The position numbers were made by a program, and so were the translations under genes. A stretch of DNA of 64,000 bases from Sporocytophaga sp. (GTDB taxonomy: Bacteria > Bacteroidota > Bacteroidia > Cytophagales > Cytophagaceae). Below, one piece after another: positions 1-64,000 of the stretch (position 1 is the stretch's first letter; the number at the start of each line of letters is the position of its first letter). Where the stretch lies: assembly GCA_024707265.1 (NCBI GenBank), contig JANQAB010000004.1, positions 248,001 to 312,000 of the forward strand. The letters are read 5' to 3'. Below the pieces are notes generated by a model. That model was not told the DNA's origin, did no database searches, and was given only the letters and a program-made list of their open reading frames with translations.

Positions 1-125
1 TGATGGAAATGATTTCAACTTCTCATGAAGACAGAAAAGGTAAAGCAATTGCCTTTCTTATAATTAGCCTGATGGCTGTAGTAAGCATTTTTGCAATTAT
101 AATGCAGATTGTATTTTGGTGCTGA
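1..125 (+). CDS. C-terminal end of a small membrane protein (5' truncated by window edge)
   Basis: A frame open from the left edge ends at a TGA at 123-125. Its last 40 residues, beginning at an ATG at position 3, hold a short charged stretch followed by one hydrophobic helix (FLIISLMAVVSIFAIIMQIV). The ATG could be the true start of a 40-residue single-pass protein or an internal Met of a longer protein whose 5' end lies outside the window. No family is recognisable. The charged-then-hydrophobic pattern resembles the tail of small DUF4190-like or interferon-induced-like membrane proteins, but this is only a resemblance. Confidence 0.4.
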   Translation, partial: MEMISTSHEDRKGKAIAFLIISLMAVVSIFAIIMQIVFWC

Positions 126-302
126 TTTGAAGTACTGCTTTTATTTTGTATAAATTGATTTTTTAATGTCAGCGGCCTACACTGTGAAATTTAAAGATTG
201 CACTAGAGCAATGGAGCTTTTTCAGAAGGCGGGTTTAAAAGTTTCGTATAAAAAATATTTTTATTCTTGTGCCACGGGCATCACCGGAAGCAAGTCATTA
301 CT

Positions 303-720
303 ATGAAAACATTACATTGTCTGATTAAAGTTGCGGGCTTATTACAAATTATACTTGTTATAGGTAGTCTGTTGATCCCGACCATGCTGAACTGGAAGAA
401 AGAACTCTCTATGGTTGCTCCACTCATCAGGCAGATGTTCTGGACTTATGCGGGGTATATTCTTATGACAAACCTGGCATTCGGTATATTATCCCTTCTT
501 GCTCCTGAAGCCCTTGCTGATCGTTCTTTTCTGGCAGCTGTAGTTAGCCTGTTTATAGGACTGTATTGGAGTGCAAGGATAGTCATTCAATTCTTTTTAT
601 TTTGACAGAGCTTCAGCTCCGAAAGGATGGATATACCTGTGGGGAGAGATTGGATTGGTAGCGATGTTTGTATTTTTTTCAATCATCTATCTTTGGGTTT
701 TTTATTCGAATATCTCTTAA
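303..720 (+). pseudogene. Small multi-spanning membrane protein gene with an apparent +1 frameshift
   Basis: The first frame starts at ATG 303 (MKTLHCLIKV) and stops at 605 after about 100 residues with three hydrophobic helices, ending VIQFFLF. The next frame, from 604 to the TAA at 718-720, reads DRASAPKGWIYLWGEIG and then one more hydrophobic helix. Removing one T from the T5 run at 594-598 turns the junction into VIQFFYFDRASAPKG and gives a single protein of about 138 residues with four helices and a Phe/Tyr-rich junction. The continuity of membrane-protein character makes a single-base insertion more likely than two genes. The stop is only 10 bases before the start of the MBOAT gene, so the two are probably co-transcribed. 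Function unknown; it could be DoxX-like, but no signature residues were seen. Confidence 0.65.
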
Positions 721-730
721 ACTGCTTAAT

Positions 731-1702
731 ATGATTCCCGCCATTCATCTTACAGGATTGTTATCAGTAGCTGTAATATTGATCATGACAGTTTTAGTGG
801 GATATGTCCTTGTAAGGTCAGTTCATTATAAGGTGTCTATAAATATTGCATGGGCAGTACTTGCCTTGGGAATGTTTTTAACGGAGCGTTTATCTGAGGC
901 ATTCCCTCCTGTATTAAGAATGTTATGTATCATACTTGTTACTTTATTCGGAATGAAGACTGTTGTCGCTGTTGAGTATTATAAGGAAAAAGCGAACAGG
1001 CTTCATTTTATACAATGGATATCTTTTGTTGCAGGTTGGTTTGGTATGAGACCGAATCTGTTTGAAACCCTTGGCTCCAGGCCTCTGAAAGGAGGTGATG
1101 AACTGGTTAAATTTGGTCTGAAGAGAATAGTTGCAGGTGCAGGATTGATATTATTGTCCTGCTATATATATAACAATTTATCACAAGAGATCTTTCAGGT
1201 ATTGTCCACTGCTCTGGCTCTTGTTGGATTAAGCCTTGTGCTGCATTTTGGAATATTAAATATAAGCGCAGGTTTATGGAGGTCAAAAGGTGCAGATACA
1301 AGGACTTTATTCAAAGAGCCTATGAAATCTGTTAGCCTTGCTGAGTTTTGGGGAAAGCGCTGGAACCTTGCTTTTTCAGAAATGACAGCGATAGCATTGT
1401 ACCGTCCGCTTAAGCCTAGAATTGGCGAGAAAGCTGCTATGGTTGCAGCTTTTGTTTTTTCAGGTCTTTTGCATGAAGTGGCAATCAGTGTTCCCGTAAA
1501 GGCTGGATACGGACTTCCATTGTTGTATTTTTTTATTCAGGGCATTCTTATCATTATAGAAAGGAAACTGGAGTATAATGGTATGTTAAAGAATAAGCTG
1601 TTAGCCAGATGCTGGGTATTTGCAGGTTTGATATTACCATTTCCAGTTTTATTTCATAAATGGTTTCTTAAAGGTATAATATGGCCTTTGATAAACTGGT
1701 AA
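731..1702 (+). CDS. Wax-synthase-like membrane-bound O-acyltransferase (MBOAT_2 type)
   Basis: A 323-residue, multi-spanning integral membrane protein. The family transfers an acyl group from acyl-CoA to an alcohol or other hydroxyl in the membrane (wax synthase domain, related to plant wax synthases). What is visible: the segment FWGKRWNLAFSEM followed about 40 residues later by FSGLLHEVAIS, matching the family pattern FW-x-RWN ... SG-x-x-HE. His248 is the expected catalytic residue. The ATG at 731 was chosen because an upstream in-frame TTG at 668 would overlap the preceding membrane-protein gene. The actual acceptor (fatty alcohol, lipid or cell-surface glycan) cannot be inferred. Family assignment is fairly sure, substrate is not. 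Confidence 0.75.
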   Translation: MIPAIHLTGLLSVAVILIMTVLVGYVLVRSVHYKVSINIAWAVLALGMFLTERLSEAFPPVLRMLCIILVTLFGMKTVVAVEYYKEKANRLHFIQWISFVAGWFGMRPNLFETLGSRPLKGGDELVKFGLKRIVAGAGLILLSCYIYNNLSQEIFQVLSTALALVGLSLVLHFGILNISAGLWRSKGADTRTLFKEPMKSVSLAEFWGKRWNLAFSEMTAIALYRPLKPRIGEKAAMVAAFVFSGLLHEVAISVPVKAGYGLPLLYFFIQGILIIIERKLEYNGMLKNKLLARCWVFAGLILPFPVLFHKWFLKGIIWPLINW

Positions 1703-1758
1703 GGATTTGTTGATTTAATTTTTAGAATATTTATTTTGTTAAATTTTAAAAGGCGTAT

Positions 1759-2373
1759 ATGTTAAAATTGAAATATTGTTGTATTTTTTTTGTGGTCCTA
1801 TTTTTCTCATGCGAAGAAAATGGAAAAGATAAATTTGAGGCAATGAAAGATACTCCTAAAGCGCTTCAGAAATCAGGTGAATTAGATGTTAGCAGTTTTA
1901 AATCACGAGGGAAAATAAATCTTGTTGGTGAATTATATCAGGAATTACTGGAAAGGGATCCGGAGTTAAGAAAACTTGAAGAGAGCAGGGATGAGTTCAA
2001 TAAAGGACATCAGAATTATTTAAATCGTTTTGATGAATATGATGATAAGTCCAGAGAATATTATGGAGATGCCAATTCATTTGTTAAAGCAATTAAAGAT
2101 AGTATTCTAAGGAAGAAAATTGAGCAATTGCTCCTTCGTAATGAAGAAAAGTATAAGCATCTTATATCCAAACATAGTAGCTTGCAGGATGAACTCTCAA
2201 AGCATTCTTCAACAATTGAGGATCGTCTTGTTGTATTAAAAATACTGCTGACTCTTGAACAGATAGAAAAATACCAGAAAGGCAATCTTCCTGATACTAA
2301 AGAAGCCTCATTACTGATTAAAAAGGGAAAAATGGTTTCTTCAAAGACTGATAGTCTCACTCCTAAATACTGA
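1759..2373 (+). CDS. Hypothetical lipoprotein, highly charged and helical
   Basis: A 204-residue protein with a lipoprotein signal: hydrophobic stretch then a LFFSC lipobox, Cys18 being the predicted lipidated residue, followed by EENGKDK. The mature part is rich in Glu, Lys, Arg and Leu with long helical stretches (for example LERDPELRKLEESRDEFNKG), suggesting a coiled-coil periplasmic protein anchored to a membrane. It lies 56 bases downstream of the MBOAT gene and five bases upstream of a small membrane-protein gene. No family recognised. Confidence 0.7.
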   Translation: MLKLKYCCIFFVVLFFSCEENGKDKFEAMKDTPKALQKSGELDVSSFKSRGKINLVGELYQELLERDPELRKLEESRDEFNKGHQNYLNRFDEYDDKSREYYGDANSFVKAIKDSILRKKIEQLLLRNEEKYKHLISKHSSLQDELSKHSSTIEDRLVVLKILLTLEQIEKYQKGNLPDTKEASLLIKKGKMVSSKTDSLTPKY

Positions 2374-2378
2374 AAGCA

Positions 2379-2633
2379 GTGGTATCTCACTTAATAGCCG
2401 CTATCTGCATATTATTAGTTATTTCTTTCTTCTGTTCTTTTGTTACTTCATTATACATTCTTAATTCCAAGGGTGTAAATAAGTATTCAAAGGGTATGAA
2501 CCTTGTCCTGGTCTGGGTGCTGCCATTTTATTGGTCTTACAAATTTTTTAAGGATTTACTGGCAAAGAGAAAATATAAACGAGGAGATATTCCATTTGGT
2601 GAGATTATTAATATTTTTGGTTTATGGAATTGA
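2379..2633 (+). CDS. Small two-helix membrane protein
   Basis: An 84-residue protein starting at GTG 2379, five bases after the preceding lipoprotein stop, so the two are probably translated from one transcript. Two hydrophobic segments are visible: residues about 4-27, and about 42-58 around WVLPFYWSYKFF. The second is followed by a basic stretch (KRKYKRG). The W-x-x-P pattern in the second helix recalls small PLDc_N-like membrane proteins, but the similarity is weak. Function unknown. Confidence 0.55.
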   Translation: MVSHLIAAICILLVISFFCSFVTSLYILNSKGVNKYSKGMNLVLVWVLPFYWSYKFFKDLLAKRKYKRGDIPFGEIINIFGLWN

Positions 2634-2797
2634 TATATCTCAAGGATTTCCGATCAGTTGAAATCATTAATTCTTCTTATTAGTAATGTTGACTAGAAGA
2701 TATTAGTATTGTTTTTTTTAAATCTGAAAAGCCTTTCCGGTTTTCAGAAAAGCAGTGTTTAAATCAATATTAAGGCGGTTTTTAGTATATTTTGAAA

Positions 2798-3931
2798 ATG
2801 GATACAGTAAGAATAAAAGAGGTTTGTTATGTGTTTCTGAAGCTTGGTATTATAGGGTTTGGAGGGCCGGCTGCACATATTGCCATGATGGAAGAAGAAA
2901 TAGTCAACAAAAGGAAATGGATAAGCAGGGAGCATTTTCTTGATCTAATAGGCGCTACCAATCTGATTCCCGGTCCGAATTCAACGGAGATGAGCATGCA
3001 TTGTGGTCATGAGCGTGCAGGACTTCCGGGATTGTTCCTCGGAGGAATATGTTTCATTTTTCCAGCAGCCCTTATCATGGGAATATTAGCATGGCTTTAT
3101 GCAAGTTATGGAAGTATACCCGAAGTAAAACCATTTCTTTATGGTATTAAACCGGCTATCATTGCTGTAATCATCAATGCCATTTTTAAACTTGGAAGAA
3201 CCGCTTTGAAAAGCTGGCAGCTTGGTCTCATAGGTGCAGGAGTGGTGATTGCTTCTCTGGCAGGTATTAACGAGATATATGCGTTATTATGCGCAGGACT
3301 TCTTGCAATTATCTGGTTCTCCGGAAAAGATTGGCTAAAACCTCATAACCTCTCATCTTTTAGTCCATTTATAATTTCCTTAATTCCTTTTGCAAAAAAC
3401 ATTACTCTAGGTGAATTATTCTGGATATTTATAAAAATTGGGGCTACATTATTTGGTAGCGGATATGTATTGGTAGCTTATCTGCAGGCAGAATTTGTAG
3501 ATAAGACAGGTTGGCTGACCCAGGGGCAATTGCTGGATGCTGTAGCCCTTGGACAATTTACTCCCGGTCCTTTATTTACTACAGCGACATTTATAGGTTA
3601 TCAGATGGATAGCCTGCCTGGAGCTGTAATTGCTACAATAGGCATTTTTCTTCCTTCCTTTTGCTTTGTCCTTGTGTTAAATCCATTTGTTCCTAAACTA
3701 AGAAAATCCAGGATCATGAGTTTTTTTCTGGATGGGGTAAATATAGGAGCTATTGGAGTAATGCTGGCGGTTACTTTCCAGCTTTGCAGAAGTGTTTTGA
3801 TCGACCTGAATAGCTGGTTCATTGCAATTGCTTCTCTCATTACAGTATTTGGATTCCAAAAACTCAATACCACCTGGATCATTGCAGGAGGCGCTATTGC
3901 AGGATATCTCTTTCATATAATGAATCCGTAA
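2798..3931 (+). CDS. chrA: Chromate transporter family protein ChrA
   Basis: A 377-residue protein with two homologous CHR domains, typical of long-chain ChrA. Members export chromate (or take up sulfate-like anions) across the inner membrane. Each half opens with the same signature: FLKLGIIGFGGPAAHIAMM near the N-terminus and FIKIGATLFGSGYVLVAYL in the middle. Each is followed by a conserved proline-glycine loop (NLIPGPNSTEM and GQFTPGPLFTTA). The remaining sequence is mostly hydrophobic helices. ATG 2798 was preferred over an in-frame TTG six bases upstream. It stands alone with gaps on both sides. Whether the substrate is chromate is not shown by sequence alone. Confidence 0.93.
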   Translation: MDTVRIKEVCYVFLKLGIIGFGGPAAHIAMMEEEIVNKRKWISREHFLDLIGATNLIPGPNSTEMSMHCGHERAGLPGLFLGGICFIFPAALIMGILAWLYASYGSIPEVKPFLYGIKPAIIAVIINAIFKLGRTALKSWQLGLIGAGVVIASLAGINEIYALLCAGLLAIIWFSGKDWLKPHNLSSFSPFIISLIPFAKNITLGELFWIFIKIGATLFGSGYVLVAYLQAEFVDKTGWLTQGQLLDAVALGQFTPGPLFTTATFIGYQMDSLPGAVIATIGIFLPSFCFVLVLNPFVPKLRKSRIMSFFLDGVNIGAIGVMLAVTFQLCRSVLIDLNSWFIAIASLITVFGFQKLNTTWIIAGGAIAGYLFHIMNP

Positions 3932-4180
3932 AGATTTTCAGATGATTTTTTAGATTTTTTAGAGATAAATACTTTCAATCCCGGATTAATGCATTCCGCT
4001 GATATTGCAATCATCCTGGAATATTGCAATTATATGGTATAAATGCTTGAAAAATAATTGATTGTTTTGATTTTTATTGTAAAATGTTTGAAGATATCGA
4101 TGAGTAATTTTAGATTTGTCAATACAGATTTTCAATAAGTTAATAGAATATTATTCTTTACCCTAATCAGGATAAATATT

Positions 4181-4756
4181 ATGATAACAGCCAGGATTGA
4201 AGATAAGTCTCTTGTGGTGGATATATTAAGCGCATCATTTGACCAGAATATAAGTGTTAATTATGTCGTAAAGCAGGATGGAAAAAGGAAAGAAAGAATT
4301 CGCAGGCTGATGGAATATTGTTTCGATAGTTGTTTTCAGAATGGTAAAGTTTACCTTTCCGGAGATCGTAATGCATGTGCACTCATATTATTTCCCGAAC
4401 AGGAAAAGGTTTCACTTCAGTCTGTCATGAATGATCTACGACTGGCATTCTCTTGTATAGGTCCGGAAAGACTTCCCAAAGTTCTGTCCAGAGAATCGAA
4501 AGTTAAAAGTAATTATCCCAAACATTCTATCTTTTATTTAAGATTTGTTGGAGTTCATCCGGATTATCAGAGAAATGGAATAGGAAGTTCATTGATTAAT
4601 GAAATTATAAATGAAGCACGGATGATGAAGAAACCAGTGTATTTAGAGACCTCAATGATCGATAATGTAAAGTTTTATAAAAATCTGGGATTTGAACTGT
4701 TTAATGAATTACACTTACCTCATCAATTATTTTTATTCAGGAGAAATAATGATTAA
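4181..4756 (+). CDS. GNAT family N-acetyltransferase
   Basis: A 191-residue protein of the GCN5-related fold, which transfers acetyl from acetyl-CoA to an amine. Motif A is visible as FVGVHPDYQRNGIGSSLI, where Q-R-N-G-I-G is the pyrophosphate-binding loop. Motif B follows with YLETSMIDNVKFYKNLGFEL. The length is usual for the family. It ends 18 bases before the hybrid kinase gene, on the same strand, so it is likely the first gene of that signalling operon. The substrate cannot be predicted. Confidence 0.85.
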   Translation: MITARIEDKSLVVDILSASFDQNISVNYVVKQDGKRKERIRRLMEYCFDSCFQNGKVYLSGDRNACALILFPEQEKVSLQSVMNDLRLAFSCIGPERLPKVLSRESKVKSNYPKHSIFYLRFVGVHPDYQRNGIGSSLINEIINEARMMKKPVYLETSMIDNVKFYKNLGFELFNELHLPHQLFLFRRNND

Positions 4757-4774
4757 TCTTCTAAACTAACAGGA

Positions 4775-7015
4775 ATGCTTGTATTTGGAACGCAAATTCA
4801 TATAATTACTTTTTTAATCTCTTTATTTGAGCTGGTTTTCTTTTTTTATCAGATTATATATTTTCTGTCAAGACCATCAGATAAAAGCAGACTGTATTAT
4901 CTGATCCTTCTTTTCCTTTTAATCCAATATAATATTGTCGGAGCAATGTTTCCCGATAACCGAATAGATATTCCAATTGCAATGCAGAATATAGTTGCAT
5001 ATGTAGTTGCCTTATTAATGTCATTATATTTTATTTTTTATATATACAAAGTACTGGATTTGTCGAAAATGAGGTTTTATGCCTTTCAGGGGTCGCTAAT
5101 CTTTATAGTCTTACCATTTATTTTTTTGTTTCTGCTTCCATATGTACATACTGGAGACTTGGAAATGTCAAGGAAACTGGTAGTGGTAATTCCTTTTATA
5201 TATGTTATTGTTATGTTATTTTCTTTAGCAAAATCATTTAGAGAAAAATATCAGTCATGCCGAGATGAGAGTTGTAGGGAAGAAATGATAGGAGTGCTTT
5301 TGGGATTTAGTTTTTGGTTGACACTTCCGGTTATTGCATTTTTTGAAAATGATATAAATGATTTGTTAATACCACTGTTGGACTTTCATAATGGGAGTCA
5401 GGTAGTGGAAGTAATATGTACAAATCTGGGACTTTTCGTGATGACTGTTCTTTTTATCCGCAAATCAATTAAGCAATCGCGGGCAGAATACTATATGTTG
5501 TTAGATTCTCAAAAGATGCTTCAGGAGTTAAATTACACTTTAACATTAAAGGTAATAGAAAGAACAAGGGAACTTGAAATTGCTAATGAAAGAAGAACAA
5601 ATACATTTATTAATCTTGCTCATGAATCCAAAACTCCTATTACACTTATAAGGAATTATCTTGAAGAGTATATAAGCAAACATGGAGCAACAGAAGAACT
5701 AAAAATTATTAGAAGAAGCGTTGAGAAATTAACCAGAGATGTAAATAATTTTTTTGACTTAGAGAAAATCAAGCGTGGAGATGATATTTATTTTAATGAT
5801 CAGATTTGTAATTTCAGTGAGATATTAAATAATAATATAGAGCTTTACAGAGCTTATGCCAATAAGAAAGGTATTTTCCTAACCTCTTATGTGGAAGATA
5901 ACCTGATAGTAAAATCTGATCCGGAAGGTATATACAGGATCATAAATAATATAGTAGAAAATGCGATTAAGTTTACGTCTTTGAATGGCGTAATACAAAT
6001 ATCTCTCAAAAAAAATGGTGAAAGATTGGTATTTGCAGTGAGAGATAATGGTATTGGCATACATTCGGAACTCCATGAAAAGATATTTGAGCCTTATTAT
6101 AAAATAAATTCAAGCCATAAAAACATTCAGGGAATCGGTATCGGTCTTTCAATAGTAAAAAAGATTGTTGAGAGTATTGGTGGAGGGATTAGAATAGAAA
6201 GCGACCCGGTCATGACAGCGGGGACTAATATGATTATAGAAATTCCAATCTGTAGAGGGTACCTGAAGGAACCATTAAGGTTAGAATCAAAAGACATGTA
6301 TTTTAATGTTGATGCGTTAAAAATACCACAAGCCAAGTTTAATGCAGAGAGGCGAAGTGTTTTAGTTGTTGAAGATAATATTGCATTGCTTAATTATCTC
6401 TCAATGAAACTGAGTGAAAAGTTTAATGTAATAGCGGCAACAAGCGGAAATGAAGCATTTAATAGGATGCAGACTGTACCTTACATAGATATTATAATCT
6501 CGGATGTTATGATGAACGATGGAGATGGCTTTGATCTATATAGATTAGTACAGAGCAAGAACCATTTAAATCATATACCTTTTATTTTTCTGACTGCAAG
6601 AGATTCTTTTAAGTCAAAGATGGAAGGGCTTTATTTAGGGGCTGTTGATTATGTACAGAAGCCTTTTCTGGCAGATGAGTTGGTAGCAAAGATTGATTCA
6701 ATTTTGTTGAATCTTGAAAAGCAAAGAATCGCTTTGATAAATAGTGCATATAAAAACCTTCAGAAAGAAAGTGATACAGATGTCATTAAATCAGATAGTC
6801 AGAATAAATTTGAAACTAACTGTCAAAGGTATAACCTTACGACAAGAGAGATAGAAATAATCAATTTGATTGCTAAAGGAGCTACCTATAAAAGTATCGG
6901 AGAGCTTTTATATATATCTGATAAAACTGTTGCGAAACATGTCAGAAATATTTTTGAAAAGGTTGATGTAAAGAAGCAGGTGGAGTTATTAAGTAAACTG
7001 GATGTACCTGCTTAA
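4775..7015 (+). CDS. Membrane hybrid histidine kinase with receiver and C-terminal LuxR-type DNA-binding domain
   Basis: A 746-residue protein with a full two-component pathway in one chain. Residues 1-230 are hydrophobic with about six to seven membrane helices and no large periplasmic domain. Next comes a short coiled linker, then the HisKA domain with the phospho-acceptor His283 in LAHESKTP, and the ATPase domain (N box NNIVENAIKFT, G boxes RDNGIGI and GIGIGLSIV). A receiver domain follows, with the acid pocket VVEDN, phospho-acceptor Asp in IISDVMMNDGDG, and TAR and QKPF motifs. The last 60 residues are a GerE/LuxR helix-turn-helix (LTTREIEIINLIAKGATYKS). This resembles the hybrid two-component sensors of Bacteroidota, but with LuxR instead of AraC output. 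Being tethered by the helices, it would bind DNA at the membrane. Confidence 0.92.
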   Translation: MLVFGTQIHIITFLISLFELVFFFYQIIYFLSRPSDKSRLYYLILLFLLIQYNIVGAMFPDNRIDIPIAMQNIVAYVVALLMSLYFIFYIYKVLDLSKMRFYAFQGSLIFIVLPFIFLFLLPYVHTGDLEMSRKLVVVIPFIYVIVMLFSLAKSFREKYQSCRDESCREEMIGVLLGFSFWLTLPVIAFFENDINDLLIPLLDFHNGSQVVEVICTNLGLFVMTVLFIRKSIKQSRAEYYMLLDSQKMLQELNYTLTLKVIERTRELEIANERRTNTFINLAHESKTPITLIRNYLEEYISKHGATEELKIIRRSVEKLTRDVNNFFDLEKIKRGDDIYFNDQICNFSEILNNNIELYRAYANKKGIFLTSYVEDNLIVKSDPEGIYRIINNIVENAIKFTSLNGVIQISLKKNGERLVFAVRDNGIGIHSELHEKIFEPYYKINSSHKNIQGIGIGLSIVKKIVESIGGGIRIESDPVMTAGTNMIIEIPICRGYLKEPLRLESKDMYFNVDALKIPQAKFNAERRSVLVVEDNIALLNYLSMKLSEKFNVIAATSGNEAFNRMQTVPYIDIIISDVMMNDGDGFDLYRLVQSKNHLNHIPFIFLTARDSFKSKMEGLYLGAVDYVQKPFLADELVAKIDSILLNLEKQRIALINSAYKNLQKESDTDVIKSDSQNKFETNCQRYNLTTREIEIINLIAKGATYKSIGELLYISDKTVAKHVRNIFEKVDVKKQVELLSKLDVPA

Positions 7016-7033
7016 ATAAGGGCTATAAGACAT

Positions 7034-7927
7034 ATGAAATCTGCCCTAAGTGTTTTATTTTTTGTATTGTTATATTCAGCAAATGTGCTAGGTCAACCAT
7101 ATATTGATATAATAAATCTGAAGTATCAAAATTTTCTTCCTGTTAAATATTATGGGGATGATCACAAGCTTAGTGTTGAAGAAAGTTATCTCAGCTTGAA
7201 TATTCCTGTTCCATTAAAGAATAAAGATGTAATACTGACAGGTGGAGTCTTTGATCAGTTGAGTTTTAATTCTGCACATGGAAAAAAAGATCTATATGCA
7301 TTTAATTTTCAATTAGGTTATTTAAAGAATTGGAAGAACACCAAGTGGAAAACATTATTTGTTGTTTTGCCCAAAATCAGTTCTGATCAATTTAAGGTAA
7401 GTAGTGGATCATTTCAACCAGGAGGTATTTTGCTTTTTACGTATGTAAAAAGTGCCAATCTTCAATATAAGTTTGGAGGATATTATAATAAAGAGTTTTT
7501 TGGTAATTTTTATATGCCTTTACTGGGTTTGGAGTGGAAGCCATTGCCAAGGTTAAATATCTTTGGGGTTTTGCCTGGTTACATGATAATAGAATATAAA
7601 GCAACCTCAAAGCTTTATTCGGGGCTTTCCTATCAATGCCTTACTGCCAGCTACAGGCTTCATGATGGAGAAAATTATGCTTTTGTTAGAAATGGTGACA
7701 AATTCTGGGGGCAAATGCAATTAAAGCTTTTCCTCAACTTTTACATAAAAAAATATATAGTTGCATTTGGTGAATTCGGCCATTCCCTTTGCCGGAAATA
7801 TGAGGTATACAACAAAAATAAGGAGAGAATAGCACATCCGGTTTTTAAAAAGACCCATGATGGCTTTATTTTTAATCTGGGACTAGCTTTTAGAATCCGT
7901 CAGGATGGTCCTTCTTTAAAAAAGTAA
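7034..7927 (+). CDS. Outer-membrane beta-barrel-like protein (DUF6268-like)
   Basis: A 297-residue secreted protein with a signal peptide ending at about residue 20 (ANVLGQ). The mature part alternates hydrophobic and polar residues with many aromatic and glycine residues, as expected for a beta-barrel. It recalls the DUF6268 family from memory, with no search done. It starts 18 bases after the hybrid kinase gene and is probably in the same operon, so it may be part of the sensing system or its target. It ends with a hydrophobic strand and a short basic tail (QDGPSLKK), not a T9SS sorting domain. Confidence 0.65.
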   Translation: MKSALSVLFFVLLYSANVLGQPYIDIINLKYQNFLPVKYYGDDHKLSVEESYLSLNIPVPLKNKDVILTGGVFDQLSFNSAHGKKDLYAFNFQLGYLKNWKNTKWKTLFVVLPKISSDQFKVSSGSFQPGGILLFTYVKSANLQYKFGGYYNKEFFGNFYMPLLGLEWKPLPRLNIFGVLPGYMIIEYKATSKLYSGLSYQCLTASYRLHDGENYAFVRNGDKFWGQMQLKLFLNFYIKKYIVAFGEFGHSLCRKYEVYNKNKERIAHPVFKKTHDGFIFNLGLAFRIRQDGPSLKK

Positions 7928-7976
7928 ATTAGTTTTGTAACTTATTGAAAGTTAGCATTGTGTCCTGTTTTGTAAG

Positions 7977-8022
7977 GGAAATACTCTAAAGTAAGTATAG
8001 GAAATACTCTATTTAGAGTATT
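7977..8022. promoter_or_regulatory. Candidate operator: repeated GGAAATACTCTA plus inverted repeat
   Basis: The 12-base word GGAAATACTCTA occurs at 7977-7988 and again at 8000-8011, a spacing of 23 bases or about two helical turns. The second copy is the left arm of an inverted repeat with perfect 9-base arms (AATACTCTA, TT, TAGAGTATT) at 8003-8022. It lies 49 bases upstream of the CheY-like gene. The arrangement suits a dimeric regulator, and the neighbouring hybrid kinase with a LuxR-type domain is an obvious but unproven candidate. There is no T tract, so a terminator is less likely. Confidence 0.5.
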
Positions 8023-8070
8023 GATTTTGCCTTTCATAGGAGCCATTTTTATTATTTAAAATTGGTAACT

Positions 8071-8460
8071 ATGCAGATTCCAAAATGTATAATGGTAATT
8101 GATAATAATGTTACCGACAACTGGATAGCGGAGCGGATTTTCAAGACTTATAATATTGCATCTGAATATAGGTTTGCTAATAGTGAAAACGCTATTGATA
8201 GTTTGAATGATTATTGTTTGGTCCATGGTAAATTTCCAGACCTGCTTATGGTGGATATCTTATATAACAGGGAAAAAGGTTTTGGATTAATAGACCGAAT
8301 CAGGAATCATTCTGGCTATAGAGAAAATGAGACAAGAATTGCTTTATTGACTTCAGTTGTTGAATACACTTTGAATTATGAAAAGATAGGTCAGCAAAAC
8401 ATTGAACATGTTTTCATAAAGCCTCTGGATATTCAGCAATTGAAGAATATATTTATTTAG
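8071..8460 (+). CDS. Single-domain response regulator (CheY-like)
   Basis: A 129-residue receiver domain with no output domain. The phospho-acceptor is Asp62 in LLMVDILYN, the acidic pocket is IDNNVTDN (one acidic residue fewer than the usual DD pair), and the switch residues are the Thr/Ser of LLTSV and the Lys of FIKPL. ATG 8071 was chosen over an in-frame TTG at 8062. It follows the hybrid kinase/barrel operon after 140 bases containing a candidate operator, and probably receives or drains phosphate from that kinase or another one. Confidence 0.8.
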   Translation: MQIPKCIMVIDNNVTDNWIAERIFKTYNIASEYRFANSENAIDSLNDYCLVHGKFPDLLMVDILYNREKGFGLIDRIRNHSGYRENETRIALLTSVVEYTLNYEKIGQQNIEHVFIKPLDIQQLKNIFI

Positions 8461-8557
8461 ATGTCTTGTCCTTGTGACGAGGTGATCTTTAAATTCTTCT
8501 TGCACCTAAAAATCAACCAATGACAGGGCAGGGAAAACCTTCAAACCTATCAGTATT

Positions 8558-8594
8558 GCCACTTCAAAATTATTATGAAGTGGCTCTTTTTTTT
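8558..8594 (+). terminator. Rho-independent terminator after the CheY-like gene
   Basis: GCCACTTCA at 8558-8566 pairs exactly with TGAAGTGGC at 8576-8584 around a 9-base A/T loop, followed by TCTTTTTTTT. It sits between the CheY-like gene and the convergent lipoprotein gene; the T tract serves the plus strand. Confidence 0.85.
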
Positions 8595-8623
8595 AAAATA
8601 CTTATGTTCTGTTTGATCAACAA

Positions 8624-9262
8624 TCATTGTCTGAAAACCGTTGGGGCTTTATCCAGTTTTCCTTTAATGTAAAACCATGCAGTTTCTTCATTTTTCATAA
8701 ACGGAGTTTCTATTCCGTTTTTCTCCTTTATCAGCTCTACCGTTTCTGTTAATATTCCTTCTTCATAGTTATAATGCTGAGTTATTCTGAATTTATTATA
8801 GGGGAGAAAGAAGTCTGGGCTGCTTACATACATGGTAAGTTGACTGTTCCTGAATTCCGGATCACTCAACCCGGTTCCATTGCCAAGGGAGGAAATAATG
8901 GAAGATTTTACATTGTTGCTATCGACAAGACTATTATATGCCACTTCAAAATACATGGTCTGATCCCTTTCTCCAGCCTTCCCGTCATATTCCGGATGAA
9001 TTCGGTGCAAGAATTTGACAGACTTCCAAAGGTTGTCATATCGCTTTTGAATGACGGCAAACTGATAGTCATATTGCTCGTCTCTTACCCAATTATTGTT
9101 TTCATATCTATATGCATGACTCACTCCATTCCATATGATCGTATAGGTGTCATTCATAATAACTTTTTCACTTGTTGGGATCGTTGCTTTCTTATAGGAT
9201 CCGCAAGAGTCAAGGGTTAAGAGCGTAATGGCAGTGATAATGGATTTAATTTTTTTCATCAT
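8624..9262 (-). CDS. Hypothetical lipoprotein
   Basis: A 212-residue protein with a basic N-terminus, a short hydrophobic core and a lipobox-like TLDSC (Cys20), so probably a lipoprotein. The mature part contains many aromatic and charged residues (for example YRYENNNWVRDEQYDYQF) with no family recognised. Two ATG codons in a row (9262 and 9259) can start it. It is transcribed alone, converging on the CheY-like gene. The Crp/Fnr gene upstream points the same way with a 72-base gap, so it may be a regulated neighbour. Confidence 0.7.
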   Translation of the reverse strand: MMKKIKSIITAITLLTLDSCGSYKKATIPTSEKVIMNDTYTIIWNGVSHAYRYENNNWVRDEQYDYQFAVIQKRYDNLWKSVKFLHRIHPEYDGKAGERDQTMYFEVAYNSLVDSNNVKSSIISSLGNGTGLSDPEFRNSQLTMYVSSPDFFLPYNKFRITQHYNYEEGILTETVELIKEKNGIETPFMKNEETAWFYIKGKLDKAPTVFRQ

Positions 9263-9334
9263 ATAAACTTTTTAGGTGAAACTTAATTACACCTCAAAAG
9301 TCAAAAAAAATAGGAGGGAATAAATTGATAAATG

Positions 9335-9925
9335 TTACAATCGTTCCTTCGAAATAATTTTTCTTCGCAATCGGCTCAGGCTTTCTCTTTGTATTCCAAG
9401 GTAAGAGGCTATATGATATAGGGGAACCCTTTCAAAGAGCTGAGGATTTTTTTTCAATAGCTGAAGATATCTTTGCTCCCCATCCATAAAAAGAAAACTT
9501 TCTACACGTTCATTGATGATTTTAAAGGATGATTCAGCCATGATTCTTCCAAATCTTTCCCAGTTGTGTGAACTGTCGTAAGCCTTTTGAAGTACGGATA
9601 AATTAATGGTTGTAAGTTCACTGTCTTCCAGTGCCTGGATAAAATGTCGACTGGCTTTTTCCTGAAGAAAACTATCATAGTCAACTATAAAATCATTTTC
9701 AAAGCCAAAGTGGGTATTGATTTCATTTCCTTCAGATAAGTAAAAAATTCTGAAAGCCCCGGAATTTATAAATCCTATCTCTTTACATACCAGCCCTTGT
9801 ATCAATATGTTTTCCTTTGCTTTTGCTTTCCTATTGACGAGATAAGGTTCAAAGGTTTTGCAATCTTAATCCGTAAGAAAAGAAACGTGCTGAAGCCACT
9901 GTTTTAATTTTTTGAAATCGTTCAT
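9335..9925 (-). pseudogene. Crp/Fnr family regulator gene interrupted by an in-frame stop codon
   Basis: Read from ATG 9925, the frame gives MNDFKKLKQWLQHVSFLTD, then TAA at codon 20 (9868-9866). It then continues in the same frame as DCKTFEPYLVNRKAKAKENI and on through a complete cAMP-binding-like domain and HTH to 9335, 196 codons in all plus the stop. That is the usual length of Bacteroidota Crp/Fnr proteins. The cyclic-nucleotide-binding fold is seen around residues 40-120 and the HTH near the end (VPLYHIASYLGIQRESLSRL). A single base change at the first base of codon 20 would restore it. Translation from TTG 9805 would give a truncated 156-residue product lacking the first beta-strands. 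Likely a decayed or mis-sequenced gene. Confidence 0.75.
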
Positions 9926-10106
9926 GTCTCTAGAGTACTTTGATGATGCTATGTTACTAAGATTTTCGGAGATATGAATCTGATCAGTTTGAATTAATAT
10001 CTTTTTTTAATGAATGCTCTGATAGCAGGTTTTAGGTATATAGTGTTGCCTGTTTCTTTTTATATGCTTAGATTCGATAGCAGAATACCTTTAAGGAAAA
10101 TTTTCT

Positions 10107-11324
10107 ATGTTATTGAATAAGTATATATTACTGGTTTGCGCTATTGTAATAGGTTCTTTTAATGCAGCAGGGCAAACAAAGCCCTATCCTCAAGCTCTGA
10201 CCTATCCTGGCTGTATAAAACCTTCGGATGTGTCTCAGAAAGAGATGGATGAATCAGTAAAAGCTTTTTATGATTACTGGAAAAAGAAGTATCTGAAAAA
10301 CGATCTCAGTTCTTTGCCAGGAGGATATTATGTAAAAGGAGAGATTACGGGAAGTCCGGAAGGATTCACTCCTCTTGGTTCATCGGAGGGACAAGGTTAC
10401 GGAATGATCATTGCAACACTCATGGCCGGATATGATCCCGATGCTCAGGCTATATTCGATGGCTTATTAAAGACAGTCAGAGCCTATAAAAGCTCTGGAA
10501 ACCGTCATTTGATGGGATGGGTCGTAGCTGATGATAAAATGGCTCAGGGGCACTTTGGTTCTGCTACAGACGGGGACCTGGATATAGCATATTCATTACT
10601 GCTCGCCCATAAGCAATGGGGAAATTCAGGAAGTATAAATTATCTTTCAGAAGCTAAAAGGATGATCATTAAAGGTATCAGAACAAGTTATATTACAAAT
10701 GATTATCGTTTGAATCTTGGTGACTGGAAAAATGAGACTTCTAAAGATACCCGCCCCTCTGACTGGATGTTAACTCATTTTAAAGCATTTAAAAAAGCTA
10801 CCGGCGATATGGTTTGGGATAGTGTGGCTACTGCAACTTATGAAATGATTGCAGCTATACAGAAGAACTACTCGGTCACGACTAACCTGATGCCGGATTT
10901 TGCCACAGGAATACCTGTAAAGCCTGCAGGTCCTGGTTTTCTTGAAGGACCTAATGATGGAAATTATTATTATAATGCTTGTCGCACTCCATTAAGATTT
11001 GTGATGGATTATGCCCATTATGGTGATGTAAGAGGCAAAAATGCGGTTTCCGGAATGGTCAAATGGGCCAAGTTAAAAAGTAATAACAGTCCTGCAAATA
11101 TTAAAGCAGGTTATACTTTAAATGGAAATGACCTGCAGGGTAACAATTATGAATCGTCAGTATTTATTGCACCTTTGGTGGCTGCAGCGACCTGTGATAA
11201 AGGTAGTCAGGAGTTTCTGAATGAAGGCTGGAGTACTATGAAAGATATGAAGGACGGTTATTTTGAAGATAGCTACAATCTTTTGTGCCTTCTGTATATT
11301 TCGGGTAATTGGTGGGTGCCGTAA
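10107..11324 (+). CDS. Glycoside hydrolase family 8 (endo-beta-1,4-glucanase type)
   Basis: A 405-residue secreted enzyme. The signal peptide runs to about residue 22 (NAAGQ). The GH8 catalytic domain fills the rest: the general acid is Glu94 in GSSEGQGYGM, and the GH8 signature ATDGDLDIAYS carries Asp155 and Asp157. Conserved aromatic substrate-binding residues follow (NLGDWKNE, RPSDWMLTHF, RTPLRFVMDY). The family cleaves beta-1,4-glucan (cellulose, lichenin), chitosan or xylan by inversion; which of these cannot be decided. There is no carbohydrate-binding module and no T9SS sorting domain, so the product is probably released to the periplasm or medium. Single-gene unit with its own terminator. 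Confidence 0.93.
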   Translation: MLLNKYILLVCAIVIGSFNAAGQTKPYPQALTYPGCIKPSDVSQKEMDESVKAFYDYWKKKYLKNDLSSLPGGYYVKGEITGSPEGFTPLGSSEGQGYGMIIATLMAGYDPDAQAIFDGLLKTVRAYKSSGNRHLMGWVVADDKMAQGHFGSATDGDLDIAYSLLLAHKQWGNSGSINYLSEAKRMIIKGIRTSYITNDYRLNLGDWKNETSKDTRPSDWMLTHFKAFKKATGDMVWDSVATATYEMIAAIQKNYSVTTNLMPDFATGIPVKPAGPGFLEGPNDGNYYYNACRTPLRFVMDYAHYGDVRGKNAVSGMVKWAKLKSNNSPANIKAGYTLNGNDLQGNNYESSVFIAPLVAAATCDKGSQEFLNEGWSTMKDMKDGYFEDSYNLLCLLYISGNWWVP

Positions 11325-11395
11325 AAAAAAACATTAGTTGCCAGGCAAAATAAATTATATCCTAATAGTGGGGTATTATAAATAAAACGAACTTT

Positions 11396-11440
11396 AAAAT
11401 ATTTAAATAGCCTGTTTGAGCAGGGCTATTTAAATATTTT
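11396..11440 (+). terminator. Hairpin terminator after the GH8 gene
   Basis: AAAATATTTAAATAGCCTG at 11396-11414 pairs with CAGGGCTATTTAAATATTTT at 11421-11440 with one bulged base and a 6-base loop. The A/T-rich ends make it usable in both directions. Confidence 0.75.
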
Positions 11441-11520
11441 ATTATAATGTCCCAATTATACAAGTCACAGGTATTGGTTCCTTCGGCCGTTGGCAAAGGC
11501 ACAAGTAAGATTAGATTGAT

Positions 11521-11784
11521 TCAGCAAAGTTCATCATCAGTACAAACTATTTTTGTGATATCCCTTTCGGGAACTCTCCAGTGAAAGCCTTCCGGTCCTT
11601 CAACAACCACTACCGGTAGGGCGTTTTGAGTTTGATACATTTCATTTAAAGTTCCCTGAGAAGCATCGATCACATCTCTACCGACGACTTTACCAAACAA
11701 TTGATTTCCATATTCTATCGCAGCAGCAGAATCAGGATCTAATTCTAATGTGCAAGTTCTTCCTTCCTGAATTTCTGTTTTCAT
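11521..11784 (-). CDS. Small hypothetical cytoplasmic protein
   Basis: An 87-residue protein beginning MKTEIQEGRTC. The ATG at 11784 is preceded by AAAAAAGGAATTG, a good ribosome-binding site, which is why it was chosen over an in-frame ATG at 11862 that would add 26 residues. The composition is balanced with no membrane segment. It contains an Asp/Glu/Ala-rich middle (ELDPDSAAAIEYG), a hydrophobic strand (LPVVVVEG), and a C-terminus with two Cys (IVCTDDELC). No family recognised. It converges on the GH8 gene. Confidence 0.6.
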   Translation of the reverse strand: MKTEIQEGRTCTLELDPDSAAAIEYGNQLFGKVVGRDVIDASQGTLNEMYQTQNALPVVVVEGPEGFHWRVPERDITKIVCTDDELC

Positions 11785-11972
11785 ATCAATTCCTTTTTTA
11801 TAAAAACATTCAAGGTAACTCATAAATTCAGGTAATTTTAATTTATTGTATTTGACCTTCAATTAAGGTCAACGGAAGAAATTGGGTTACCCTTTTGCCT
11901 TACATGAAAGCATTAAGGTATCATGGTAAAAGAAAAATATAAAGCTTAGGGGAAAAATATTCTTATTAAGGA

Positions 11973-12016
11973 AATGGGAGTGATTTAATCTTGTTTTAGA
12001 TTAAATCACTCCCATT
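11973..12016 (-). terminator. Long hairpin terminator for the outer-membrane protein gene
   Basis: A perfect 19-base inverted repeat: AATGGGAGTGATTTAATCT at 11973-11991 pairs with AGATTAAATCACTCCCATT at 11998-12016 around a TGTTTT loop. It lies ten bases after the stop of the minus-strand barrel gene. Confidence 0.8.
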
Positions 12017-12025
12017 CATTTACAC

Positions 12026-12670
12026 TCATAGCTTATACGCTATTCCTGCCATTAGGCCGGCAGAATTAATATAGGACTTAAATGGAAGGGAGGGATTTTC
12101 TTTAATATAATTATTCAATCCCAAGTTGTATCGAACTTCCAATGTCAATGATAAGTTATTGGTCAATTCTACTGCTCCACCAATTCCGCCTGTAATGCCC
12201 CAGTCAAATCTTTTGTAATACTGTTTCCAGCTTTCAGGATAATGCTTAGTGAAATTGCGCGAGTCATTAAAACTAAGTAAGTATGCAAAGTAAGGGCCGG
12301 CATTGGCGAAAAATTTATACTTATTGCCTAATGTAATCCTTGCAAGTAGTGGGGCTGTCAAATAATCAAAATGAAAGCGAAGGTCTCCGGCATCAACATT
12401 TATCAAGGGGTTATATAAACTCATTTTGTATCCTTTTCTCTCAAATCCAACCCCCGTTCTTATTGAAAAGATTTTCGATACATCATATTGAAGAGAAAGC
12501 CCAACGGCATATCCAACCTTTGAGTTATGATTATTTTTAAATCTATCTTTTCCATCGATAGAGGCATGGCTGGGTCCGCCTTCAAGTCCGATTTGGAACT
12601 TTTTTGTCTGTGCAAAAATAAAATTTGTGTGGATTATTGCTAATGCAAAAAATACAAGTTTAAAATTCAT
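12026..12670 (-). CDS. Outer-membrane beta-barrel protein (PorT/OMP_b-brl family type)
   Basis: A 214-residue protein starting MNFKLVFFALAII with a signal peptide ending near FIFAQ. ATG 12670 was chosen because an ATG 60 bases upstream would place a charged extension before the signal peptide. The mature part shows alternating strands with the usual ending of this family: the repeated GxxYKFFANAGPYFAYLL-like strand, LTLEVRYNLGLNNY, and a final AGLMAGIAYKL. It probably forms an 8-stranded barrel in the outer membrane. The specific function is unknown. Its start lies 44 bases after the stop of the FemAB/GNAT-like gene on the same strand. Confidence 0.8.
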   Translation of the reverse strand: MNFKLVFFALAIIHTNFIFAQTKKFQIGLEGGPSHASIDGKDRFKNNHNSKVGYAVGLSLQYDVSKIFSIRTGVGFERKGYKMSLYNPLINVDAGDLRFHFDYLTAPLLARITLGNKYKFFANAGPYFAYLLSFNDSRNFTKHYPESWKQYYKRFDWGITGGIGGAVELTNNLSLTLEVRYNLGLNNYIKENPSLPFKSYINSAGLMAGIAYKL

Positions 12671-12713
12671 GGAAGATTCAGTAAGTTGTTCTATGCTATT
12701 ATTAAAAATTATT

Positions 12714-13958
12714 TCAATTATCACTCTCAACGGTATCGACTTCTTTGAATGGACTTCTCTGTGTCCATTCTGTTTGTTTAATGTAATGAAAAACCGGTTT
12801 TAATGCCCTGTTAAACAATGGACCTGAATGCCGCACATAACAGCACATTTCAGCAGGCTCTGCTCCGATATTGCTCTTCATTTCCATAGCAGTCCTTCCC
12901 AGGATCAGCGTGTCTTTTTTCTTTTCGATCGCGACTTTTACATAATCATAGAGGATATTCGGATAAATACAGTATTGATTATTCAGGTCATAATCTATAC
13001 CGATTACATGTGCTTCACATTTATTCCCCCAGTATATGTAGGTGTTGAAGGCTACTATTTCTTCATTAAGGTAAAAGGCAACCAGCTCAAATTCTTCTTT
13101 TAAATTCAGTTTTAACTGATACAAATAAGAAACATCAAAATGATTGATACGAACTTTTGCTTTATCTGCAACATTAGAATAAAGCATCTGAATTTTATCA
13201 AAGTTGGATTGTATCTCTTCAGCAGTTAAGCTCTTTCTCTTCAGTTCTGCTCCCTTCTTGACAGTGGTTAAGGCCTTCTTTCTGTACTTCTTATTCATGG
13301 CATTAAGATAATCCTCAAAAGATTTCCAATCAGGTTTTATCTTTAGAACCATATTGGGGTCTACCTTAAACTGTCGGTATTTGAAGACAGCAAGGTAAGC
13401 AGAAGTGGTAAATTCGTCCTCATAGAAATCTTTGATCAATTGAAGATTGATTTTACCTCTCAGCTTCTCTGAGCGTCTTATCTGGTAACTAGCATCTGCC
13501 AATGCATGAAAAGCTTCTTTGTATGTAATGTCAGAAGAATAAATAAATCCATGATCTCCGCTGATATGGGTATGTCCGCAAACCAGCATGCGTAGCTTTG
13601 CCTTATCCTTTATGGTGTTGGTAAATTTCTCCAGTTTATGCATTTTATTGTCATAGCATCGGTAATCTTCACCTGTAATGACTACTATATGAAAAATGGC
13701 TGCAGCAACCGGTTTCTTATCTTTATACATTAAAACGTACCTGCTTTGTTCTTTCTCTTTTGAAGAGTTTTCAATGGCTGTAAGGTAAGGATGACGCATT
13801 AACCCTTTACTTTCTGGTACGATCTTATTCCATTCTTCTACAGGTACGTAATCTATGGAATCAAAAATGGAAATGCCCAATTGGGACGGAGTTCTTCTTG
13901 TTTTGAAGTGGTCTTTCTCCCTTTTTATGCATTTAACAAAATCTTTTAGCTTTTTCAA
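12714..13958 (-). CDS. GNAT/FemAB-like acyltransferase protein
   Basis: A 414-residue cytoplasmic protein without membrane segments. It resembles the BioF2-like/FemAB acetyltransferase superfamily: a first GNAT-like half with RYVLMYKDKKPVAAAIFHIV, and a second half with FELVAFYLNEEIVAFNTYIY and then HVIGIDYDLNNQYCIYPNIL, where the strand-helix-strand order of the GNAT core is visible. The family transfers amino acids or acyl groups onto peptidoglycan precursors or other acceptors. A Lys-rich segment lies at about residues 215-250. The assignment is by fold pattern only, and no active-site residue was identified. It is followed 44 bases later by the barrel gene. Confidence 0.65.
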   Translation of the reverse strand: MKKLKDFVKCIKREKDHFKTRRTPSQLGISIFDSIDYVPVEEWNKIVPESKGLMRHPYLTAIENSSKEKEQSRYVLMYKDKKPVAAAIFHIVVITGEDYRCYDNKMHKLEKFTNTIKDKAKLRMLVCGHTHISGDHGFIYSSDITYKEAFHALADASYQIRRSEKLRGKINLQLIKDFYEDEFTTSAYLAVFKYRQFKVDPNMVLKIKPDWKSFEDYLNAMNKKYRKKALTTVKKGAELKRKSLTAEEIQSNFDKIQMLYSNVADKAKVRINHFDVSYLYQLKLNLKEEFELVAFYLNEEIVAFNTYIYWGNKCEAHVIGIDYDLNNQYCIYPNILYDYVKVAIEKKKDTLILGRTAMEMKSNIGAEPAEMCCYVRHSGPLFNRALKPVFHYIKQTEWTQRSPFKEVDTVESDN

Positions 13959-14453
13959 TCCGGTGGTTATTATAATGCTTTTTTATATTACATGTGTCAT
14001 ACTTACTTTGACAACATGTTTTCAATATCATTTAAAATCTGATTAATATTTTCTTTAAGTCTGAACAGCACATAAAAAATTGCTGAGGGAAAAATGATTT
14101 CTTTTTAAAGTGTTCATTTGTAGTAATTATAAAAGATTCATTTGAAGTTTAGGTTGTCTTTTGTTACCAATTTAATGATTTTTTAGTGACTATGGAAAAG
14201 GAATTATTTTATTGAAAAGGAAATTTTTAAATACTGTAATTCTGAAGGTGAAGAATCTGTCGATGAGAAAAATGTTGAATTTATAGTGATATAATCTAAT
14301 AACATAAACATTAAAGTCCCTCTACTTCAGGAGAGGGATTTAGGGTGAGGTCTTTTAAGTTTTACCTGAAGTTTTCCTATTAAAAAAATCAGATCGGTAT
14401 ACAGCTAGTACTCTTTTTTGTTGTTTATCAACAGGTTTTATCCAGTTGTACAT
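13959..14453. other. Intergenic region with an AT-rich promoter zone and a short palindromic repeat
   Basis: About 495 bases without a credible gene. Near the start of the minus-strand FemAB/GNAT-like gene there is a near-inverted pair ACATGT...ACATGT (13989-14018). At 14318-14352 there is a short repeat of a kind seen in many Bacteroidota intergenic regions. The rest is AT-rich and unremarkable. Confidence 0.4.
14318..14352. repeat. Intergenic palindromic repeat (CCCTCT...AGAGGG + TTTAGGGTGAGG)
   Basis: CCCTCTACTTCAGGAGAGGG forms an imperfect hairpin, followed by ATTTAGGGTGAGGTC. A degenerate relative (GGAAAGAATTTTAGGGTAAGGT) lies at about 35839-35860. Sequences like this recur between genes in Bacteroidota (recollection, not searched). 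Confidence 0.45.
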
Positions 14454-14819
14454 CTAACTGTTTTTTTCATAAAGCCCCTTCCTGTATTCAATTCCCCATA
14501 TAGCAATTTCATCAATAATACGTTCTAAAGTTCTGCCGTATTCAGTGACCTCGTATTCTACAGTGATTGGTTTTGTGTTTTGAATAGTTCTGTTGACTAG
14601 TTTATTCATTTCCATATCCTGCAGCTCTTTAGAGAGCATTTTGGCAGCTATACCATCGACTTCCCGCAATAAATCCATAAAGCGCATTTTTCCACCTTGC
14701 ATCAAGGTTCCAAGAATGTGAAACTTCCATTTGCCGGATAATATATCCATGGTGTCTTTAATGGCGTTTATCCTTGTCCTGCAGATATTTGTATTATTCA
14801 CTACTGGTTGCTTCTTCAT
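14454..14819 (-). CDS. HxlR family transcriptional regulator
   Basis: A 121-residue winged-helix protein. The HxlR pattern is clear: ILSGKWKFHILGTLMQGGKMRFMDLLREV, then AAKMLSKELQDMEMNKLV (recognition helix), then the wing VEYEVTEYGRTLE. Cys13 lies just before the first helix, the place where redox- and electrophile-sensing HxlR proteins carry their reactive Cys. It is divergent from the DsbA-like lipoprotein gene with about 210 bases between, holding two perfect or near-perfect 18-base palindromes likely to be its operators. Confidence 0.9.
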   Translation of the reverse strand: MKKQPVVNNTNICRTRINAIKDTMDILSGKWKFHILGTLMQGGKMRFMDLLREVDGIAAKMLSKELQDMEMNKLVNRTIQNTKPITVEYEVTEYGRTLERIIDEIAIWGIEYRKGLYEKNS

Positions 14820-14877
14820 GGCATTTGATATTTAGGTCATGCAAACTATTTCTTATGAAGTTAATAAAAATCGTAAT

Positions 14878-14913
14878 AGTTCCCAATTGTAAACTAGTTT
14901 CCAATTGGAAACT
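14878..14913. promoter_or_regulatory. Two abutting 18-base palindromes, probable HxlR operators
   Basis: AGTTTCCAATTGGAAACT at 14896-14913 is a perfect palindrome. Directly before it, AGTTCCCAATTGTAAACT at 14878-14895 is a copy with two mismatches. They lie between the divergent HxlR and DsbA-like genes and immediately upstream of a -7-like element at 14941. HxlR proteins bind as dimers to such dyads. Two sites side by side suggest cooperative binding. Confidence 0.7.
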
Positions 14914-14940
14914 GATACCACTTATATGCTTTGCGTATAA

Positions 14941-14948
14941 TAAATTTG
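14941..14948 (+). promoter_or_regulatory. Candidate -7 element (TAAATTTG) for the DsbA-like gene
   Basis: TAAATTTG fits the Bacteroidota -7 consensus TAnnTTTG. It lies 28 bases downstream of the second palindrome, so the -33 region would touch that operator, fitting control of this promoter by HxlR. No clear TTG -33 element is seen. Confidence 0.35.
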
Positions 14949-15033
14949 AAATAAATAAAGCTGTTAAAGAGTCAAAGACATTCGTTTGTGGCGTTCAATA
15001 ACTATAGGTGCAATTCTTATAAAATGATTGATA

Positions 15034-16053
15034 ATGGTAATAGGTTTTAATATTTATATATTCACTCTTGTAACAGCTATTTTTATAAGCTGTCAGGGAC
15101 AAAAAAACAATATGGTTATGACTGATAAGACAAATAAGAATCCTCTTTTATGCGATCCGGTCGAAGGAGTCTGTGGAATTCCTGACAGTGCTGGTAGTGC
15201 AAAAATTAAAGTACAAAAAAATGCCAGACCGGTTAAAGTAATTTACTTCACAGACCCGATATGTTCAACCTGCTGGGGTATAGAACCACAATTGCGCAAG
15301 CTGAAGCTGGAATATGGCAGTGGTATTGAAATTGAATACCGGATGGGTGGATTGCTGTCTGATTGGAGTTATAATAGTGGCGGAATCAGCAAACCTTCTG
15401 ATGTTGCTCATCACTGGGATGAAGTGAGTGCACATTATGACATGCCCATTGACGGTGATGTATGGCTGGACGATCCTTTACCTTCATCTTATCCACCATC
15501 TATAGCATTTAAGGCAGCTCAGCTGCAGGGGGAAGACATTGCCATTTTGTTTTTAAGAGAAATCCGTGAAATGGTTTTTTTACAGAAAAAGAACATTACC
15601 AAATGGGAGCACCTTGAAGCAGCTGCTAATAAAGTTGGACTAAATGCTGCACAACTGAAAATGGATTTTGAAGGAAAAGCAAAAGTGCTTTTTGAAGAAG
15701 ATCTGAAGCTCGCACGACAGTATGGTGTCAGAGGGTTTCCTACCATGTTTTTCTTAGATAATCAAGGAAGTAAAGAAATTTTATACGGTTTAAAGCCTTA
15801 TGCATTTTACGAAATAGCTGTTCTTAAGCTATATCCCTCAGCCCCAAAGAATGAATACAATAAAAACTGGGAAACTTTGTTTGCGAAATATAATTCCCTT
15901 ACTGCAAAAGAATTTTCAGAATTATCAGGCATGCCAAGGAATGAAAGTGAAAAACATTTAAATGAACTTTCAGATAAAAATATCCTTGAGAAATGGACTA
16001 CTAAAAATGGGGCAATCTGGAAATTGAGTAGGGCTGGAAATAAAGGAAAATAA
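15034..16053 (+). CDS. DsbA-family thiol oxidoreductase lipoprotein with a C-terminal winged-helix-like domain
   Basis: A 339-residue protein. The N-terminus is a lipoprotein signal (AIFISC, Cys20), so it is exported. Residues about 65-270 form a thioredoxin fold with the helical insertion of the DsbA/FrnE/SpxH-adaptor family: active site FTDPICSTCWG (Cys77, Cys80) and the cis-proline loop VRGFPTMFF. An early pair LLCDPVEGVCG adds two more cysteines. The last 55 residues (LTAKEFSELSGMPRNESEKH...LEKWTTKNGAIWKL) look like a small winged-helix domain, odd for an exported protein. ATG 15034 was preferred over an in-frame TTG at 15028. Divergent from HxlR with the operators between. Confidence 0.82.
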   Translation: MVIGFNIYIFTLVTAIFISCQGQKNNMVMTDKTNKNPLLCDPVEGVCGIPDSAGSAKIKVQKNARPVKVIYFTDPICSTCWGIEPQLRKLKLEYGSGIEIEYRMGGLLSDWSYNSGGISKPSDVAHHWDEVSAHYDMPIDGDVWLDDPLPSSYPPSIAFKAAQLQGEDIAILFLREIREMVFLQKKNITKWEHLEAAANKVGLNAAQLKMDFEGKAKVLFEEDLKLARQYGVRGFPTMFFLDNQGSKEILYGLKPYAFYEIAVLKLYPSAPKNEYNKNWETLFAKYNSLTAKEFSELSGMPRNESEKHLNELSDKNILEKWTTKNGAIWKLSRAGNKGK

Positions 16054-16081
16054 AAAAGTGCTATAGCAGTAACTAATAATC

Positions 16082-16120
16082 TGTCTCAAGCAGAAGTCAG
16101 TCAGACTTCTACTTGAGACA
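16082..16120. terminator. Convergent hairpin terminator (DsbA-like / SPFH)
   Basis: TGTCTCAAGCAGAAGTC at 16082-16098 pairs with GACTTCTACTTGAGACA at 16104-16120 around a 5-base loop, with one mismatch. It lies between two converging genes and has no long T tract on either side. Confidence 0.7.
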
Positions 16121-16129
16121 AGAAATCTA

Positions 16130-16927
16130 TTAATTAATAGATTTGAAAAAAGAAGGTGCCTGACCGTAGATAGGCGTTTTACCATCCCACTTTTCAATAA
16201 ACTGTTGTTGGATCAATAACTGATTTAATGATTGCTTTCTCAATTCATTGGCTTTGGCCTCCGCTTCTGCCAGTACCATAAGTTTTCTTGCTTGTGCCTG
16301 TGCAACTTTCAATTCGTTTTCTACTCTCATTGCTTGTTGAATGGCTGCATTTTTAGCATTAATGGCCTGTGTTATTGATTCAGGATAAAGAATACCTGAA
16401 GTCATCTGCTCCAATTGAAAACCCTCTTTATCAAGGAGCATTTGCATGTGTTTTTGAACAGCATTTTCAAACATCTCTCTATTGCTGATAATGCTATCTG
16501 TGGAGTACTTGTTGAATTCAATTCTGAACGCATCACGAATGTAGTTGAATAGAGTAGTTTTAGTAATTACTTCAATATCTTTTCTGTATTTTTTAAAGAT
16601 ATCCGGAGAATGATTGTCTTTCACTTTAAAGCTAAGCGTAGGGTCTACATCAAAGATAGAGCCGTCTTTAGCATTAACTGTGAATTTGGGATAATCAACA
16701 GTTTGTACATAAGTCGGGAATTCATAAACACTCTCAGTAAGAGGGTTGTACCAAACTCTTCCCGTCACGATTGTTACATCCTGGACTCCCTTTTCAGAAC
16801 CATACAAGCGAACTAAAATGCCTTCATGCCCGGCATCGATGCGCTCAGTGAAAATATAAAAAATCAAAATTGAAGCAATTAATACTACAAATGAAATCAG
16901 AGCTGAAAATAAAGGAATACTACGCAT
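16130..16927 (-). CDS. SPFH/Band 7 membrane protein
   Basis: A 265-residue protein with one N-terminal membrane helix (residues about 8-28), followed by an SPFH domain (GHEGILVRLYGSEKGVQDV, then TVNAKDGSIFDVDPTLSFKV, the usual prohibitin/stomatin strand pattern). It ends with an alanine/glutamate-rich coiled coil (ELKVAQAQARKLMVLAEAEA) of the kind that drives ring assembly in this superfamily. Members form large membrane-bound rings that act as scaffolds or protease regulators. It stands next to, but not in the same transcript as, the clpP operon; a functional link to proteolysis is only suggestive. Confidence 0.88.
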   Translation of the reverse strand: MRSIPLFSALISFVVLIASILIFYIFTERIDAGHEGILVRLYGSEKGVQDVTIVTGRVWYNPLTESVYEFPTYVQTVDYPKFTVNAKDGSIFDVDPTLSFKVKDNHSPDIFKKYRKDIEVITKTTLFNYIRDAFRIEFNKYSTDSIISNREMFENAVQKHMQMLLDKEGFQLEQMTSGILYPESITQAINAKNAAIQQAMRVENELKVAQAQARKLMVLAEAEAKANELRKQSLNQLLIQQQFIEKWDGKTPIYGQAPSFFKSIN

Positions 16928-17125
16928 ATTATATGATAATAAATTAAATAATGAATACGAATATAATAAATTTAAAATAGGTTTTATGTGATATCTGTTG
17001 CAATGTAAGATTAGGCAGGTATTTGATCATGACTTGGTTGTAATGGCTTGATGCCCATATAAACGGAATAGCTTGAATTCTTTTAAAAGACCTGGGTCTT
17101 TAATGATTCCTTTTTCCAAAAAGAG

Positions 17126-17167
17126 AAAACCAGATAAGTTTTTCAATTGAACTTCTTATCTGGTTTT
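17126..17167 (-). terminator. Hairpin terminator for the sigma-clpP operon
   Basis: AAAACCAGATAAG at 17126-17138 pairs exactly with CTTATCTGGTTTT at 17155-17167, 40 bases after the clpP stop. The A run on the plus strand gives a T run on the transcript. Confidence 0.8.
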
Positions 17168-17207
17168 GATAGGTAATCTGAAGATGTTGTTGGTCAGGAA
17201 TGAGTTA

Positions 17208-17855
17208 TCAGATTTGATACAAATGCACCTCTTGGGCATTTGAATTAAGCATTATAAGATCACTGGTATCTCCCAGAACTTCATCGATAAGGCCATAGGA
17301 TTTTGCTTCAAGGGCATTAAGGTACTTATCTCTTAAAAAGAAACTTTCTATTTCCTGCCAGCTATGACCCGTGTTGTTCCCAATAATATGGAATAACTGC
17401 GCCTGAATTCGTTCCTGTTCTCGTGTAGAGATCCTGACATCTTCTGTATAACCTTTCGCACCGCCGCTTGTAGGATGCATATGAATAGTTGCATGTGGCA
17501 GTGCACATCTTTTGCCTTTGCTTCCTGAAGTAAGTAATGCTGTTGCCATACTTCCTGAAAATCCTACGCTAACCGTTGATACCGGGGCAGAAATCATTTT
17601 CATTGCATCATGGATGGCTAAACCTGCATATACGCTTCCACCTGGGCTATTGATATACATGTTGATCTGTTCATGCTGACTAAGGCTGTTCAGGTATAAC
17701 AACTGTGCAACAATAAGATTGGCAACCTGATCATCGATAGCTGTGCCCAGAAATATAATGCGTTCCTTTAGCAAAAGGCTGTATATGTCATATGCTCTTT
17801 CTCCATGGCTGTTGCTGTCAATGACCATAGGAATGACGTTTGCTTGTATTGTCAT
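17208..17855 (-). CDS. clpP: ClpP-type serine protease paralogue
   Basis: A 215-residue protein of the ClpP family, the barrel-shaped peptidase that degrades proteins fed by Clp ATPases. The catalytic triad is intact with canonical spacing: Ser102 in VGFSGSMA, His127 in HMHPT and Asp176 in FLRDKY. The usual GQAASMG around the serine is GFSGSMA here, and MIHQP is HMHPT, so it differs from the housekeeping ClpP consensus. No clpX or other Clp ATPase is adjacent. It is the last gene of an operon with an ECF sigma factor and an anti-sigma-like protein, nine bases after the latter. It probably serves regulated proteolysis in that stress pathway (inference). Confidence 0.92.
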   Translation of the reverse strand: MTIQANVIPMVIDSNSHGERAYDIYSLLLKERIIFLGTAIDDQVANLIVAQLLYLNSLSQHEQINMYINSPGGSVYAGLAIHDAMKMISAPVSTVSVGFSGSMATALLTSGSKGKRCALPHATIHMHPTSGGAKGYTEDVRISTREQERIQAQLFHIIGNNTGHSWQEIESFFLRDKYLNALEAKSYGLIDEVLGDTSDLIMLNSNAQEVHLYQI

Positions 17856-17864
17856 AACGGAAGA

Positions 17865-18137
17865 TTAAGATTTAGTAAATAAGTTAAAGATCCTTTGGCG
17901 GAAGGTTTTGTGTTCAGGAGCAGTAAATAATTTGTCGTGTACTGCTTCAATTTCCGTTTTCAGTTGTTTACGGCTATATTTTTTTACCAGATCATAAATC
18001 TGTTTCTGCTCAATTACTTTTTCCTGCAGCTCAGGTTGTAGTAGCATTCTAGCATCGAATACCAGTCTGCATTCAGGTGGAGAATATTCTAAAAGATATT
18101 CTTCTATTTCCCTGATTTCATTCAATGAAGTCCTCAT
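17865..18137 (-). CDS. Small anti-sigma-like protein
   Basis: A 90-residue, helical, charged protein without membrane segments. Its first half (EIEEYLLEYSPPECRLVFDARMLLQPELQEKV) follows the pattern of the cytoplasmic part of Bacteroidota anti-sigma factors (I-E-x-Y-L ... S-P-E ... F-E-x-x-L ... D-P-E-L). The trans-membrane and periplasmic parts are missing. It overlaps the end of the ECF sigma gene by 20 bases and precedes clpP by nine, so the three are translated as a unit. It may hold the sigma factor and be removed by the adjacent protease; this is inferred from position and pattern only. Confidence 0.7.
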   Translation of the reverse strand: MRTSLNEIREIEEYLLEYSPPECRLVFDARMLLQPELQEKVIEQKQIYDLVKKYSRKQLKTEIEAVHDKLFTAPEHKTFRQRIFNLFTKS

Positions 18138-18657
18138 ATGCCAAAGATTTTTCTTTAACTGTTTCTCTTATTTTTTCAATACACTTATACTTCTGCACTG
18201 TAGCAGATCTCGTTCCTGAATAACCAAAGTGTTGTGCTATTTCAGAGATAGACGCCTTATAATAGTAAAATGCTCTCAGCATATCCATGCACTTTTGTCC
18301 TGCAGTTTCCAAAAGACGCATGATTTTATCTGAGGAAAGGTTTGTTTCCGTTATTTCTGGTTCTGATAAAGCATTTTCAATTGTATCATTGTTTTCGTTG
18401 CTTTCAAGTTTTCTGCACCAAAGATGTTTAGCAATTCCCAGGATGTAAGCTTTTTCATTATTGATATGGGAATAGGAGCCAGAGACCAGCTTTTCGTAAT
18501 AAATAATCAAAGCATCCTGGAATATGTCTTTAGCCTTTTCATAATTGCCTCCTTTTCTGCTGATATACCTTGCAACTGCCGGAAAGGCCTTTTTATAAAG
18601 TTCCATAAAAAGCAACTGCTTTTCCTGGAAATCCTTTAAAACTGATATTTCTGACAT
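18118..18657 (-). CDS. ECF-type RNA polymerase sigma factor
   Basis: A 179-residue sigma-70 family protein with only regions 2 and 4. Region 2 is seen at residues about 20-85 (AVARYISRKGGNYEKAKDIFQDALIIYY, then a core-binding helix with the AYILGIAKHLW segment). Region 4 lies at about 105-170 with the HTH (KASISEIAQHFGYSGTRSATVQ). It heads the operon with the anti-sigma-like protein and clpP. The 390-base upstream region is AT-rich and contains two related words (ATTATCACC at 18698 and 18785), possible sites for autoregulation. Confidence 0.88.
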   Translation of the reverse strand: MSEISVLKDFQEKQLLFMELYKKAFPAVARYISRKGGNYEKAKDIFQDALIIYYEKLVSGSYSHINNEKAYILGIAKHLWCRKLESNENNDTIENALSEPEITETNLSSDKIMRLLETAGQKCMDMLRAFYYYKASISEIAQHFGYSGTRSATVQKYKCIEKIRETVKEKSLAYEDFIE

Positions 18658-19050
18658 AGTTTTGATTTTTATTATATAAGTGCAATGTACGATTCAATTA
18701 TCACCCGAAACGGAAATATTTTTTTATTCAACACTAAATGTGCTTTGGTAATAAAACGTGTCGGAGGAATTTTTGGTACTTCTGATTATCACCTAAAGTG
18801 AATGAATCAGCTCATCCAAAGGTAAAAACAAGTGATCTTCGATAATCTTTTTAGATAAAAGTCATTGAGAGGATGAAAGTTCCTTTTTCAAATTTTTATG
18901 ATTGAAAAGGGGATTATAGAAGAAGTTAAATCGATCCATGCGGAAATTTGTATGAATAACATTCCTATGTAATTGAAGTTTGTTAGGTGTATGCATTTGA
19001 GGGGCATATTAAACAATCAATTAAAGTATTCTGTAATCAATATTAATAGC
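18658..19050. other. Divergent intergenic region between the sigma operon and the ELWxxDGT gene
   Basis: About 390 AT-rich bases. ATTATCACCCGAAACGGAA (18698) and ATTATCACCTAAAGTGAA (18785) are imperfect direct repeats 87 bases apart. No gene of credible length is seen. Confidence 0.35.
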
Positions 19051-21021
19051 ATGAAAAAAACAACTTGCAATGTGACCTTAATGATTATACTATTTATAAG
19101 TATATCACTTATCAAAAGCTCTTTTGCTCAGCCTGTATTTATGAAGGTTATTCCAGGTGCCAGCAAGAATTTTACAAATTTTGAAGGTAGACTTTTTTTT
19201 ACAAGCAATGATTCTCTCTGGATTTCAGATGGAACAACTGAGGGAACCAGGTTTATAAAGAAAACGGATGAGCCTTTTTTAGAAATTATAAATATCCCGT
19301 TTGGGGCCTTTATCTTTTTTACAACACAGCAGTCTGATGGGCTGAAAGCCTTATGGAAGACGAATGGAACAGGTACTAATACTGTTAAGATTGCAGCATA
19401 TCCCTATATCCGACCTATTATGAGTTACAATAATGATTTATTACTTGCTATAGATGACGGTGTTCGGGGAATGGAACTTTGGAAACTTGATCGCTTCGAT
19501 AACTTGTCTATAGTAAAAGATGTAGCGCCAGGGGCTGAAACAGGATTGAAAAGCTTTCCTGAATTGTCTGATGGAAAGCTATATTTTATCGGATATGGAG
19601 GGCCTGATGATGGAGATCTCTGGACAACTGACGGGACAGAAGCCGGAACAACTCTTGTTTTGGACTTGCCGGAATCAGTGTCAGCTTGGCAACTTACAGA
19701 TGTCAATGGCACATTGTTTTTTTTGGATGGTGATCGGTGTGAAGAATATAACAGAATAGTAAATCTATGGAAGACAGACAAAACAACAGAAGGAACAATT
19801 CTGGTAAGGTCGTTTAATAAATGTGAAATAAATCAGGACTTAGGAAATTTCATTGCATACAAGGGAAAACTCTACTTTCTTCTCCTGGAAGATGATGGAC
19901 TTAGATCCTATTTGTATTCAAGTGATGGAACTGTTAATGGTACAAAGGAAATCACTATATTGGAGCATGATGCATGGGTGTATCCTTTTGAAATAGTGAA
20001 CGATCAGATTCTGATCACATATGAGGGGAATAATGCTTTTCCTGGTCCGCTGATAAAGTATGATGGAGCATCTCCTGGGCCAATTATTTTTCATCCATTT
20101 TTTAACTATTTCTATGATATGGATCATTCATCTAATGGAAGCACTTTATTTTTTATTGATAATTCCAGAGATCCCGATGATCTATCGGCGGAAGATGAGT
20201 TTTACCAGACCGACTTGAATAAAGAAAATACAAGGTCATTAAAAGAGATATTCGGAATATCTTTTGCCAATACAAGGAATATCAGTGCTTCAATAGGACA
20301 GCCGGAAGTTTATTTTACAACTCGTAAAAAGAATTCGACTGAGCCATTAAAATTATGGTTTTACAATTCTATAAAGCCTTCAGATAATGCTCCATATTTC
20401 ACTCTGGTAAATGCAGACACTGATCAGGACATAAGCTGGTTAAAGGATGGAGATAATATTTTAATGAATCAAACTCCTCATGTAAACATCAGATACAATG
20501 ATACAGGTACTTATGCAAGTGTGGTATTTAAGTTGAATGGAAATGTGTACCGAACTGAAAATGCCTGGCCATATACATTGGCAGGATACGCTAATTCTAC
20601 TTATACTTCATGGCTTATAAGTGAGGGTGACTATGAACTTACAGCTACACCATATTCATTGCCGGACGGTGCAGGTACAGCAGGAACACCTTTGACCATC
20701 AATTTTAAGGTGATAGAAACGGCAGATGTTTTGAGTGTAGCACATGATATAAAGCAAGAGAGCATAACATTGGAGGTATATCCCAATCCATCATTTGAAA
20801 GTTTTACATTTTCGCTAGAGAGCAAGGAGTCCGGTGCTGCCAAAGCTGAAATATTCCGATTAGATGGGAGCAGGATAGAAACCATTCTGGATGCTCACAC
20901 CTCTGCAGGAGATATGGTTCAATTCACATGGAACAGTAAGAACCTTCCTCAGGGAGTTTATCTTTGTAAGTATAGCTCCGGTAAGATGCAATTGGTAAAG
21001 AGGCTTATGTTAAATAGGTAG
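19051..21021 (+). CDS. ELWxxDGT-repeat secreted protein with T9SS sorting domain
   Basis: A 656-residue exported protein. The signal peptide ends at KSSFAQ. The body carries at least six repeats of the ELWxxDGT type (LWISDGTTEGT, LWKTNGTG, DLWTTDGTEAGT, NLWKTDKTTEGT, LYSSDGTVNGT), which fold as a beta-propeller-like structure. The last 80 residues are a T9SS type A sorting domain starting at VYPNPSFESF and ending QGVYLCKYSSGKMQLVKRLM. It is therefore exported through the outer membrane and probably attached to the cell surface. ATG 19051 was chosen because it starts the signal peptide; an upstream frame extension at 18973 adds residues with no signal character. Confidence 0.88.
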   Translation: MKKTTCNVTLMIILFISISLIKSSFAQPVFMKVIPGASKNFTNFEGRLFFTSNDSLWISDGTTEGTRFIKKTDEPFLEIINIPFGAFIFFTTQQSDGLKALWKTNGTGTNTVKIAAYPYIRPIMSYNNDLLLAIDDGVRGMELWKLDRFDNLSIVKDVAPGAETGLKSFPELSDGKLYFIGYGGPDDGDLWTTDGTEAGTTLVLDLPESVSAWQLTDVNGTLFFLDGDRCEEYNRIVNLWKTDKTTEGTILVRSFNKCEINQDLGNFIAYKGKLYFLLLEDDGLRSYLYSSDGTVNGTKEITILEHDAWVYPFEIVNDQILITYEGNNAFPGPLIKYDGASPGPIIFHPFFNYFYDMDHSSNGSTLFFIDNSRDPDDLSAEDEFYQTDLNKENTRSLKEIFGISFANTRNISASIGQPEVYFTTRKKNSTEPLKLWFYNSIKPSDNAPYFTLVNADTDQDISWLKDGDNILMNQTPHVNIRYNDTGTYASVVFKLNGNVYRTENAWPYTLAGYANSTYTSWLISEGDYELTATPYSLPDGAGTAGTPLTINFKVIETADVLSVAHDIKQESITLEVYPNPSFESFTFSLESKESGAAKAEIFRLDGSRIETILDAHTSAGDMVQFTWNSKNLPQGVYLCKYSSGKMQLVKRLMLNR

Positions 21022-21047
21022 CTATAGTTAATTAACAATAATTGTAT

Positions 21048-21083
21048 AAAAAAGGAGTCTGTTTCAAAACAAGCTCCTTTTTT
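21048..21083 (+). terminator. Terminator after the ELWxxDGT gene
   Basis: AAAAAAGGAG at 21048-21057 pairs with CTCCTTTTTT at 21074-21083, with extra pairing in the loop (GTTT with AAAC). Confidence 0.8.
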
Positions 21084-21144
21084 ATTTTAATCTATATAGA
21101 TTGTGAAAATGTTCTTCTTCAAAATCAGGTAAACATTATACAAT

Positions 21145-21182
21145 TAATGTCCTCAAACGCTTTCATTTTTTTGAGGACATTA
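21145..21182 (-). terminator. Terminator of the BASS transporter gene
   Basis: TAATGTCCTCAAA at 21145-21157 pairs exactly with TTTGAGGACATTA at 21170-21182, just beyond the minus-strand stop at 21196. Confidence 0.8.
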
Positions 21183-21195
21183 GAGAAATAAACTA

Positions 21196-22080
21196 TTAAG
21201 CCAGTTGCTTTTCTTCTGATCTTCTTTTAATGACAGCAATAAATATGCCTGCAGTGATAAACATTATAATGCTATAAACGGCTGCAGGGATAGCCATGGT
21301 AGAGTTATTAAGCATTAGCGGACTGCTTGCAATTGCTATAGCAAGGGTTCCGTTTTGGATGCTGGTTTCTATGCTAATTGTAATGCGTTGCTGAGCAGAT
21401 AGATTTAATAACTGTGGAATAAAATATCCTAAAGTCATCCCAGATATATTAAGCATGAATGCAGCTGGTCCTGCAATTGAGAAAAATCCAATAACTTGAT
21501 TACGTTCTTTTAATATTGCGGCTAGGATAATTAATACAAGAAAGATCGCAGACATAATTTTTACTGGCTTCTGTGCCTTATTGGCAAACGCTTCGTTTTT
21601 TGCCCTAATTATCATTCCAATAGATGCAGGAATGATTGTTACCGTAAAGATTTTAATTATTGAGGAAGCTACATCCAATTGAATAGATTGTCCTTCTCCC
21701 AGGTATAGTTCAATTGCAATATTAACCATTATAGGTATGGTAAATATTTTAACGATACTGGATATTGCAGTCAGAGAAATACAGAGTGCCGTATCTCCAT
21801 TTCCAATATGGGTAAGTAAATTAGATGTCGGGCCTCCAGGGCACATAGCTAGAATTATTAGCCCTATTGCAAGTTCAGGTGATTCTTTAAGCATGAGGGC
21901 AGCTATTCCGAAACCTAGCAATGGTAATAAAATTAATTGGGTGAATGACCCGACGACCATCGCTTTAGGGTTTGCTAATATTCTTTTAAAGTCGGCAGGT
22001 GTAAGGGATAAGCCTAATCCTAGCATGATAATGGCTAATGCCAATGGCAAAAATACAGTAGATATAATGTTTGATTCCAT
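21196..22080 (-). CDS. Bile acid:sodium symporter (BASS) family transporter
   Basis: A 294-residue protein with about nine to ten membrane helices. Family signatures are visible: MLGLGLSLTPADFKRIL at the N-terminus, GLIILAMCPGGPTSNLLTHIGNGDTALC in the first half (the sodium-binding crossover) and ISIETSIQNGTLAIAIA in the second (the E-x-x-x-Q-N crossover). Members move bile-acid-like or other organic anions with sodium. In bacteria without bile-acid exposure the substrate is usually unknown. Single gene with its own terminator. Confidence 0.9.
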   Translation of the reverse strand: MESNIISTVFLPLALAIIMLGLGLSLTPADFKRILANPKAMVVGSFTQLILLPLLGFGIAALMLKESPELAIGLIILAMCPGGPTSNLLTHIGNGDTALCISLTAISSIVKIFTIPIMVNIAIELYLGEGQSIQLDVASSIIKIFTVTIIPASIGMIIRAKNEAFANKAQKPVKIMSAIFLVLIILAAILKERNQVIGFFSIAGPAAFMLNISGMTLGYFIPQLLNLSAQQRITISIETSIQNGTLAIAIASSPLMLNNSTMAIPAAVYSIIMFITAGIFIAVIKRRSEEKQLA

Positions 22081-22528
22081 ATAATAGTTGTTTTGACGAT
22101 CCGAAAGGTAAAAAAATATTCTTATATTCTATTAAAAGATGAATTATTTGTAAGGTGCAATTTATTGCATTTCAGTAAGTTTTGGTTCGTTCGCCATTGG
22201 TCGAATGACGTATGTGAATTTTCCTGTGAGATTTTTTGATGTATAATTTTAACCTTCTTAAATTATTTCAATGGCATTTCTTCAGATATTTTGTGGCCTT
22301 AATTAATTAAAGACGATTAGTTGTTTAAGAGATCTGATATATTGAAGAAATTTTATACTTATAAAGTAAGCAGTAGTTCTTATAGGGAAAGAACTGAATG
22401 AATTCCCAATTCAACAAACATTACCATGAACAATTGAATTATAGTGTTACCCCATAATGACGGGTTTACTGAACCAGTCAAATGTAACGGGGAGATATAA
22501 GAACCTAACCATCTAACCATCTAACCAA
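22081..22528. other. Intergenic region upstream of the cupin gene
   Basis: About 450 bases with no credible gene. Near the end there is a triple repeat at 22505-22527. The rest is AT-rich. It probably holds the two divergent promoters (BASS and cupin genes). Confidence 0.35.
22505..22527 (+). repeat. Three 8-base tandem repeats (CTAACCAT) just before the cupin start codon
   Basis: CTAACCAT, CTAACCAT, CTAACCA run from 22505 to 22527 and end one base before the ATG at 22529. This is where a ribosome-binding site would lie. A change in repeat number would change spacing to upstream signals by 8 bases. Confidence 0.6.
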
Positions 22529-22921
22529 ATGAATATTTCTAACATAGAAAATAAATTAAAGAGCCTCCCTAAAGATGAAGAATTAGGTGTAGAACTAGCC
22601 CTTCTGACAGGAGATGAAAAGATGTCTTTGTTTGCTATTGAGCTTCGTAAAGGAGAATTTATTCATGCTCATTATCACAAGGAAGATATTGAAACTTATT
22701 TTATTCTGAACGGAGAAGGAGTGGTGTTCTTGGGAACAAAGGCCGGGGATGGTGTAATATGGGAAAGTGAAGATAAAGTGAATAAGGGAGATTCCTTTAC
22801 CATATACCCACATCAGGTGCATAAGTTTAAGAATCTTTCGGATGAAAAACTGAGAATTATTGCAACAGCCCCATTAAGCCATAGTGAGGAAGATCGTTAT
22901 TTTGTCAATGATAAAGACTAA
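22529..22921 (+). CDS. Cupin-domain protein
   Basis: A 130-residue single-domain cupin. Motif 1 is clear: FIHAHYHKEDIETYFILNGE, with the two His, a further His and the Glu that bind a metal. Motif 2 is GDSFTIYPHQVHKFKN, giving the last metal ligand. Small single-domain cupins are sugar-binding, isomerase or dioxygenase-like proteins; this one cannot be placed. It is a single-gene unit. Confidence 0.85.
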   Translation: MNISNIENKLKSLPKDEELGVELALLTGDEKMSLFAIELRKGEFIHAHYHKEDIETYFILNGEGVVFLGTKAGDGVIWESEDKVNKGDSFTIYPHQVHKFKNLSDEKLRIIATAPLSHSEEDRYFVNDKD

Positions 22922-23420
22922 TAACTTATTGAAAGCTATAAAATCTTTTTGTCTTCATAGTGAAATGAAACACGCAGTGCGAACTCAGACATGGTGTTGA
23001 AATAAAAAGTGAGCCTGGCGTATTAAAGTGCTCATTCTTTTTTATTCAGTAGGTCCTCTGTTTATGTTTGATTGGTAGATAAGTTAATCAGGAAGATCTT
23101 TTATAAAGATCGCATAAACTTTGTATTTATTACTTTGGTAAGAGTATTGATCAAATTGAAGAAAGATTGGTGTTGCAATAAAATATCGGATTTCTGATTC
23201 TGATAATGAGATTTTTAATTATAGTAAAATAATATTAGTCTTTATGTAATTTCGCTCACTGATCCTTTTTGAATTATTTTTAGCAGTTTAAATTATTAAT
23301 CTGAAGCGAAATCTTACTTAGAATTTATTGCATAGTGCTTTCCATGATGTGGAAATCCCTTATTTTCTTATTGTTTTGCCGTTTGAAATATAATCTTTCA
23401 GACGAAAAATAAGATTTCCT
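22922..23420. other. Intergenic region upstream of the propeller kinase
   Basis: About 500 bases. It holds a weak terminator for the cupin gene at 23007-23043; the remainder is AT-rich with no gene or clear regulatory motif. Confidence 0.35.
23007..23043 (+). terminator. Weak terminator after the cupin gene
   Basis: AAGTGAGC at 23007-23014 pairs imperfectly with GCTCATT starting at 23030, followed by CTTTTTT. Confidence 0.45.
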
Positions 23421-26318
23421 TTGAGATCCGTATTAATTTTATGTTCAATTTTACTTATTACATTTTGGTCATACGCACAATACCCTCAGTATCTTGCTTA
23501 TGATAATGAAAGCGGTTTGCCTTCTAATGAAGTGTATAGTATCCTTCAGGATCAGAAGGGATTCATTTGGCTGGGCTGTGGGGCAGGTTTGTATAAGTTT
23601 GACGGCATCCGTTATACTCCTTATCGTTCAAGCTTACAACGATCGCGCTCTGTTACAGGATTAACATTATCTTCCTCAGGGATACTTTACTGTTTTAATT
23701 TTAAATCTCAGACATTTTATATTGAAGGAGATAGTCTTAAAGACCTTCCCAATCCGGGGCTTACAGATATCATCAACCTGACCTCTGATACCAAGGGTAA
23801 TATATATGCAAGCCATTTGGATGGAATTTCCGCATATAATGAAAAGGATAAGAAGTGGAAGCTTATATATCGGTCGGATAAAACCTCTCAACAGGATAAG
23901 AACCGCCCTGTTGCCAAAGCTTCCAGAATATCCGGGCAAGATGAACTGTTTTTTATTAGTCCTGAAGGTATAGGTAAACTGGATTACAGCGGTGTACAAT
24001 TATTTGAACACGCATATTTTAATACTGCATCTCCCAGAAAACATGACCTGATAGTTTATCATGATACTCTGTGGATATTTTCCAAGGATGGTAATAATAT
24101 CTATCAGTATTCCGGTGATACTTTGAAAGTTCTGCAGTCGAAAAAAATATGTTCGTTGCTGTATAACAGAAAAATCAATAGTGTAAGAGATTTAAATGAT
24201 GGAAAATTATGGATATGCACGTATAAGGGAATAATCAGCTATGATGTTGCAAAAGATTCTGTTACTATATATTATCCTGAAATAGCATTTTCTGATTGTA
24301 TACTGGACAAGGAAGGGAATTACTGGTTTACTACATTACAGGAAGGACTATTAAGGGTTCCCAATCTCAGCTCTCTTGTCTGGAACAAGGAATACGGTTT
24401 ATTCTCAAATGACCGGTTATCCAGGATTGTAACGGATAGCAAGAACATCTATTTTACTTCAACTAGTGGGATGCTGGGACAGTTAAACGCTTTTAATCAT
24501 ACATTAAAAACGTATAACACAGGCATCAGCGCTGACATTCAAAGTCTGGATTTCGATCATGAGGAACAAACACTTTGGTTCAATCAAAACAATAACATGT
24601 TTGGACTAAAGGATGAAAAATTAAAATCAAGCATAAACCGGATTGAAGCTGTGAAAGCCAGATGCAGGATAGGCGACGATATATTCCTTGCAAGCTCACA
24701 TGGAACATATTTAAATAATCAGCTTCTTCATAACTCTTGGGCAAGAGATTTTGTGTATGCCCCAAATCCCGGACACCTATGGGTCGCTACTAATGATGGT
24801 TTGCTACAGCTTGTTGAAAATGGCGGAAAATGGGTTTTGAATGATACGCTTTTAGCTGGCCGTCAAGTGCTGGCAATTGATGCGGATACTATTCATCAAC
24901 AACTTTTTCTTATTACTTTTAACGGTTCTGTGTATCAAATCGGCAATGATAAGTCTGCCCGTTTCATAGGACAATTGCCTCAAGGAGTATTAGCAGTAAA
25001 ATTCAGGTACTACGAAAATTGTCTGTATGTTGCGACCAACCAGGGACTATGGCTATTTGATTTAAACTTTCTTCAATGGAAGCAACTTAACGCACTATCA
25101 GGAATTGCATCTGATAATATTCAGGATCTTGTAATAGTCAATGATATCATCTGGTTTTGCACAGGTAAGGGCCTTCAGATGATGCCTATTGGGGAGGAGA
25201 ATAAAAGCAGCCTTGAAACATCAGCAAAAGTATACCTTAAAAAAGTAAGTATAGATGAGGAGGTTTCTTCAGACTATTTAAATCTGAAGTTAAAATTCGG
25301 ACAAACACTTGTCTTATATCCTGAAGCAGTGCTATACATGTGTCAGGGTAAATTTCAGTATGCCTATCGTATAAAGAACATTGACACATCCTGGGTGACT
25401 CTACCTGGAAATATCAGCAAAATTGAGTTGCAGAATATTCCTTTCGGATCTTTTATTATCGAATTGAAAGTACTTGATTGTATTGGCAATATTCCATCCG
25501 AGGAAATAGTTCTTCAAGGATATATAAAGCCGCCCTTCTGGAAAACCTGGTGGTTTACAATGCTCTTGTTTGTGATTTTTTCTATAGGAGCAATACTGTT
25601 TTTAAAATACAGAATACAACAACTTAAGCGCCGGCAGCAGAAGGAAATTGAGCGCATACGTCTTGAAAATGAATTGCGTGTTGCTCAGCAGAGTGCCTTG
25701 ATATCTCAGATGAATCCGCACTTTATATTTAATGTGCTAAACTCAATCAAAAGTTATATCTATCGAAATGATAAAGAAAAGGCATTGGTTTATCTGGATG
25801 ACTTTTCTCATTTGGTGCGTACGGTATTAGAGATGAGTAGTGTTCAGTATACATCGCTTGGAAATGAATTGAAAATTTTACGGCTCTATATAGATTTAGA
25901 AGCCATGATGGTGGCAGATGATTTTACCTGTTTGTTTGATGTTGACGAGAGCCTGGATTTAAATTATTTAAAGGTTCCGACCCTGCTTTTACAGCCATTT
26001 ATAGAAAACTCTTTCAAGCATGGTTTCAGGACAAAAAAAGGATCTAAAAAACTAACTGTTTCAGTAGTACATATAGAAGATGATACACTTCTTATTCAGC
26101 TATCGGATAACGGAATAGGTCGAAAGAAAGCAGAAGAGCTCAAAAGTCAAAACCAATATAATAAGCAATCATTTGCTACCAGTGCAATTCAACATCGAAT
26201 AGATTTAATTAACAGAGAAGGATTTATGAATATAAATGTGGAAACAGAAGATCTACAGGATGAAGATGGAAGTGCGATGGGAACTAACATAAACATAACC
26301 TTTAAGTATAAACAATAA
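23421..26318 (+). CDS. Beta-propeller sensor histidine kinase of the LytS/YehU type
   Basis: A 965-residue sensor. The signal peptide ends near TFWSYAQ. Two-component-regulator propeller repeats fill the exported half (GFIWLGCGAGLYKFDG, LWICTYKGIISYD, LWVATNDGLLQL, LYVATNQGLWLFD, IWFCTGKGLQ). A Y_Y_Y-type domain follows (YAYRIKNIDTSWVTL), then one membrane helix (about residues 712-732) and a coiled coil. The His_kinase domain has the phospho-acceptor His767 in ISQMNPHFIFNVLNSIK, and the ATPase domain has PFIENSFKHGF and SDNGIGR. The start is TTG 23421: it is the only in-frame start that gives a signal peptide. The LytTR regulator follows after ten bases. Confidence 0.92.
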   Translation: MRSVLILCSILLITFWSYAQYPQYLAYDNESGLPSNEVYSILQDQKGFIWLGCGAGLYKFDGIRYTPYRSSLQRSRSVTGLTLSSSGILYCFNFKSQTFYIEGDSLKDLPNPGLTDIINLTSDTKGNIYASHLDGISAYNEKDKKWKLIYRSDKTSQQDKNRPVAKASRISGQDELFFISPEGIGKLDYSGVQLFEHAYFNTASPRKHDLIVYHDTLWIFSKDGNNIYQYSGDTLKVLQSKKICSLLYNRKINSVRDLNDGKLWICTYKGIISYDVAKDSVTIYYPEIAFSDCILDKEGNYWFTTLQEGLLRVPNLSSLVWNKEYGLFSNDRLSRIVTDSKNIYFTSTSGMLGQLNAFNHTLKTYNTGISADIQSLDFDHEEQTLWFNQNNNMFGLKDEKLKSSINRIEAVKARCRIGDDIFLASSHGTYLNNQLLHNSWARDFVYAPNPGHLWVATNDGLLQLVENGGKWVLNDTLLAGRQVLAIDADTIHQQLFLITFNGSVYQIGNDKSARFIGQLPQGVLAVKFRYYENCLYVATNQGLWLFDLNFLQWKQLNALSGIASDNIQDLVIVNDIIWFCTGKGLQMMPIGEENKSSLETSAKVYLKKVSIDEEVSSDYLNLKLKFGQTLVLYPEAVLYMCQGKFQYAYRIKNIDTSWVTLPGNISKIELQNIPFGSFIIELKVLDCIGNIPSEEIVLQGYIKPPFWKTWWFTMLLFVIFSIGAILFLKYRIQQLKRRQQKEIERIRLENELRVAQQSALISQMNPHFIFNVLNSIKSYIYRNDKEKALVYLDDFSHLVRTVLEMSSVQYTSLGNELKILRLYIDLEAMMVADDFTCLFDVDESLDLNYLKVPTLLLQPFIENSFKHGFRTKKGSKKLTVSVVHIEDDTLLIQLSDNGIGRKKAEELKSQNQYNKQSFATSAIQHRIDLINREGFMNINVETEDLQDEDGSAMGTNINITFKYKQ

Positions 26319-26328
26319 TTTTACAGTT

Positions 26329-27084
26329 TTGAAATGTATTATAGTAGATGATGCTCCTCAGGCAAGAGAGTTGTTGAGGATGATGCTTGCCGACCTTGCA
26401 GGGGATATTGAAATAGCAGGAGAGGCAGAAAATGTTGATCAGGCTGTACTGCTGATACGCTCAGAGAATCCTGATGTCGTCTTTCTTGACATAGAAATGC
26501 CGGGTAAATCAGGATTGCAATTGCTGGAAGATTTTGTAAAAGAAGAAGTTACATTTGAAGTGGTATTTGTAACAGCATTTCATCAATATGCTATTCAGGC
26601 ATTCAGGCTTTCGGCTATAGATTACCTGGTAAAGCCTTTACGGGGACAAGAGTTGCAGGAGGCATTGGTTAAAATACGAGAAAAGGTTTTGATGAAAGAA
26701 TCGCTCGAACGGCTAAAGGTGCTTGTGAGTAATTTGACTGTAAAAGATAATTCTACCCTTTGTATACCCCTAGGTTATGGATATGATTATCTGCCCATTA
26801 ATGATATTGAATATATTGAAGCGGACAGGTCTTATTCCTATATCCATTTAACCGGAGGGGTACATAAAGTGATAACAAAGCCATTGGCTTATTTTGATGA
26901 TATGCTTCAATCCTTTGATGTATTTGTAAAGGTTCATCGATCCTACCTCGTAAGTTTACAGCATATCATTTCATATAAAAAAAAATCAGAGGGAGGCACT
27001 ATCATCTTTAAAAGTGGAAAGAGTGCTGAAGTAGCCCGCAGTTACCGCAAACTATTTTTAGATAGGCTGGCATTAAAATCCTAA
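26329..27084 (+). CDS. LytTR-family response regulator
   Basis: A 251-residue protein: receiver domain at residues 1-120 (acid pocket VDDAP, phospho-acceptor Asp54 in VFLDIEMPG, Lys in YLVKPL), then a LytTR DNA-binding domain at about 150-250 (IEYIEADRSYSYIHLTGG, FVKVHRSYLVSL). It pairs with the preceding propeller-LytS kinase, ten bases upstream. It starts with TTG 26329 (MKCIIVDD), since no ATG or GTG lies in the right place. The partners probably control nearby surface-protein genes, but no sequence evidence shows which. Confidence 0.92.
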   Translation: MKCIIVDDAPQARELLRMMLADLAGDIEIAGEAENVDQAVLLIRSENPDVVFLDIEMPGKSGLQLLEDFVKEEVTFEVVFVTAFHQYAIQAFRLSAIDYLVKPLRGQELQEALVKIREKVLMKESLERLKVLVSNLTVKDNSTLCIPLGYGYDYLPINDIEYIEADRSYSYIHLTGGVHKVITKPLAYFDDMLQSFDVFVKVHRSYLVSLQHIISYKKKSEGGTIIFKSGKSAEVARSYRKLFLDRLALKS

Positions 27085-27205
27085 TGCCACCACAAATCCT
27101 AATGATTACGTCTTTCGGAAATTCTGAATCGCTGTTAGGAAAATATTAAAAACCTTTCGGCATGTTATACCATATATTGAATCAGAATTCAAATATGGTT
27201 TAATT

Positions 27206-28693
27206 ATGAGGAAATCTTTACTAAGTACCGCACTACTTGCAGCTGCATTCAATTTTGGTTTTGCCCAAAGCCCTGATTTAAGCTGGACGAAGCATTTCAA
27301 TTCTCCCCATTGGGGAATGATTGAGTCTATTGCACCATTAGCAACAGGAGGTTACGCCATTGCCGGAAATAAATTTGTAGGAGAAGTCTCTGATAATAAC
27401 AGAGATTTTATGGTGGCAGTGATTGATAATTACGGTAATACGAAGTGGTCAAAAATTTTTGGAGGACCCAATTATGACTATGGAAAGGATGTGAAAATTG
27501 ATGCCGATGGTAATCTGGTGGTTGTTGGTTCAATCCAGTCTCCAACAATAGATTACTTTACAGCTTCAAGGGGATATTATGATGTTGGAGTAATGAAAAT
27601 AGACACCTCGAATGGGGATGTTATCTGGGCTAAGCGATATGGAGGCAATATGCCTGATTATGGATATTCCATCTGGCCAACAACGGATGGAGGGTATCTT
27701 GTAGGAGGAACCTCAGGTTCCAAAACAGACGATGTGTCGGCCAATAATGGTGGTCAGGATGCATGGATTTTTAAAATAGATACAGATGGAACACTGCTTT
27801 GGGAGAAAAATTTTGGAACTGGCTCTAATGACTATGCCTACAGAGCTCAGGAAACAACAGACGGTGGTTATGTATTTTTTGGAACCTCGACTAATGACAT
27901 GTGGGTGGTAAAAGTAGATTCATCCGGGACTGAAGAGTGGAATAAAAAATTTGGTGGAACCATTGAAGACCACTGCTACGTTGGTCAGCAAACTTCTGAT
28001 GGAGGTTATATTCTTAGTGGCTTTGCCAAATCATCTAATGGTGAATTTACAACTAACGCAGGTGAGGAAGATGGATGGGTTCTAAAGTTAAGCTCATCCG
28101 GAACTGTAGAATGGAAACATGCCCTGGCTACCAATCGCATTGACAGAATATTCTCTGTAAAAGAAATAGAAGATGGTGACTTTATATACATGGGAACAAG
28201 TCAGAATAAAGTATATCTGATGTCTTCACTTACGATTGCAAAATTATCAAGTTCAGGAACAGAGGTTTGGAACAAAACACTTCAAAATACCAGTGATTTC
28301 TACGGTTATCAGATGCTTGACATTGTTGAAACTCATGATGATGGCTATATGCTTGTGGGTGGTATAGGTGCTGTACAGACGGAGGTTTTTTATAGTACCT
28401 ACAGATCATACTTTATGAAATTCGGAGGAACCGATAATGAAGGTGTTACCAATATCTTCAACCCTCAGAAGTCCAATGCCTTAACCCTCTACCCAAATCC
28501 TGCAGCAACAGAGTTTAAAGTAACTATTTCTCAACCAATGGAGATCAGAATCGTGAATGTATTAGGCGAAACTGTTTTGATGAAACAGGCTGCTCCTGGC
28601 GAGTCTACTATTGATGTAAGTAGTCTTGCTCCAGGAACTTACTACGTGTTAGCCGGAAATAATTCAAGTGGTCAACTGGTTGTTGTAAAATAA
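27206..28693 (+). CDS. Secreted GGY-repeat protein with T9SS sorting domain
   Basis: A 495-residue exported protein. Signal peptide to about residue 21 (FNFGFAQ). The body has about six repeats of the form DGGY-x-x-x-G-x-S followed by a W-[AE]-K-x-(F/Y)-G-G strand (IWAKRYGGN, DGGYLVGGTSGS, EWNKKFGGT, DGGYILSGFAKS), a propeller-like fold. A T9SS sorting domain ends the protein (LYPNPAATEFKVTIS, then APGTYYVLAG and the tail SGQLVVVK). Paralogue of the next gene. It is likely surface-exposed and may bind polysaccharide, but no binding motif is identifiable. Confidence 0.87.
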   Translation: MRKSLLSTALLAAAFNFGFAQSPDLSWTKHFNSPHWGMIESIAPLATGGYAIAGNKFVGEVSDNNRDFMVAVIDNYGNTKWSKIFGGPNYDYGKDVKIDADGNLVVVGSIQSPTIDYFTASRGYYDVGVMKIDTSNGDVIWAKRYGGNMPDYGYSIWPTTDGGYLVGGTSGSKTDDVSANNGGQDAWIFKIDTDGTLLWEKNFGTGSNDYAYRAQETTDGGYVFFGTSTNDMWVVKVDSSGTEEWNKKFGGTIEDHCYVGQQTSDGGYILSGFAKSSNGEFTTNAGEEDGWVLKLSSSGTVEWKHALATNRIDRIFSVKEIEDGDFIYMGTSQNKVYLMSSLTIAKLSSSGTEVWNKTLQNTSDFYGYQMLDIVETHDDGYMLVGGIGAVQTEVFYSTYRSYFMKFGGTDNEGVTNIFNPQKSNALTLYPNPAATEFKVTISQPMEIRIVNVLGETVLMKQAAPGESTIDVSSLAPGTYYVLAGNNSSGQLVVVK

Positions 28694-28714
28694 CTGGTTA
28701 ACTCGAAAGGGGAG

Positions 28715-28739
28715 ATGGCTGCCTTTTAAAGGCAGCCAT
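28715..28739. terminator. Perfect palindromic terminator after the first GGY-repeat gene
   Basis: ATGGCTGCCTTTTAAAGGCAGCCAT is a near-perfect palindrome with a tight central turn; few T residues follow (TCTATT). Confidence 0.7.
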
Positions 28740-28840
28740 TCTATTACTATAGTTGATTCTATATAATACTTATCCTCTGAATCGTCTATCACACAATGAA
28801 TAAATAGTTAGAATTATTTAATAACCTATATTTTAATTGA

Positions 28841-30331
28841 ATGAAAAAACATTTACTGAGTTTAATGGCAATTGTTGCAGGCCACTTCTGTTTCGCCCAA
28901 ATTCCTGATCTAAACTGGGATCACTATTATGCACAGCCTCAGCAAAATTTTGAAGCTGTGGATCTTACACATGATGGAAAGTACATAATAGGAGGTTCAT
29001 CCAAAGGGCAGTACACTAAAAATGCCATGATGATGAAAGTGGATATAAATGGTGATACCCTTTGGAGAAAAGATTATTCAGGTAGTAATTCAAGTTCTAC
29101 TTTTTATTCCATTGCAACAACAAAGGATGGAAATATTGTTGCGGCGGGAAGCTCTAGTATTATTAGGGGGACCAATATTTCTAGTAAAGGTGGAAATGAT
29201 TTATATGTAGCCAAGGTTAATTCAACGAACGGAGAAATACTGTGGCAGAAATTATATGGAGGAAGTAAAGAAGATTATGGATTTTCTGTAAGTGCCACAT
29301 CAGACGGAGGATGCATCGTGGGTGGATTAACAAATTCAATTGATGGAGATATTATTGGTGCAAAAGGAAACGAAGATGCCTGGATATTAAAACTTGATGC
29401 AGACGGGGAAATAGAATGGAGCATGGTTGTAGGAGATACTAAAGGCGACAGAATCACCAAAATAAGGGAAACCTCTGATAAAGGTTTTATTTGCATAGGT
29501 TACCAATCACCTACGGATAATTATTATGCTGATCAATATTATGCTACCAATATGTGGGTAGCAAAGTTGAGCCAGTCCGGTGAAATCTTATGGGAAAAAA
29601 TACTGGAAGGGAATAATTACGACAAGGGTAAGGACATTCGGGAAACCTCTGATAATGGGTTTGTTTTATGTGGTGAATCCAACTCTAATAGTGGTGAATT
29701 TAATTACACAACAGGTCAGTATGATATGTGGATCATAAAGTTAGACGACAGTGGTGAGATCCTATGGAAAAACAGATATGGAACATCGGATGGAGATTAT
29801 CCTTTTGCAGTAGGTGAAACTAGTGAAGGGTATGTGATGATAGGACATTCTATTGGTAGTTATACACTTGACTATTGGGTTACTATGTTAACGTATGACA
29901 AAGAAGACGGCACCAATACAAAATGGAAATTTGTATCGGATTCTTCGTATTGTACAGTGACTGATATGAAAGTTATTCCTTCCAACAATTTTGTCTACGT
30001 GGGGGGAAAAGGTGGAAGTTATTCCAAGGCCCAGGCGTATCTTGCAAAATACGGTGAAGATAATCCTCCGATTGTACCTACTACCTCTATTGATCAGCAA
30101 CTTGCTTCAGGATATATCAGTAGTATCTATCCCAATCCTGCTGTGGAAGAGTTGAATATTATGCTTTCCCAGAATACCGAGTTTTCTATAGCTAATTTAT
30201 TAGGTGAAGTTGTCTTTACAGAAAATGGGGTAATTGGAGTAAATACTGTTTCTTTAATAAGTTTTTCTCCAGGGATTTATTATGTTACTACTGGGGCTGG
30301 AAAAGCCCCAAAGTTTGTTGTAAGTCAATAA
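28841..30331 (+). CDS. Secreted GGY-repeat protein with T9SS sorting domain (paralogue)
   Basis: A 496-residue exported protein, close in length and layout to its upstream neighbour. Signal peptide ends HFCFAQ. Repeats include GEILWQKLYGGSKEDYGFS, DGGCIVGGLTNS, EWSMVVGDTKGDRI, DNGFVLCGESNS and EILWKNRYGTSDGDYPFA. The T9SS domain begins SIYPNPAVEELNIML and ends SPGIYYVTTGAGKAPKFVVSQ. The two genes lie 147 bases apart, each with its own palindromic terminator, so they are separate units and probably a tandem duplication. Confidence 0.87.
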   Translation: MKKHLLSLMAIVAGHFCFAQIPDLNWDHYYAQPQQNFEAVDLTHDGKYIIGGSSKGQYTKNAMMMKVDINGDTLWRKDYSGSNSSSTFYSIATTKDGNIVAAGSSSIIRGTNISSKGGNDLYVAKVNSTNGEILWQKLYGGSKEDYGFSVSATSDGGCIVGGLTNSIDGDIIGAKGNEDAWILKLDADGEIEWSMVVGDTKGDRITKIRETSDKGFICIGYQSPTDNYYADQYYATNMWVAKLSQSGEILWEKILEGNNYDKGKDIRETSDNGFVLCGESNSNSGEFNYTTGQYDMWIIKLDDSGEILWKNRYGTSDGDYPFAVGETSEGYVMIGHSIGSYTLDYWVTMLTYDKEDGTNTKWKFVSDSSYCTVTDMKVIPSNNFVYVGGKGGSYSKAQAYLAKYGEDNPPIVPTTSIDQQLASGYISSIYPNPAVEELNIMLSQNTEFSIANLLGEVVFTENGVIGVNTVSLISFSPGIYYVTTGAGKAPKFVVSQ

Positions 30332-30363
30332 AAATCAGACCGCTTATATAAGCGGTCTGATTT
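30332..30363. terminator. Perfect palindromic terminator after the second GGY-repeat gene
   Basis: AAATCAGACCGCTTAT and its reverse complement ATAAGCGGTCTGATTT make a perfect inverted repeat at 30332-30363 with a minimal turn. Confidence 0.8.
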
Positions 30364-30393
30364 ATTTAATCTGTAATTAATAATTTGAGTTAT

Positions 30394-32262
30394 ATGAAAA
30401 AAAACTACTTTAAATCTTTATGTAAAAATTTTTATACACTGGTGCTGGCAGGTACATGCCTTTCGGGGATTGTACAGGCTCAATCTCAGAATGGTTTGAT
30501 CCACCATTATCCATTTGATAATTCCTTTAGTAACTCTGCATCCACACATACCATGCCCGGAGGAACCAGTTTCACAGGAAACCGGTTCTCTATAGCGCAA
30601 ACAAGTTACTATGTGCTAAATGATGCTGATATTATAACCAATGCAGGAATCCCAGACTTGCCAACAGGAAGTGCTGCAAGATCAGTAGCTTTTTGGTTTC
30701 AGATACCAACCGCTTCCGGAACTTATTATTTGTTTAATTATGGACCATCCGGTAATGGATTTGTAATTACCTACAACAATGGCAATGGTACGATGTCTGT
30801 TGGTGATGGAGTAAATTATGTATTCCCAAGTATTGGCTCAAGCACTCAATGGAGGCATGTTGTGGTTACCTACGAACAAGAAAAATTTATTACTTATATT
30901 AATGGTGTTAAAAAGCATGAGGGAACCTTAAATTTAAATACGCTTACAAATCCTGTCAGCAGAATAGGAAGTACTTCATCATTTACATCTAAAGGTTTCA
31001 AGATAGATGATTTGTTTATATACGATCGTGCAATTACGGCAACAGAAGTTGAGGAGATATATAATCTTAAATGCCTGCCTGATCCTGTAACTACAATTGC
31101 TACTAATCCTATATGCTCAGGAGAAAGTACTATTTTAAACTTTTCAGCTTTAGTAAGAGTTTATGCAAGTGCAGCTGGTGGAGACGCTTTGACTTTTAAT
31201 GATGTTTATACAACTCCAAATTTAAACGCAACAACTACCTATTATATTCAGGCAGGGGCAGGATCCTGTTTGTCTAATATGGTTCCGGTGACAGTAAATG
31301 TAAAGCCAAAAGCAAACAAGCCAGTTAGTACAGTCTATGATTATTCTGATATAACCCTTTGTGATAGCGGTACAGCAAAGCTATCTGTTGAACCGCATGA
31401 GTTCTTAGCAACCAAATGGTATGATACAAGAACCGGGGGGAATCCCATAGCTACAGGGGCAAGCGTTACTTTTCCTAATGTTAAAGGATCTAAATCTTAT
31501 TATGCCGCATATGAAGGAGAGGGATATTGTCTATCTGCCAGAACAGAACTTTTCGTCGAAGTATATAAAAGACCTGTAGTTAATTTTACCTCAGACCATT
31601 CTGAAATTTGTAAAGGAGAGACTGTATCATTTGGTGGTTTTGACAATGTAAGTTACACCATCTTTAAAGGCAGCAATGCTGTAACTTCCGGTGATCTTTA
31701 TTTGGGGCCTTTTACCTATTCAGATAGCCCTCAATCAACCAGTGAATATATCCTAACTGTGGGTGAGTGGATTGGATGTATGAGCGCTGACACTCTTATT
31801 GTTACAGTAAACGAACTTCCGCAACCTGTTATAATTCAAAATGGAACGATCTTGTCTACAGAAGAAGAGTACCAGTCGTATCAATGGTTTAAAGATGGGA
31901 TAGCCTTGACCAACGAAGTTGCTGAAACTTATGAATTCACTGAAGATGGGGACTATAGCGTGCTGGTAACTAATGACAATGGCTGCTCTGCAACGTCTGA
32001 TGCAAAAAGTGTGGTCATCACTTCACTTAATAAAAAAGGTATATCAAAGGTGTCGAATCTATATCCTAATCCAACAAATTCAATATTATATGTTGAGTTA
32101 AAAGAGGCAGGACAGATTAAAATCTTATCGATACTCGGAGAGCAATTAGAAACATATATTGCTCCTGCAGGAACGGTTACCATTGATGTTTCGAACTTAA
32201 ACACTGGAGTTTACATGCTTCAAACAGATAAAGGTGAAAGTATAAGATTTACTAAAAATTAA
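30394..32262 (+). CDS. LamG-domain secreted protein with Ig-like modules and T9SS sorting domain
   Basis: A 622-residue exported protein. Signal peptide ends GIVQAQ. Residues about 25-225 form a LamG/concanavalin-like jelly roll (LIHHYPFDNSFSNSAS at its start and FKIDDLFIYDRAITATEVEE at its end), a typical carbohydrate- or cell-surface-binding domain. Next come Ig-like repeats, one with TATTYYIQAG and CLSNMVPVTVNV, others around VNFTSDHSEICKGETVSFGG. The T9SS domain starts LYPNPTNSILYVELKEAGQ. ATG 30394 was chosen over a TTG nine bases upstream. Paralogous to the gene at 32681. Confidence 0.87.
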   Translation: MKKNYFKSLCKNFYTLVLAGTCLSGIVQAQSQNGLIHHYPFDNSFSNSASTHTMPGGTSFTGNRFSIAQTSYYVLNDADIITNAGIPDLPTGSAARSVAFWFQIPTASGTYYLFNYGPSGNGFVITYNNGNGTMSVGDGVNYVFPSIGSSTQWRHVVVTYEQEKFITYINGVKKHEGTLNLNTLTNPVSRIGSTSSFTSKGFKIDDLFIYDRAITATEVEEIYNLKCLPDPVTTIATNPICSGESTILNFSALVRVYASAAGGDALTFNDVYTTPNLNATTTYYIQAGAGSCLSNMVPVTVNVKPKANKPVSTVYDYSDITLCDSGTAKLSVEPHEFLATKWYDTRTGGNPIATGASVTFPNVKGSKSYYAAYEGEGYCLSARTELFVEVYKRPVVNFTSDHSEICKGETVSFGGFDNVSYTIFKGSNAVTSGDLYLGPFTYSDSPQSTSEYILTVGEWIGCMSADTLIVTVNELPQPVIIQNGTILSTEEEYQSYQWFKDGIALTNEVAETYEFTEDGDYSVLVTNDNGCSATSDAKSVVITSLNKKGISKVSNLYPNPTNSILYVELKEAGQIKILSILGEQLETYIAPAGTVTIDVSNLNTGVYMLQTDKGESIRFTKN

Positions 32263-32680
32263 GTCTAACCACTTCAAGGTGGTAGAGAAGCCCTTTGTGT
32301 AAACAAAGGGCTTTTTGCTTTTATTACATTAAAATGCTATAAATACTTACACCAGTTGTAACCCAAAAAAATATATCCGTATTGGGAGGTATTAAATAGG
32401 CAAGAAAGTCCTGTTATAGTAAAGTAACATTTCCTCCCCCTCTATTGCTGATGAAATTTGATTCACCGATAAGTTTTAATATCAAATGGATACTTCAATG
32501 CATAGAAAAAAACTTAAATGAAGAAGCGTGGGTCTTAGATATAAGGAATGTGTCAAATTCTATAACTGTCATATATCATAGAAGATTGACTTTGGTAAAC
32601 TTTAAGTTTCACTCGGGAAATACATGAATGCCTTGCGAACTATAGTGATACTTTTGAACTTAAATTAAACTATTATAATT
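32263..32680. other. Intergenic region between the two LamG genes
   Basis: About 420 bases: a terminator at 32288-32315, then AT-rich sequence. A 60-codon frame at 32445-32627 was not accepted because it has no recognisable composition or ribosome-binding site. No gene seen. Confidence 0.4.
32288..32315 (+). terminator. Terminator after the first LamG gene
   Basis: AAGCCCTTTGT pairs with ACAAAGGGCTT around GTAA, followed directly by TTTTGC. Confidence 0.85.
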
Positions 32681-34546
32681 ATGAATCTATTTTACAAAAT
32701 ATTGAAATGTGGAGGTTTTGCGTTTATCTGGCTTTGTTGTTTGGTCCATCCAACATTTTCACAACCTTCTGCCAATCTGGTCCATCATTTCTCATTCGAT
32801 AATACATTATCCAATTCGACTTCAACTTATACTATAAGTGGTTTTAGTCATTTTGGCCAAGATCGTTTTGGGAATAGCAGTTCAGCCTATAAAGTTGAAA
32901 GTGATATGTATGCAATATATAGTGTTGTCAATAACCTGCCTGCTGGAGGTACTGACAGAACTGTTGCTTTTTGGGTTCAGATACCTGATTGGGAAGGAGA
33001 GTTTCAGTTGTTTAGTCATGGTACCTCAGGGAAATCTTATTATATCTCATACAACACTCTTTCAAAAATTTTTATTATTGGCAATGGTACATATTCAGTT
33101 GGATTTTATACCGAAATTAAACATGACTGGATGCATCTTGCTGTAACTTATAATCATGCATCAAATGCGCATAAGATCTATATAGATGGAGTATTTTTAG
33201 GTGATGTTACTTTAGATCTTTCATCTTCAGTAAGTTCTCCTCTTAGAATTGGGGAGAATTCAAATGGAGCCAAGGGGGCTAATTTTAATATTGACGAGCT
33301 TTTTATTTATGACCGTACACTCTCTGCTACAGAAGTTTTTGACTTGTATAGTGTTAAATGTTTGCCAAACCCGGTAGCGGTTGCAAGTAAGCATTCTGTT
33401 TGTCCTGGAGAAAGTGTTCAGATATCTGTTAATAAGGTTGTTTATATTTTTGATGCCACTGGAAAACGCGTTTCTATAAATGATAAATATACCACTCAAA
33501 ATTTAAATGCTAGCACTACCTTCTACATTATTGATAGTATTAGTGGTAGTTGTCATTCCAACAGAGTTCCAGTTTCTATAACTGTAAATGAAGCTTTGCC
33601 GATGCCCGAGTCAGCTACAGATTATCTTGAGGGAAATATTTGTGGTGAATCAGGTAACGCTACATTAAAAGTTAAGGAGAAAAATGATTATACAATTAAT
33701 TGGTATGAAAGCCAAACAGGTGAGACAGCCATTGCTACAGGTCCTGTGTTTGTAACACCTACCTTGTCAGTAAATAAAATGTATTATGTTGCCTATGAGG
33801 CACCTGGATCATGTCCATCTCGCAGAAGTTCAGAATGGGTTTGGGTTTATCCAAAATATGAATTGAATTTCGTAGCTAATAAAACTGAAATTTGTCCTGG
33901 TGAAATTGTTGAATTTAGTGGTTTCGATGCAGTTACTCATAATATTTACAAAGGTGATCAAATAGTTTCTGGAGGAGATATATATGGTGGTGGAATGCCT
34001 TTCTCATTTAAGGACACTGTATTTCAAACTAGTACATATGTACTAGAAGCTGGAGAGTGGTTGGGATGTATGGTAAAGGATACTGTAATTGTTTCTGTAC
34101 AAGTTTTAAATCCTATCATTACTGCGTCTGGTAATGTTTTATCTACGGAAGCTTATGAAACATACCAATGGTATAAAAATGATCAGATAATAGAAGGTGC
34201 AACTTTGCAAACATTAGAAGTACAGGAAGAAGGTAGTTATAAAGTGTTTGTTACAAATAAAAATGGATGTTCTGGAATGTCTAATGTGGAAAACGTAGCT
34301 ATTACGTCCCTCAATGGAAGAGGAGTTTCAAAGGTAACTAACCTTTATCCTAATCCAGCAAGTTCTCTGTTACATGTAGAGTTAAAAGAGGCTGGGCAAA
34401 TTAGAATTCTATCTATGCTTGGAGAGCAATTAGGAAATGTCAATGTCTCTGATGGACTACATACAATTGATGTCTCACATTTGAAATCTGGTGTTTATAT
34501 GCTTCAGACAGATAAAGGTGAAAGTATTAGATTTACTAAAAACTAA
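32681..34546 (+). CDS. LamG-domain secreted protein with Ig-like modules and T9SS sorting domain (paralogue)
   Basis: A 621-residue exported protein with the same order of modules as the preceding gene: signal peptide ending HPTFSQ, LamG domain (LVHHFSFDNTLSNSTS ... FNIDELFIYDRTLSATEV), Ig-like repeats (TFYIIDSISGSCHSNRVPV, ICPGEIVEFSGFDAV) and T9SS domain (LYPNPASSLLHVELKEAGQ). The final 13 residues (TDKGESIRFTKN-type tail) are the same in both. The LamG domains have diverged far more than the sorting domains, so the pair arose by duplication followed by binding-domain change. DNA composition is slightly more AT-rich than the neighbour. Confidence 0.87.
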   Translation: MNLFYKILKCGGFAFIWLCCLVHPTFSQPSANLVHHFSFDNTLSNSTSTYTISGFSHFGQDRFGNSSSAYKVESDMYAIYSVVNNLPAGGTDRTVAFWVQIPDWEGEFQLFSHGTSGKSYYISYNTLSKIFIIGNGTYSVGFYTEIKHDWMHLAVTYNHASNAHKIYIDGVFLGDVTLDLSSSVSSPLRIGENSNGAKGANFNIDELFIYDRTLSATEVFDLYSVKCLPNPVAVASKHSVCPGESVQISVNKVVYIFDATGKRVSINDKYTTQNLNASTTFYIIDSISGSCHSNRVPVSITVNEALPMPESATDYLEGNICGESGNATLKVKEKNDYTINWYESQTGETAIATGPVFVTPTLSVNKMYYVAYEAPGSCPSRRSSEWVWVYPKYELNFVANKTEICPGEIVEFSGFDAVTHNIYKGDQIVSGGDIYGGGMPFSFKDTVFQTSTYVLEAGEWLGCMVKDTVIVSVQVLNPIITASGNVLSTEAYETYQWYKNDQIIEGATLQTLEVQEEGSYKVFVTNKNGCSGMSNVENVAITSLNGRGVSKVTNLYPNPASSLLHVELKEAGQIRILSMLGEQLGNVNVSDGLHTIDVSHLKSGVYMLQTDKGESIRFTKN

Positions 34547-34566
34547 GGCGATCCACCTCTTCAATT

Positions 34567-34603
34567 AAACAAAGCCCTTCGGATTGTTCGAAGGGCTTTG
34601 TTT
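34567..34603. terminator. Strong bidirectional terminator after the second LamG gene
   Basis: AAACAAAGCCCTTCG at 34567-34581 pairs exactly with CGAAGGGCTTTGTTT at 34589-34603 around a 7-base loop. Confidence 0.85.
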
Positions 34604-34689
34604 ATATATGATTCAAAAGTACAAACTTCATATATTGACAGGGATTATTCCAAAGAATAATGATACCAGTAGCGATACAGCTATTACAA

Positions 34690-35043
34690 TCACTTGCCCA
34701 TAATTTCTTTGCGATGTTCAATTCCCCAGTCAGACAAATTTTTAATTACAGATTGTAGTTTCTGACCATATTCAGTGAGCTCATAATGAACTGTAACAGG
34801 CTGAGTGTCCAGTACAGTTCTTTTAATAAGTTTATTTTGTTCCATCTCTTTGAGTTCCTTACTCAACATCTTATTGGATATTCCTTTAACGTCTTTTAAA
34901 ATATCAGAGAATCTTCTTTTATTATGATAGCACAGAACTGCGATGATGGATATTTTCCATTTACCGGTTAATACGTCCATTGCATCATGAACAGCCATTA
35001 TCTGCTTTTTGCACTCACCATCAGGACATTTCTTTATCGTCAT
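34690..35043 (-). CDS. HxlR family transcriptional regulator (second copy)
   Basis: A 117-residue HxlR protein with VLTGKWKISIIAVLCYHNKR, SNKMLSKELKEMEQNKLI and the wing VHYELTEYGQKLQ. The N-terminus carries Cys6 and Cys11 just before the first helix, and another Cys lies in IIAVLCYHN, so redox control is plausible. It is divergent from a nitroreductase gene, with about 100 bases holding five GTTAC words between them. It shares the overall layout with the HxlR at 14.5 kb but is not a near-identical copy. Confidence 0.9.
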   Translation of the reverse strand: MTIKKCPDGECKKQIMAVHDAMDVLTGKWKISIIAVLCYHNKRRFSDILKDVKGISNKMLSKELKEMEQNKLIKRTVLDTQPVTVHYELTEYGQKLQSVIKNLSDWGIEHRKEIMGK

Positions 35044-35045
35044 AA

Positions 35046-35093
35046 GTTACCTGGTTACTTAAAGGTTACTGTTACTTTTTGATACTTTGTTAC
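35046..35093. promoter_or_regulatory. Cluster of five GTTAC words, candidate operator of the second HxlR
   Basis: GTTAC occurs at 35046, 35054, 35065, 35071 and 35089, with a variant GATAC at 35081, all in the same orientation inside 48 bases between the divergent HxlR and nitroreductase genes. It does not form one clean palindrome, unlike the operators at 14.9 kb, so binding mode is uncertain. Confidence 0.45.
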
Positions 35094-35146
35094 CAAGTTA
35101 AACAAATTCATTCTAGTTTTACAGCATCAACATTTAAAAAAATTAT

Positions 35147-35782
35147 ATGATGACTCTGTTAGACAACTTAAAGTGGCGGTATGCTGCAAAGAAAATGAAC
35201 GGACAACAGGTTCCTCAAGAGAAACTGGACTACATCCTGGAGGCAGGAAGATATGCACCTTCATCATCGGGGCTTCAGCCGTATAAGATTTTTGTTATCA
35301 GTGACAAAAAGAAACTGGAACAAATCAGGGAATTTTCCTTCAATCAAAGTCAGATTACGGATTGCTCTCACTTGCTCGTCTGGGCTGCCTGGGATGGCTA
35401 TTCGGCAGAAAGGGTGGGGGATGTTTTTCTGAAAACTTCTAGGGAACGAGGTCTGCCTGATAACACGTATGAAGATTATCAGAAAATGCTTCTGGGCCTA
35501 TATGAGCCATTAGGAAAAGAATGGCAGGAAAATCGTTGTGCCAAACAGGCTTACATATCATTCGGACTGGCCATTGCAGCTGCGGCTGAACAAAAAGTGG
35601 ATGCCACCCCAATGGAAGGATTTGATAATGCTAAACTGGACGAGTTCCTTGGGCTTAATGCATCAGGACTGAAAAGTGTGGTCATTATGCCTATAGGGTA
35701 CAGAGATGAAGGTAATGACTGGCTGGTGAATCTTAAAAAGTGGAGAACACCGAAAGAAGAATTTGTGACGTTTGTAGATTGA
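35147..35782 (+). CDS. Nitroreductase family NAD(P)H oxidoreductase
   Basis: A 211-residue FMN-dependent enzyme of the NfsB/DrgA type, reducing nitroaromatics or quinones. Seen: LKWRYAAKKMNGQ (FMN-phosphate binding RYAAK), APSSSGLQPYKIFVI (S-S-x-x-L-Q-P-x pattern), and VVIMPIGYRDEGNDWL near the end. It lies back to back with the HxlR gene, the common arrangement for electrophile- or quinone-responsive control. The start at 35147 gives MMTLL; the second Met is equally possible. Confidence 0.92.
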   Translation: MMTLLDNLKWRYAAKKMNGQQVPQEKLDYILEAGRYAPSSSGLQPYKIFVISDKKKLEQIREFSFNQSQITDCSHLLVWAAWDGYSAERVGDVFLKTSRERGLPDNTYEDYQKMLLGLYEPLGKEWQENRCAKQAYISFGLAIAAAAEQKVDATPMEGFDNAKLDEFLGLNASGLKSVVIMPIGYRDEGNDWLVNLKKWRTPKEEFVTFVD

Positions 35783-35835
35783 TATTATATGCATAGAAGA
35801 AAAAACTAAACTCAGACATGTAGCTTTCATCTGAT

Positions 35836-35860
35836 TAAGGAAAGAATTTTAGGGTAAGGT
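35836..35860. repeat. Degenerate copy of the CCCTCT/TTTAGGG intergenic repeat
   Basis: TAAGGAAAGAATTTTAGGG and TAAGGT match the second half of the element at 14318 with several changes; the hairpin half is degraded. Confidence 0.3.
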
Positions 35861-35961
35861 TCTTAGTGAGTATGCTAACCGATCTTTTATGTAGAAAATT
35901 AAAAACCTTACTCTGAATATTTCCTTTTGTTCTGATGATTTAATTTTTCATATTTCCGGAA

Positions 35962-36789
35962 ATGATAATAGAGCGTAAGACTTTTTCTATAGGAGATAAG
36001 ACTGTAATTGAAAAAATAAGAATAGAGCCACCATTCAGGTATCAGGCTATTTTTGAGGATGAGGGTTGTTTTCTTTACGTTTCCGGACAACAGACTTCCC
36101 TTCATTCGCCTAATCAAAAACTGCTGATTCAATCAAAAGAAGCTGTATTATTGAAATGCGGAAGTTATTTTGTTGAGTGGATGAAAAGTTCGGAACAATT
36201 ACCCATTCAAGTATATGCCATTCATCTCCATAAGGAAATTTTAAAGAGTATCTATAGAAATGAATTGCCATCTTATATTGCTCAGAATAGAGAGGATGTA
36301 TTTGCAAGAAAAGTCATTCCTGATCTTACACTTTCAAAATTTATAGAAAGCCTTGATTTTTACTTTGAGTCTCCCGGATTTATAAATCAGGAACTTCTCG
36401 AATTAAAACTTAAGGAATTGATTTTAATTTTGGTTCAGACCAATTATGCAGAATCTGTAATAGAAATAGTTTCAATGTTATATAATCCGAGATCTGTTTC
36501 CTTGAAGGAGGTGATAGAAAGTCAGCTGTATACTGGTATTCCGGTAAGCGAGCTTGCAGGTTTATGCAATATGAGCAATTCTACTTTTACAAGAACCTTT
36601 AAAGAAATTTATAAGGACAGCCCTGTCAATTATATTAATAATAAGAGATTGGAAAGGGCGAAGGAACTTCTCCTTATATCTAAAGCTCCTTTAAGTCAGA
36701 TTGCCTACGACCTTGGGTTTAATGATCCGGGGTATTTCTCAAGATTATTTAAAAGAAAGTTTGGAGTGCCTCCGAGATCTATTTCATAA
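35962..36789 (+). CDS. AraC family transcriptional regulator
   Basis: A 275-residue protein with a beta-rich N-terminal half (EGCFLYVSGQQTSLHSPNQK, then the segment EAVLLKCGSYFVEW, cupin-like sensing) and an AraC-type DNA-binding domain in the last 90 residues. The two helix-turn-helix units are seen at GIPVSELAGLCNMSNSTFTR and KAPLSQIAYDLGFNDPGYFS. The ligand is not predictable. The following gene encodes a DoxX-like membrane protein in the same direction after 110 bases, with its own candidate promoter. Confidence 0.9.
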   Translation: MIIERKTFSIGDKTVIEKIRIEPPFRYQAIFEDEGCFLYVSGQQTSLHSPNQKLLIQSKEAVLLKCGSYFVEWMKSSEQLPIQVYAIHLHKEILKSIYRNELPSYIAQNREDVFARKVIPDLTLSKFIESLDFYFESPGFINQELLELKLKELILILVQTNYAESVIEIVSMLYNPRSVSLKEVIESQLYTGIPVSELAGLCNMSNSTFTRTFKEIYKDSPVNYINNKRLERAKELLLISKAPLSQIAYDLGFNDPGYFSRLFKRKFGVPPRSIS

Positions 36790-36829
36790 GTTGATCAAAA
36801 AATCCTGATTTTTGCTTTTTTTGTCCCTA

Positions 36830-36857
36830 TTGTTTAGTGGGTACATTATTAGCTTTG
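36830..36857 (+). promoter_or_regulatory. Candidate Bacteroidota promoter for the DoxX-like gene
   Basis: TTG at 36830-36832 and TAGCTTTG at 36850-36857 fit the -33 (TTG) and -7 (TAnnTTTG) elements with 17 bases between, slightly shorter than the usual spacing. The start codon is 42 bases further on. Confidence 0.5.
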
Positions 36858-36899
36858 TCTCATATTGAAGAATTTAATCTTCCTGATAAATAAATCATT

Positions 36900-37307
36900 A
36901 TGAAAAAGCTACTCTCGATTAATGTATTCCTGGGAACATCGATGTTAATGTTCGGAGTATTAAAGTTTTTTAATCCGTTTAAATCATGGTATACCACACA
37001 GATTGTTAACAGTGGTATGGGCGATTTATCCTATTTACTTGGTATCACCGGTGAAATAACTGCCGGAGGACTTCTTCTTTATGCTACTATTAGTACTGTC
37101 ACGCGAAAGAATGTTTATGGCCTTATCGTAATTCTTTCATCAGCTTTAATTGTCTTTATGATGACCACTGGTGTTTATGTTCACATGCATCCAGAGGTGC
37201 CTGCAGACGTCCTTCCTCTTAAAATCAAGCCACCTTATATTCCCTTAATTTTTCTTATGTTGGCCCTTTTTAATATTTGGAAAGTCAGAAAGGAATTGAA
37301 AAGCTAA
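36900..37307 (+). CDS. DoxX-like small membrane protein
   Basis: A 135-residue protein with four hydrophobic helices. Pattern: FLGTSMLMFGVLKFFNPFKSWY near the N-terminus (the usual G-x-x-K-F position in DoxX-like proteins), a second helix LGITGEITAGGLLLYATI, and two more to the end (PLIFLMLALFNIW). DoxX-type proteins are quinone- or thiosulfate-related in some bacteria; here no function is shown. The AraC regulator directly upstream is a plausible controller. Confidence 0.7.
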   Translation: MKKLLSINVFLGTSMLMFGVLKFFNPFKSWYTTQIVNSGMGDLSYLLGITGEITAGGLLLYATISTVTRKNVYGLIVILSSALIVFMMTTGVYVHMHPEVPADVLPLKIKPPYIPLIFLMLALFNIWKVRKELKS

Positions 37308-37370
37308 AGGATTATTTATAAAAGAATGGCTTTGAAGTAAGACATCTACAACTCTTTAAATTACTGTAAA

Positions 37371-37970
37371 ATGAATAAAAAAATTAATCCAAAAGGGCTA
37401 CTTATAATAGCTTTTCTGTTTCAATATTTTGCGACTTTTGCTCAAGACTGGACGCTTGCTAAAGAAAAAAATGGAATTAAAGTTTATACAAGAGAAAGCA
37501 AAGATTCTCCTATAAAAGAATTTAAAGCAGTAACAATTTTCGAAGCCAATATGCATGTGATCGAAAAAATTATTTTGAATACTAAAACATATCCTAAATG
37601 GTATGACCATTGTAAGAAATCTGAACAAATTGGTTTGCAGGATAACACCGTGACTATGCATATCGAATATAGCATGCCGTTTCCCTTTAAAAACAGGGAT
37701 GCTGTAATGAATTTATCTGCAACACGTACAAATGACCTTATATTTATCCATATAACTCGAAATACAATTTCCAGAAAGGATGTGGAAGACATTGTGAGAA
37801 TGCCAGTATCTGAAGGTGAATGGCAGTTAAAAAAGATTAATGAGCATGCAACAGAGGTTATTCATCAGTTTAAAGGAGATCCGGGAGGGAATATTCCTGT
37901 TGCTATTGTAAATTTATTTCTGGTTGAAGGTCCTTTAAATACACTTACTCAGCTTAAAGGAATGGTGTAA
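37371..37970 (+). CDS. START-domain lipid-binding-like secreted protein
   Basis: A 199-residue protein with a signal peptide ending TFAQ (residue about 25). The mature part follows the START pattern: WTLAKEKNGIKVYTRE at its start, FEANMHVIEKIILNTKTYPKWY, then VTMHIEYSMPFPFKNRDAV, a strand-rich body and a last long helix (NIPVAIVNLFLVEGPLNTL). START domains hold a lipid or other hydrophobic ligand in a pocket. An exported version would act in the periplasm. It follows the DoxX-like gene after 63 bases and may be co-transcribed. Confidence 0.8.
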   Translation: MNKKINPKGLLIIAFLFQYFATFAQDWTLAKEKNGIKVYTRESKDSPIKEFKAVTIFEANMHVIEKIILNTKTYPKWYDHCKKSEQIGLQDNTVTMHIEYSMPFPFKNRDAVMNLSATRTNDLIFIHITRNTISRKDVEDIVRMPVSEGEWQLKKINEHATEVIHQFKGDPGGNIPVAIVNLFLVEGPLNTLTQLKGMV

Positions 37971-37992
37971 AAGGATTGATACTGTTTAGCAA

Positions 37993-38032
37993 AATGGGAG
38001 ATTAAACTATTAAAGTGCTTTAATCTCCCATT
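37993..38032. terminator. Convergent terminator (START / T9SS protein genes)
   Basis: AATGGGAGATTAAA at 37993-38006 pairs exactly with TTTAATCTCCCATT at 38019-38032 around a 12-base loop, between two converging genes. Confidence 0.8.
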
Positions 38033-38037
38033 ATCTT

Positions 38038-38727
38038 TTATAATTTCTTGCTAAACTTCCTTATGCAAATACGATTGTTTCGTTTATCCAAAACTTCAAG
38101 AATATAAATACCTTCAGGAAGATCAGAGGTATTGACGGAAATATAGGGTTGGTCTGATCCATTTGTTGTAGATAATAGTCTTCCATGGATCGTTAGCATA
38201 CGAACCTTTCCGATTGAAGTGGTCTGTGATGCGGATTCAACCCGAAGTTCATCTATCGTTGGATTAGGGTAGAGCAGGATTTCTGCTGCTGCACGATTAT
38301 GTAATCCTGTTATAACATAAGGATAGAGTGTAAGGTATATATAAGCTGTATCAAGTGATGTATAGTCTTCAGAGAGCTGAAGCATTATGCTTCGAATAAT
38401 TACCTTGTCATCAGTGAGTGCTTCAAGAAAGTATATGTTATCGTCAATTTCAATGCTATCACCTTGTGCAAATATTCTATACGTTCCTTTATAGGTGCTG
38501 TCGCCATCCAGTCTTTCATAGCTATCGTCTTCTGCAAACCTGAAGGATATTCCTGAGAAATCGACATGATTAAACAGAGAATCTTTGTGATAATGATGTA
38601 TATGTTGATCTCTGTAAACTATTTTTTGTTCAGCTACTTTCCACGTCTGGTCAAAAAAACTTGTTTGCTGTGCATTTGCCTGATGTATTAATATGCATGC
38701 AAGCATTAAAGTAAATATATTTTTCAT
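38038..38727 (-). CDS. Small secreted protein with T9SS sorting domain
   Basis: A 229-residue exported protein: signal peptide ending HQANAQ, a strand-rich middle of about 110 residues (WKVAEQKIVYRDQHIHHYHK, where three His are spaced as IHHYH) with no family recognised, and a T9SS sorting domain (LLYPNPTIDELRVES ... LPEGIYILEVLDKRNNRICIRKF). It is the second gene on the minus strand after the propeller gene, 29 bases apart, so co-expressed with it. Confidence 0.82.
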   Translation of the reverse strand: MKNIFTLMLACILIHQANAQQTSFFDQTWKVAEQKIVYRDQHIHHYHKDSLFNHVDFSGISFRFAEDDSYERLDGDSTYKGTYRIFAQGDSIEIDDNIYFLEALTDDKVIIRSIMLQLSEDYTSLDTAYIYLTLYPYVITGLHNRAAAEILLYPNPTIDELRVESASQTTSIGKVRMLTIHGRLLSTTNGSDQPYISVNTSDLPEGIYILEVLDKRNNRICIRKFSKKL

Positions 38728-38756
38728 GGTGAAATTTCTTTTTATATGTATGGATC

Positions 38757-40955
38757 TTAATGAAGTATTGGATTTCTGCCGGTTTTAAATTTCTCTTTAA
38801 GACGTATGTCAATGTTCTTAAAAAGGATTGACCCGATTACGATGTTACCATTTCCATTCATTTTTCCTTGTTGTATGGCAGCAAACTCTATATCTGGGTC
38901 ATTTTTATCAATCTCTGCACAATAGTTCAGGCCGGTACCTGTGGTGACCACTTTTACCTGGCCACATTCTTCTACAACCCTTCGTTCAACTTTGCCTGGG
39001 TGAAGAAAGTGCCCTTCTCTTGTATAATTCGTAATTGTAAGGTTTTTATCATCAGGGAATACTTTGACTGGATCATAGTCCGCGCTTTCAAGTCTGTCGC
39101 CGCATAAACGTTTATTAGCAGTCTTTTTATACAGCAATCTGTCTATTATAATATTGGGACTGTCGTATAGCTGATAAGAAGCACAAGGGGAAGCATCTGT
39201 CCTGTTAGCGGCCTTTGCTTTGTTAAACAGCTCTTGCCTCGTATGCATTGCTTCTCCTACAAGTGGAATTCCACCTTGAACTGTACAAGTGATAGGGTTC
39301 GTGCAGTAATATTTAATTCTCATCCAGGTAGACAGGATTTGCTTTATGTTTTTAATTCCTCCAAAGCTGTTTCCATTTCCTTCTGTGTCACTCCACTCCT
39401 GAACATTGTTCAATACTATTTCTGCTTCTTCTTTTGAAAGATTCAGAAGAAGAAGAACAGAAAGATTGTCATATGGATAATCGAAAGGGGTTGGAGTGGT
39501 AAGGGTAACATCGTTCTTCATTAAATTATACACATATTGCGCATTGCAATTGTTGCTGTTTGGATCATTCTGATCACATATCACTGTAGTAATCTGGTAT
39601 TCATGCCAGTCTGGTCTTGATTTGTCTTTCGGAGTTTGTGCTTCAATCTCATTCATATCTCTGTCATTACAAACCGAGTAATCATCCTCCAGAGAAAAGT
39701 TGTTATCCGATTTGATACGAAGAATACCATTGTCAGTAGCAACCCATATTACGGTATCTTTTTCAGATACGCCTCCGGTAATGTTGTCAGAGCTAAGACC
39801 ACTGTTGGAAGTATTATAGAGTGTATAGGATGACGGATCATCAAGTTTACCCAATCCATTATATACAATTAGTCCTTTATTCGTTCCAATAAAAACCTGA
39901 CCGCTGTTGTTTCCCCAAATAGCGTTGAGTCCTACGTCTGCGTCTGGAAGAAATACATCTGGCAGGGTTTCGTTATTTAATAATATCCAGCAGTCTTTTA
40001 TTTTTGCAGCAAAACCTTTCCCAGCGCTCAGACCAACCCAGGCATTACCTTGGGGAGTCAGGTAAATTGCTTTGAATACACCACCTTGTGAGGCGCCCAG
40101 GTCTTCAAATGTAAAGGAACCAAGAAACTGGCCATTGAGATTGTAGCGAATTATTCTTGCCGGAAAATACTCAGTATCAACAACCTTTCCTGGTGCTTTT
40201 CTACTTGTTGTGTATTCATAGGGATATACACTCACCCAAACCTCATCGTCACTGCACGCAATTGATTCGCATCTTCTGGAACCAGGAGTTGCAGAGGCTG
40301 GCACGTTACACGTGTATGCGGGATAAGGCAGTTCAGGAGCCTCATCTCCATTCCTGTAATCAGACCAGGTACTATAGGAAGTAAAAAGATTTTCTCCTTG
40401 TCTTTTATAGGAAAATGTTCCTGGTGTTAGTATAAAATCTGAGCCTGAAACAATGTAATGAGATCTGTTAGCGCTCCATACGGTATTAAATCGATCTACA
40501 GCTATACTGCTTATATTTAAACTTGCAATTCCATCTCTTTGTAGGAAGGAATAGCATTCAGCATTCCTGTCAGGAGAAAAGTGTCGGGCTTCTGAAAAAT
40601 TATTGATATTAATCATTTCCATACCACCGCCACCTGTTGAAGATCCGCCAATACCAGCATGGCCAATCCATACCTTATCTACTTGGTCTGCCGCTATGGT
40701 CTGTATTGTATAATTGGAGACAGGGGTACTTCCAATTTCTGTAAGTACACTAAATGTTGCACCTGGATTGCTGCGTTTGTCAAGATGGAAAATACCGGCC
40801 TTATTGGTTCCTGCCCAAACATTACCACTTGAATCTAATGTAATGCAGGTAAAGGCTTGTCCTGTATTATAACTGGTGATGTCCTGAAATTGGTTGTCCT
40901 GACTGTATGCCCGGAAGCACACAAAGAAGAATAAAAGTAAACTGATTTTTTTCAT
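38757..40955 (-). CDS. Large secreted propeller protein without a kinase domain
   Basis: A 732-residue exported protein. Signal peptide ends RAYSQ. Two-component-regulator propeller repeats run through residues about 30-400 (VWAGTNKAGIFHLD, VWIGHAGIGG, NAWVGLSAGKGF, VFIGTNKGLIVYNG, IWVATDNGILRIK). The last 300 residues are a non-repeated region with five to six Cys, no trans-membrane helix and no T9SS motif (it ends FKTGRNPILH). The propeller half is like that of the sensor kinase at 23.4 kb, so this may be a free sensing or binding module. How it reaches its location is unclear. Confidence 0.8.
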   Translation of the reverse strand: MKKISLLLFFFVCFRAYSQDNQFQDITSYNTGQAFTCITLDSSGNVWAGTNKAGIFHLDKRSNPGATFSVLTEIGSTPVSNYTIQTIAADQVDKVWIGHAGIGGSSTGGGGMEMININNFSEARHFSPDRNAECYSFLQRDGIASLNISSIAVDRFNTVWSANRSHYIVSGSDFILTPGTFSYKRQGENLFTSYSTWSDYRNGDEAPELPYPAYTCNVPASATPGSRRCESIACSDDEVWVSVYPYEYTTSRKAPGKVVDTEYFPARIIRYNLNGQFLGSFTFEDLGASQGGVFKAIYLTPQGNAWVGLSAGKGFAAKIKDCWILLNNETLPDVFLPDADVGLNAIWGNNSGQVFIGTNKGLIVYNGLGKLDDPSSYTLYNTSNSGLSSDNITGGVSEKDTVIWVATDNGILRIKSDNNFSLEDDYSVCNDRDMNEIEAQTPKDKSRPDWHEYQITTVICDQNDPNSNNCNAQYVYNLMKNDVTLTTPTPFDYPYDNLSVLLLLNLSKEEAEIVLNNVQEWSDTEGNGNSFGGIKNIKQILSTWMRIKYYCTNPITCTVQGGIPLVGEAMHTRQELFNKAKAANRTDASPCASYQLYDSPNIIIDRLLYKKTANKRLCGDRLESADYDPVKVFPDDKNLTITNYTREGHFLHPGKVERRVVEECGQVKVVTTGTGLNYCAEIDKNDPDIEFAAIQQGKMNGNGNIVIGSILFKNIDIRLKEKFKTGRNPILH

Positions 40956-41806
40956 GATTAATAATGTGTTTGTGGATTAGTTAACTTTATGAGTCATTGC
41001 ATTTGTTAAAATCTGCATGTGATGATATAATTATGTTTCAATCAAATGCTTTTCCATCATGAGTCCCGTGAAGGATCTGATAATTACAAATCAAAATACC
41101 ATGCAATCTGCTGCTTAGCTGATAATTATATTTTTATTCTTTTAAAAGCTTTGCTGCTTATAAGTTCAGCAAGGCGGAGTACTTAATTTGTGGAGGATGT
41201 TATTTAGGAGTAGGGTAGGGATATGGTTTGTTTCTTTAAACGAACCTTAACACCTATTCCTAAAAACAAAAGATCTTGATAGGTATAAGCTAAATTCACA
41301 CAGCTAATTCCTTCGGGAGGGTAAATATAAAAAAGGTTTAAACTAATAAAAAAATAATGCAGATTTTCCGCTTACATATTGACTTTTGAAGAAAGGCTAA
41401 TCTTCTTTAATCGTATACCTATTCTTTTGTGTAAGGAGTTTGGCTTAATGTGATGCAGGATCAATCGATACACAAATTAAAATAACTTGAATACATGCTA
41501 ATTATGTATCTCAATGATAATAGGAATTAAGTAATTCGGTTTTTAATGTTTTAACAATTCATAGACTTCTTATTTTTGATTCAAAGCATTTATTTCAACA
41601 CTTACTTATAATTAGGTATGGTGTCTTCTATGAAATTATGCTTCTCTGCTCGAAGAGAGCAAATGTTTATAGTTAAGATCAGACAAATAACATAAAAGCC
41701 TGAAGGAGAAAGGAGCAACAGCAAGAGATAAAAGTGGTACAGTTAACTTATAACAATTTGTTTAAAGTGAATCTGCCTTATGGCAAGACTCACTTTGTGA
41801 TTTATT
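40956..41806. other. Long intergenic region
   Basis: About 850 AT-rich bases between two minus-strand genes. No credible gene in any frame. It holds a terminator at 41764-41796 for the PQQ-type gene and presumably the promoter of the propeller gene. No repeats or tRNA-like structures were seen. Confidence 0.4.
41764..41796 (-). terminator. Hairpin terminator of the sugar-dehydrogenase gene
   Basis: AAAGTGAATCTGCC at 41764-41777 pairs imperfectly with GGCAAGACTCACTTT ending at 41796; the arms AAAGTGA / TCACTTT are exact. Confidence 0.55.
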
Positions 41807-43141
41807 TTATTCCTCTTCTTTATAAACTAAATATAGTGTTCCGAATTTATCATCTGTCACGTAAAATCTGTTTTCACCTAACGCATATATACCGCAGGGT
41901 CTGCCGTGTATTTTCCCATCTTTATCAAGAAACCCTTTTATAAAATCTTCTGGAGGAGTATTCGCTCTTACCCGCTGTACCGAATAACCCATAGCCATAG
42001 TGGGGTTATAAGAACCATGCTGTGCCACCAGAAAATAATTTTTAAGTGAAGCATCATCCGCTTTCTCTTCGCCAAACCACGCAAGGCCTAATGGGGCAGT
42101 ATGTGCTCCGAAATAACTGAAAGCGCCTGGAACTGACTTGGCGGATATTTTTGTCTTCGAAGTATCGTATTTCGGATCATCGTAAACTTTGCTTTGCCAG
42201 TGGTAACAATACGGCCAGCCATAGTGATTACCATCCTCTATTAAAAACATTGCATCATCGGGTTTATCTTTACCAAGATGGTCTGCAGCCATGTTGGAAG
42301 CATACAGACTGCCCTTTGCCCATGCAAGACCAACTGCATTGCGGACACCATGTGCATAGATACGTCTATTCTTACCATCCGGATCCATCTCTATGATGGA
42401 AGCTCTCACGTCTTCTTTTTCTATGCAGGTATTGCAGCTGCTTCCTACAGAAACATAAAGTTTGCCATTGTCTCCGAACTGAATGGTTCGGGTTAAATGC
42501 CAGCCTCCATATCTATAACTAAGTCCATAATCCGGATAGGTATCCAATACTTCAGGAGTACCTTCAGGTTTTTCTGAACCTGCTGTATAGGGATATCTGA
42601 TAAGTTTATCCGTGAGTGCTATGTACAGCCAATCTTTCCCTTTATTGTCTTTATAAAATGCAAGACTATTGGGATTTCTAAGCTGCTCGGCATACACCGT
42701 TTTTTTTGTAAAAGTCATAGAAGAATCATTCCATCCATCCAGTATATAGATCTTACCCTTGGTATTGTCTTCAAGGTTATACATATCTGTTAGGAACAGT
42801 CTTCCGTCAGGACTTAAGTCCATAAACCTTATTCTTTTCATACCCCATGCCACTGGCTTTATGACAAAGCCTTCGGGAAGGTACAGATTGAAGGTATCTC
42901 CACGAGGGTGAATAATCTTTTGCTCGGTAAAGTTAATAGGAGACGTATCAGGTAAAGGAAGGGGTGTAACAGTTTTTTTTTCGGCCACCTTCACTTCCTG
43001 TGGATTATCTTTAATGGCGCTATCCGGAGCAGCAACCTTTGTTTCCTTTTGTTCAGCGGCTTTTTCTCCTGAACATGAATAAAGGAATAAAATTCCAATG
43101 AATGTATTGATTACGAGAGAATTAAAAAAATGACGATTCAT
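41807..43141 (-). CDS. PQQ-type sugar (sorbosone) dehydrogenase-like lipoprotein
   Basis: A 444-residue protein with a lipoprotein signal (LFLYSC, Cys23) and an acidic/Pro-rich linker to about residue 70. The rest resembles the soluble glucose/sorbosone dehydrogenase propeller: LPEGFVIKPVAWGMKRIRFM, DGRLFLTDMYNLEDN, GGWHLTRTIQFGDNGKLYVSVGS, GVRNAVGLAWAKGSLYASNM, and the strand GNHYGWPYCYHWQ. The family oxidises sugars or aldoses using PQQ and calcium. Substrate unknown. It is divergent from the SMP-30-like gene, with about 100 bases between, and the two may serve the same sugar pathway (dehydrogenase then lactonase). Confidence 0.87.
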   Translation of the reverse strand: MNRHFFNSLVINTFIGILFLYSCSGEKAAEQKETKVAAPDSAIKDNPQEVKVAEKKTVTPLPLPDTSPINFTEQKIIHPRGDTFNLYLPEGFVIKPVAWGMKRIRFMDLSPDGRLFLTDMYNLEDNTKGKIYILDGWNDSSMTFTKKTVYAEQLRNPNSLAFYKDNKGKDWLYIALTDKLIRYPYTAGSEKPEGTPEVLDTYPDYGLSYRYGGWHLTRTIQFGDNGKLYVSVGSSCNTCIEKEDVRASIIEMDPDGKNRRIYAHGVRNAVGLAWAKGSLYASNMAADHLGKDKPDDAMFLIEDGNHYGWPYCYHWQSKVYDDPKYDTSKTKISAKSVPGAFSYFGAHTAPLGLAWFGEEKADDASLKNYFLVAQHGSYNPTMAMGYSVQRVRANTPPEDFIKGFLDKDGKIHGRPCGIYALGENRFYVTDDKFGTLYLVYKEEE

Positions 43142-43244
43142 AATTTTTATTTTTTAAAAGTAAACAAACCTACAAAAAAAAGGTTAAAGTAAAGAATTGA
43201 ATGACGAAGGTTTTTCTTTTATCTTGCCTTAAATCAGAACTAAA

Positions 43245-44171
43245 ATGACTTATAGAGCTAACCTGCTGTTTTACCTGTATTTAATTCTTATCATCAGTTT
43301 TCAGGCATGTGCACAGGATGAAAAGAAAAAAGAAACACCTTCAGCCCCTGAAAAAGAATTGTTTAAGTCGGAATATTATACGGATTCTCTTTTTAGCATA
43401 GGTATAGAAGGCCCATATTTTTTTAAAGGAAATTTATATACTGTCAATTTTCAGAAGAAAGGAAACATAGCTGTTGTAAGACCGGGAGGAAAGGTCGAGC
43501 TGTTTGTTGACCTTCCGGAAGGCAGCGTGGGAAATGGAATCAGATTTAATAAAAAAGGTGAAATGCTTGTTGCCGATTATACAAAGCATAATGTTCTTTT
43601 GATTGATATGGAAACTAAAGAAGTGAAAGTATTTGCTCATGATGACAAAATGAATCAGCCCAATGATATTGCCATAAATGATAAAGGGATTCTGTTTACC
43701 GCGGACCCTGACTGGAAGCATTCGACAGGAAAGTTGTGGAAAATAGATGGAAGCGGAAAGAGTTTCTTACTGGAAAAAAATATGGGCACTACCAATGGTA
43801 TAGAGCTTAGTCCGGATAACAGAAAGCTGTATGTAAATGAGAGTGTGCAGAGAAATGTTTGGGTATATGATGTTGACAGCACCGGGAATATATCTGGTAA
43901 AAGACTGTTTTATAAATTCTCTGATTTTGGTATGGATGGGATGAGGGTGGATGTAAAAGGTAACCTTTATATAACCCGTTACGGAAAAGGCGTTATTGCT
44001 GTTTTGTCACCAGAAGGGAAGTTAGTAAGAGAAATAAAACTACGGGGTAAAAAGCCTACCAATCTTGCCTTTGGGGGATCAGATGGAAAAAGAGTGTTTG
44101 TAACAATGCAGGATAAAAGAAGGATAGAGGCGTTCGAAAATGATATCGAAGGGAAGGAGTGGAGTAAGTAG
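43245..44171 (+). CDS. SMP-30/gluconolactonase-like lipoprotein
   Basis: A 308-residue protein with a lipobox (SFQAC, Cys22) and a six-bladed propeller of the SMP-30/Gluconolactonase/LRE family: IEGPYFFKGNLYTVNF (first ligand Glu), GNGIRFNKKGEMLVADY, QPNDIAINDKGILFTADP (Asn-Asp ligands), TNGIELSPDNRKLYVNES, and FGMDGMRVDVKGNLYITRY (Asp ligand). The metal-binding residues of lactonases appear kept. It lies divergent from the PQQ-type dehydrogenase, so a periplasmic lactone-forming and lactone-opening pair is a reasonable inference. Confidence 0.88.
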   Translation: MTYRANLLFYLYLILIISFQACAQDEKKKETPSAPEKELFKSEYYTDSLFSIGIEGPYFFKGNLYTVNFQKKGNIAVVRPGGKVELFVDLPEGSVGNGIRFNKKGEMLVADYTKHNVLLIDMETKEVKVFAHDDKMNQPNDIAINDKGILFTADPDWKHSTGKLWKIDGSGKSFLLEKNMGTTNGIELSPDNRKLYVNESVQRNVWVYDVDSTGNISGKRLFYKFSDFGMDGMRVDVKGNLYITRYGKGVIAVLSPEGKLVREIKLRGKKPTNLAFGGSDGKRVFVTMQDKRRIEAFENDIEGKEWSK

Positions 44172-44438
44172 GTTTGATAATATGATGGGACAGGTGTAAA
44201 ATCAATATTGCAGGATTGCTTTCATTCTTACATTATTGCTACGTCCTAGCCAGCATTTCAAGAAAGTCCTTTCAGAGGAGAATGTTCGAGTCCAAAACTA
44301 TGAAGGGATTTGGTAAAATTTTATTTATCATTATTGGTAATTGTTTGGGCATTAAGAGTTCTGAAGTTTTGGAGTGTTCTGTTTTTATATTGTCCATTTT
44401 AAACTCTATCTTTATAGATACTTTATTAATTTTTATAG

Positions 44439-47400
44439 ATGAAAAAATCGATATTTTTGGGGTTAACCTTCTTATTTGTTTATTTTTCAGGGTTTTCTCA
44501 ATGGGTTAATGGTGATTTCCCTTCAGAATCTGATATCTACTCAGTACATTTTGTTGATAAACAGCATGGATTTGCCGGAGGGGTTGCAACTGCAGGGCTT
44601 TACAAGACTGATGACGGTGGACAAAGCTGGCAAAATAATTTTAATCAGAGTTCTGATTTGCTTTATTTTGGCGGTAATAAAATTCATTCTGTTTTCTTTA
44701 TAAATAAGGATACCGGATTTGCTTCAGGCTGGAATATATATAGTCTGGCTCCTATTATTATAAAAACAGTGAATGGTGGAGAGAATTGGAGCGTCCCATA
44801 TCTTGGTCCACAGTTTCCAGGATTAGGTGAGTCTTACATATCCTCTGTTTTCTTTAAAAATCCGATGCAGGGTTATGCAGTAGGAACAGGAGGAATAGCG
44901 CTTTATTCCAACGATGGAGGAATTACATGGTCAAGAATGAATTTAAATTATAACAGTAATTTAAATTCTATTGTTTTCATTGACAATCATACAGGATATA
45001 TTGTCGGAGATAATGTAATACTTAAGTCAACTGATAATGGTAATTCATGGACAGCTAAAAGGATTGAAGGAGAATTGTTTATTGATGTAAAGTTTGCGGA
45101 TCTTAATATTGGCTATGCAGCTGGGCGTTCAGGATCAATTTATAAAACAGTTGACGCAGGTATCACATGGACTAAACAAAAAACATATTTCACCGATTAT
45201 CTCAGTTCCCTTACTGTTATTGATAAAGATATAGTATATGCAGGAGGGTACGATTATATCTATAAGACAACAACCGGTGGGGAATTATGGGAGCGTCAAC
45301 CTACAAGCTATACTGGTAAGAATACATATACAACTTATTTTACTGACAGCAATACTGGGATAGCATTAGGCCAGGGGGGAAAGTGTATCAGAACCAGCAA
45401 TGGGGGAGGGAATGTTGCTCCATTTGCCCGTTTCCGTTTTGATAATACATTTATCTGTGAAGATTCATCAAATACATTTTTTAATGAAGGTCCATCTGGA
45501 TATTCTTATTCATGGTTAGTTGATAACAAAATTGTGTCATCTTCATACAACTTAACTTCTTCATTTTTTGGTACGAAGTCTATTACCCTTTCATTAGTTG
45601 CTTTCAATGGATATTATCGCGATACAATTTCCCAAGTGATAACCCCAATCTCCCTGAAGCTAAAGAAAGCTTTAATCGCAAGTATTCAGGATACCGTTTG
45701 TGAATTCTCAGGTGCAAATGTTTATGTGGATTCCAGTGAAGTTGGAGTTGCCTATTATCTTAGAATAAATGGTTTAAAGGTCGGATCTTCTGTTTTTGGT
45801 AATGGAAATCGAATATCTTTACCTACTGGGCCAATTCCTGTAGGAGGGCATTTACAGGTTCTTGCTGAAAAATCTAATGAATGCGGGATAAAGAATATAT
45901 CAAAAGATCTGCCTGTATTTATATTGGAACTTCCTGATAGCAGACGGCCGGTTATTGCCTCTGATACTTTAGTCTGCAAAGGTGATTCAACTTCCATTTT
46001 AATTTTAAACTCGCAAAAGACCGTAAAATATTATTTAAATGAAAAGTATTATTTAGGAAATGGTGATACGCTAAAGCTTCCAACAGGAAGGATGACATTT
46101 AATAGAGAGTTTCTGATTTATCAAAAAAATAATTGTTGGGCAGAGTCAAGTGCAATGATACAAAAGGCCAAGGTCAATATCAGTGAAGTAAAGGCCGAAT
46201 TTTTAACAGATAAACCTTTGTCTGTCCTAGGTGATACCATTCAACTTACCAATACCTCAACTGGATCATCGTTTGAGTGGAGGTTCAGTCCGGATATACC
46301 AGCATATCAATTCACTAATCCTGATAATACATTAAATATAGAATACAAAACAGTAGGAGAGAAAGCTATTAAACTAATTGCCTCAACATTCATAGGATGC
46401 AAAGATAGCGTTCAAACCAGAATCAAGATAGCAAAGACCGGAAAGCTTTCAGATTTGGCTATTTGTGACTCAGTCGTTCTTCCAGATAATTTATCCGATT
46501 TATATAGTCATACTGTAACAGATCTTGAAATTGATAAAGACGGTAATAGGTATTTTACCGGGTACTGCACAAAACTAAACTGTTCAGTGTCCAATTTATT
46601 TCTCTATAAGATCGGCTCTGATGGTCAGGTTAAATGGCGTCTCTACAATGAGCCAACATCAATACCCAGTTGTAAAGAAGAAATTAGTACCTCTGTAGCC
46701 CTTGATTCCGACGCAGATGGGAATCTTTATCTGACGGGGATGTTTACAGGTAAGAGATTGAATCTGGGAAATCAAGTTATATTAAAAAATAACGAATCAT
46801 ATTTATCCATAGCATATTTAATTAAGCTAAGCCCAGCTGGGAAAGTTATCTGGGAGGTTTGGGGAACTGGCTCGCAAATTTCTCCTACAGATCTTTTTGT
46901 TAAAAATAATAGTGTTTTTGTTTCAATCTCTTCTTCCATAAATGGATTTAAATGCAATTTCCCTGGTGGCATTGTGAAAAATATAGGTTTGGAAAATTAT
47001 AATGGCACTACATCAAATATACTAGAAGTAGATCTTGATGGAAATTACATTAATCATTTTTCTTTGCAAAATCCTAATTCTTTTTCTTTGGGTAACCCTA
47101 TCTATATGGCTATCCTTAACTTTTTAAACATTAGGGGGAGCGGAGGCGACGCATGGAAAGTCATTGGAGTATCTCCCAAAATGGTATATGACTGTCAGGA
47201 TAACATTCATATGATGGCAGCAATAATTGGTACTGGTGATTATAGAAATGGCAATGAGAATTTAAGTGAAGCAAAAGATATTATTCCCCCAAATCGAATA
47301 CAAAATAATCAGTTTATAGCTACATATAACAAGTATCGTGGATGGATAAGAAATAAGGGCATAATAAAAATAATAAACAATGATGGTTTGTTCCTTGATT

Positions 47401-49560
47401 TTATTAAGCTAATCAAAGTAGACGAGTTTGGGAATAAGTATGTTGCAGGAAGCTGGGGGTATGAATATTTATATCATGATAATGCTCCACTTATCATTAT
47501 CGGGTCGGATACTTTAAGGTCTTTGAAAAACTCTTTTCTTATAAAAATATCTCCTTCTGATGAAGTGATCTGGTATACCCTTTCTGAAGGAGTCTTCCCC
47601 AATAGTCTTGAATTGGTTGATGGAAAAATTGTAATCTACGGAACTTTAAATGAAAGAGGTATTTTGGGATCACACAATGAAGAAGACCAGGCATTTAAAT
47701 CGTATGGAAAATCTGATGCATTTATAGCAATATATAATCAAGTCGGATCTTTACTTAAGATGCACCTTATTGGTGGATCCACTTATGATATTGCAACAAA
47801 AATGGAAAAAGATAATTGCGGAAATATATACTTCATGCTGAAAGATCGAATGATATGGACCGGAACACCTATGGAATATAGTAATCCGTTTCGTCCGGAT
47901 TCTGATAATCATAATATAAAATTATTTAAAGTCAACGTGTCAGGCAAATGTTCTGCAGGATGCATTTCCGAAGTGCCTATATGTGGAGGCTATTCCAGAG
48001 ATAGCATCGTTATAACTTCTCCCACGGGATCATTTAAGTCCTGTAAAGGTGACTCAATGAGAATCGAGTGGTTGAACTTTGGAAATGCTATTGTGAATAT
48101 TGATTATTCAATAGATTCCGGAAAAACTTATGAATCGATTAAAAAGAACTTAAATGCTGATGCAGGTTTTTATGATTGGCTTATACCAGAATCTTTTAAT
48201 GGATTAAATCAAAAACTTGTCTTAAAAATTTCATCTGGTACAACACGGGATTCCGTAAGCTTAAATGTCAATTTTCAAATTGAACAAGCTGTAGTATCAA
48301 ATTTGGATTCCATCTATTATGTTGGTGATTTACTTGTTACTCCTTCTGAAATACCATCTGGTGGACAATTTTATATTGACGGAAAATTTAATGGCTTTAA
48401 ATCGTTTTCTCCTACTACTTTGGGTACGGGATATCATACTTTAAAGTATGTCGTGAAGAATGGTGCTTGTTTTAGTGCTACCAATAAATCCTTTTTGATT
48501 AGAAGTGAATATAGCTTGAAATTTCAAGAGGAGATTACCTATCATTCTCATTGTAGGGGAAGCATTATGGGGATCCGCTGGATGGCTAAAGGAGTCAATT
48601 CAGTTGATATCAATTATTCGGCAGATTCGGGAAAGACCTTCATTCCAATAGTTCGAGATTTTCCTGCAGACTCCGGCTATGTCCAATGGTTAGTCCCGGA
48701 AAATCTTCCTCCTCATCTGATTTTTCAGATTAGTGATAATATCAATCCTGATAAGCTGGACACGTTAACAAAGGATATAACCTTTGCGAAAGGTCAGCAA
48801 ATGTATATAGATGCTCCATTGAATTACGAACTTAATGGGGGAGTAATTCAACCATCTGTATTTCCTATAAATGGAAAACTGTCTGGCAAAGGTATTATTG
48901 CAGGTTATCTTTTTTTCCCCGGAGCTGGCAGGGGTAGGCGAACATAAAATAGTCTATACCTATACTTATGGTTTATGTATGGATACTATATCTGCTATTT
49001 TCACAGTTGTAAAATTTGATCCTTCAACCAATATTCCTACTGTAAAAGCAACGGCTTTGTCGCCCTCTCAAATAAAGGTTGAGTGGACAAGGTCTCCAGA
49101 AGCAGAAGAATATACAATTATGAGAGGTCATAATTTTGGAAATCAAATTATAGCAGATCATATTCCCGGTAATATCGTTTCCTATATTGACACAAATCTT
49201 GTTGCCGGAGAAACATATACATATACTGTGATTGCGACAAAAAGGTCCCTGTTTTATTACTCTAATCCTTCAGAAGCTGTAACTCTGTTGCCTGATGGAA
49301 TAGATTCCAAGCATGATAGAATTTTATGCAATATTTATCCTGACCCCTCTTCAGGAACATTTACAATAGATATAGGTACGTTTGTGCATGGGTATACTTA
49401 TGTTTTAAGTGATGTTGTAGGAAATATAATTTTGGAGGGCCCCTTAACAGATGAGAAAACATTTATTCAACTTTTAGATCCCATTGTCAATGGACTCTAC
49501 AATATTAGAATAAACAAGGATGGTTATATATTAAGTAGAAAAATACTTATTATCAGGTAA
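44439..49560 (+). pseudogene. Giant Ycf48-repeat secreted protein with T9SS domain, split by an apparent frameshift
   Basis: The first frame runs from ATG 44439 to a stop at 48947 (1502 residues). A second frame continues from about 48917 to 49560 and carries the C-terminus. Removing one T from the T7 run at 48910-48916 joins them as AGYLFSPELAGVGEHKI, giving about 1706 residues. Layout: signal peptide (FSGFSQ), six Ycf48/BNR-like repeats (GLYKTDDGGQSW, ALYSNDGGITWS, ILKSTDNGNSWT, IYKTVDAGITWT), a PKD-like stretch, a middle region with SBBP-like repeats, and two copies of a short domain (IEWLNFGNAIVNIDYSIDSG and IRWMAKGVNSVDINYSADSG). A fibronectin-like domain and a T9SS sorting domain (NIYPDPSSGTFTIDIG) follow. 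Without the second frame the protein would not be exported by T9SS. Confidence 0.8.
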
Positions 49561-49758
49561 ATTTTGTTGCACAAATCATCATCCTGGGAAAGGATAAGAT
49601 AATTGTCCCTGAGAGGTATAGCTCTTTAAAGTTGGTAAATTTAACTCAAAAGAGATTTTCTCTTGGATTTGAATAGAAGATAGAAGGTCTTTAAACTCTG
49701 AATAAGGTACATACTTCTGATACTATTTTCTGTATTCTGAAGAATTTTCAAAATTGAT

Positions 49759-51132
49759 ATGAATAGGAAATTACTGTTATATACAACACTTCTCTCGCTC
49801 TTGATAGGTTTTAACTTCAAGGCGTTTTCTCAGATTCCTAAGCCCGCATTGGTCGGTTATTGGCAAAACTGGTCAACGGATCTTAAGCTTACGGATATCC
49901 ATGATGCTTACAATGTAATACAATTGGCTTTTGGAACTACTGAAGGTTCTTCATTGTCAAAAATTACATTCAGCTTGCCCTGGAATTATAGTAAGAGTGC
50001 ATTTATGGCAGATATAGATGTGCTTCATTCAAAAGGGAAAGTAGTTGTGTTAAGTCTGGGAGGAGGCAATGATCCTGTCAGGCTGGATAGTGAGGAGGCT
50101 AAACAAGAGTTTATAAGTTCGGTAAACGCCATTCTTCAGGAGTATAATTATAAGTTCGATGGAATAGACATAGATTTTGAATCCACCTCCATGGCTTTCG
50201 GATCATCCTGGACAATGGATGATCCTGCGCCTGCTCAGATCAATCTTATAGACGCAATAAAAACATTGATGAGTGATTATAAAAATGCCACTGGCAAAAA
50301 GATGTTGCTCACAATGGCTCCTGAGACCATCTATTTAATGGGTGCAATGAGTTCTTATCAGATGGATACTTACAATGGAGGCGCTATGTTGCCCATTATC
50401 GAGAGCTTAAAAGATGAAATCGATTTGCTTCATTGCCAGTACTACAATGCAGGAGGTGCAACCGGTGGTACATACGCCATAGATGGGATTGTTTACTTCG
50501 ATAACAGTGATCCTGATTACATTACATCGATGACGGAAAGTATTATCAAAGGCTTCCCTTTGCTGAGGAATAAAGGCGTTTACAGTGGCTTTCCTTCTTC
50601 TAAAGTAGCGATAGGTCTTCCTGCCATCCCTAGTAGTTGTCTGGGGACAGGCTCTGGTTATAATAGTCCTGAGGATGTTTGCAGAGCAGTGCAGTATTTG
50701 CAGGGTAAAATTTCCAAACCTTCGGATTTTAGCTACACCGTAACTGCTTCTTATCCGGATCTTGCTGGATTGATGACCTGGTCCATTAATCACGACAAGA
50801 ATACATGCGGTGGAGTTTATTCGTTTGCAGAAAATTTTGCTTGTGCTTTCGAGGTTTTAACCAGCCTGCCAATTGCAATGGATGATTTCAGAGGTATTGA
50901 AGTTTATCCGAATCCTGCTAATGATTACATCAATTTAAGTGTTGAAGCTGATTTAACAGGTGCAACAGCATTTGATATCATAAATGCTGAAGGAGAAATT
51001 ATCTATACAGGCAGTCTTTTATCAGAAGTAAAAACTTATAATCTGGATATCCATGATTTTAAATCGGGTTTGTATTTCCTTAGAATACATTCTGATAAGG
51101 TGAAGTGGAATAAGCGGTTTGTAAAGTATTGA
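49759..51132 (+). CDS. Glycoside hydrolase family 18 chitinase with T9SS sorting domain
   Basis: A 457-residue exported enzyme. Signal peptide ends KAFSQ. The GH18 barrel covers residues about 28-365: LVGYWQNWS at its first strand, VVVLSLGGGND at strand 3, and the catalytic motif DGIDIDFE with general acid Glu141 (Asp134, Asp137, Asp139 precede it). Later come MAPETIYLMG, LLHCQYYNAGG and the final strand LAGLMTWSINHD with the active-site Trp. The family cleaves chitin with retention through substrate assistance. A T9SS domain ends it (VYPNPANDYINLSVE ... LYFLRIHSDKVKWNKRFVKY), so the enzyme is cell-surface bound or released outside. Confidence 0.95.
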   Translation: MNRKLLLYTTLLSLLIGFNFKAFSQIPKPALVGYWQNWSTDLKLTDIHDAYNVIQLAFGTTEGSSLSKITFSLPWNYSKSAFMADIDVLHSKGKVVVLSLGGGNDPVRLDSEEAKQEFISSVNAILQEYNYKFDGIDIDFESTSMAFGSSWTMDDPAPAQINLIDAIKTLMSDYKNATGKKMLLTMAPETIYLMGAMSSYQMDTYNGGAMLPIIESLKDEIDLLHCQYYNAGGATGGTYAIDGIVYFDNSDPDYITSMTESIIKGFPLLRNKGVYSGFPSSKVAIGLPAIPSSCLGTGSGYNSPEDVCRAVQYLQGKISKPSDFSYTVTASYPDLAGLMTWSINHDKNTCGGVYSFAENFACAFEVLTSLPIAMDDFRGIEVYPNPANDYINLSVEADLTGATAFDIINAEGEIIYTGSLLSEVKTYNLDIHDFKSGLYFLRIHSDKVKWNKRFVKY

Positions 51133-51330
51133 TCAGTTGTTTTTCTGCAATGACTGAGCGATTAAATCCCGTGGTTTGATTCAAGCCTCAAAACAGAAAG
51201 GTTTCCGTGAGGTCTAGTCATGGAATGGTAAGTGTAAATTGATAGACCTTCAACCAGATCTTAATACTATTGTCAGCCTAATTAAGAGGGGAACCTATTG
51301 ACAGAATAAATTGAATGATTAAATTTTTAT

Positions 51331-52551
51331 ATGAAATATTTACTCGTCTTATTTTTAACTCTTTCTTTATACTATAGCTCTATAGCTGGAAATGACAGAT
51401 ATGCAGACTTGCAAATTGAAAGGAAAAATATAAAAAAGTTGGGGACGGTTCTATCTCCACTTAATTTTATTCAAATTCCATTTTCGTTTTCTTCCGATTC
51501 AGTTACAATTTCAAAACGTTATCAGAAAATCTTATCCACTTCACCTGTTGTAAAAATTGAGCTTTACTATACGGGCTTTAAAGAAGCAAAAGGTTTCAGT
51601 AACGATACCCTTAATTATAAGAGACTGGATGATTTGAAGAAAAAGTTTCCTGAATTATTTAAGGATAGCAGAATTAAATGGGTATTTATAAAACAAACAG
51701 GTGCAACTTCAGTAGATGTTGCGAGAACTTATTTTCATGGCTTTATTATTTATTATAAATCAAGTAGTGGTTATAAAGATGGAATAATGTTAATGAATTT
51801 ACTGGAGGGAAAAGATCCTTTATCAGGACTGGACAGTACCTTATGTGAATATATTTTGGGATATATAGAAATTAAAAATGTAGCTGAGTCTCCTCTGTTT
51901 GATACTACTGTTATTTCTGTACTTAATCGTAATCCTAACTGGAAAAATATGCTGATTGTATGCGATTATACGGGAAGTATGGGCCCATATTTTACCCAGG
52001 TAATAAAATGGCAATTTCTCAATAAGAAGAAGAACACAAACCGTGTTGCGAACTATGTGCTGTTTAATGATGGTGATGATAATAAGGTTCCATATGGGCA
52101 ATGGAATTCAAGGGTGAAAGAAATAGGAAATACAGGTGGAATCTATCTATTAAAAGACCCTTCTATGGATGACCTGGTAGATAAATCAATTGAAGTAGTC
52201 CGTGCTGGTTGTGGAGGTGATTTTCCTGAAAATGATTTTGAAGCGATCTTAAAAGGAGTAAACGAATTTGGTCGTGATATGGATGTGGTTTGGATTGCAG
52301 ATAATTTCGCTTTTCCAAGAGATTCATCTTTGGCTTCAAACTTGAAAGATATTAGAATCAAAATCGTATTATGTGGTGCGGAATCTGGAATTTCTCCATT
52401 ATACCTGGAACTTGCACATAAATATCATTGGCCTATTTATACAATTGAAAAAGATATAGAAAATCTTGAGCAGCCGGAAACAGAAAAGGGATTTTTATAT
52501 AAAGGTCTGAAATTCAGATTGATTAATGGGGTAGTTCAGCGTGTGAAATAA
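51331..52551 (+). CDS. Exported vWA-like domain protein
   Basis: A 406-residue protein with a signal peptide (YYSSIAG). The second half looks like a von Willebrand A fold: the MIDAS-type motif VCDYTGSMGPY at Asp212, then NYVLFNDGDDN and, further on, DVVWIADNFAF and IKIVLCGAESG as the later strands. vWA domains bind ligands through a divalent metal. The first half has no recognised family. It has no T9SS domain, so it should stay periplasmic. It is followed after 190 bases by a lipoprotein gene in the same direction. Confidence 0.7.
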   Translation: MKYLLVLFLTLSLYYSSIAGNDRYADLQIERKNIKKLGTVLSPLNFIQIPFSFSSDSVTISKRYQKILSTSPVVKIELYYTGFKEAKGFSNDTLNYKRLDDLKKKFPELFKDSRIKWVFIKQTGATSVDVARTYFHGFIIYYKSSSGYKDGIMLMNLLEGKDPLSGLDSTLCEYILGYIEIKNVAESPLFDTTVISVLNRNPNWKNMLIVCDYTGSMGPYFTQVIKWQFLNKKKNTNRVANYVLFNDGDDNKVPYGQWNSRVKEIGNTGGIYLLKDPSMDDLVDKSIEVVRAGCGGDFPENDFEAILKGVNEFGRDMDVVWIADNFAFPRDSSLASNLKDIRIKIVLCGAESGISPLYLELAHKYHWPIYTIEKDIENLEQPETEKGFLYKGLKFRLINGVVQRVK

Positions 52552-52738
52552 AAGTAGAGTAACCGTTTTAAAAATTTTCAGGAGTATAGTTTTGCAATTA
52601 CTATTCTCGGAATTCTTAGATGCAGAAAATATAGGGACAATAATATACCTGTATGTGTCAAAGTATATTGTTGTTGTTGTTTTAGTACCTCTTTATCAAT
52701 AAAGCTCTAACCCATATTGCGGTTCTTTTATAATAAAT

Positions 52739-53830
52739 ATGATCTTTTATAACAGCAAAACTTCAGCTCTTTATTTTATAGTGATAATTTATAATATTAT
52801 TCTATCATCCTGTATGAACAGGCAAGATAATGTTAAATATGCTGAATTTTCAGACAAGCCTTGTCCACCTGCTGTAAATATTGACTCCCTCAAAGTTGTT
52901 CTACGAAAGCAGATAAGAGGAGAGGAAAGAATGTCAGGATATCAATCTTCCTATTCGGATGATGGAGCTGGTAAATCAGATTTTACATTCTCAGAGAATA
53001 CTCCTGTATACGCTGCGGCTGATACAAACAGCACTGTGTTAGCTTTACTCCCTTTTTGCTCAGAAATCCGACGTATAGAAGGTATAAAGAGCCTTAATGC
53101 ACAGGGAGAAAGGTGGATTTCTGTCATGCATCCGGAAGATGTTACAAAGATTGGATACCTCCGTGACAAAGACCTTGCTGACTACATGGAAAAAGTCTAT
53201 GATTCTGATTATGGATTCATAATAGGAGCATCAGATACTCTTATGAATGAATACCGGCTCAGGATAATTGAAATAATAAGGTTTTCACTTACTGACCATA
53301 AAATCCTTGAACGTTATAAAACAAAATATCTGGCAAGCGGATATCGATTCAACAGAGTGATTAATTCAACTCTTTCGACAAGTCAGCATCCCGATGAAGG
53401 GAATTTCAAAGCGCTGTACGTTTATGAAACCTATCGCCAATCATGCCCGGGAGGAGGGATGAAAGAATTTATACTGGATGATGGAAGTAAACTGAAACAG
53501 GTCACAATTGTAAGTTCAGAAGGAGAAGGAGGGTTTTATAACATAGAGATTGCATACATCCCTTTGAAATTTTATAATGGTAAAGTTTTGTTGGTGGCGG
53601 ATGCTGATGTTCAGAATATTTTTAACTGGGAGCAAGCCGATTTAAGGGTTTTCCCGTATCCTGTTGGTTCTAGTATTCCTATCGAGGATATGGTTGTCAT
53701 TCAATATGTTTCCAATGGCTATGATGATCCGAATATTGATAGTGATACAGATCCCGAAAAAGCAAAGGTAATTACAAAGAACACGATCTATCAATGGAAT
53801 GGTAACGAGCTTATAAAGGTTAAAGAGTAG
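52739..53830 (+). CDS. Lipoprotein with an SH3-like segment
   Basis: A 363-residue lipoprotein (lipobox ILSSC, Cys25). Residues about 85-145 have the pattern of a bacterial SH3-like domain: ENTPVYAAADTNSTVLALLP, then WISVMHPEDVTKIGYLRDK. The rest is strand-rich and unassigned, with a conserved-looking NIEIAYIPLKFYNGKVLLVA segment. SH3-like domains bind cell-wall or protein ligands. Role unknown; the preceding vWA-like gene may be its partner. Confidence 0.7.
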   Translation: MIFYNSKTSALYFIVIIYNIILSSCMNRQDNVKYAEFSDKPCPPAVNIDSLKVVLRKQIRGEERMSGYQSSYSDDGAGKSDFTFSENTPVYAAADTNSTVLALLPFCSEIRRIEGIKSLNAQGERWISVMHPEDVTKIGYLRDKDLADYMEKVYDSDYGFIIGASDTLMNEYRLRIIEIIRFSLTDHKILERYKTKYLASGYRFNRVINSTLSTSQHPDEGNFKALYVYETYRQSCPGGGMKEFILDDGSKLKQVTIVSSEGEGGFYNIEIAYIPLKFYNGKVLLVADADVQNIFNWEQADLRVFPYPVGSSIPIEDMVVIQYVSNGYDDPNIDSDTDPEKAKVITKNTIYQWNGNELIKVKE

Positions 53831-53890
53831 CCCTGGGGAATATCGATGAAGGTTTATGAAGCAGGAGATTGAAATTACAAATTGTTTTGT

Positions 53891-53933
53891 AACTATCAGA
53901 TCCTTCGCAGACTCAGGATGACCAAGGAAAGCG
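53891..53933. repeat. Family-2 intergenic repeat, copy 1
   Basis: AACTATCAGATCCTTCGCAG, then ACTCAGGATGACCAAGGAAA. The core ATCCT...AGGAT can form a small hairpin. Two more copies lie at 54822 and 55389. Confidence 0.6.
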
Positions 53934-53992
53934 CGTCTCTTTATTCTACTATAATCCCTCGACCGGTGATGATGTTATATTATGAGGATTAT

Positions 53993-54373
53993 TTATTCCT
54001 CCGTATTCACCATGTGGAAGGCCATTTTGGGAAAACTTGAAAATAACTCTTTTTTTAATTGTTCGTCTATTGGCAGTTGGTATACTGCTTTATTCATGCA
54101 CTTAAGCCATGCAATAGCTTTGCTTTCTGTAATTTCATGAGGCATATGTCTTGCTCTCATTTTAGGATGACCATAAAGCTCTGAATATGCAGCCGGTCCA
54201 CCCATGAACTGAGTAAGAAATAATAACTGTTTGTTTTTGATAACCTCTTTAGGTGTTTTGCTGAAAAGCGGAGCCAGTTGTTCATCGGTAAATACCAGAT
54301 CATAGAAATAGTCTACCAAAAGCTGCAGATTAGCAGGGCCAAGCCTGTCATATAAATTAGGAAGGTCTTCCAT
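53993..54373 (-). CDS. Group II truncated haemoglobin
   Basis: A 126-residue protein with the short (2/2) globin fold. Features of group II: Tyr24 in DYFYDLVF (B10 position), FLTQFMGGPAAYSELYGHP, then the proximal His76 in RARHMPHEIT (F8) and Trp89 in AWLKCM (G8). These proteins bind oxygen or NO and often help in oxidative or nitrosative stress. The gene is alone, with a repeat-rich region on both sides. Length matches the family. Confidence 0.92.
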   Translation of the reverse strand: MEDLPNLYDRLGPANLQLLVDYFYDLVFTDEQLAPLFSKTPKEVIKNKQLLFLTQFMGGPAAYSELYGHPKMRARHMPHEITESKAIAWLKCMNKAVYQLPIDEQLKKELFSSFPKMAFHMVNTEE

Positions 54374-54729
54374 GTATTATAGTTAGTAAGTACACAAAGG
54401 TACAACATTTTGGAGAAGTTTCACCAGGCATTGAAGGTGAGGTGGAAATGAGTTTTGAGTTGTGTGGAAAAAATGATTTGATAGGGCTTTGAGTTTATTG
54501 ATTTGATAGACTGAGAGTTAATGAACTTACTGTCATTTATGTCCTGATGTTATATATAGAGTACAAACTCTTGGCGCTTATACTCTTAGGAAGAGAGCTG
54601 TTTGCTTTTTTTTTATTTAAAAAAATGGTACACTTGTTAAACCCTTATGAAGAGGTAATTCTATTAAGGGAGTATGGTTGGCTTTAGTGAAACATTGAAC
54701 GAGGATATAGGAGGTGTCTAATATTTTCT

Positions 54730-54757
54730 GGTCATGTTGAGCTTGCGAAACATCTGA
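54730..54757. repeat. Short intergenic repeat (GTCATGTTGAGCTTGCGAAA...)
   Basis: GGTCATGTTGAGCTTGCGAA then ACATCTGA. Repeats of this form are found between genes in many bacterial genomes (recollection only). One copy is seen here. Confidence 0.4.
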
Positions 54758-54821
54758 GTGTTCAAAAGAATGAGTTTAAGCTATCTGGCAGATTTGCAGT
54801 TTTAGTAGCGAATCAGTTTGT

Positions 54822-54863
54822 GACTATCAGATCCTACGCAGTGTTCTGGAGGACCAAGGAAAG
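54822..54863. repeat. Family-2 intergenic repeat, copy 2
   Basis: GACTATCAGATCCTACGCAG then TGTTCTGGAGGACCAAGGAA; less well conserved in the second half than copies 1 and 3. Confidence 0.5.
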
Positions 54864-54925
54864 TTTAAACTTTTTTGCATTCTTAGATTGTGTTAAAGAA
54901 GTTGGTTTTTCTTGATTCTATTTAT

Positions 54926-54982
54926 AAATAGCGATGCAATCGCTGTTCTCGTAAATCCTCATTAAGGAAACGAGGACTATTG
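54926..54982. repeat. Family-1 double-hairpin repeat, copy A
   Basis: AAATAGCGATGCAATCGCTG is the first hairpin (slightly degenerate), TCCTCATTAAGGAAACGAGG the second, then ACTATTG. It lies about 30 bases upstream of the gene at 55011. Confidence 0.65.
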
Positions 54983-55010
54983 TAGCAAAACTGAATAAAA
55001 GCAAAATTAT

Positions 55011-55346
55011 ATGATAAATACAGAGAAAACATTAACAGAAGTAATAGAAGTATTAAGAAGCAGAGGTTATGTTGAAGATTTCAACTTGTTCGAGGTTGGT
55101 CTTTCCTATAAAAAAAGTGGTGAACAGATCAATCTCAATGACATTGTGATCGACAAGACTTATCGCTTCACAGGGCAGAATGACCTGGAAGATGAAGCTG
55201 TCTTATATGCCATGAGAAATACTAAGGACGGGGTGAAAGGTATATTTGTAAATGGCTATGGAACATATAGCGATAAAGAAGCTGATGAGATTATAGGCAA
55301 GATCGTCAGACGTGAGGAAGATGATAATGATGATTGGATGAATTGA
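55011..55346 (+). CDS. Small conserved protein of a family often mislabelled as phosphoribosylpyrophosphate synthetase
   Basis: A 111-residue acidic protein (MINTEKTLTEVIEVLRSRGY, DFNLFEVGLS, DIVIDKTYRFTGQNDLEDEA, VLYAMRN, KGIFVNGYGTYSD). A family with this order (Y-x-x-D-F, then F-x-x-D-x-x-Y-R-F-E, then A-I-x-x-x-x-x-G-I-x-V-x-G-Y-G-x-Y) is common in Bacteroidota, and databases often attach the PRPP synthetase name to it in error (from memory). No catalytic PRPP synthetase residues are present. Function unknown. Confidence 0.75.
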   Translation: MINTEKTLTEVIEVLRSRGYVEDFNLFEVGLSYKKSGEQINLNDIVIDKTYRFTGQNDLEDEAVLYAMRNTKDGVKGIFVNGYGTYSDKEADEIIGKIVRREEDDNDDWMN

Positions 55347-55388
55347 TAAATCCGGACAGACTTAAGATTAAATGACCAACCATTCTGT

Positions 55389-55436
55389 AAATATCAGATC
55401 CTTCGCTGCGCTCAGGATGACCAGGTAAATTGCGCC
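55389..55436. repeat. Family-2 intergenic repeat, copy 3
   Basis: AAATATCAGATCCTTCGCTG then CGCTCAGGATGACCAGGTAA. The core ATCCTTCGCTGCGCTCAGGAT forms an imperfect hairpin. Confidence 0.6.
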
Positions 55437-55514
55437 CTTTTTTGAAATGTTATTAGATTCAGTTAATGAAGGTAATTAGGTAGATTGCTAGACTTGCTCT
55501 TAATTCTATATGAA

Positions 55515-55571
55515 GAATAGCAATACAATCGCTATTCTCTGAAATCCTAGTTAAGAAAACGAGGACTATTG
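55515..55571. repeat. Family-1 double-hairpin repeat, copy B
   Basis: GAATAGCAATACAATCGCTA is a degenerate first hairpin; TCCTAGTTAAGAAAACGAGG a degenerate second; then ACTATTG. It sits just past the minus-strand YchJ gene's stop. Confidence 0.6.
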
Positions 55572-55594
55572 GTCTATTGGTTAAAAAGCAGTTA

Positions 55595-55993
55595 TTATTC
55601 TTTTACTTCGCCTTCAAGAAAATACCAATTCCCCTTTTCCTTAATAAAATAAGAATGTTCATGATGAACAACCGATAGATTATCTTCATTAAAATAATAT
55701 GCTTTAAAAGTAACTGTGCCTTTGTCGTCGGTTGCAGAACCCTTCTCCGTTGCGATAACTTCCAGCTTTATCCATTTGCTTGTTGTCGCCCATTTTTTTA
55801 TGCTTGCTGCTGAATAATATTTTCTTTTAGAGGGATGTGTGGTCTTGAGTATATACCTCACATCTGCTTCAATATACGCTGAGTATCTGGATCGCATTAG
55901 TTGCTCTGCTGTCTCCGGTGATTTGTCTCCCAGAAGGAAAGGTTCGCAACAAGATTCAAAAGATAAGCCGGAGCCGCAATAACAAGATGTCAT
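55595..55993 (-). CDS. YchJ family protein (SEC-C / UPF0225)
   Basis: A 132-residue protein. The N-terminal zinc-binding SEC-C-like motif CYCGSGLSFESCCEPF is clear, followed by the family's MRSRYSAYIEADVRYILKTTHP and WIKLEVI. The domain order fits the YchJ family, whose cellular role is still poorly known. It has no partner in the same operon and sits in a repeat-rich region. Confidence 0.92.
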   Translation of the reverse strand: MTSCYCGSGLSFESCCEPFLLGDKSPETAEQLMRSRYSAYIEADVRYILKTTHPSKRKYYSAASIKKWATTSKWIKLEVIATEKGSATDDKGTVTFKAYYFNEDNLSVVHHEHSYFIKEKGNWYFLEGEVKE

Positions 55994-56423
55994 GATTTAT
56001 GGATTTTACTTTTATTATATATAGACTAATGCCTGGAACAAAGGTACTGAATCAGAATGAATAATTAGGGTAAATTACATAGATAAGGAAATCGGCCACC
56101 AAAGAAACAGTTAGTATATATACTCTTCGGTCTCACAGGTCGAAACCTTTCATAATCAGTACAACTTAAGTGATGATTTTTCAACAGTGGCTTATAAGAA
56201 TCGGTTTGCAGGCGATATAATCGCTATTCTCGGAAATCCTCGTTCAGGAAACGAGGACTATTGAGTTTTTGGTGAGGAAACTATTTTCCTGAAAACTCGT
56301 TCAGAAACCAGGGCTATAAGGCAGGAGTTAAGCCTGGTAAGTAATATTTTACATGATTCAGAATTAAATTTTCTGATAAAATTTAATAGTATTGCCTTTA
56401 ACTAATAAATTAATATAAATTTT
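55994..56423. other. Intergenic region with a family-1 repeat
   Basis: About 430 bases; holds the family-1 copy C at 56211-56263 and a partly similar sequence around 56290-56325 (ACTCGTTCAGAAACCAGGGC). No gene seen. Confidence 0.5.
56211..56263. repeat. Family-1 double-hairpin repeat, copy C
   Basis: GGCGATATAATCGCTATTCT is the partly decayed first hairpin; TCCTCGTTCAGGAAACGAGG is a perfect second hairpin (loop CAGG); ACTATTG follows. Confidence 0.65.
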
Positions 56424-57676
56424 ATGCAAAAACTTTTATCTGTTTTAATTATCCTTCATCTTTTTACTTTTGCCAAAGGACAGTCTATTGAGAAATACTA
56501 TGAGGAATATTTTAATGAAGCTTTACCATTGAGTAATGGGGACTATGCTTCCTTAATTAGTTTCGTTAACTATAGAAGTGAACATATATTTCAGTTTGTC
56601 AGATTTGATTCTAAGGGGGAAATGTATTACAAAAAGAACCTTCAGACAGGGACGTTCAATCCTGTAGGAGTTGTATTGCCAAACGATGATTTGGTCTTTA
56701 TTGATAATAATGCTAACATAAGGAAGTTTAATAGTGATGGAGAGTTGTTGTGGAGCAAATATCTTGAAATTCCGGAATGGTCAAGGTTATTTATTGACAA
56801 TGAGGGTAATTTTTTGATTTTTGGGGCTGCCGGATATGACTGCAACCTTATCAAAGTTAATAGTGAAGGGGAGTTGCTCTGGAATAAGGTTTTGGTTGAT
56901 TTTACTTCTATTACAGCAATTGAGTTTAATGGGGGATATGTTGTTGGCGGGCACAAAGTAAATGCTGAGAGGACCAATCCTATCGGGTTTGTACAATATA
57001 ATAAACAGGGGGTTGTTGAAAACGTAAATCAATTTGAAATAAATTCCGACATATCTGGTCTTTCCGTAAATGATGGAAATTTATATGCTACAACTTCCAG
57101 CGGTTTATTGCTTATGCTTGATGAAAATTTAGATACTGTTTGGACTAAGAAAATTGCAGGTTCAATCGGGCGGAGCAAAGGCAACGATCATGGTATATAT
57201 TTTTATGAAGTATCGGAAGCCTCCTACTATGGTTCATTTACCTCAAAAAAGATAGATTTTGAAGGAAACCTGATATGGCAAACCTATAGAAGTGTTGCTG
57301 GTAGGGAATATATAAGAGACTTTTCTATTACTCCTGATGACTCCATAATTTTTGTATGCTCAACAGAAGTTTCATCAAAGAGTAATTTACTGTTTAAGCC
57401 AAATAAAAATACAGAAGTGTTGAATGTGAAAGAAGAAGTATCTTCAGCTAATAAGTTATATCCAAATCCTGTTGCGGAAATTCCATACTTAACATAAACT
57501 TAAATGGAGTAGGAGCTTTATTTTTATATGATCAGAACGGTAATAAAGTCCGGGAGTATCAACTGGAAAACGATGTAGTCAAAGTTGAACATCAACTCCC
57601 TTCAGGCTTGTACTTCTATCGGATCCTTAAAGACAATTCTTCTGTTGCATCCGGTAAATTAGTTGTTGAAAGGTAG
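56424..57676 (+). pseudogene. Secreted repeat protein with T9SS domain, C-terminus lost by an apparent frameshift
   Basis: The first frame (ATG 56424 to TAA 57497) gives 357 residues: signal peptide (TFAKGQ), propeller-like repeats (GELLWSKYLEIP, GELLWNKVLVD, NLIWQTYRS), and LYPNPVAEIP at the end, which is the start of a T9SS sorting domain. The rest of that domain is in another frame from about 57482 to the TAG at 57674-57676 (ILNINLNGVGALFLYDQNG ... LPSGLYFYRILKDNSS ... SGKLVVER). Adding one base near 57484 restores NPVAEIPILNINLNGVG and a 417-residue protein. As read, the protein loses its export signal. Confidence 0.8.
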
Positions 57677-57757
57677 AATAAATGGCAGTTTAGTTTAACT
57701 TGTCTGGTAAGATAGAAGATCTTTTATACTGGTAAAGTTAAAGTCTTTTAATCCATG

Positions 57758-57800
57758 AGTGTCCTGTTTGTTGCAATCAATAGACAGGACACTTTTCTTT
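57758..57800 (+). terminator. Terminator after the frameshifted T9SS gene
   Basis: AGTGTCCTGT at 57758-57767 pairs exactly with ACAGGACACT at 57784-57793, followed by TTTCTTTTTT. Confidence 0.85.
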
Positions 57801-58072
57801 TTTAAAAGAAGGGAAGGGATGTTTTGAATAATACTGCTAATTAATATTTCGAGTGGTTAAGAATAAAGATGTGGCAATGATTGCAAACCTGTTGCTCGCT
57901 TTTTCCATTATTACTTCTCTTTTATATAGCAGGGAAACTGCTTTTTTTACTAGTATCATCAGTAAGTTGACCTATGATGGCCACCGCAGGCGAGTAGGAG
58001 AACTATTGGAGTAAAGAGACGCCGTGGTCAGAAAAAAATACTATGACCGTAATATTCATTAGCTAAATCACC

Positions 58073-58080
58073 TATCTTTG
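58073..58080 (+). promoter_or_regulatory. Candidate -7 element (TATCTTTG) for the propeller gene
   Basis: TATCTTTG fits TAnnTTTG exactly and lies 37 bases before the GTG start. No clear TTG -33 element is visible 17-20 bases upstream. Confidence 0.4.
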
Positions 58081-58116
58081 TCAATAGCGTAAATATTTCA
58101 GTTCAAAGACAATACG

Positions 58117-60000
58117 GTGAAAAAATTACTATTTCTGCTGTTCCTTATTCCGAAATTTGTATCCGGACAACTTTTTGAGGGCGAGGTTTTCCTACCCAAT
58201 TCCTCTATTAATGATATTTCAATAAGAAATAATGTGATATGGGCTTGTGAAAACCAGGTCATTTTTAAATATGATATAGTTAGCGGGATCTTCACCCAAA
58301 TACCTGATTTGAAATATGGTAAATCCACAGGGCAGTTTATAAGTATTGAAGCTGATGAACAAGGGCAGATATGGATAGGAACTGACGGAAATGGTCTATA
58401 CAGATATTCCCCCGGATCAATAAGGCATTATCCTTACGGAGAGCGTCCATTAAATTATAGCAGTATTACTTGTTTAAAGTCTGCAGGTAATGGAGTGGTA
58501 TGGGCAGGAATAACAAACGGCCTGGTAAAAATAACGAAAGATACAATAGTCTTACTCGAAGACTCTCCTCGTCAAATAACATCCATTTATATCGATGGTA
58601 ATGGTAATTTGTGGTGTGGCACAGAATACAATGGCCTCTTTCATTATGCACAAGGAAAGTGGAAGAATTTCAATTCTCAGAACTCCCACATTCCCCAAGA
58701 CAATATCACAGATTTCTGTATTGACAAAAGCGGACGCTGTTGGTACGCCACTGATAAGGGACTGATTGTATTTGCTGATAAAGAACTAAAAACCATTGTA
58801 GCAAAATATTTTACCGGAACTTATATTTCTTCTGTTGTTGCCGGATCCTCGGGGGAAGTTTTTGTTGGAGGTGCGATGGGGCTGGCAAAGATAGCAAACA
58901 ACATTGTGAAGACTTATAACACAAAGAACCGCAGGGCTGATGTAACATTCCTCCAAAATCTGGAATTAGGTATAGACAGAACATTATGGTGCATTGGAGA
59001 AAATAATCTGAAAAAATTAACGCCAGGTGAGGAGCTTCAGACGATAGACAGACAATCCAACAGGATCACATCCCAAAGGCTGTCCAGTGTGGCCGTCGAT
59101 TCTTCAGGTAAAATATGGGTAGGCTCGTTTGACAAAGGAATTTTTGTCTATGACGGTAAGCAATGGAGTAATCTTGATACAACGAATTCCGGACTGCCTG
59201 GAATGGATGTCGCTGATATCACTATTGATTCGCGGAATAATATCTGGATCAATGGAGAGGAAAATTCTCCGAAACGCTCATGGGGAATAGCTCAAACAGA
59301 TGGTACAAAGTGGAAGGTGTATCCAGAGAGGTTTGTTCACTACACTATTGATGCAAGTGGGAGCATTTGGTATGCGAAGAAAAACATGCTTTTCCGATAC
59401 TCCACTATAACAGATAGCGAAGAAAGTATCAGGTTTCCGGTTGAACAATTTATGATAAATGAATCTACTCTGATTTGTGATAAGAATGGAGAGATTTGGA
59501 TTTCCAGCAAATACATTCCTGAAAAGGTTACCCTAAGTGCTATATATGATGATATAAATCCTAAAGGCACTGCAAGGATCTCCGATGATGGTATAAAAAT
59601 TTATCATAATGAAGGCAGGCCAGAAAATTCATTGGGCGACTTTGGATTCTCCCATATCTTCTGCGATGGCAGCAATAATCTTTGGGCTATAAATGATGAC
59701 TTATCAAAAAAAATTTTTAAGCTGGACAAAAGCCAGAAGCCTTTAGGATGGAAGTTTGTCACAAGTATACCTGGAAGGTATGATGGTTTTGATTTCGGAA
59801 AGTTCGATAAAAAGAACAGGTTGTGGCTGGGATCCTATCAATATGGACTAACCTTGTGGGGCGGCAAGGAATGGACTATCTACAATTCCAGCAACTCACT
59901 ACTGCCTGATGATGATGTCAGAGACTTTGACTTCGATAAAGATAATAACCTTTGGGTAGTTACTAGGCAGGGCGTAACCTTTCTGAAAGCGCCGAAGTGA
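58117..60000 (+). CDS. Secreted two-component-regulator propeller protein without a kinase domain
   Basis: A 627-residue exported protein, entirely of propeller repeats after a signal peptide (KFVSGQ): IWIGTDGNGLYRY, VWAGITNGLVKI, LWCGTEYNGLFHY, CWYATDKGLIVF, IWVGSFDKGIFVYDG, LWLGSYQYGLTLWGG, LWVVTRQGVTFL. Two full seven-bladed propellers are plausible. No kinase, membrane helix or T9SS domain follows; it ends FLKAPK. It starts at GTG 58117. Like the 732-residue protein at 38.8 kb it could be a free relative of the sensor kinases. Confidence 0.85.
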   Translation: MKKLLFLLFLIPKFVSGQLFEGEVFLPNSSINDISIRNNVIWACENQVIFKYDIVSGIFTQIPDLKYGKSTGQFISIEADEQGQIWIGTDGNGLYRYSPGSIRHYPYGERPLNYSSITCLKSAGNGVVWAGITNGLVKITKDTIVLLEDSPRQITSIYIDGNGNLWCGTEYNGLFHYAQGKWKNFNSQNSHIPQDNITDFCIDKSGRCWYATDKGLIVFADKELKTIVAKYFTGTYISSVVAGSSGEVFVGGAMGLAKIANNIVKTYNTKNRRADVTFLQNLELGIDRTLWCIGENNLKKLTPGEELQTIDRQSNRITSQRLSSVAVDSSGKIWVGSFDKGIFVYDGKQWSNLDTTNSGLPGMDVADITIDSRNNIWINGEENSPKRSWGIAQTDGTKWKVYPERFVHYTIDASGSIWYAKKNMLFRYSTITDSEESIRFPVEQFMINESTLICDKNGEIWISSKYIPEKVTLSAIYDDINPKGTARISDDGIKIYHNEGRPENSLGDFGFSHIFCDGSNNLWAINDDLSKKIFKLDKSQKPLGWKFVTSIPGRYDGFDFGKFDKKNRLWLGSYQYGLTLWGGKEWTIYNSSNSLLPDDDVRDFDFDKDNNLWVVTRQGVTFLKAPK

Positions 60001-60026
60001 GATGAGGGGGGCTCTTGATTTATCCA

Positions 60027-60084
60027 GGAATAGCGATGCAATCGCTATTCCCGGAAAGCCTCGTTCAGGAAACGAGGACTATCG
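60027..60084. repeat. Family-1 double-hairpin repeat, copy D
   Basis: GGAATAGCGATGCAATCGCT and ATTCC form a near-perfect first hairpin (loop GCA); GCCTCGTTCAGGAAACGAGG the second; ACTATCG follows. This is the best-preserved copy. Confidence 0.7.
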
Positions 60085-60125
60085 AGTATTACTCTTGGTT
60101 CTTTGTGTGAATAAAGATGCAGTTT

Positions 60126-60749
60126 CTATTCTTCTGAATCCTCGTAACTTAAATATTTAATAACTTGTTCTTTGTCTTTCAGGTCAACCAGTTCGCATGA
60201 ATTCCAATCCATTAATAGCAGATTCCATTGAAGACCTAATACATGCAGTGTGTCAATTACTTTGTCTTTATCTGTGGGAATTGTTCCGACAATCCAGATG
60301 GACGATACGATGTCTGATTCAAATTGGAAGAAAAGTCCATCATAGTTTTCTCCATACCCCAATGTATTTTTACTGATCATTTCTCCCGGACTGATTCCTG
60401 TTGTCACTGAAGTCTTCCTGGGCAGTGATAGATTTAATAAGACTTTTTCCAATTCAGCCACAGGTATACCTCTGTCTTTTAGTTTTAATCCATAGTCTTC
60501 TCTGGCCATTATATCAGTATAGCCTATGCCATCAAAATTTTTCTCTGCAAAGTCCTGAATATTGTCAGCCTGTTTTATTAACTCATTAAAGTTCTCAGAT
60601 GGTACGATTTCTACTTGTCTATAGTCATCCTCGTGATAAAAGATAGAACCGGAATTCGCAGGTGGATATTTGGTCGGATTGGGTTTTCTTAACACTAACC
60701 ACCCAAGCATTATTAGGATAAGTATAAAGGGGATTACTGCGAGTTGCAT
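60126..60749 (-). CDS. Membrane-anchored hypothetical protein
   Basis: A 207-residue protein starting MQLAVIPFILILIMLGWLVL: one N-terminal membrane helix, then a soluble domain of about 180 residues outside or inside the membrane (EDDYRQVEIVPSENFNELIK, GLKLKDRGIPVAELEKVLLN). ATG 60749 was chosen because an upstream extension to 60857 would overlap the preceding gene and place a charged segment before the helix. It lies ten bases after the preceding membrane gene, so the two form one operon. No family recognised. Confidence 0.65.
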   Translation of the reverse strand: MQLAVIPFILILIMLGWLVLRKPNPTKYPPANSGSIFYHEDDYRQVEIVPSENFNELIKQADNIQDFAEKNFDGIGYTDIMAREDYGLKLKDRGIPVAELEKVLLNLSLPRKTSVTTGISPGEMISKNTLGYGENYDGLFFQFESDIVSSIWIVGTIPTDKDKVIDTLHVLGLQWNLLLMDWNSCELVDLKDKEQVIKYLSYEDSEE

Positions 60750-60759
60750 ATGTTTTATA

Positions 60760-61314
60760 TTAATAGTTATTAGTAGGATCTCCGATTCTATGATCTCGTT
60801 TATCGCCCATTGACTTGCATACATATGGTTCCACAACTTCATTTTTAATTTTTCCATCCATCATATATCTGATTTCAATGGAGCAGGGATGAGGTATAGC
60901 AATCCAGACTGTTTCACTTTCATCCGGAGCTAATCGGTTAATATGCTTAGACTCACAACCGGTTATTTCTATTGAGGTTAATGGAGAATTTGTAGTATTG
61001 ATAAAGGTGATTCTCATAGTGTCTGATAAAACTGTCACGAGCCAGAAGTAAAATATTGCTACCGGAATATTGAGAAACATTAGGAAAGAGGTAAGCAGAT
61101 TACTTTTGCGCTGTTCTTTATTTTTAAAGGTTGAAATCAATAGTGCAATGAGAATTATTGAATTTCCTATGACTGCAGCTGCAATGAAGAGATATCCAGC
61201 AATAAAGAGTCCCCAAAAGGATGTAAAATAATAAAGCAGAAAAATTAAACTTCCTGTTATAAATGATAGTATGGCTATTTTTCTTCCTAAAACATTCAGG
61301 TCATGGTTTGACAT
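60760..61314 (-). CDS. Hypothetical membrane protein with an exported C-terminal domain
   Basis: A 184-residue protein with three membrane helices in the first 105 residues (GSLIFLLYYFTSFWGLFIAG, AAAVIGNSIILIALLI and LNIPVAIFYFWLVTVL) and a strand-rich tail of about 80 residues (ITFINTTNSPLTSIEITGCE, CSIEIRYMMDG) with three Cys. No family recognised. First gene of an operon with the membrane-anchored protein downstream. It is divergent from the large gene that begins at 61601. Confidence 0.65.
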   Translation of the reverse strand: MSNHDLNVLGRKIAILSFITGSLIFLLYYFTSFWGLFIAGYLFIAAAVIGNSIILIALLISTFKNKEQRKSNLLTSFLMFLNIPVAIFYFWLVTVLSDTMRITFINTTNSPLTSIEITGCESKHINRLAPDESETVWIAIPHPCSIEIRYMMDGKIKNEVVEPYVCKSMGDKRDHRIGDPTNNY

Positions 61315-61370
61315 AAGGTTAAAGATACTGAATTTTGAATTAGATTATTAATCGAGTATCTACCTTATGC

Positions 61371-61427
61371 GGAAATAGCGATGCAATCGCTATTTCCGAA
61401 AATCTTCGCTGCAAGCGAGGACTATTG
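61371..61427. repeat. Family-1 double-hairpin repeat, copy E
   Basis: GGAAATAGCGATGCAATCGC and TATTTCC form the first hairpin; CTTCGCTGCAAGCGAGG the second, with a changed loop and compensating arm bases; then ACTATTGG. Confidence 0.65.
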
Positions 61428-61600
61428 GACTATTTTTTATTCTTTTATATGTTAGCAAAATGTTCATAATAAGTGGTTTTAATATTTTTTTGTGTTCTAT
61501 TTTTATTAACATTTGTGCTGACTATTAACCACCCGAAAAAGCAGAGATTCAAAATAATGCTTGTTCGGGAAGTGGACACCAATATTAACCTTCAAAAAAT

Positions 61601-64000
61601 ATGTCACGCACAAATCTGTATTTAAAGAACAACTCTGGTGAAACTCTTGAGTTCAGTGTTCCTCCTTGCGAACCTGATCGATTTTATGGTAGCGATTGGG
61701 AAGCCATCCCAAAAAAAGGTATTAAGATTTTGCCTAATGAGAAAAAACTCCTGGGTTCTATAGGAGATCCTGGCTCAAATGAATCCAATCACTGGGGATG
61801 GATTTATCTGTACTCGGAAAAGCATGATGATTATATGCAGTGCTATATGATCAGCAAAGGGGACAAAGCTTCTGGTAACGTTGCTGCTTTTGACTGGTAT
61901 GATGGCAAAAAGATTGATGACAGTTGTACTAATCTTTCAGGAAAAAGCCTTGGTAACGTAACCAAGGATAAAAACGATGATTTTTGCCTTGAATATCATC
62001 CGGCAGAGGACTATGTTAAAAGGCCGGCTAAACCGAAACTTGATTTTGATGTTAAAGTCAGCGCCGAACTTATTGAAACATTTTCACATGACCCGAAGAC
62101 GGGTACTCTTCAACGGACAAACTCTTATTCCATTTCAGTCAGGGTTGGACCTAATAAACTACAATTTGGCTATACCAGACTCTCTGCTCCTTATCCGGTT
62201 ACTATTGGTCTTGGTGGAGATTTGGCGGTGACCAAGGCAATACGGACTGCTAATATAGGGCTCAATTTGCCTTTTATGCTGAATGTATCAAATTCAGGAG
62301 CTGTTTTACGATTACCATGCCTGTTACAACCATCGCAGCAACCGTTCTGTATCTGGACTTCATCAATCCAAGTAATCCTGTACACCCGCATCGTATTGTT
62401 ATTAATCCTCCGGAACTTGTTCTTCAAAAACTTACCCAACTGGGAAACGATGCCAATTCCATTGGTAAAGCTTTGAGTGGCAAATCACATGTAAGACGGG
62501 ACACTCAGTCCCTTGAGGCCGCGTCAAAAATGATCAATCAACTTAAAGGCATTGAGCGACGTCTTGAAACGGTTCCCAAAATGGATGGCTTTGTTTATGT
62601 TGAACTTCATGGAGCGGCCGTCACTTTAGGTAGAGATACAAGTCTTCATAAACTACGGGATTGCTGTTTTGGAATTTCTATTGAAGGTGCAGCCGCCAGG
62701 TATTTTGTGGATGATGATGCGCACAATAAGATTGAGGAATGTAAACGGCGTTGCAAGGAACATGGAATAGATTCGTCTACCATACATCAGTTTGATGGCT
62801 TCTGGGATCGTTTGAATGATTCCTTTAAAGCAATCAAAGAATTTTTTGTCAAAGTTATTGACAATGTCATTTACGTGATCGTGCGTATCGGCGATGCGAT
62901 TTATAATGTTGTCATGACTATTGCTTCCGAAGCGGTAAAGGCAATCGGCTGGGTACTCGAAAATGTGCTTGGCATCACAATGGATGATGTGGTGGAATGG
63001 CTTGGCTATGTTTTTGACTGGAATACAATCAGGAAAACTCAGCAATATATCAAGCATAACTTTGATTGTGGCTTTCAAATGCTGCTACAACAACGTCAGG
63101 CAGCGAAAGATAAAGTAGGAGAGTTAAGAAAGCTTGCCATTCAGGAGCTTGGTCTGGAGAAGTATGAGAACAAACTGCGTTTTAAAACCGGTGCATTGAC
63201 GAATCTTCAAAACCGTTTTAATGGTATCCGCGGGCAGTACAACCTTGATCAGTACAGGCAATCGTCCGAGACCATGACTATTGGTGACAAACAATTTAAC
63301 AGTGATGCGCCAGAGTTGCGTTGGGCAATGGATAACCTTACGCTGGAAGGTGGAAATCTAACTAGCCACACGACATTTTCGGATCTAGGAACCAGGGTAC
63401 AGCAGCTGTTTCAGCGTCTGATAGACGATGCTCAGGCATTCCTTCCGGATATAAAGGCGACGGCTGACCTGGTGGCAGGCTACTTTGAAAATGTAACATT
63501 TGAAACCCTGTTGGATGCAATGATCAATGCGGTGGGACAGATTGCCACGGGGCTGATCCATTTGCTGGAGCATGCCATGGATCTGCTTATTGACCTGATA
63601 TTTGGTCTGCTCGAATTGCTTCATGATGTATTGTGTATCTCGGTGCCATTTCCTTTTATCGGAGCGTTGTACAAGAAATATATAGATCAATCGGTTGAGT
63701 CTCCCAACCTTATAGAAGTGATGTCACTGATAGCTTCTATTCCGGTAGCCGTTATCTCTAATCTATTCAGTCATTCGCCTTTTAAAAGTCTGCCAGAGGT
63801 TAATTCTACTTTCTCAGGAACAACAAAGTTCAGGGCAATGAATTTTGCTGCAACTGCCGATGTCAATCCTGCTCTTACACGCACAGCAATGTCTCCTGCA
63901 GAACATGAAGAACAGACACGCCTCGGAGTAATATCGGGAGCCTATCAGATCATCTCCTCGTTCTTATATGGAGGGATGGAGTTTCACCGGATTACCCAAT
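61601..64000 (+). pseudogene. Large protein of unknown function, frameshifted and cut by the window edge
   Basis: The first frame starts at ATG 61601 (MSRTNLYLKNNSGETLEF) and leaves its coding sense at about 62304; a second frame then stays open to the window end. Adding one T to the T4 run at 62304-62307 joins them as NSGAVFTITMPVTTIAAT and gives at least 800 residues. No signal peptide is seen. The first 130 residues look like a beta-sandwich domain (GSDWEAIPKKGIKILPNEKK, HWGWIYLYSEK, NVAAFDWYDG). Then comes a strand-rich region and a long helical part with repeated amphipathic helices (IDNVIYVIVRIGDAIYNVVM, WLGYVFDWNTIRKTQQYIK). DNA after about 62.3 kb appears clearly richer in G and C than the rest of the window. 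The pattern FDW-x-x-I-x-x-T recalls large uncharacterised proteins of fungi and bacteria from memory. Function unknown. Confidence 0.7.

Follow-up and report, generated by a model that had tools for sequence, protein, structure and literature searches.

A membrane-bound hybrid histidine kinase with a LuxR-type output in Sporocytophaga sp. and its putative operator of two conserved tandem dyads

Introduction

The closest described architecture to the protein considered here is that of the AraC-ended HTCS of Bacteroides. According to PMC11253607, these proteins carry a membrane sensor, a kinase, a receiver and a DNA-binding domain in one polypeptide, the DNA-binding domains therefore being tethered within the kinase dimer, and they use an AraC/HTH_18 output to control polysaccharide genes. 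The kinase found in the window, by which we mean the whole stretch of 64,000 nucleotides of Sporocytophaga sp. DNA that was analyzed, likewise joins membrane sensor, kinase and receiver in a single chain, but it ends in a GerE/LuxR domain, has a sensor of seven segments and is neighbored by a GNAT acetyltransferase and a single-domain receiver. It can be regarded as a LuxR-ended counterpart of the Bacteroides HTCS. No LuxR-ended equivalent was found among the titles and abstract openings listed by searches of an open-access library, and the excerpt of PMC8895600 held nothing relevant to the kinase-operator system.

On the DNA side, high-affinity NarL sites are described in PMC4549865 as inverted heptamers in a 7-2-7 arrangement with TAC...GTA edges, e.g., TACCCCTAAAGGGGTA. 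Similar to NarL, the window kinase has a receiver followed by GerE with intact phospho-Asp and Lys, and the conserved predicted sites close to it share the 7-2-7 geometry and the TAC...GTA ends. In contrast, NarL has two domains and its kinase is another protein, whereas receiver and output are here fused to a membrane kinase, and the sites of the window come as tandem dyads with the half-site TACTCTA.

A third comparison concerns CTnDOT, where the two-component system of the tetQ-rteA-rteB operon switches on rteC, as stated in PMC1976400. The likeness to RteA-RteB-RteC is one of layout only, in that the kinase is preceded by a puromycin-acetyltransferase-like GNAT and conjugation genes adjoin six of its relatives. 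However, RteA and RteB are separate proteins as opposed to the single fused kinase found here, and instead of rteC the neighbor of the window kinase is a receiver. The proteins encoded behind the kinase in two relatives, G167 and G755, matched no Pfam family and no NCBIfam family apart from one weak unrelated match, and since neither database gave an RteC match we do not call these proteins RteC.

Results and Discussion

Domain organization of the kinase

The initial annotation proposed that a membrane sensor, a kinase, a receiver and a LuxR output are combined in one polypeptide, and our analysis confirmed this: the ORF at 4775-7015 encodes HisKA, HATPase_c, Response_reg and GerE in that order, all four above the Pfam gathering cut-off, preceded by seven hydrophobic segments within residues 1-232 (Table 1). 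In the hydropathy scan eight windows passed, the final two of which overlap and were counted as one segment. The C-terminus matched GerE without any AraC-type match in Pfam. An AlphaFold model of the sensor, built from three sequences, showed seven long helices and one short helix, the last extending into the linker; because of its low confidence (pLDDT 57) we take the model as suggestive. Within an alignment of 18 kinase sequences, three of them partial and with the gaps in these partial rows set aside, residues H283, N392, N396, D424, G426, G428, G453, G455, G457, E533, D534, D577, and K629 were invariant. The closest named match of the kinase, at 86% identity, was located on a contig of a Sporocytophaga sp. 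MAG.

Table 1. Features of the kinase locus (positions within the window)
Feature	Position	Strand	Basis
Candidate promoter of the GNAT-kinase-barrel operon, TTTG-N20-TAGATTTG	4087..4118	+	Read from sequence
GNAT acetyltransferase, puromycin N-acetyltransferase-like, 191 aa	4181..4756	+	Pfam Acetyltransf_7, 5.7e-11
Membrane hybrid histidine kinase with LuxR/GerE output, 746 aa	4775..7015	+	ORF list, Pfam, alignment
Sensor, seven hydrophobic segments, residues 1-232	4775..5470	+	Hydropathy and low-confidence model
HisKA, residues 280-334, phospho-acceptor H283	5612..5776	+	Pfam; H283 invariant
HATPase_c, residues 382-491	5918..6247	+	Pfam
Receiver domain (Response_reg), residues 529-640; E533, D534, D577, K629 invariant	6359..6694	+	Pfam and alignment
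GerE/LuxR DNA-binding domain, residues 687-739	6833..6991	+	Pfam, 46.1 bits (cut-off 23.5)
Barrel-like protein, DUF6268-like, 297 aa	7034..7927	+	21.4 bits, just below cut-off 22.8
Dyad 1, TACTCTA-AA-GTAAGTA, 7-2-7, imperfect	7982..7997	.	Sequence, genus alignment, scans
Dyad 2, TACTCTA-TT-TAGAGTA, 7-2-7, perfect	8005..8020	.	Sequence, genus alignment, scans
Single-domain receiver (CheY-like), 129 aa, presumed target	8071..8460	+	Response_reg 2e-05, 25.2 bits, below cut-off 30.2

Two tandem dyads ahead of the CheY-like gene

As first described, the 12-mer GGAAATACTCTA occurs twice downstream of the kinase operon, at 7977-7988 and 8000-8011, 23 bp apart, and its second copy lies inside an exact inverted repeat (9-2-9, 8003-8022). 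The unit, however, is not a direct repeat of the 12-mer combined with one palindrome, as had been suggested, but two tandem 7-2-7 dyads, themselves 23 bp apart. A genome-wide motif search for GGAAATACTCTA with at most one mismatch gave 67 matches compared to 59 for the reversed control and hence no excess; the 12-mer as the signal was rejected on this lack of genome-wide enrichment, while the tandem of two dyads exceeds chance. The tandem, one per genome, and the CheY-like gene standing behind it are kept in all four genomes of the genus that were compared (G000, which is the window's own, and G001 to G003). A scan of 194 genomes of the order for the tandem, allowing at most two mismatches, gave matches in seven, compared to one match for the control; four of the seven are the genomes of the genus, matching at this very place, and three hold single matches elsewhere. 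As a spacing control, a tandem with the spacing one base longer was absent from the genus and matched once each in 4 of 19 genomes. For the single dyad, a search for TACTCT-N4-AGAGTA with at most one mismatch yielded 8, 11, 14, and 7 matches in G000 to G003, respectively, against 17, 18, 16, and 21 in the controls. The single dyad thus shows no enrichment in the genus and gives no hint of a larger regulon.

Similar dyads accompany related kinases

Two genomes of another genus of the same family, G009 and G010, encode kinases that are 50 and 48% identical to that of the window, and in both of them two tandem 7-2-7 dyads, 22 bp apart from start to start, lie between the kinase and a CheY-like gene. 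The core of these dyads is TACGGTA as compared to TACTCTA in the window, and the outer frame AAATAC...GTATTG around the second dyad is the same. As the CheY-like proteins of G009 and G010 showed no BLAST similarity to that of the window, the sites appear to follow the kinase rather than a single target family. Another family is represented by G070 (kinase 45% identity), where exact frame matches AAATACTCCTTATAGAGTATTG and AAATACTCCATATGGAGTATTG, carrying the window's core TACTC, are positioned 129 bp apart ahead of a gene of 119 aa. In its sister G022, the kinase and two TACTC dyads are separated by other genes over about 5.7 kb. These dyads are 130 bp apart and each two mismatches away from the frame; the second starts 113 bp before the ATG of a target homologous to that of G070 (66% identity). 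There, the dyads count among the best-preserved parts of the gap. In G1023 and G921 a single dyad with one mismatch begins 67 and 47 bp past the stop codon, respectively. On a Tunicatimonas plasmid no site follows the kinase; the frame is matched exactly about 360 bp upstream of the operon's first gene. Comparing recognition-helix residues with the half-site core revealed no clean correlation, TACTC being found with both AKHVRN and KTHAQN.

The frame AAATAC-N10-GTATTG had been recorded before any held-out locus was inspected, and the span of 150 bp used for the test was chosen after G070 had been seen. The 150 bp following the kinase stop were compared to 5000 shuffles as well as to other windows of the same locus. 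None of the shuffles did as well as G070, while 4 and 2 did so for G1023 and G921, respectively. For G167 and G755 the corresponding numbers were 119 and 99, which is weak (p about 0.02 for both), and for G1077, G022, G012, G184, G204, and G738 they were 795, 796, 2069, 3208, 4276, and 4963. Other windows of the same locus did as well in 1 of 250 cases for G070 (a locus with a second dyad), 0 of 280 for G1023, 3 of 290 for G921, 3 of 250 for G167, and 5 of 250 for G755, and G070 was likewise extreme when the span was extended to 300 bp. Fisher's method over the 11 held-out loci gave p=4e-7, with most of the weight coming from three rows, two rows being weak and six null individually, and with rows that are not all independent, since G755 is related to G1077, as is G1023 to G921, and G070 and G022 are sisters. 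Among the 13 loci tested outside the genus, a significant site was absent in G012, G204, G184, G738, and G1077, and none was adjacent to the kinase in G022. G066 stayed outside the test as its contig ends, and the locus on the Tunicatimonas plasmid, which was found later, is not part of the Fisher sum.

Related kinases in other genera and families are thus accompanied by predicted sites of the same geometry, although some relatives show no site, and the proposal of a regulator-plus-site module is thereby supported. The situation named in the initial annotation as refuting the module, a kinase gene lacking a nearby repeat in every relative, does not apply. That the dyads are chance repeats in AT-rich intergenic DNA, as might be thought from the missing enrichment of the 12-mer itself, is contradicted by their conservation in four genomes, their recurrence in other families and both the shuffle and the within-locus controls, and we regard it as extremely improbable.

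The repeats could also act in RNA, where a hairpin separating the kinase operon from the following gene would serve as terminator or leader. The tandem indeed folded better than shuffles over equal spans in G000 (z -4.24), G002 (z -3.92), G003 (z -4.86), and G009 (z -8.30), as did the single dyads of G070 (z -3.32 and -3.04) and, less so, that of G1023 (z -2.45), but folding was ordinary in G001 (z -0.69), G010 (z -0.92), and G921 (z 0.07). Likewise, a stem across both dyads retains 16, 15, 15, and 14 of its 19 pairs in the genomes of the genus, yet neither the long stem nor dyad 1 or dyad 2 showed a compensated pair change when the other three genomes of the genus were compared to G000, while 9 of 57 cells were broken or unpaired in the long stem, 4 of 27 in dyad 2 and 5 of 27 in dyad 1. 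Moreover, the dyads of G022 stay with the target gene, away from the kinase end, and a terminator scan called no terminator at the dyads, although the scan needs three G-C pairs and an AT-rich terminator could escape it. Folding energy alone is not decisive because any palindromic DNA site folds, and altogether we find a function in RNA very unlikely.

Which regulator reads the dyads

Given that the arrangement recurs while the target gene changes, the nearest candidate binder of the dyads would be the LuxR domain of the kinase itself. We therefore consider it probable, from comparison of the sequences, that the kinase is a self-contained membrane-bound phosphorelay whose own LuxR domains bind the tandem dyads and control the gene just downstream. 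The pairing of regulator and site as a module is well supported, and binding by this particular LuxR domain is its predicted part. For phosphotransfer, DNA binding and dimer stoichiometry we infer the following course. A signal at the seven-helix sensor would alter autophosphorylation of H283 in the kinase dimer, the phosphate would be passed from H283 to D577, and this phosphotransfer would free two tethered LuxR domains to bind one 7-2-7 dyad. With the dyads about two helical turns apart, two kinase dimers could be placed next to each other on one face of the DNA and, when bound, would control the gene just downstream, which here makes the CheY-like receiver the working output. By analogy, activation of the target seems a better candidate than repression.

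Alternatively, the dyads may be genuine LuxR/NarL-type sites that are read by another LuxR response regulator, the kinase being a mere neighbor. The genome of the window (6.76 Mb) offers candidates for such a regulator. It holds 17 strong GerE matches, of which the kinase alone lies in a long frame, a point in favor of the kinase as the reader; the frames of the remaining 16 measure 144-293 aa and are thus comparable in length to stand-alone response regulators. Eight more matches were weak. Furthermore, the frame AAATAC-N10-GTATTG was over-represented, with 136 matches against 20 for the control in 15 genomes, and with 68 against 17 when G022 and G070 were left out (own sites included in both counts). 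G022 and G070 contain 31 and 37 exact matches, respectively, nearly all with cores other than that of the window. This general over-representation makes it probable that the frame is used by other regulators as well. What speaks against such a regulator at the present dyads is that different families show this arrangement with members of the kinase family while their targets vary, and that the core TACTCT-N4-AGAGTA lacks enrichment in the genus, and we consider this alternative unlikely.

If the kinase does read the dyads, nature would have provided a series of membrane-tethered LuxR regulators, each matched to its operator and with two different half-site cores among them, by which both the DNA-recognition code of LuxR domains and the way in which a membrane-bound regulator reaches its operator become directly testable.

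Occurrence and association with conjugation genes

Kinase matches at E<=1e-100 were rare, being found in 13 of 390 genomes of the order, 3 of 395 genomes of the class (the window's own included), 4 of 348 genomes of the order of G755, and 2 of 8 genomes of the family of G022; for the two orders and the class, two or three candidates were scored per genome, so that second copies would be missed. One of 72,556 plasmid records, that of Tunicatimonas, carried a relative at E<=1e-60, while phage records gave no kinase match at this threshold and viral contigs gave none by six peptide patterns. Of 16 readable loci, 14 have a GNAT-like gene of the same kind directly upstream of the kinase, ending 1 to 69 bp before it, where the GNATs of the relatives were identified by eye from translations and Pfam was run on the GNAT of the window only. 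Contig ends interrupt the loci of G010 and G012, which do not belong to these 16. In G1023 and G921 the kinase occurs without a GNAT, and on the Tunicatimonas plasmid the upstream gene, of 397 aa, matched no Pfam family.

Genes for DUF4133 or DUF4134, which are typical of Bacteroidota conjugative transposons, were present near the kinase in G022, G070, G167, and G755, a relaxase gene in G204, and a gene for a T4SS coupling protein on the Tunicatimonas plasmid, whereas no conjugation or transfer genes were recognized by eye among the listed ORFs of the window. This points to a regulator family that repeatedly adjoins Bacteroidota conjugation genes, and no such family was found among the titles or first abstract lines listed by searches of an open-access library. 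It is conceivable, but in our view doubtful, that GNAT, seven-helix kinase-LuxR fusion and operator move together as a portable cassette, repeatedly on conjugative elements, with an exchange of the half-site core and of the gene that follows the operator, and with two membrane-anchored kinase dimers pinning the operator DNA to the membrane.

Neighboring genes in the window

The tight spacing initially reported for the GNAT-kinase-barrel genes was verified, with gaps of 18 bp both between GNAT and kinase and between kinase and barrel gene. The GNAT had been considered as the ligand synthase of a quorum-sensing system, a reading that was rejected as its best relative of solved structure is instead the puromycin N-acetyltransferase 7k09 (E 1.3e-13). 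For the same reason, the idea that the GNAT makes or destroys a small molecule read by the sensor is kept as a speculative extension. In the genus of the window the barrel gene intervenes between kinase and dyads, which counts against the dyads being read by the kinase; it was not found in this place in the relatives read outside the genus. Upstream of the window's GNAT no comparable dyad was seen (best score 10/14), and the genus alignment revealed no conserved promoter between the dyads and the CheY-like gene. The candidate promoter ahead of the GNAT, which we take to be of the Bacteroidetes -33/-7 type, varies at one base across three aligned genomes of the genus.

Sites sharing the frame in other genomes

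The frame AAATAC-N10-GTATTG, the outer frame of the 7-2-7 NarL-like dyads, had 31 exact matches in G022 against 1 for the control, and 37 in G070 against 2, both being sister genomes of another family that carry relatives of the kinase. Cores starting with CTA were found in 15 of the 31 and 17 of the 37 sites, respectively, and at the loci read genes often start within a few hundred bases 3' of the site, and a different LuxR-type regulator may control a large regulon through these sites. Two palindromes in a further relative's genome (G167), AAATACTGAAAAATCAGTATTG and AAATACTGAATTATCAGTATTG, lie 456 bp apart and present the same frame with a further core variant. The exact frame site on a Tunicatimonas pelagia plasmid, AAATACTTAGCATTAAGTATTG, is flanked by an HTH regulator gene and an operon whose last gene is a kinase relative, with a conjugation gene nearby.

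Neighbouring genes and a second candidate target

Proteins of 343-402 aa encoded next to the kinase at three loci had no match in Pfam and none that was convincing in NCBIfam; their C-terminal stretch looks common to them. Upstream of the window GNAT gene, a candidate Bacteroidetes-type promoter falls within a well-conserved stretch. Each of the four genus genomes carries a single copy of the site AAATACTTAATTTTRGGTATTG. In both of those read, the gene ~110 bp downstream of it is the same long one (868 aa or more), a candidate second LuxR target.

Coordinates of sites and genes
Feature	Location	Strand
AAATACTTAATTTTRGGTATTG	L106:2491-2512; L107:2263-2284	
AAATACTTAGCATTAAGTATTG, plasmid	L124:3387-3408	minus
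AAATACTGAAAAATCAGTATTG and AAATACTGAATTATCAGTATTG, G167	L114:2177-2198 and 2633-2654	
Exact frame sites, G070/G022 loci	L109-L113 and L115-L117, e.g. L112:2095-2116 and 2199-2220	
Candidate promoter TTTG-N20-TAGATTTG	window 4087-4118	
Kinase neighbours	L069:4873-6081; L074:4393-5586; L034:2298-3329
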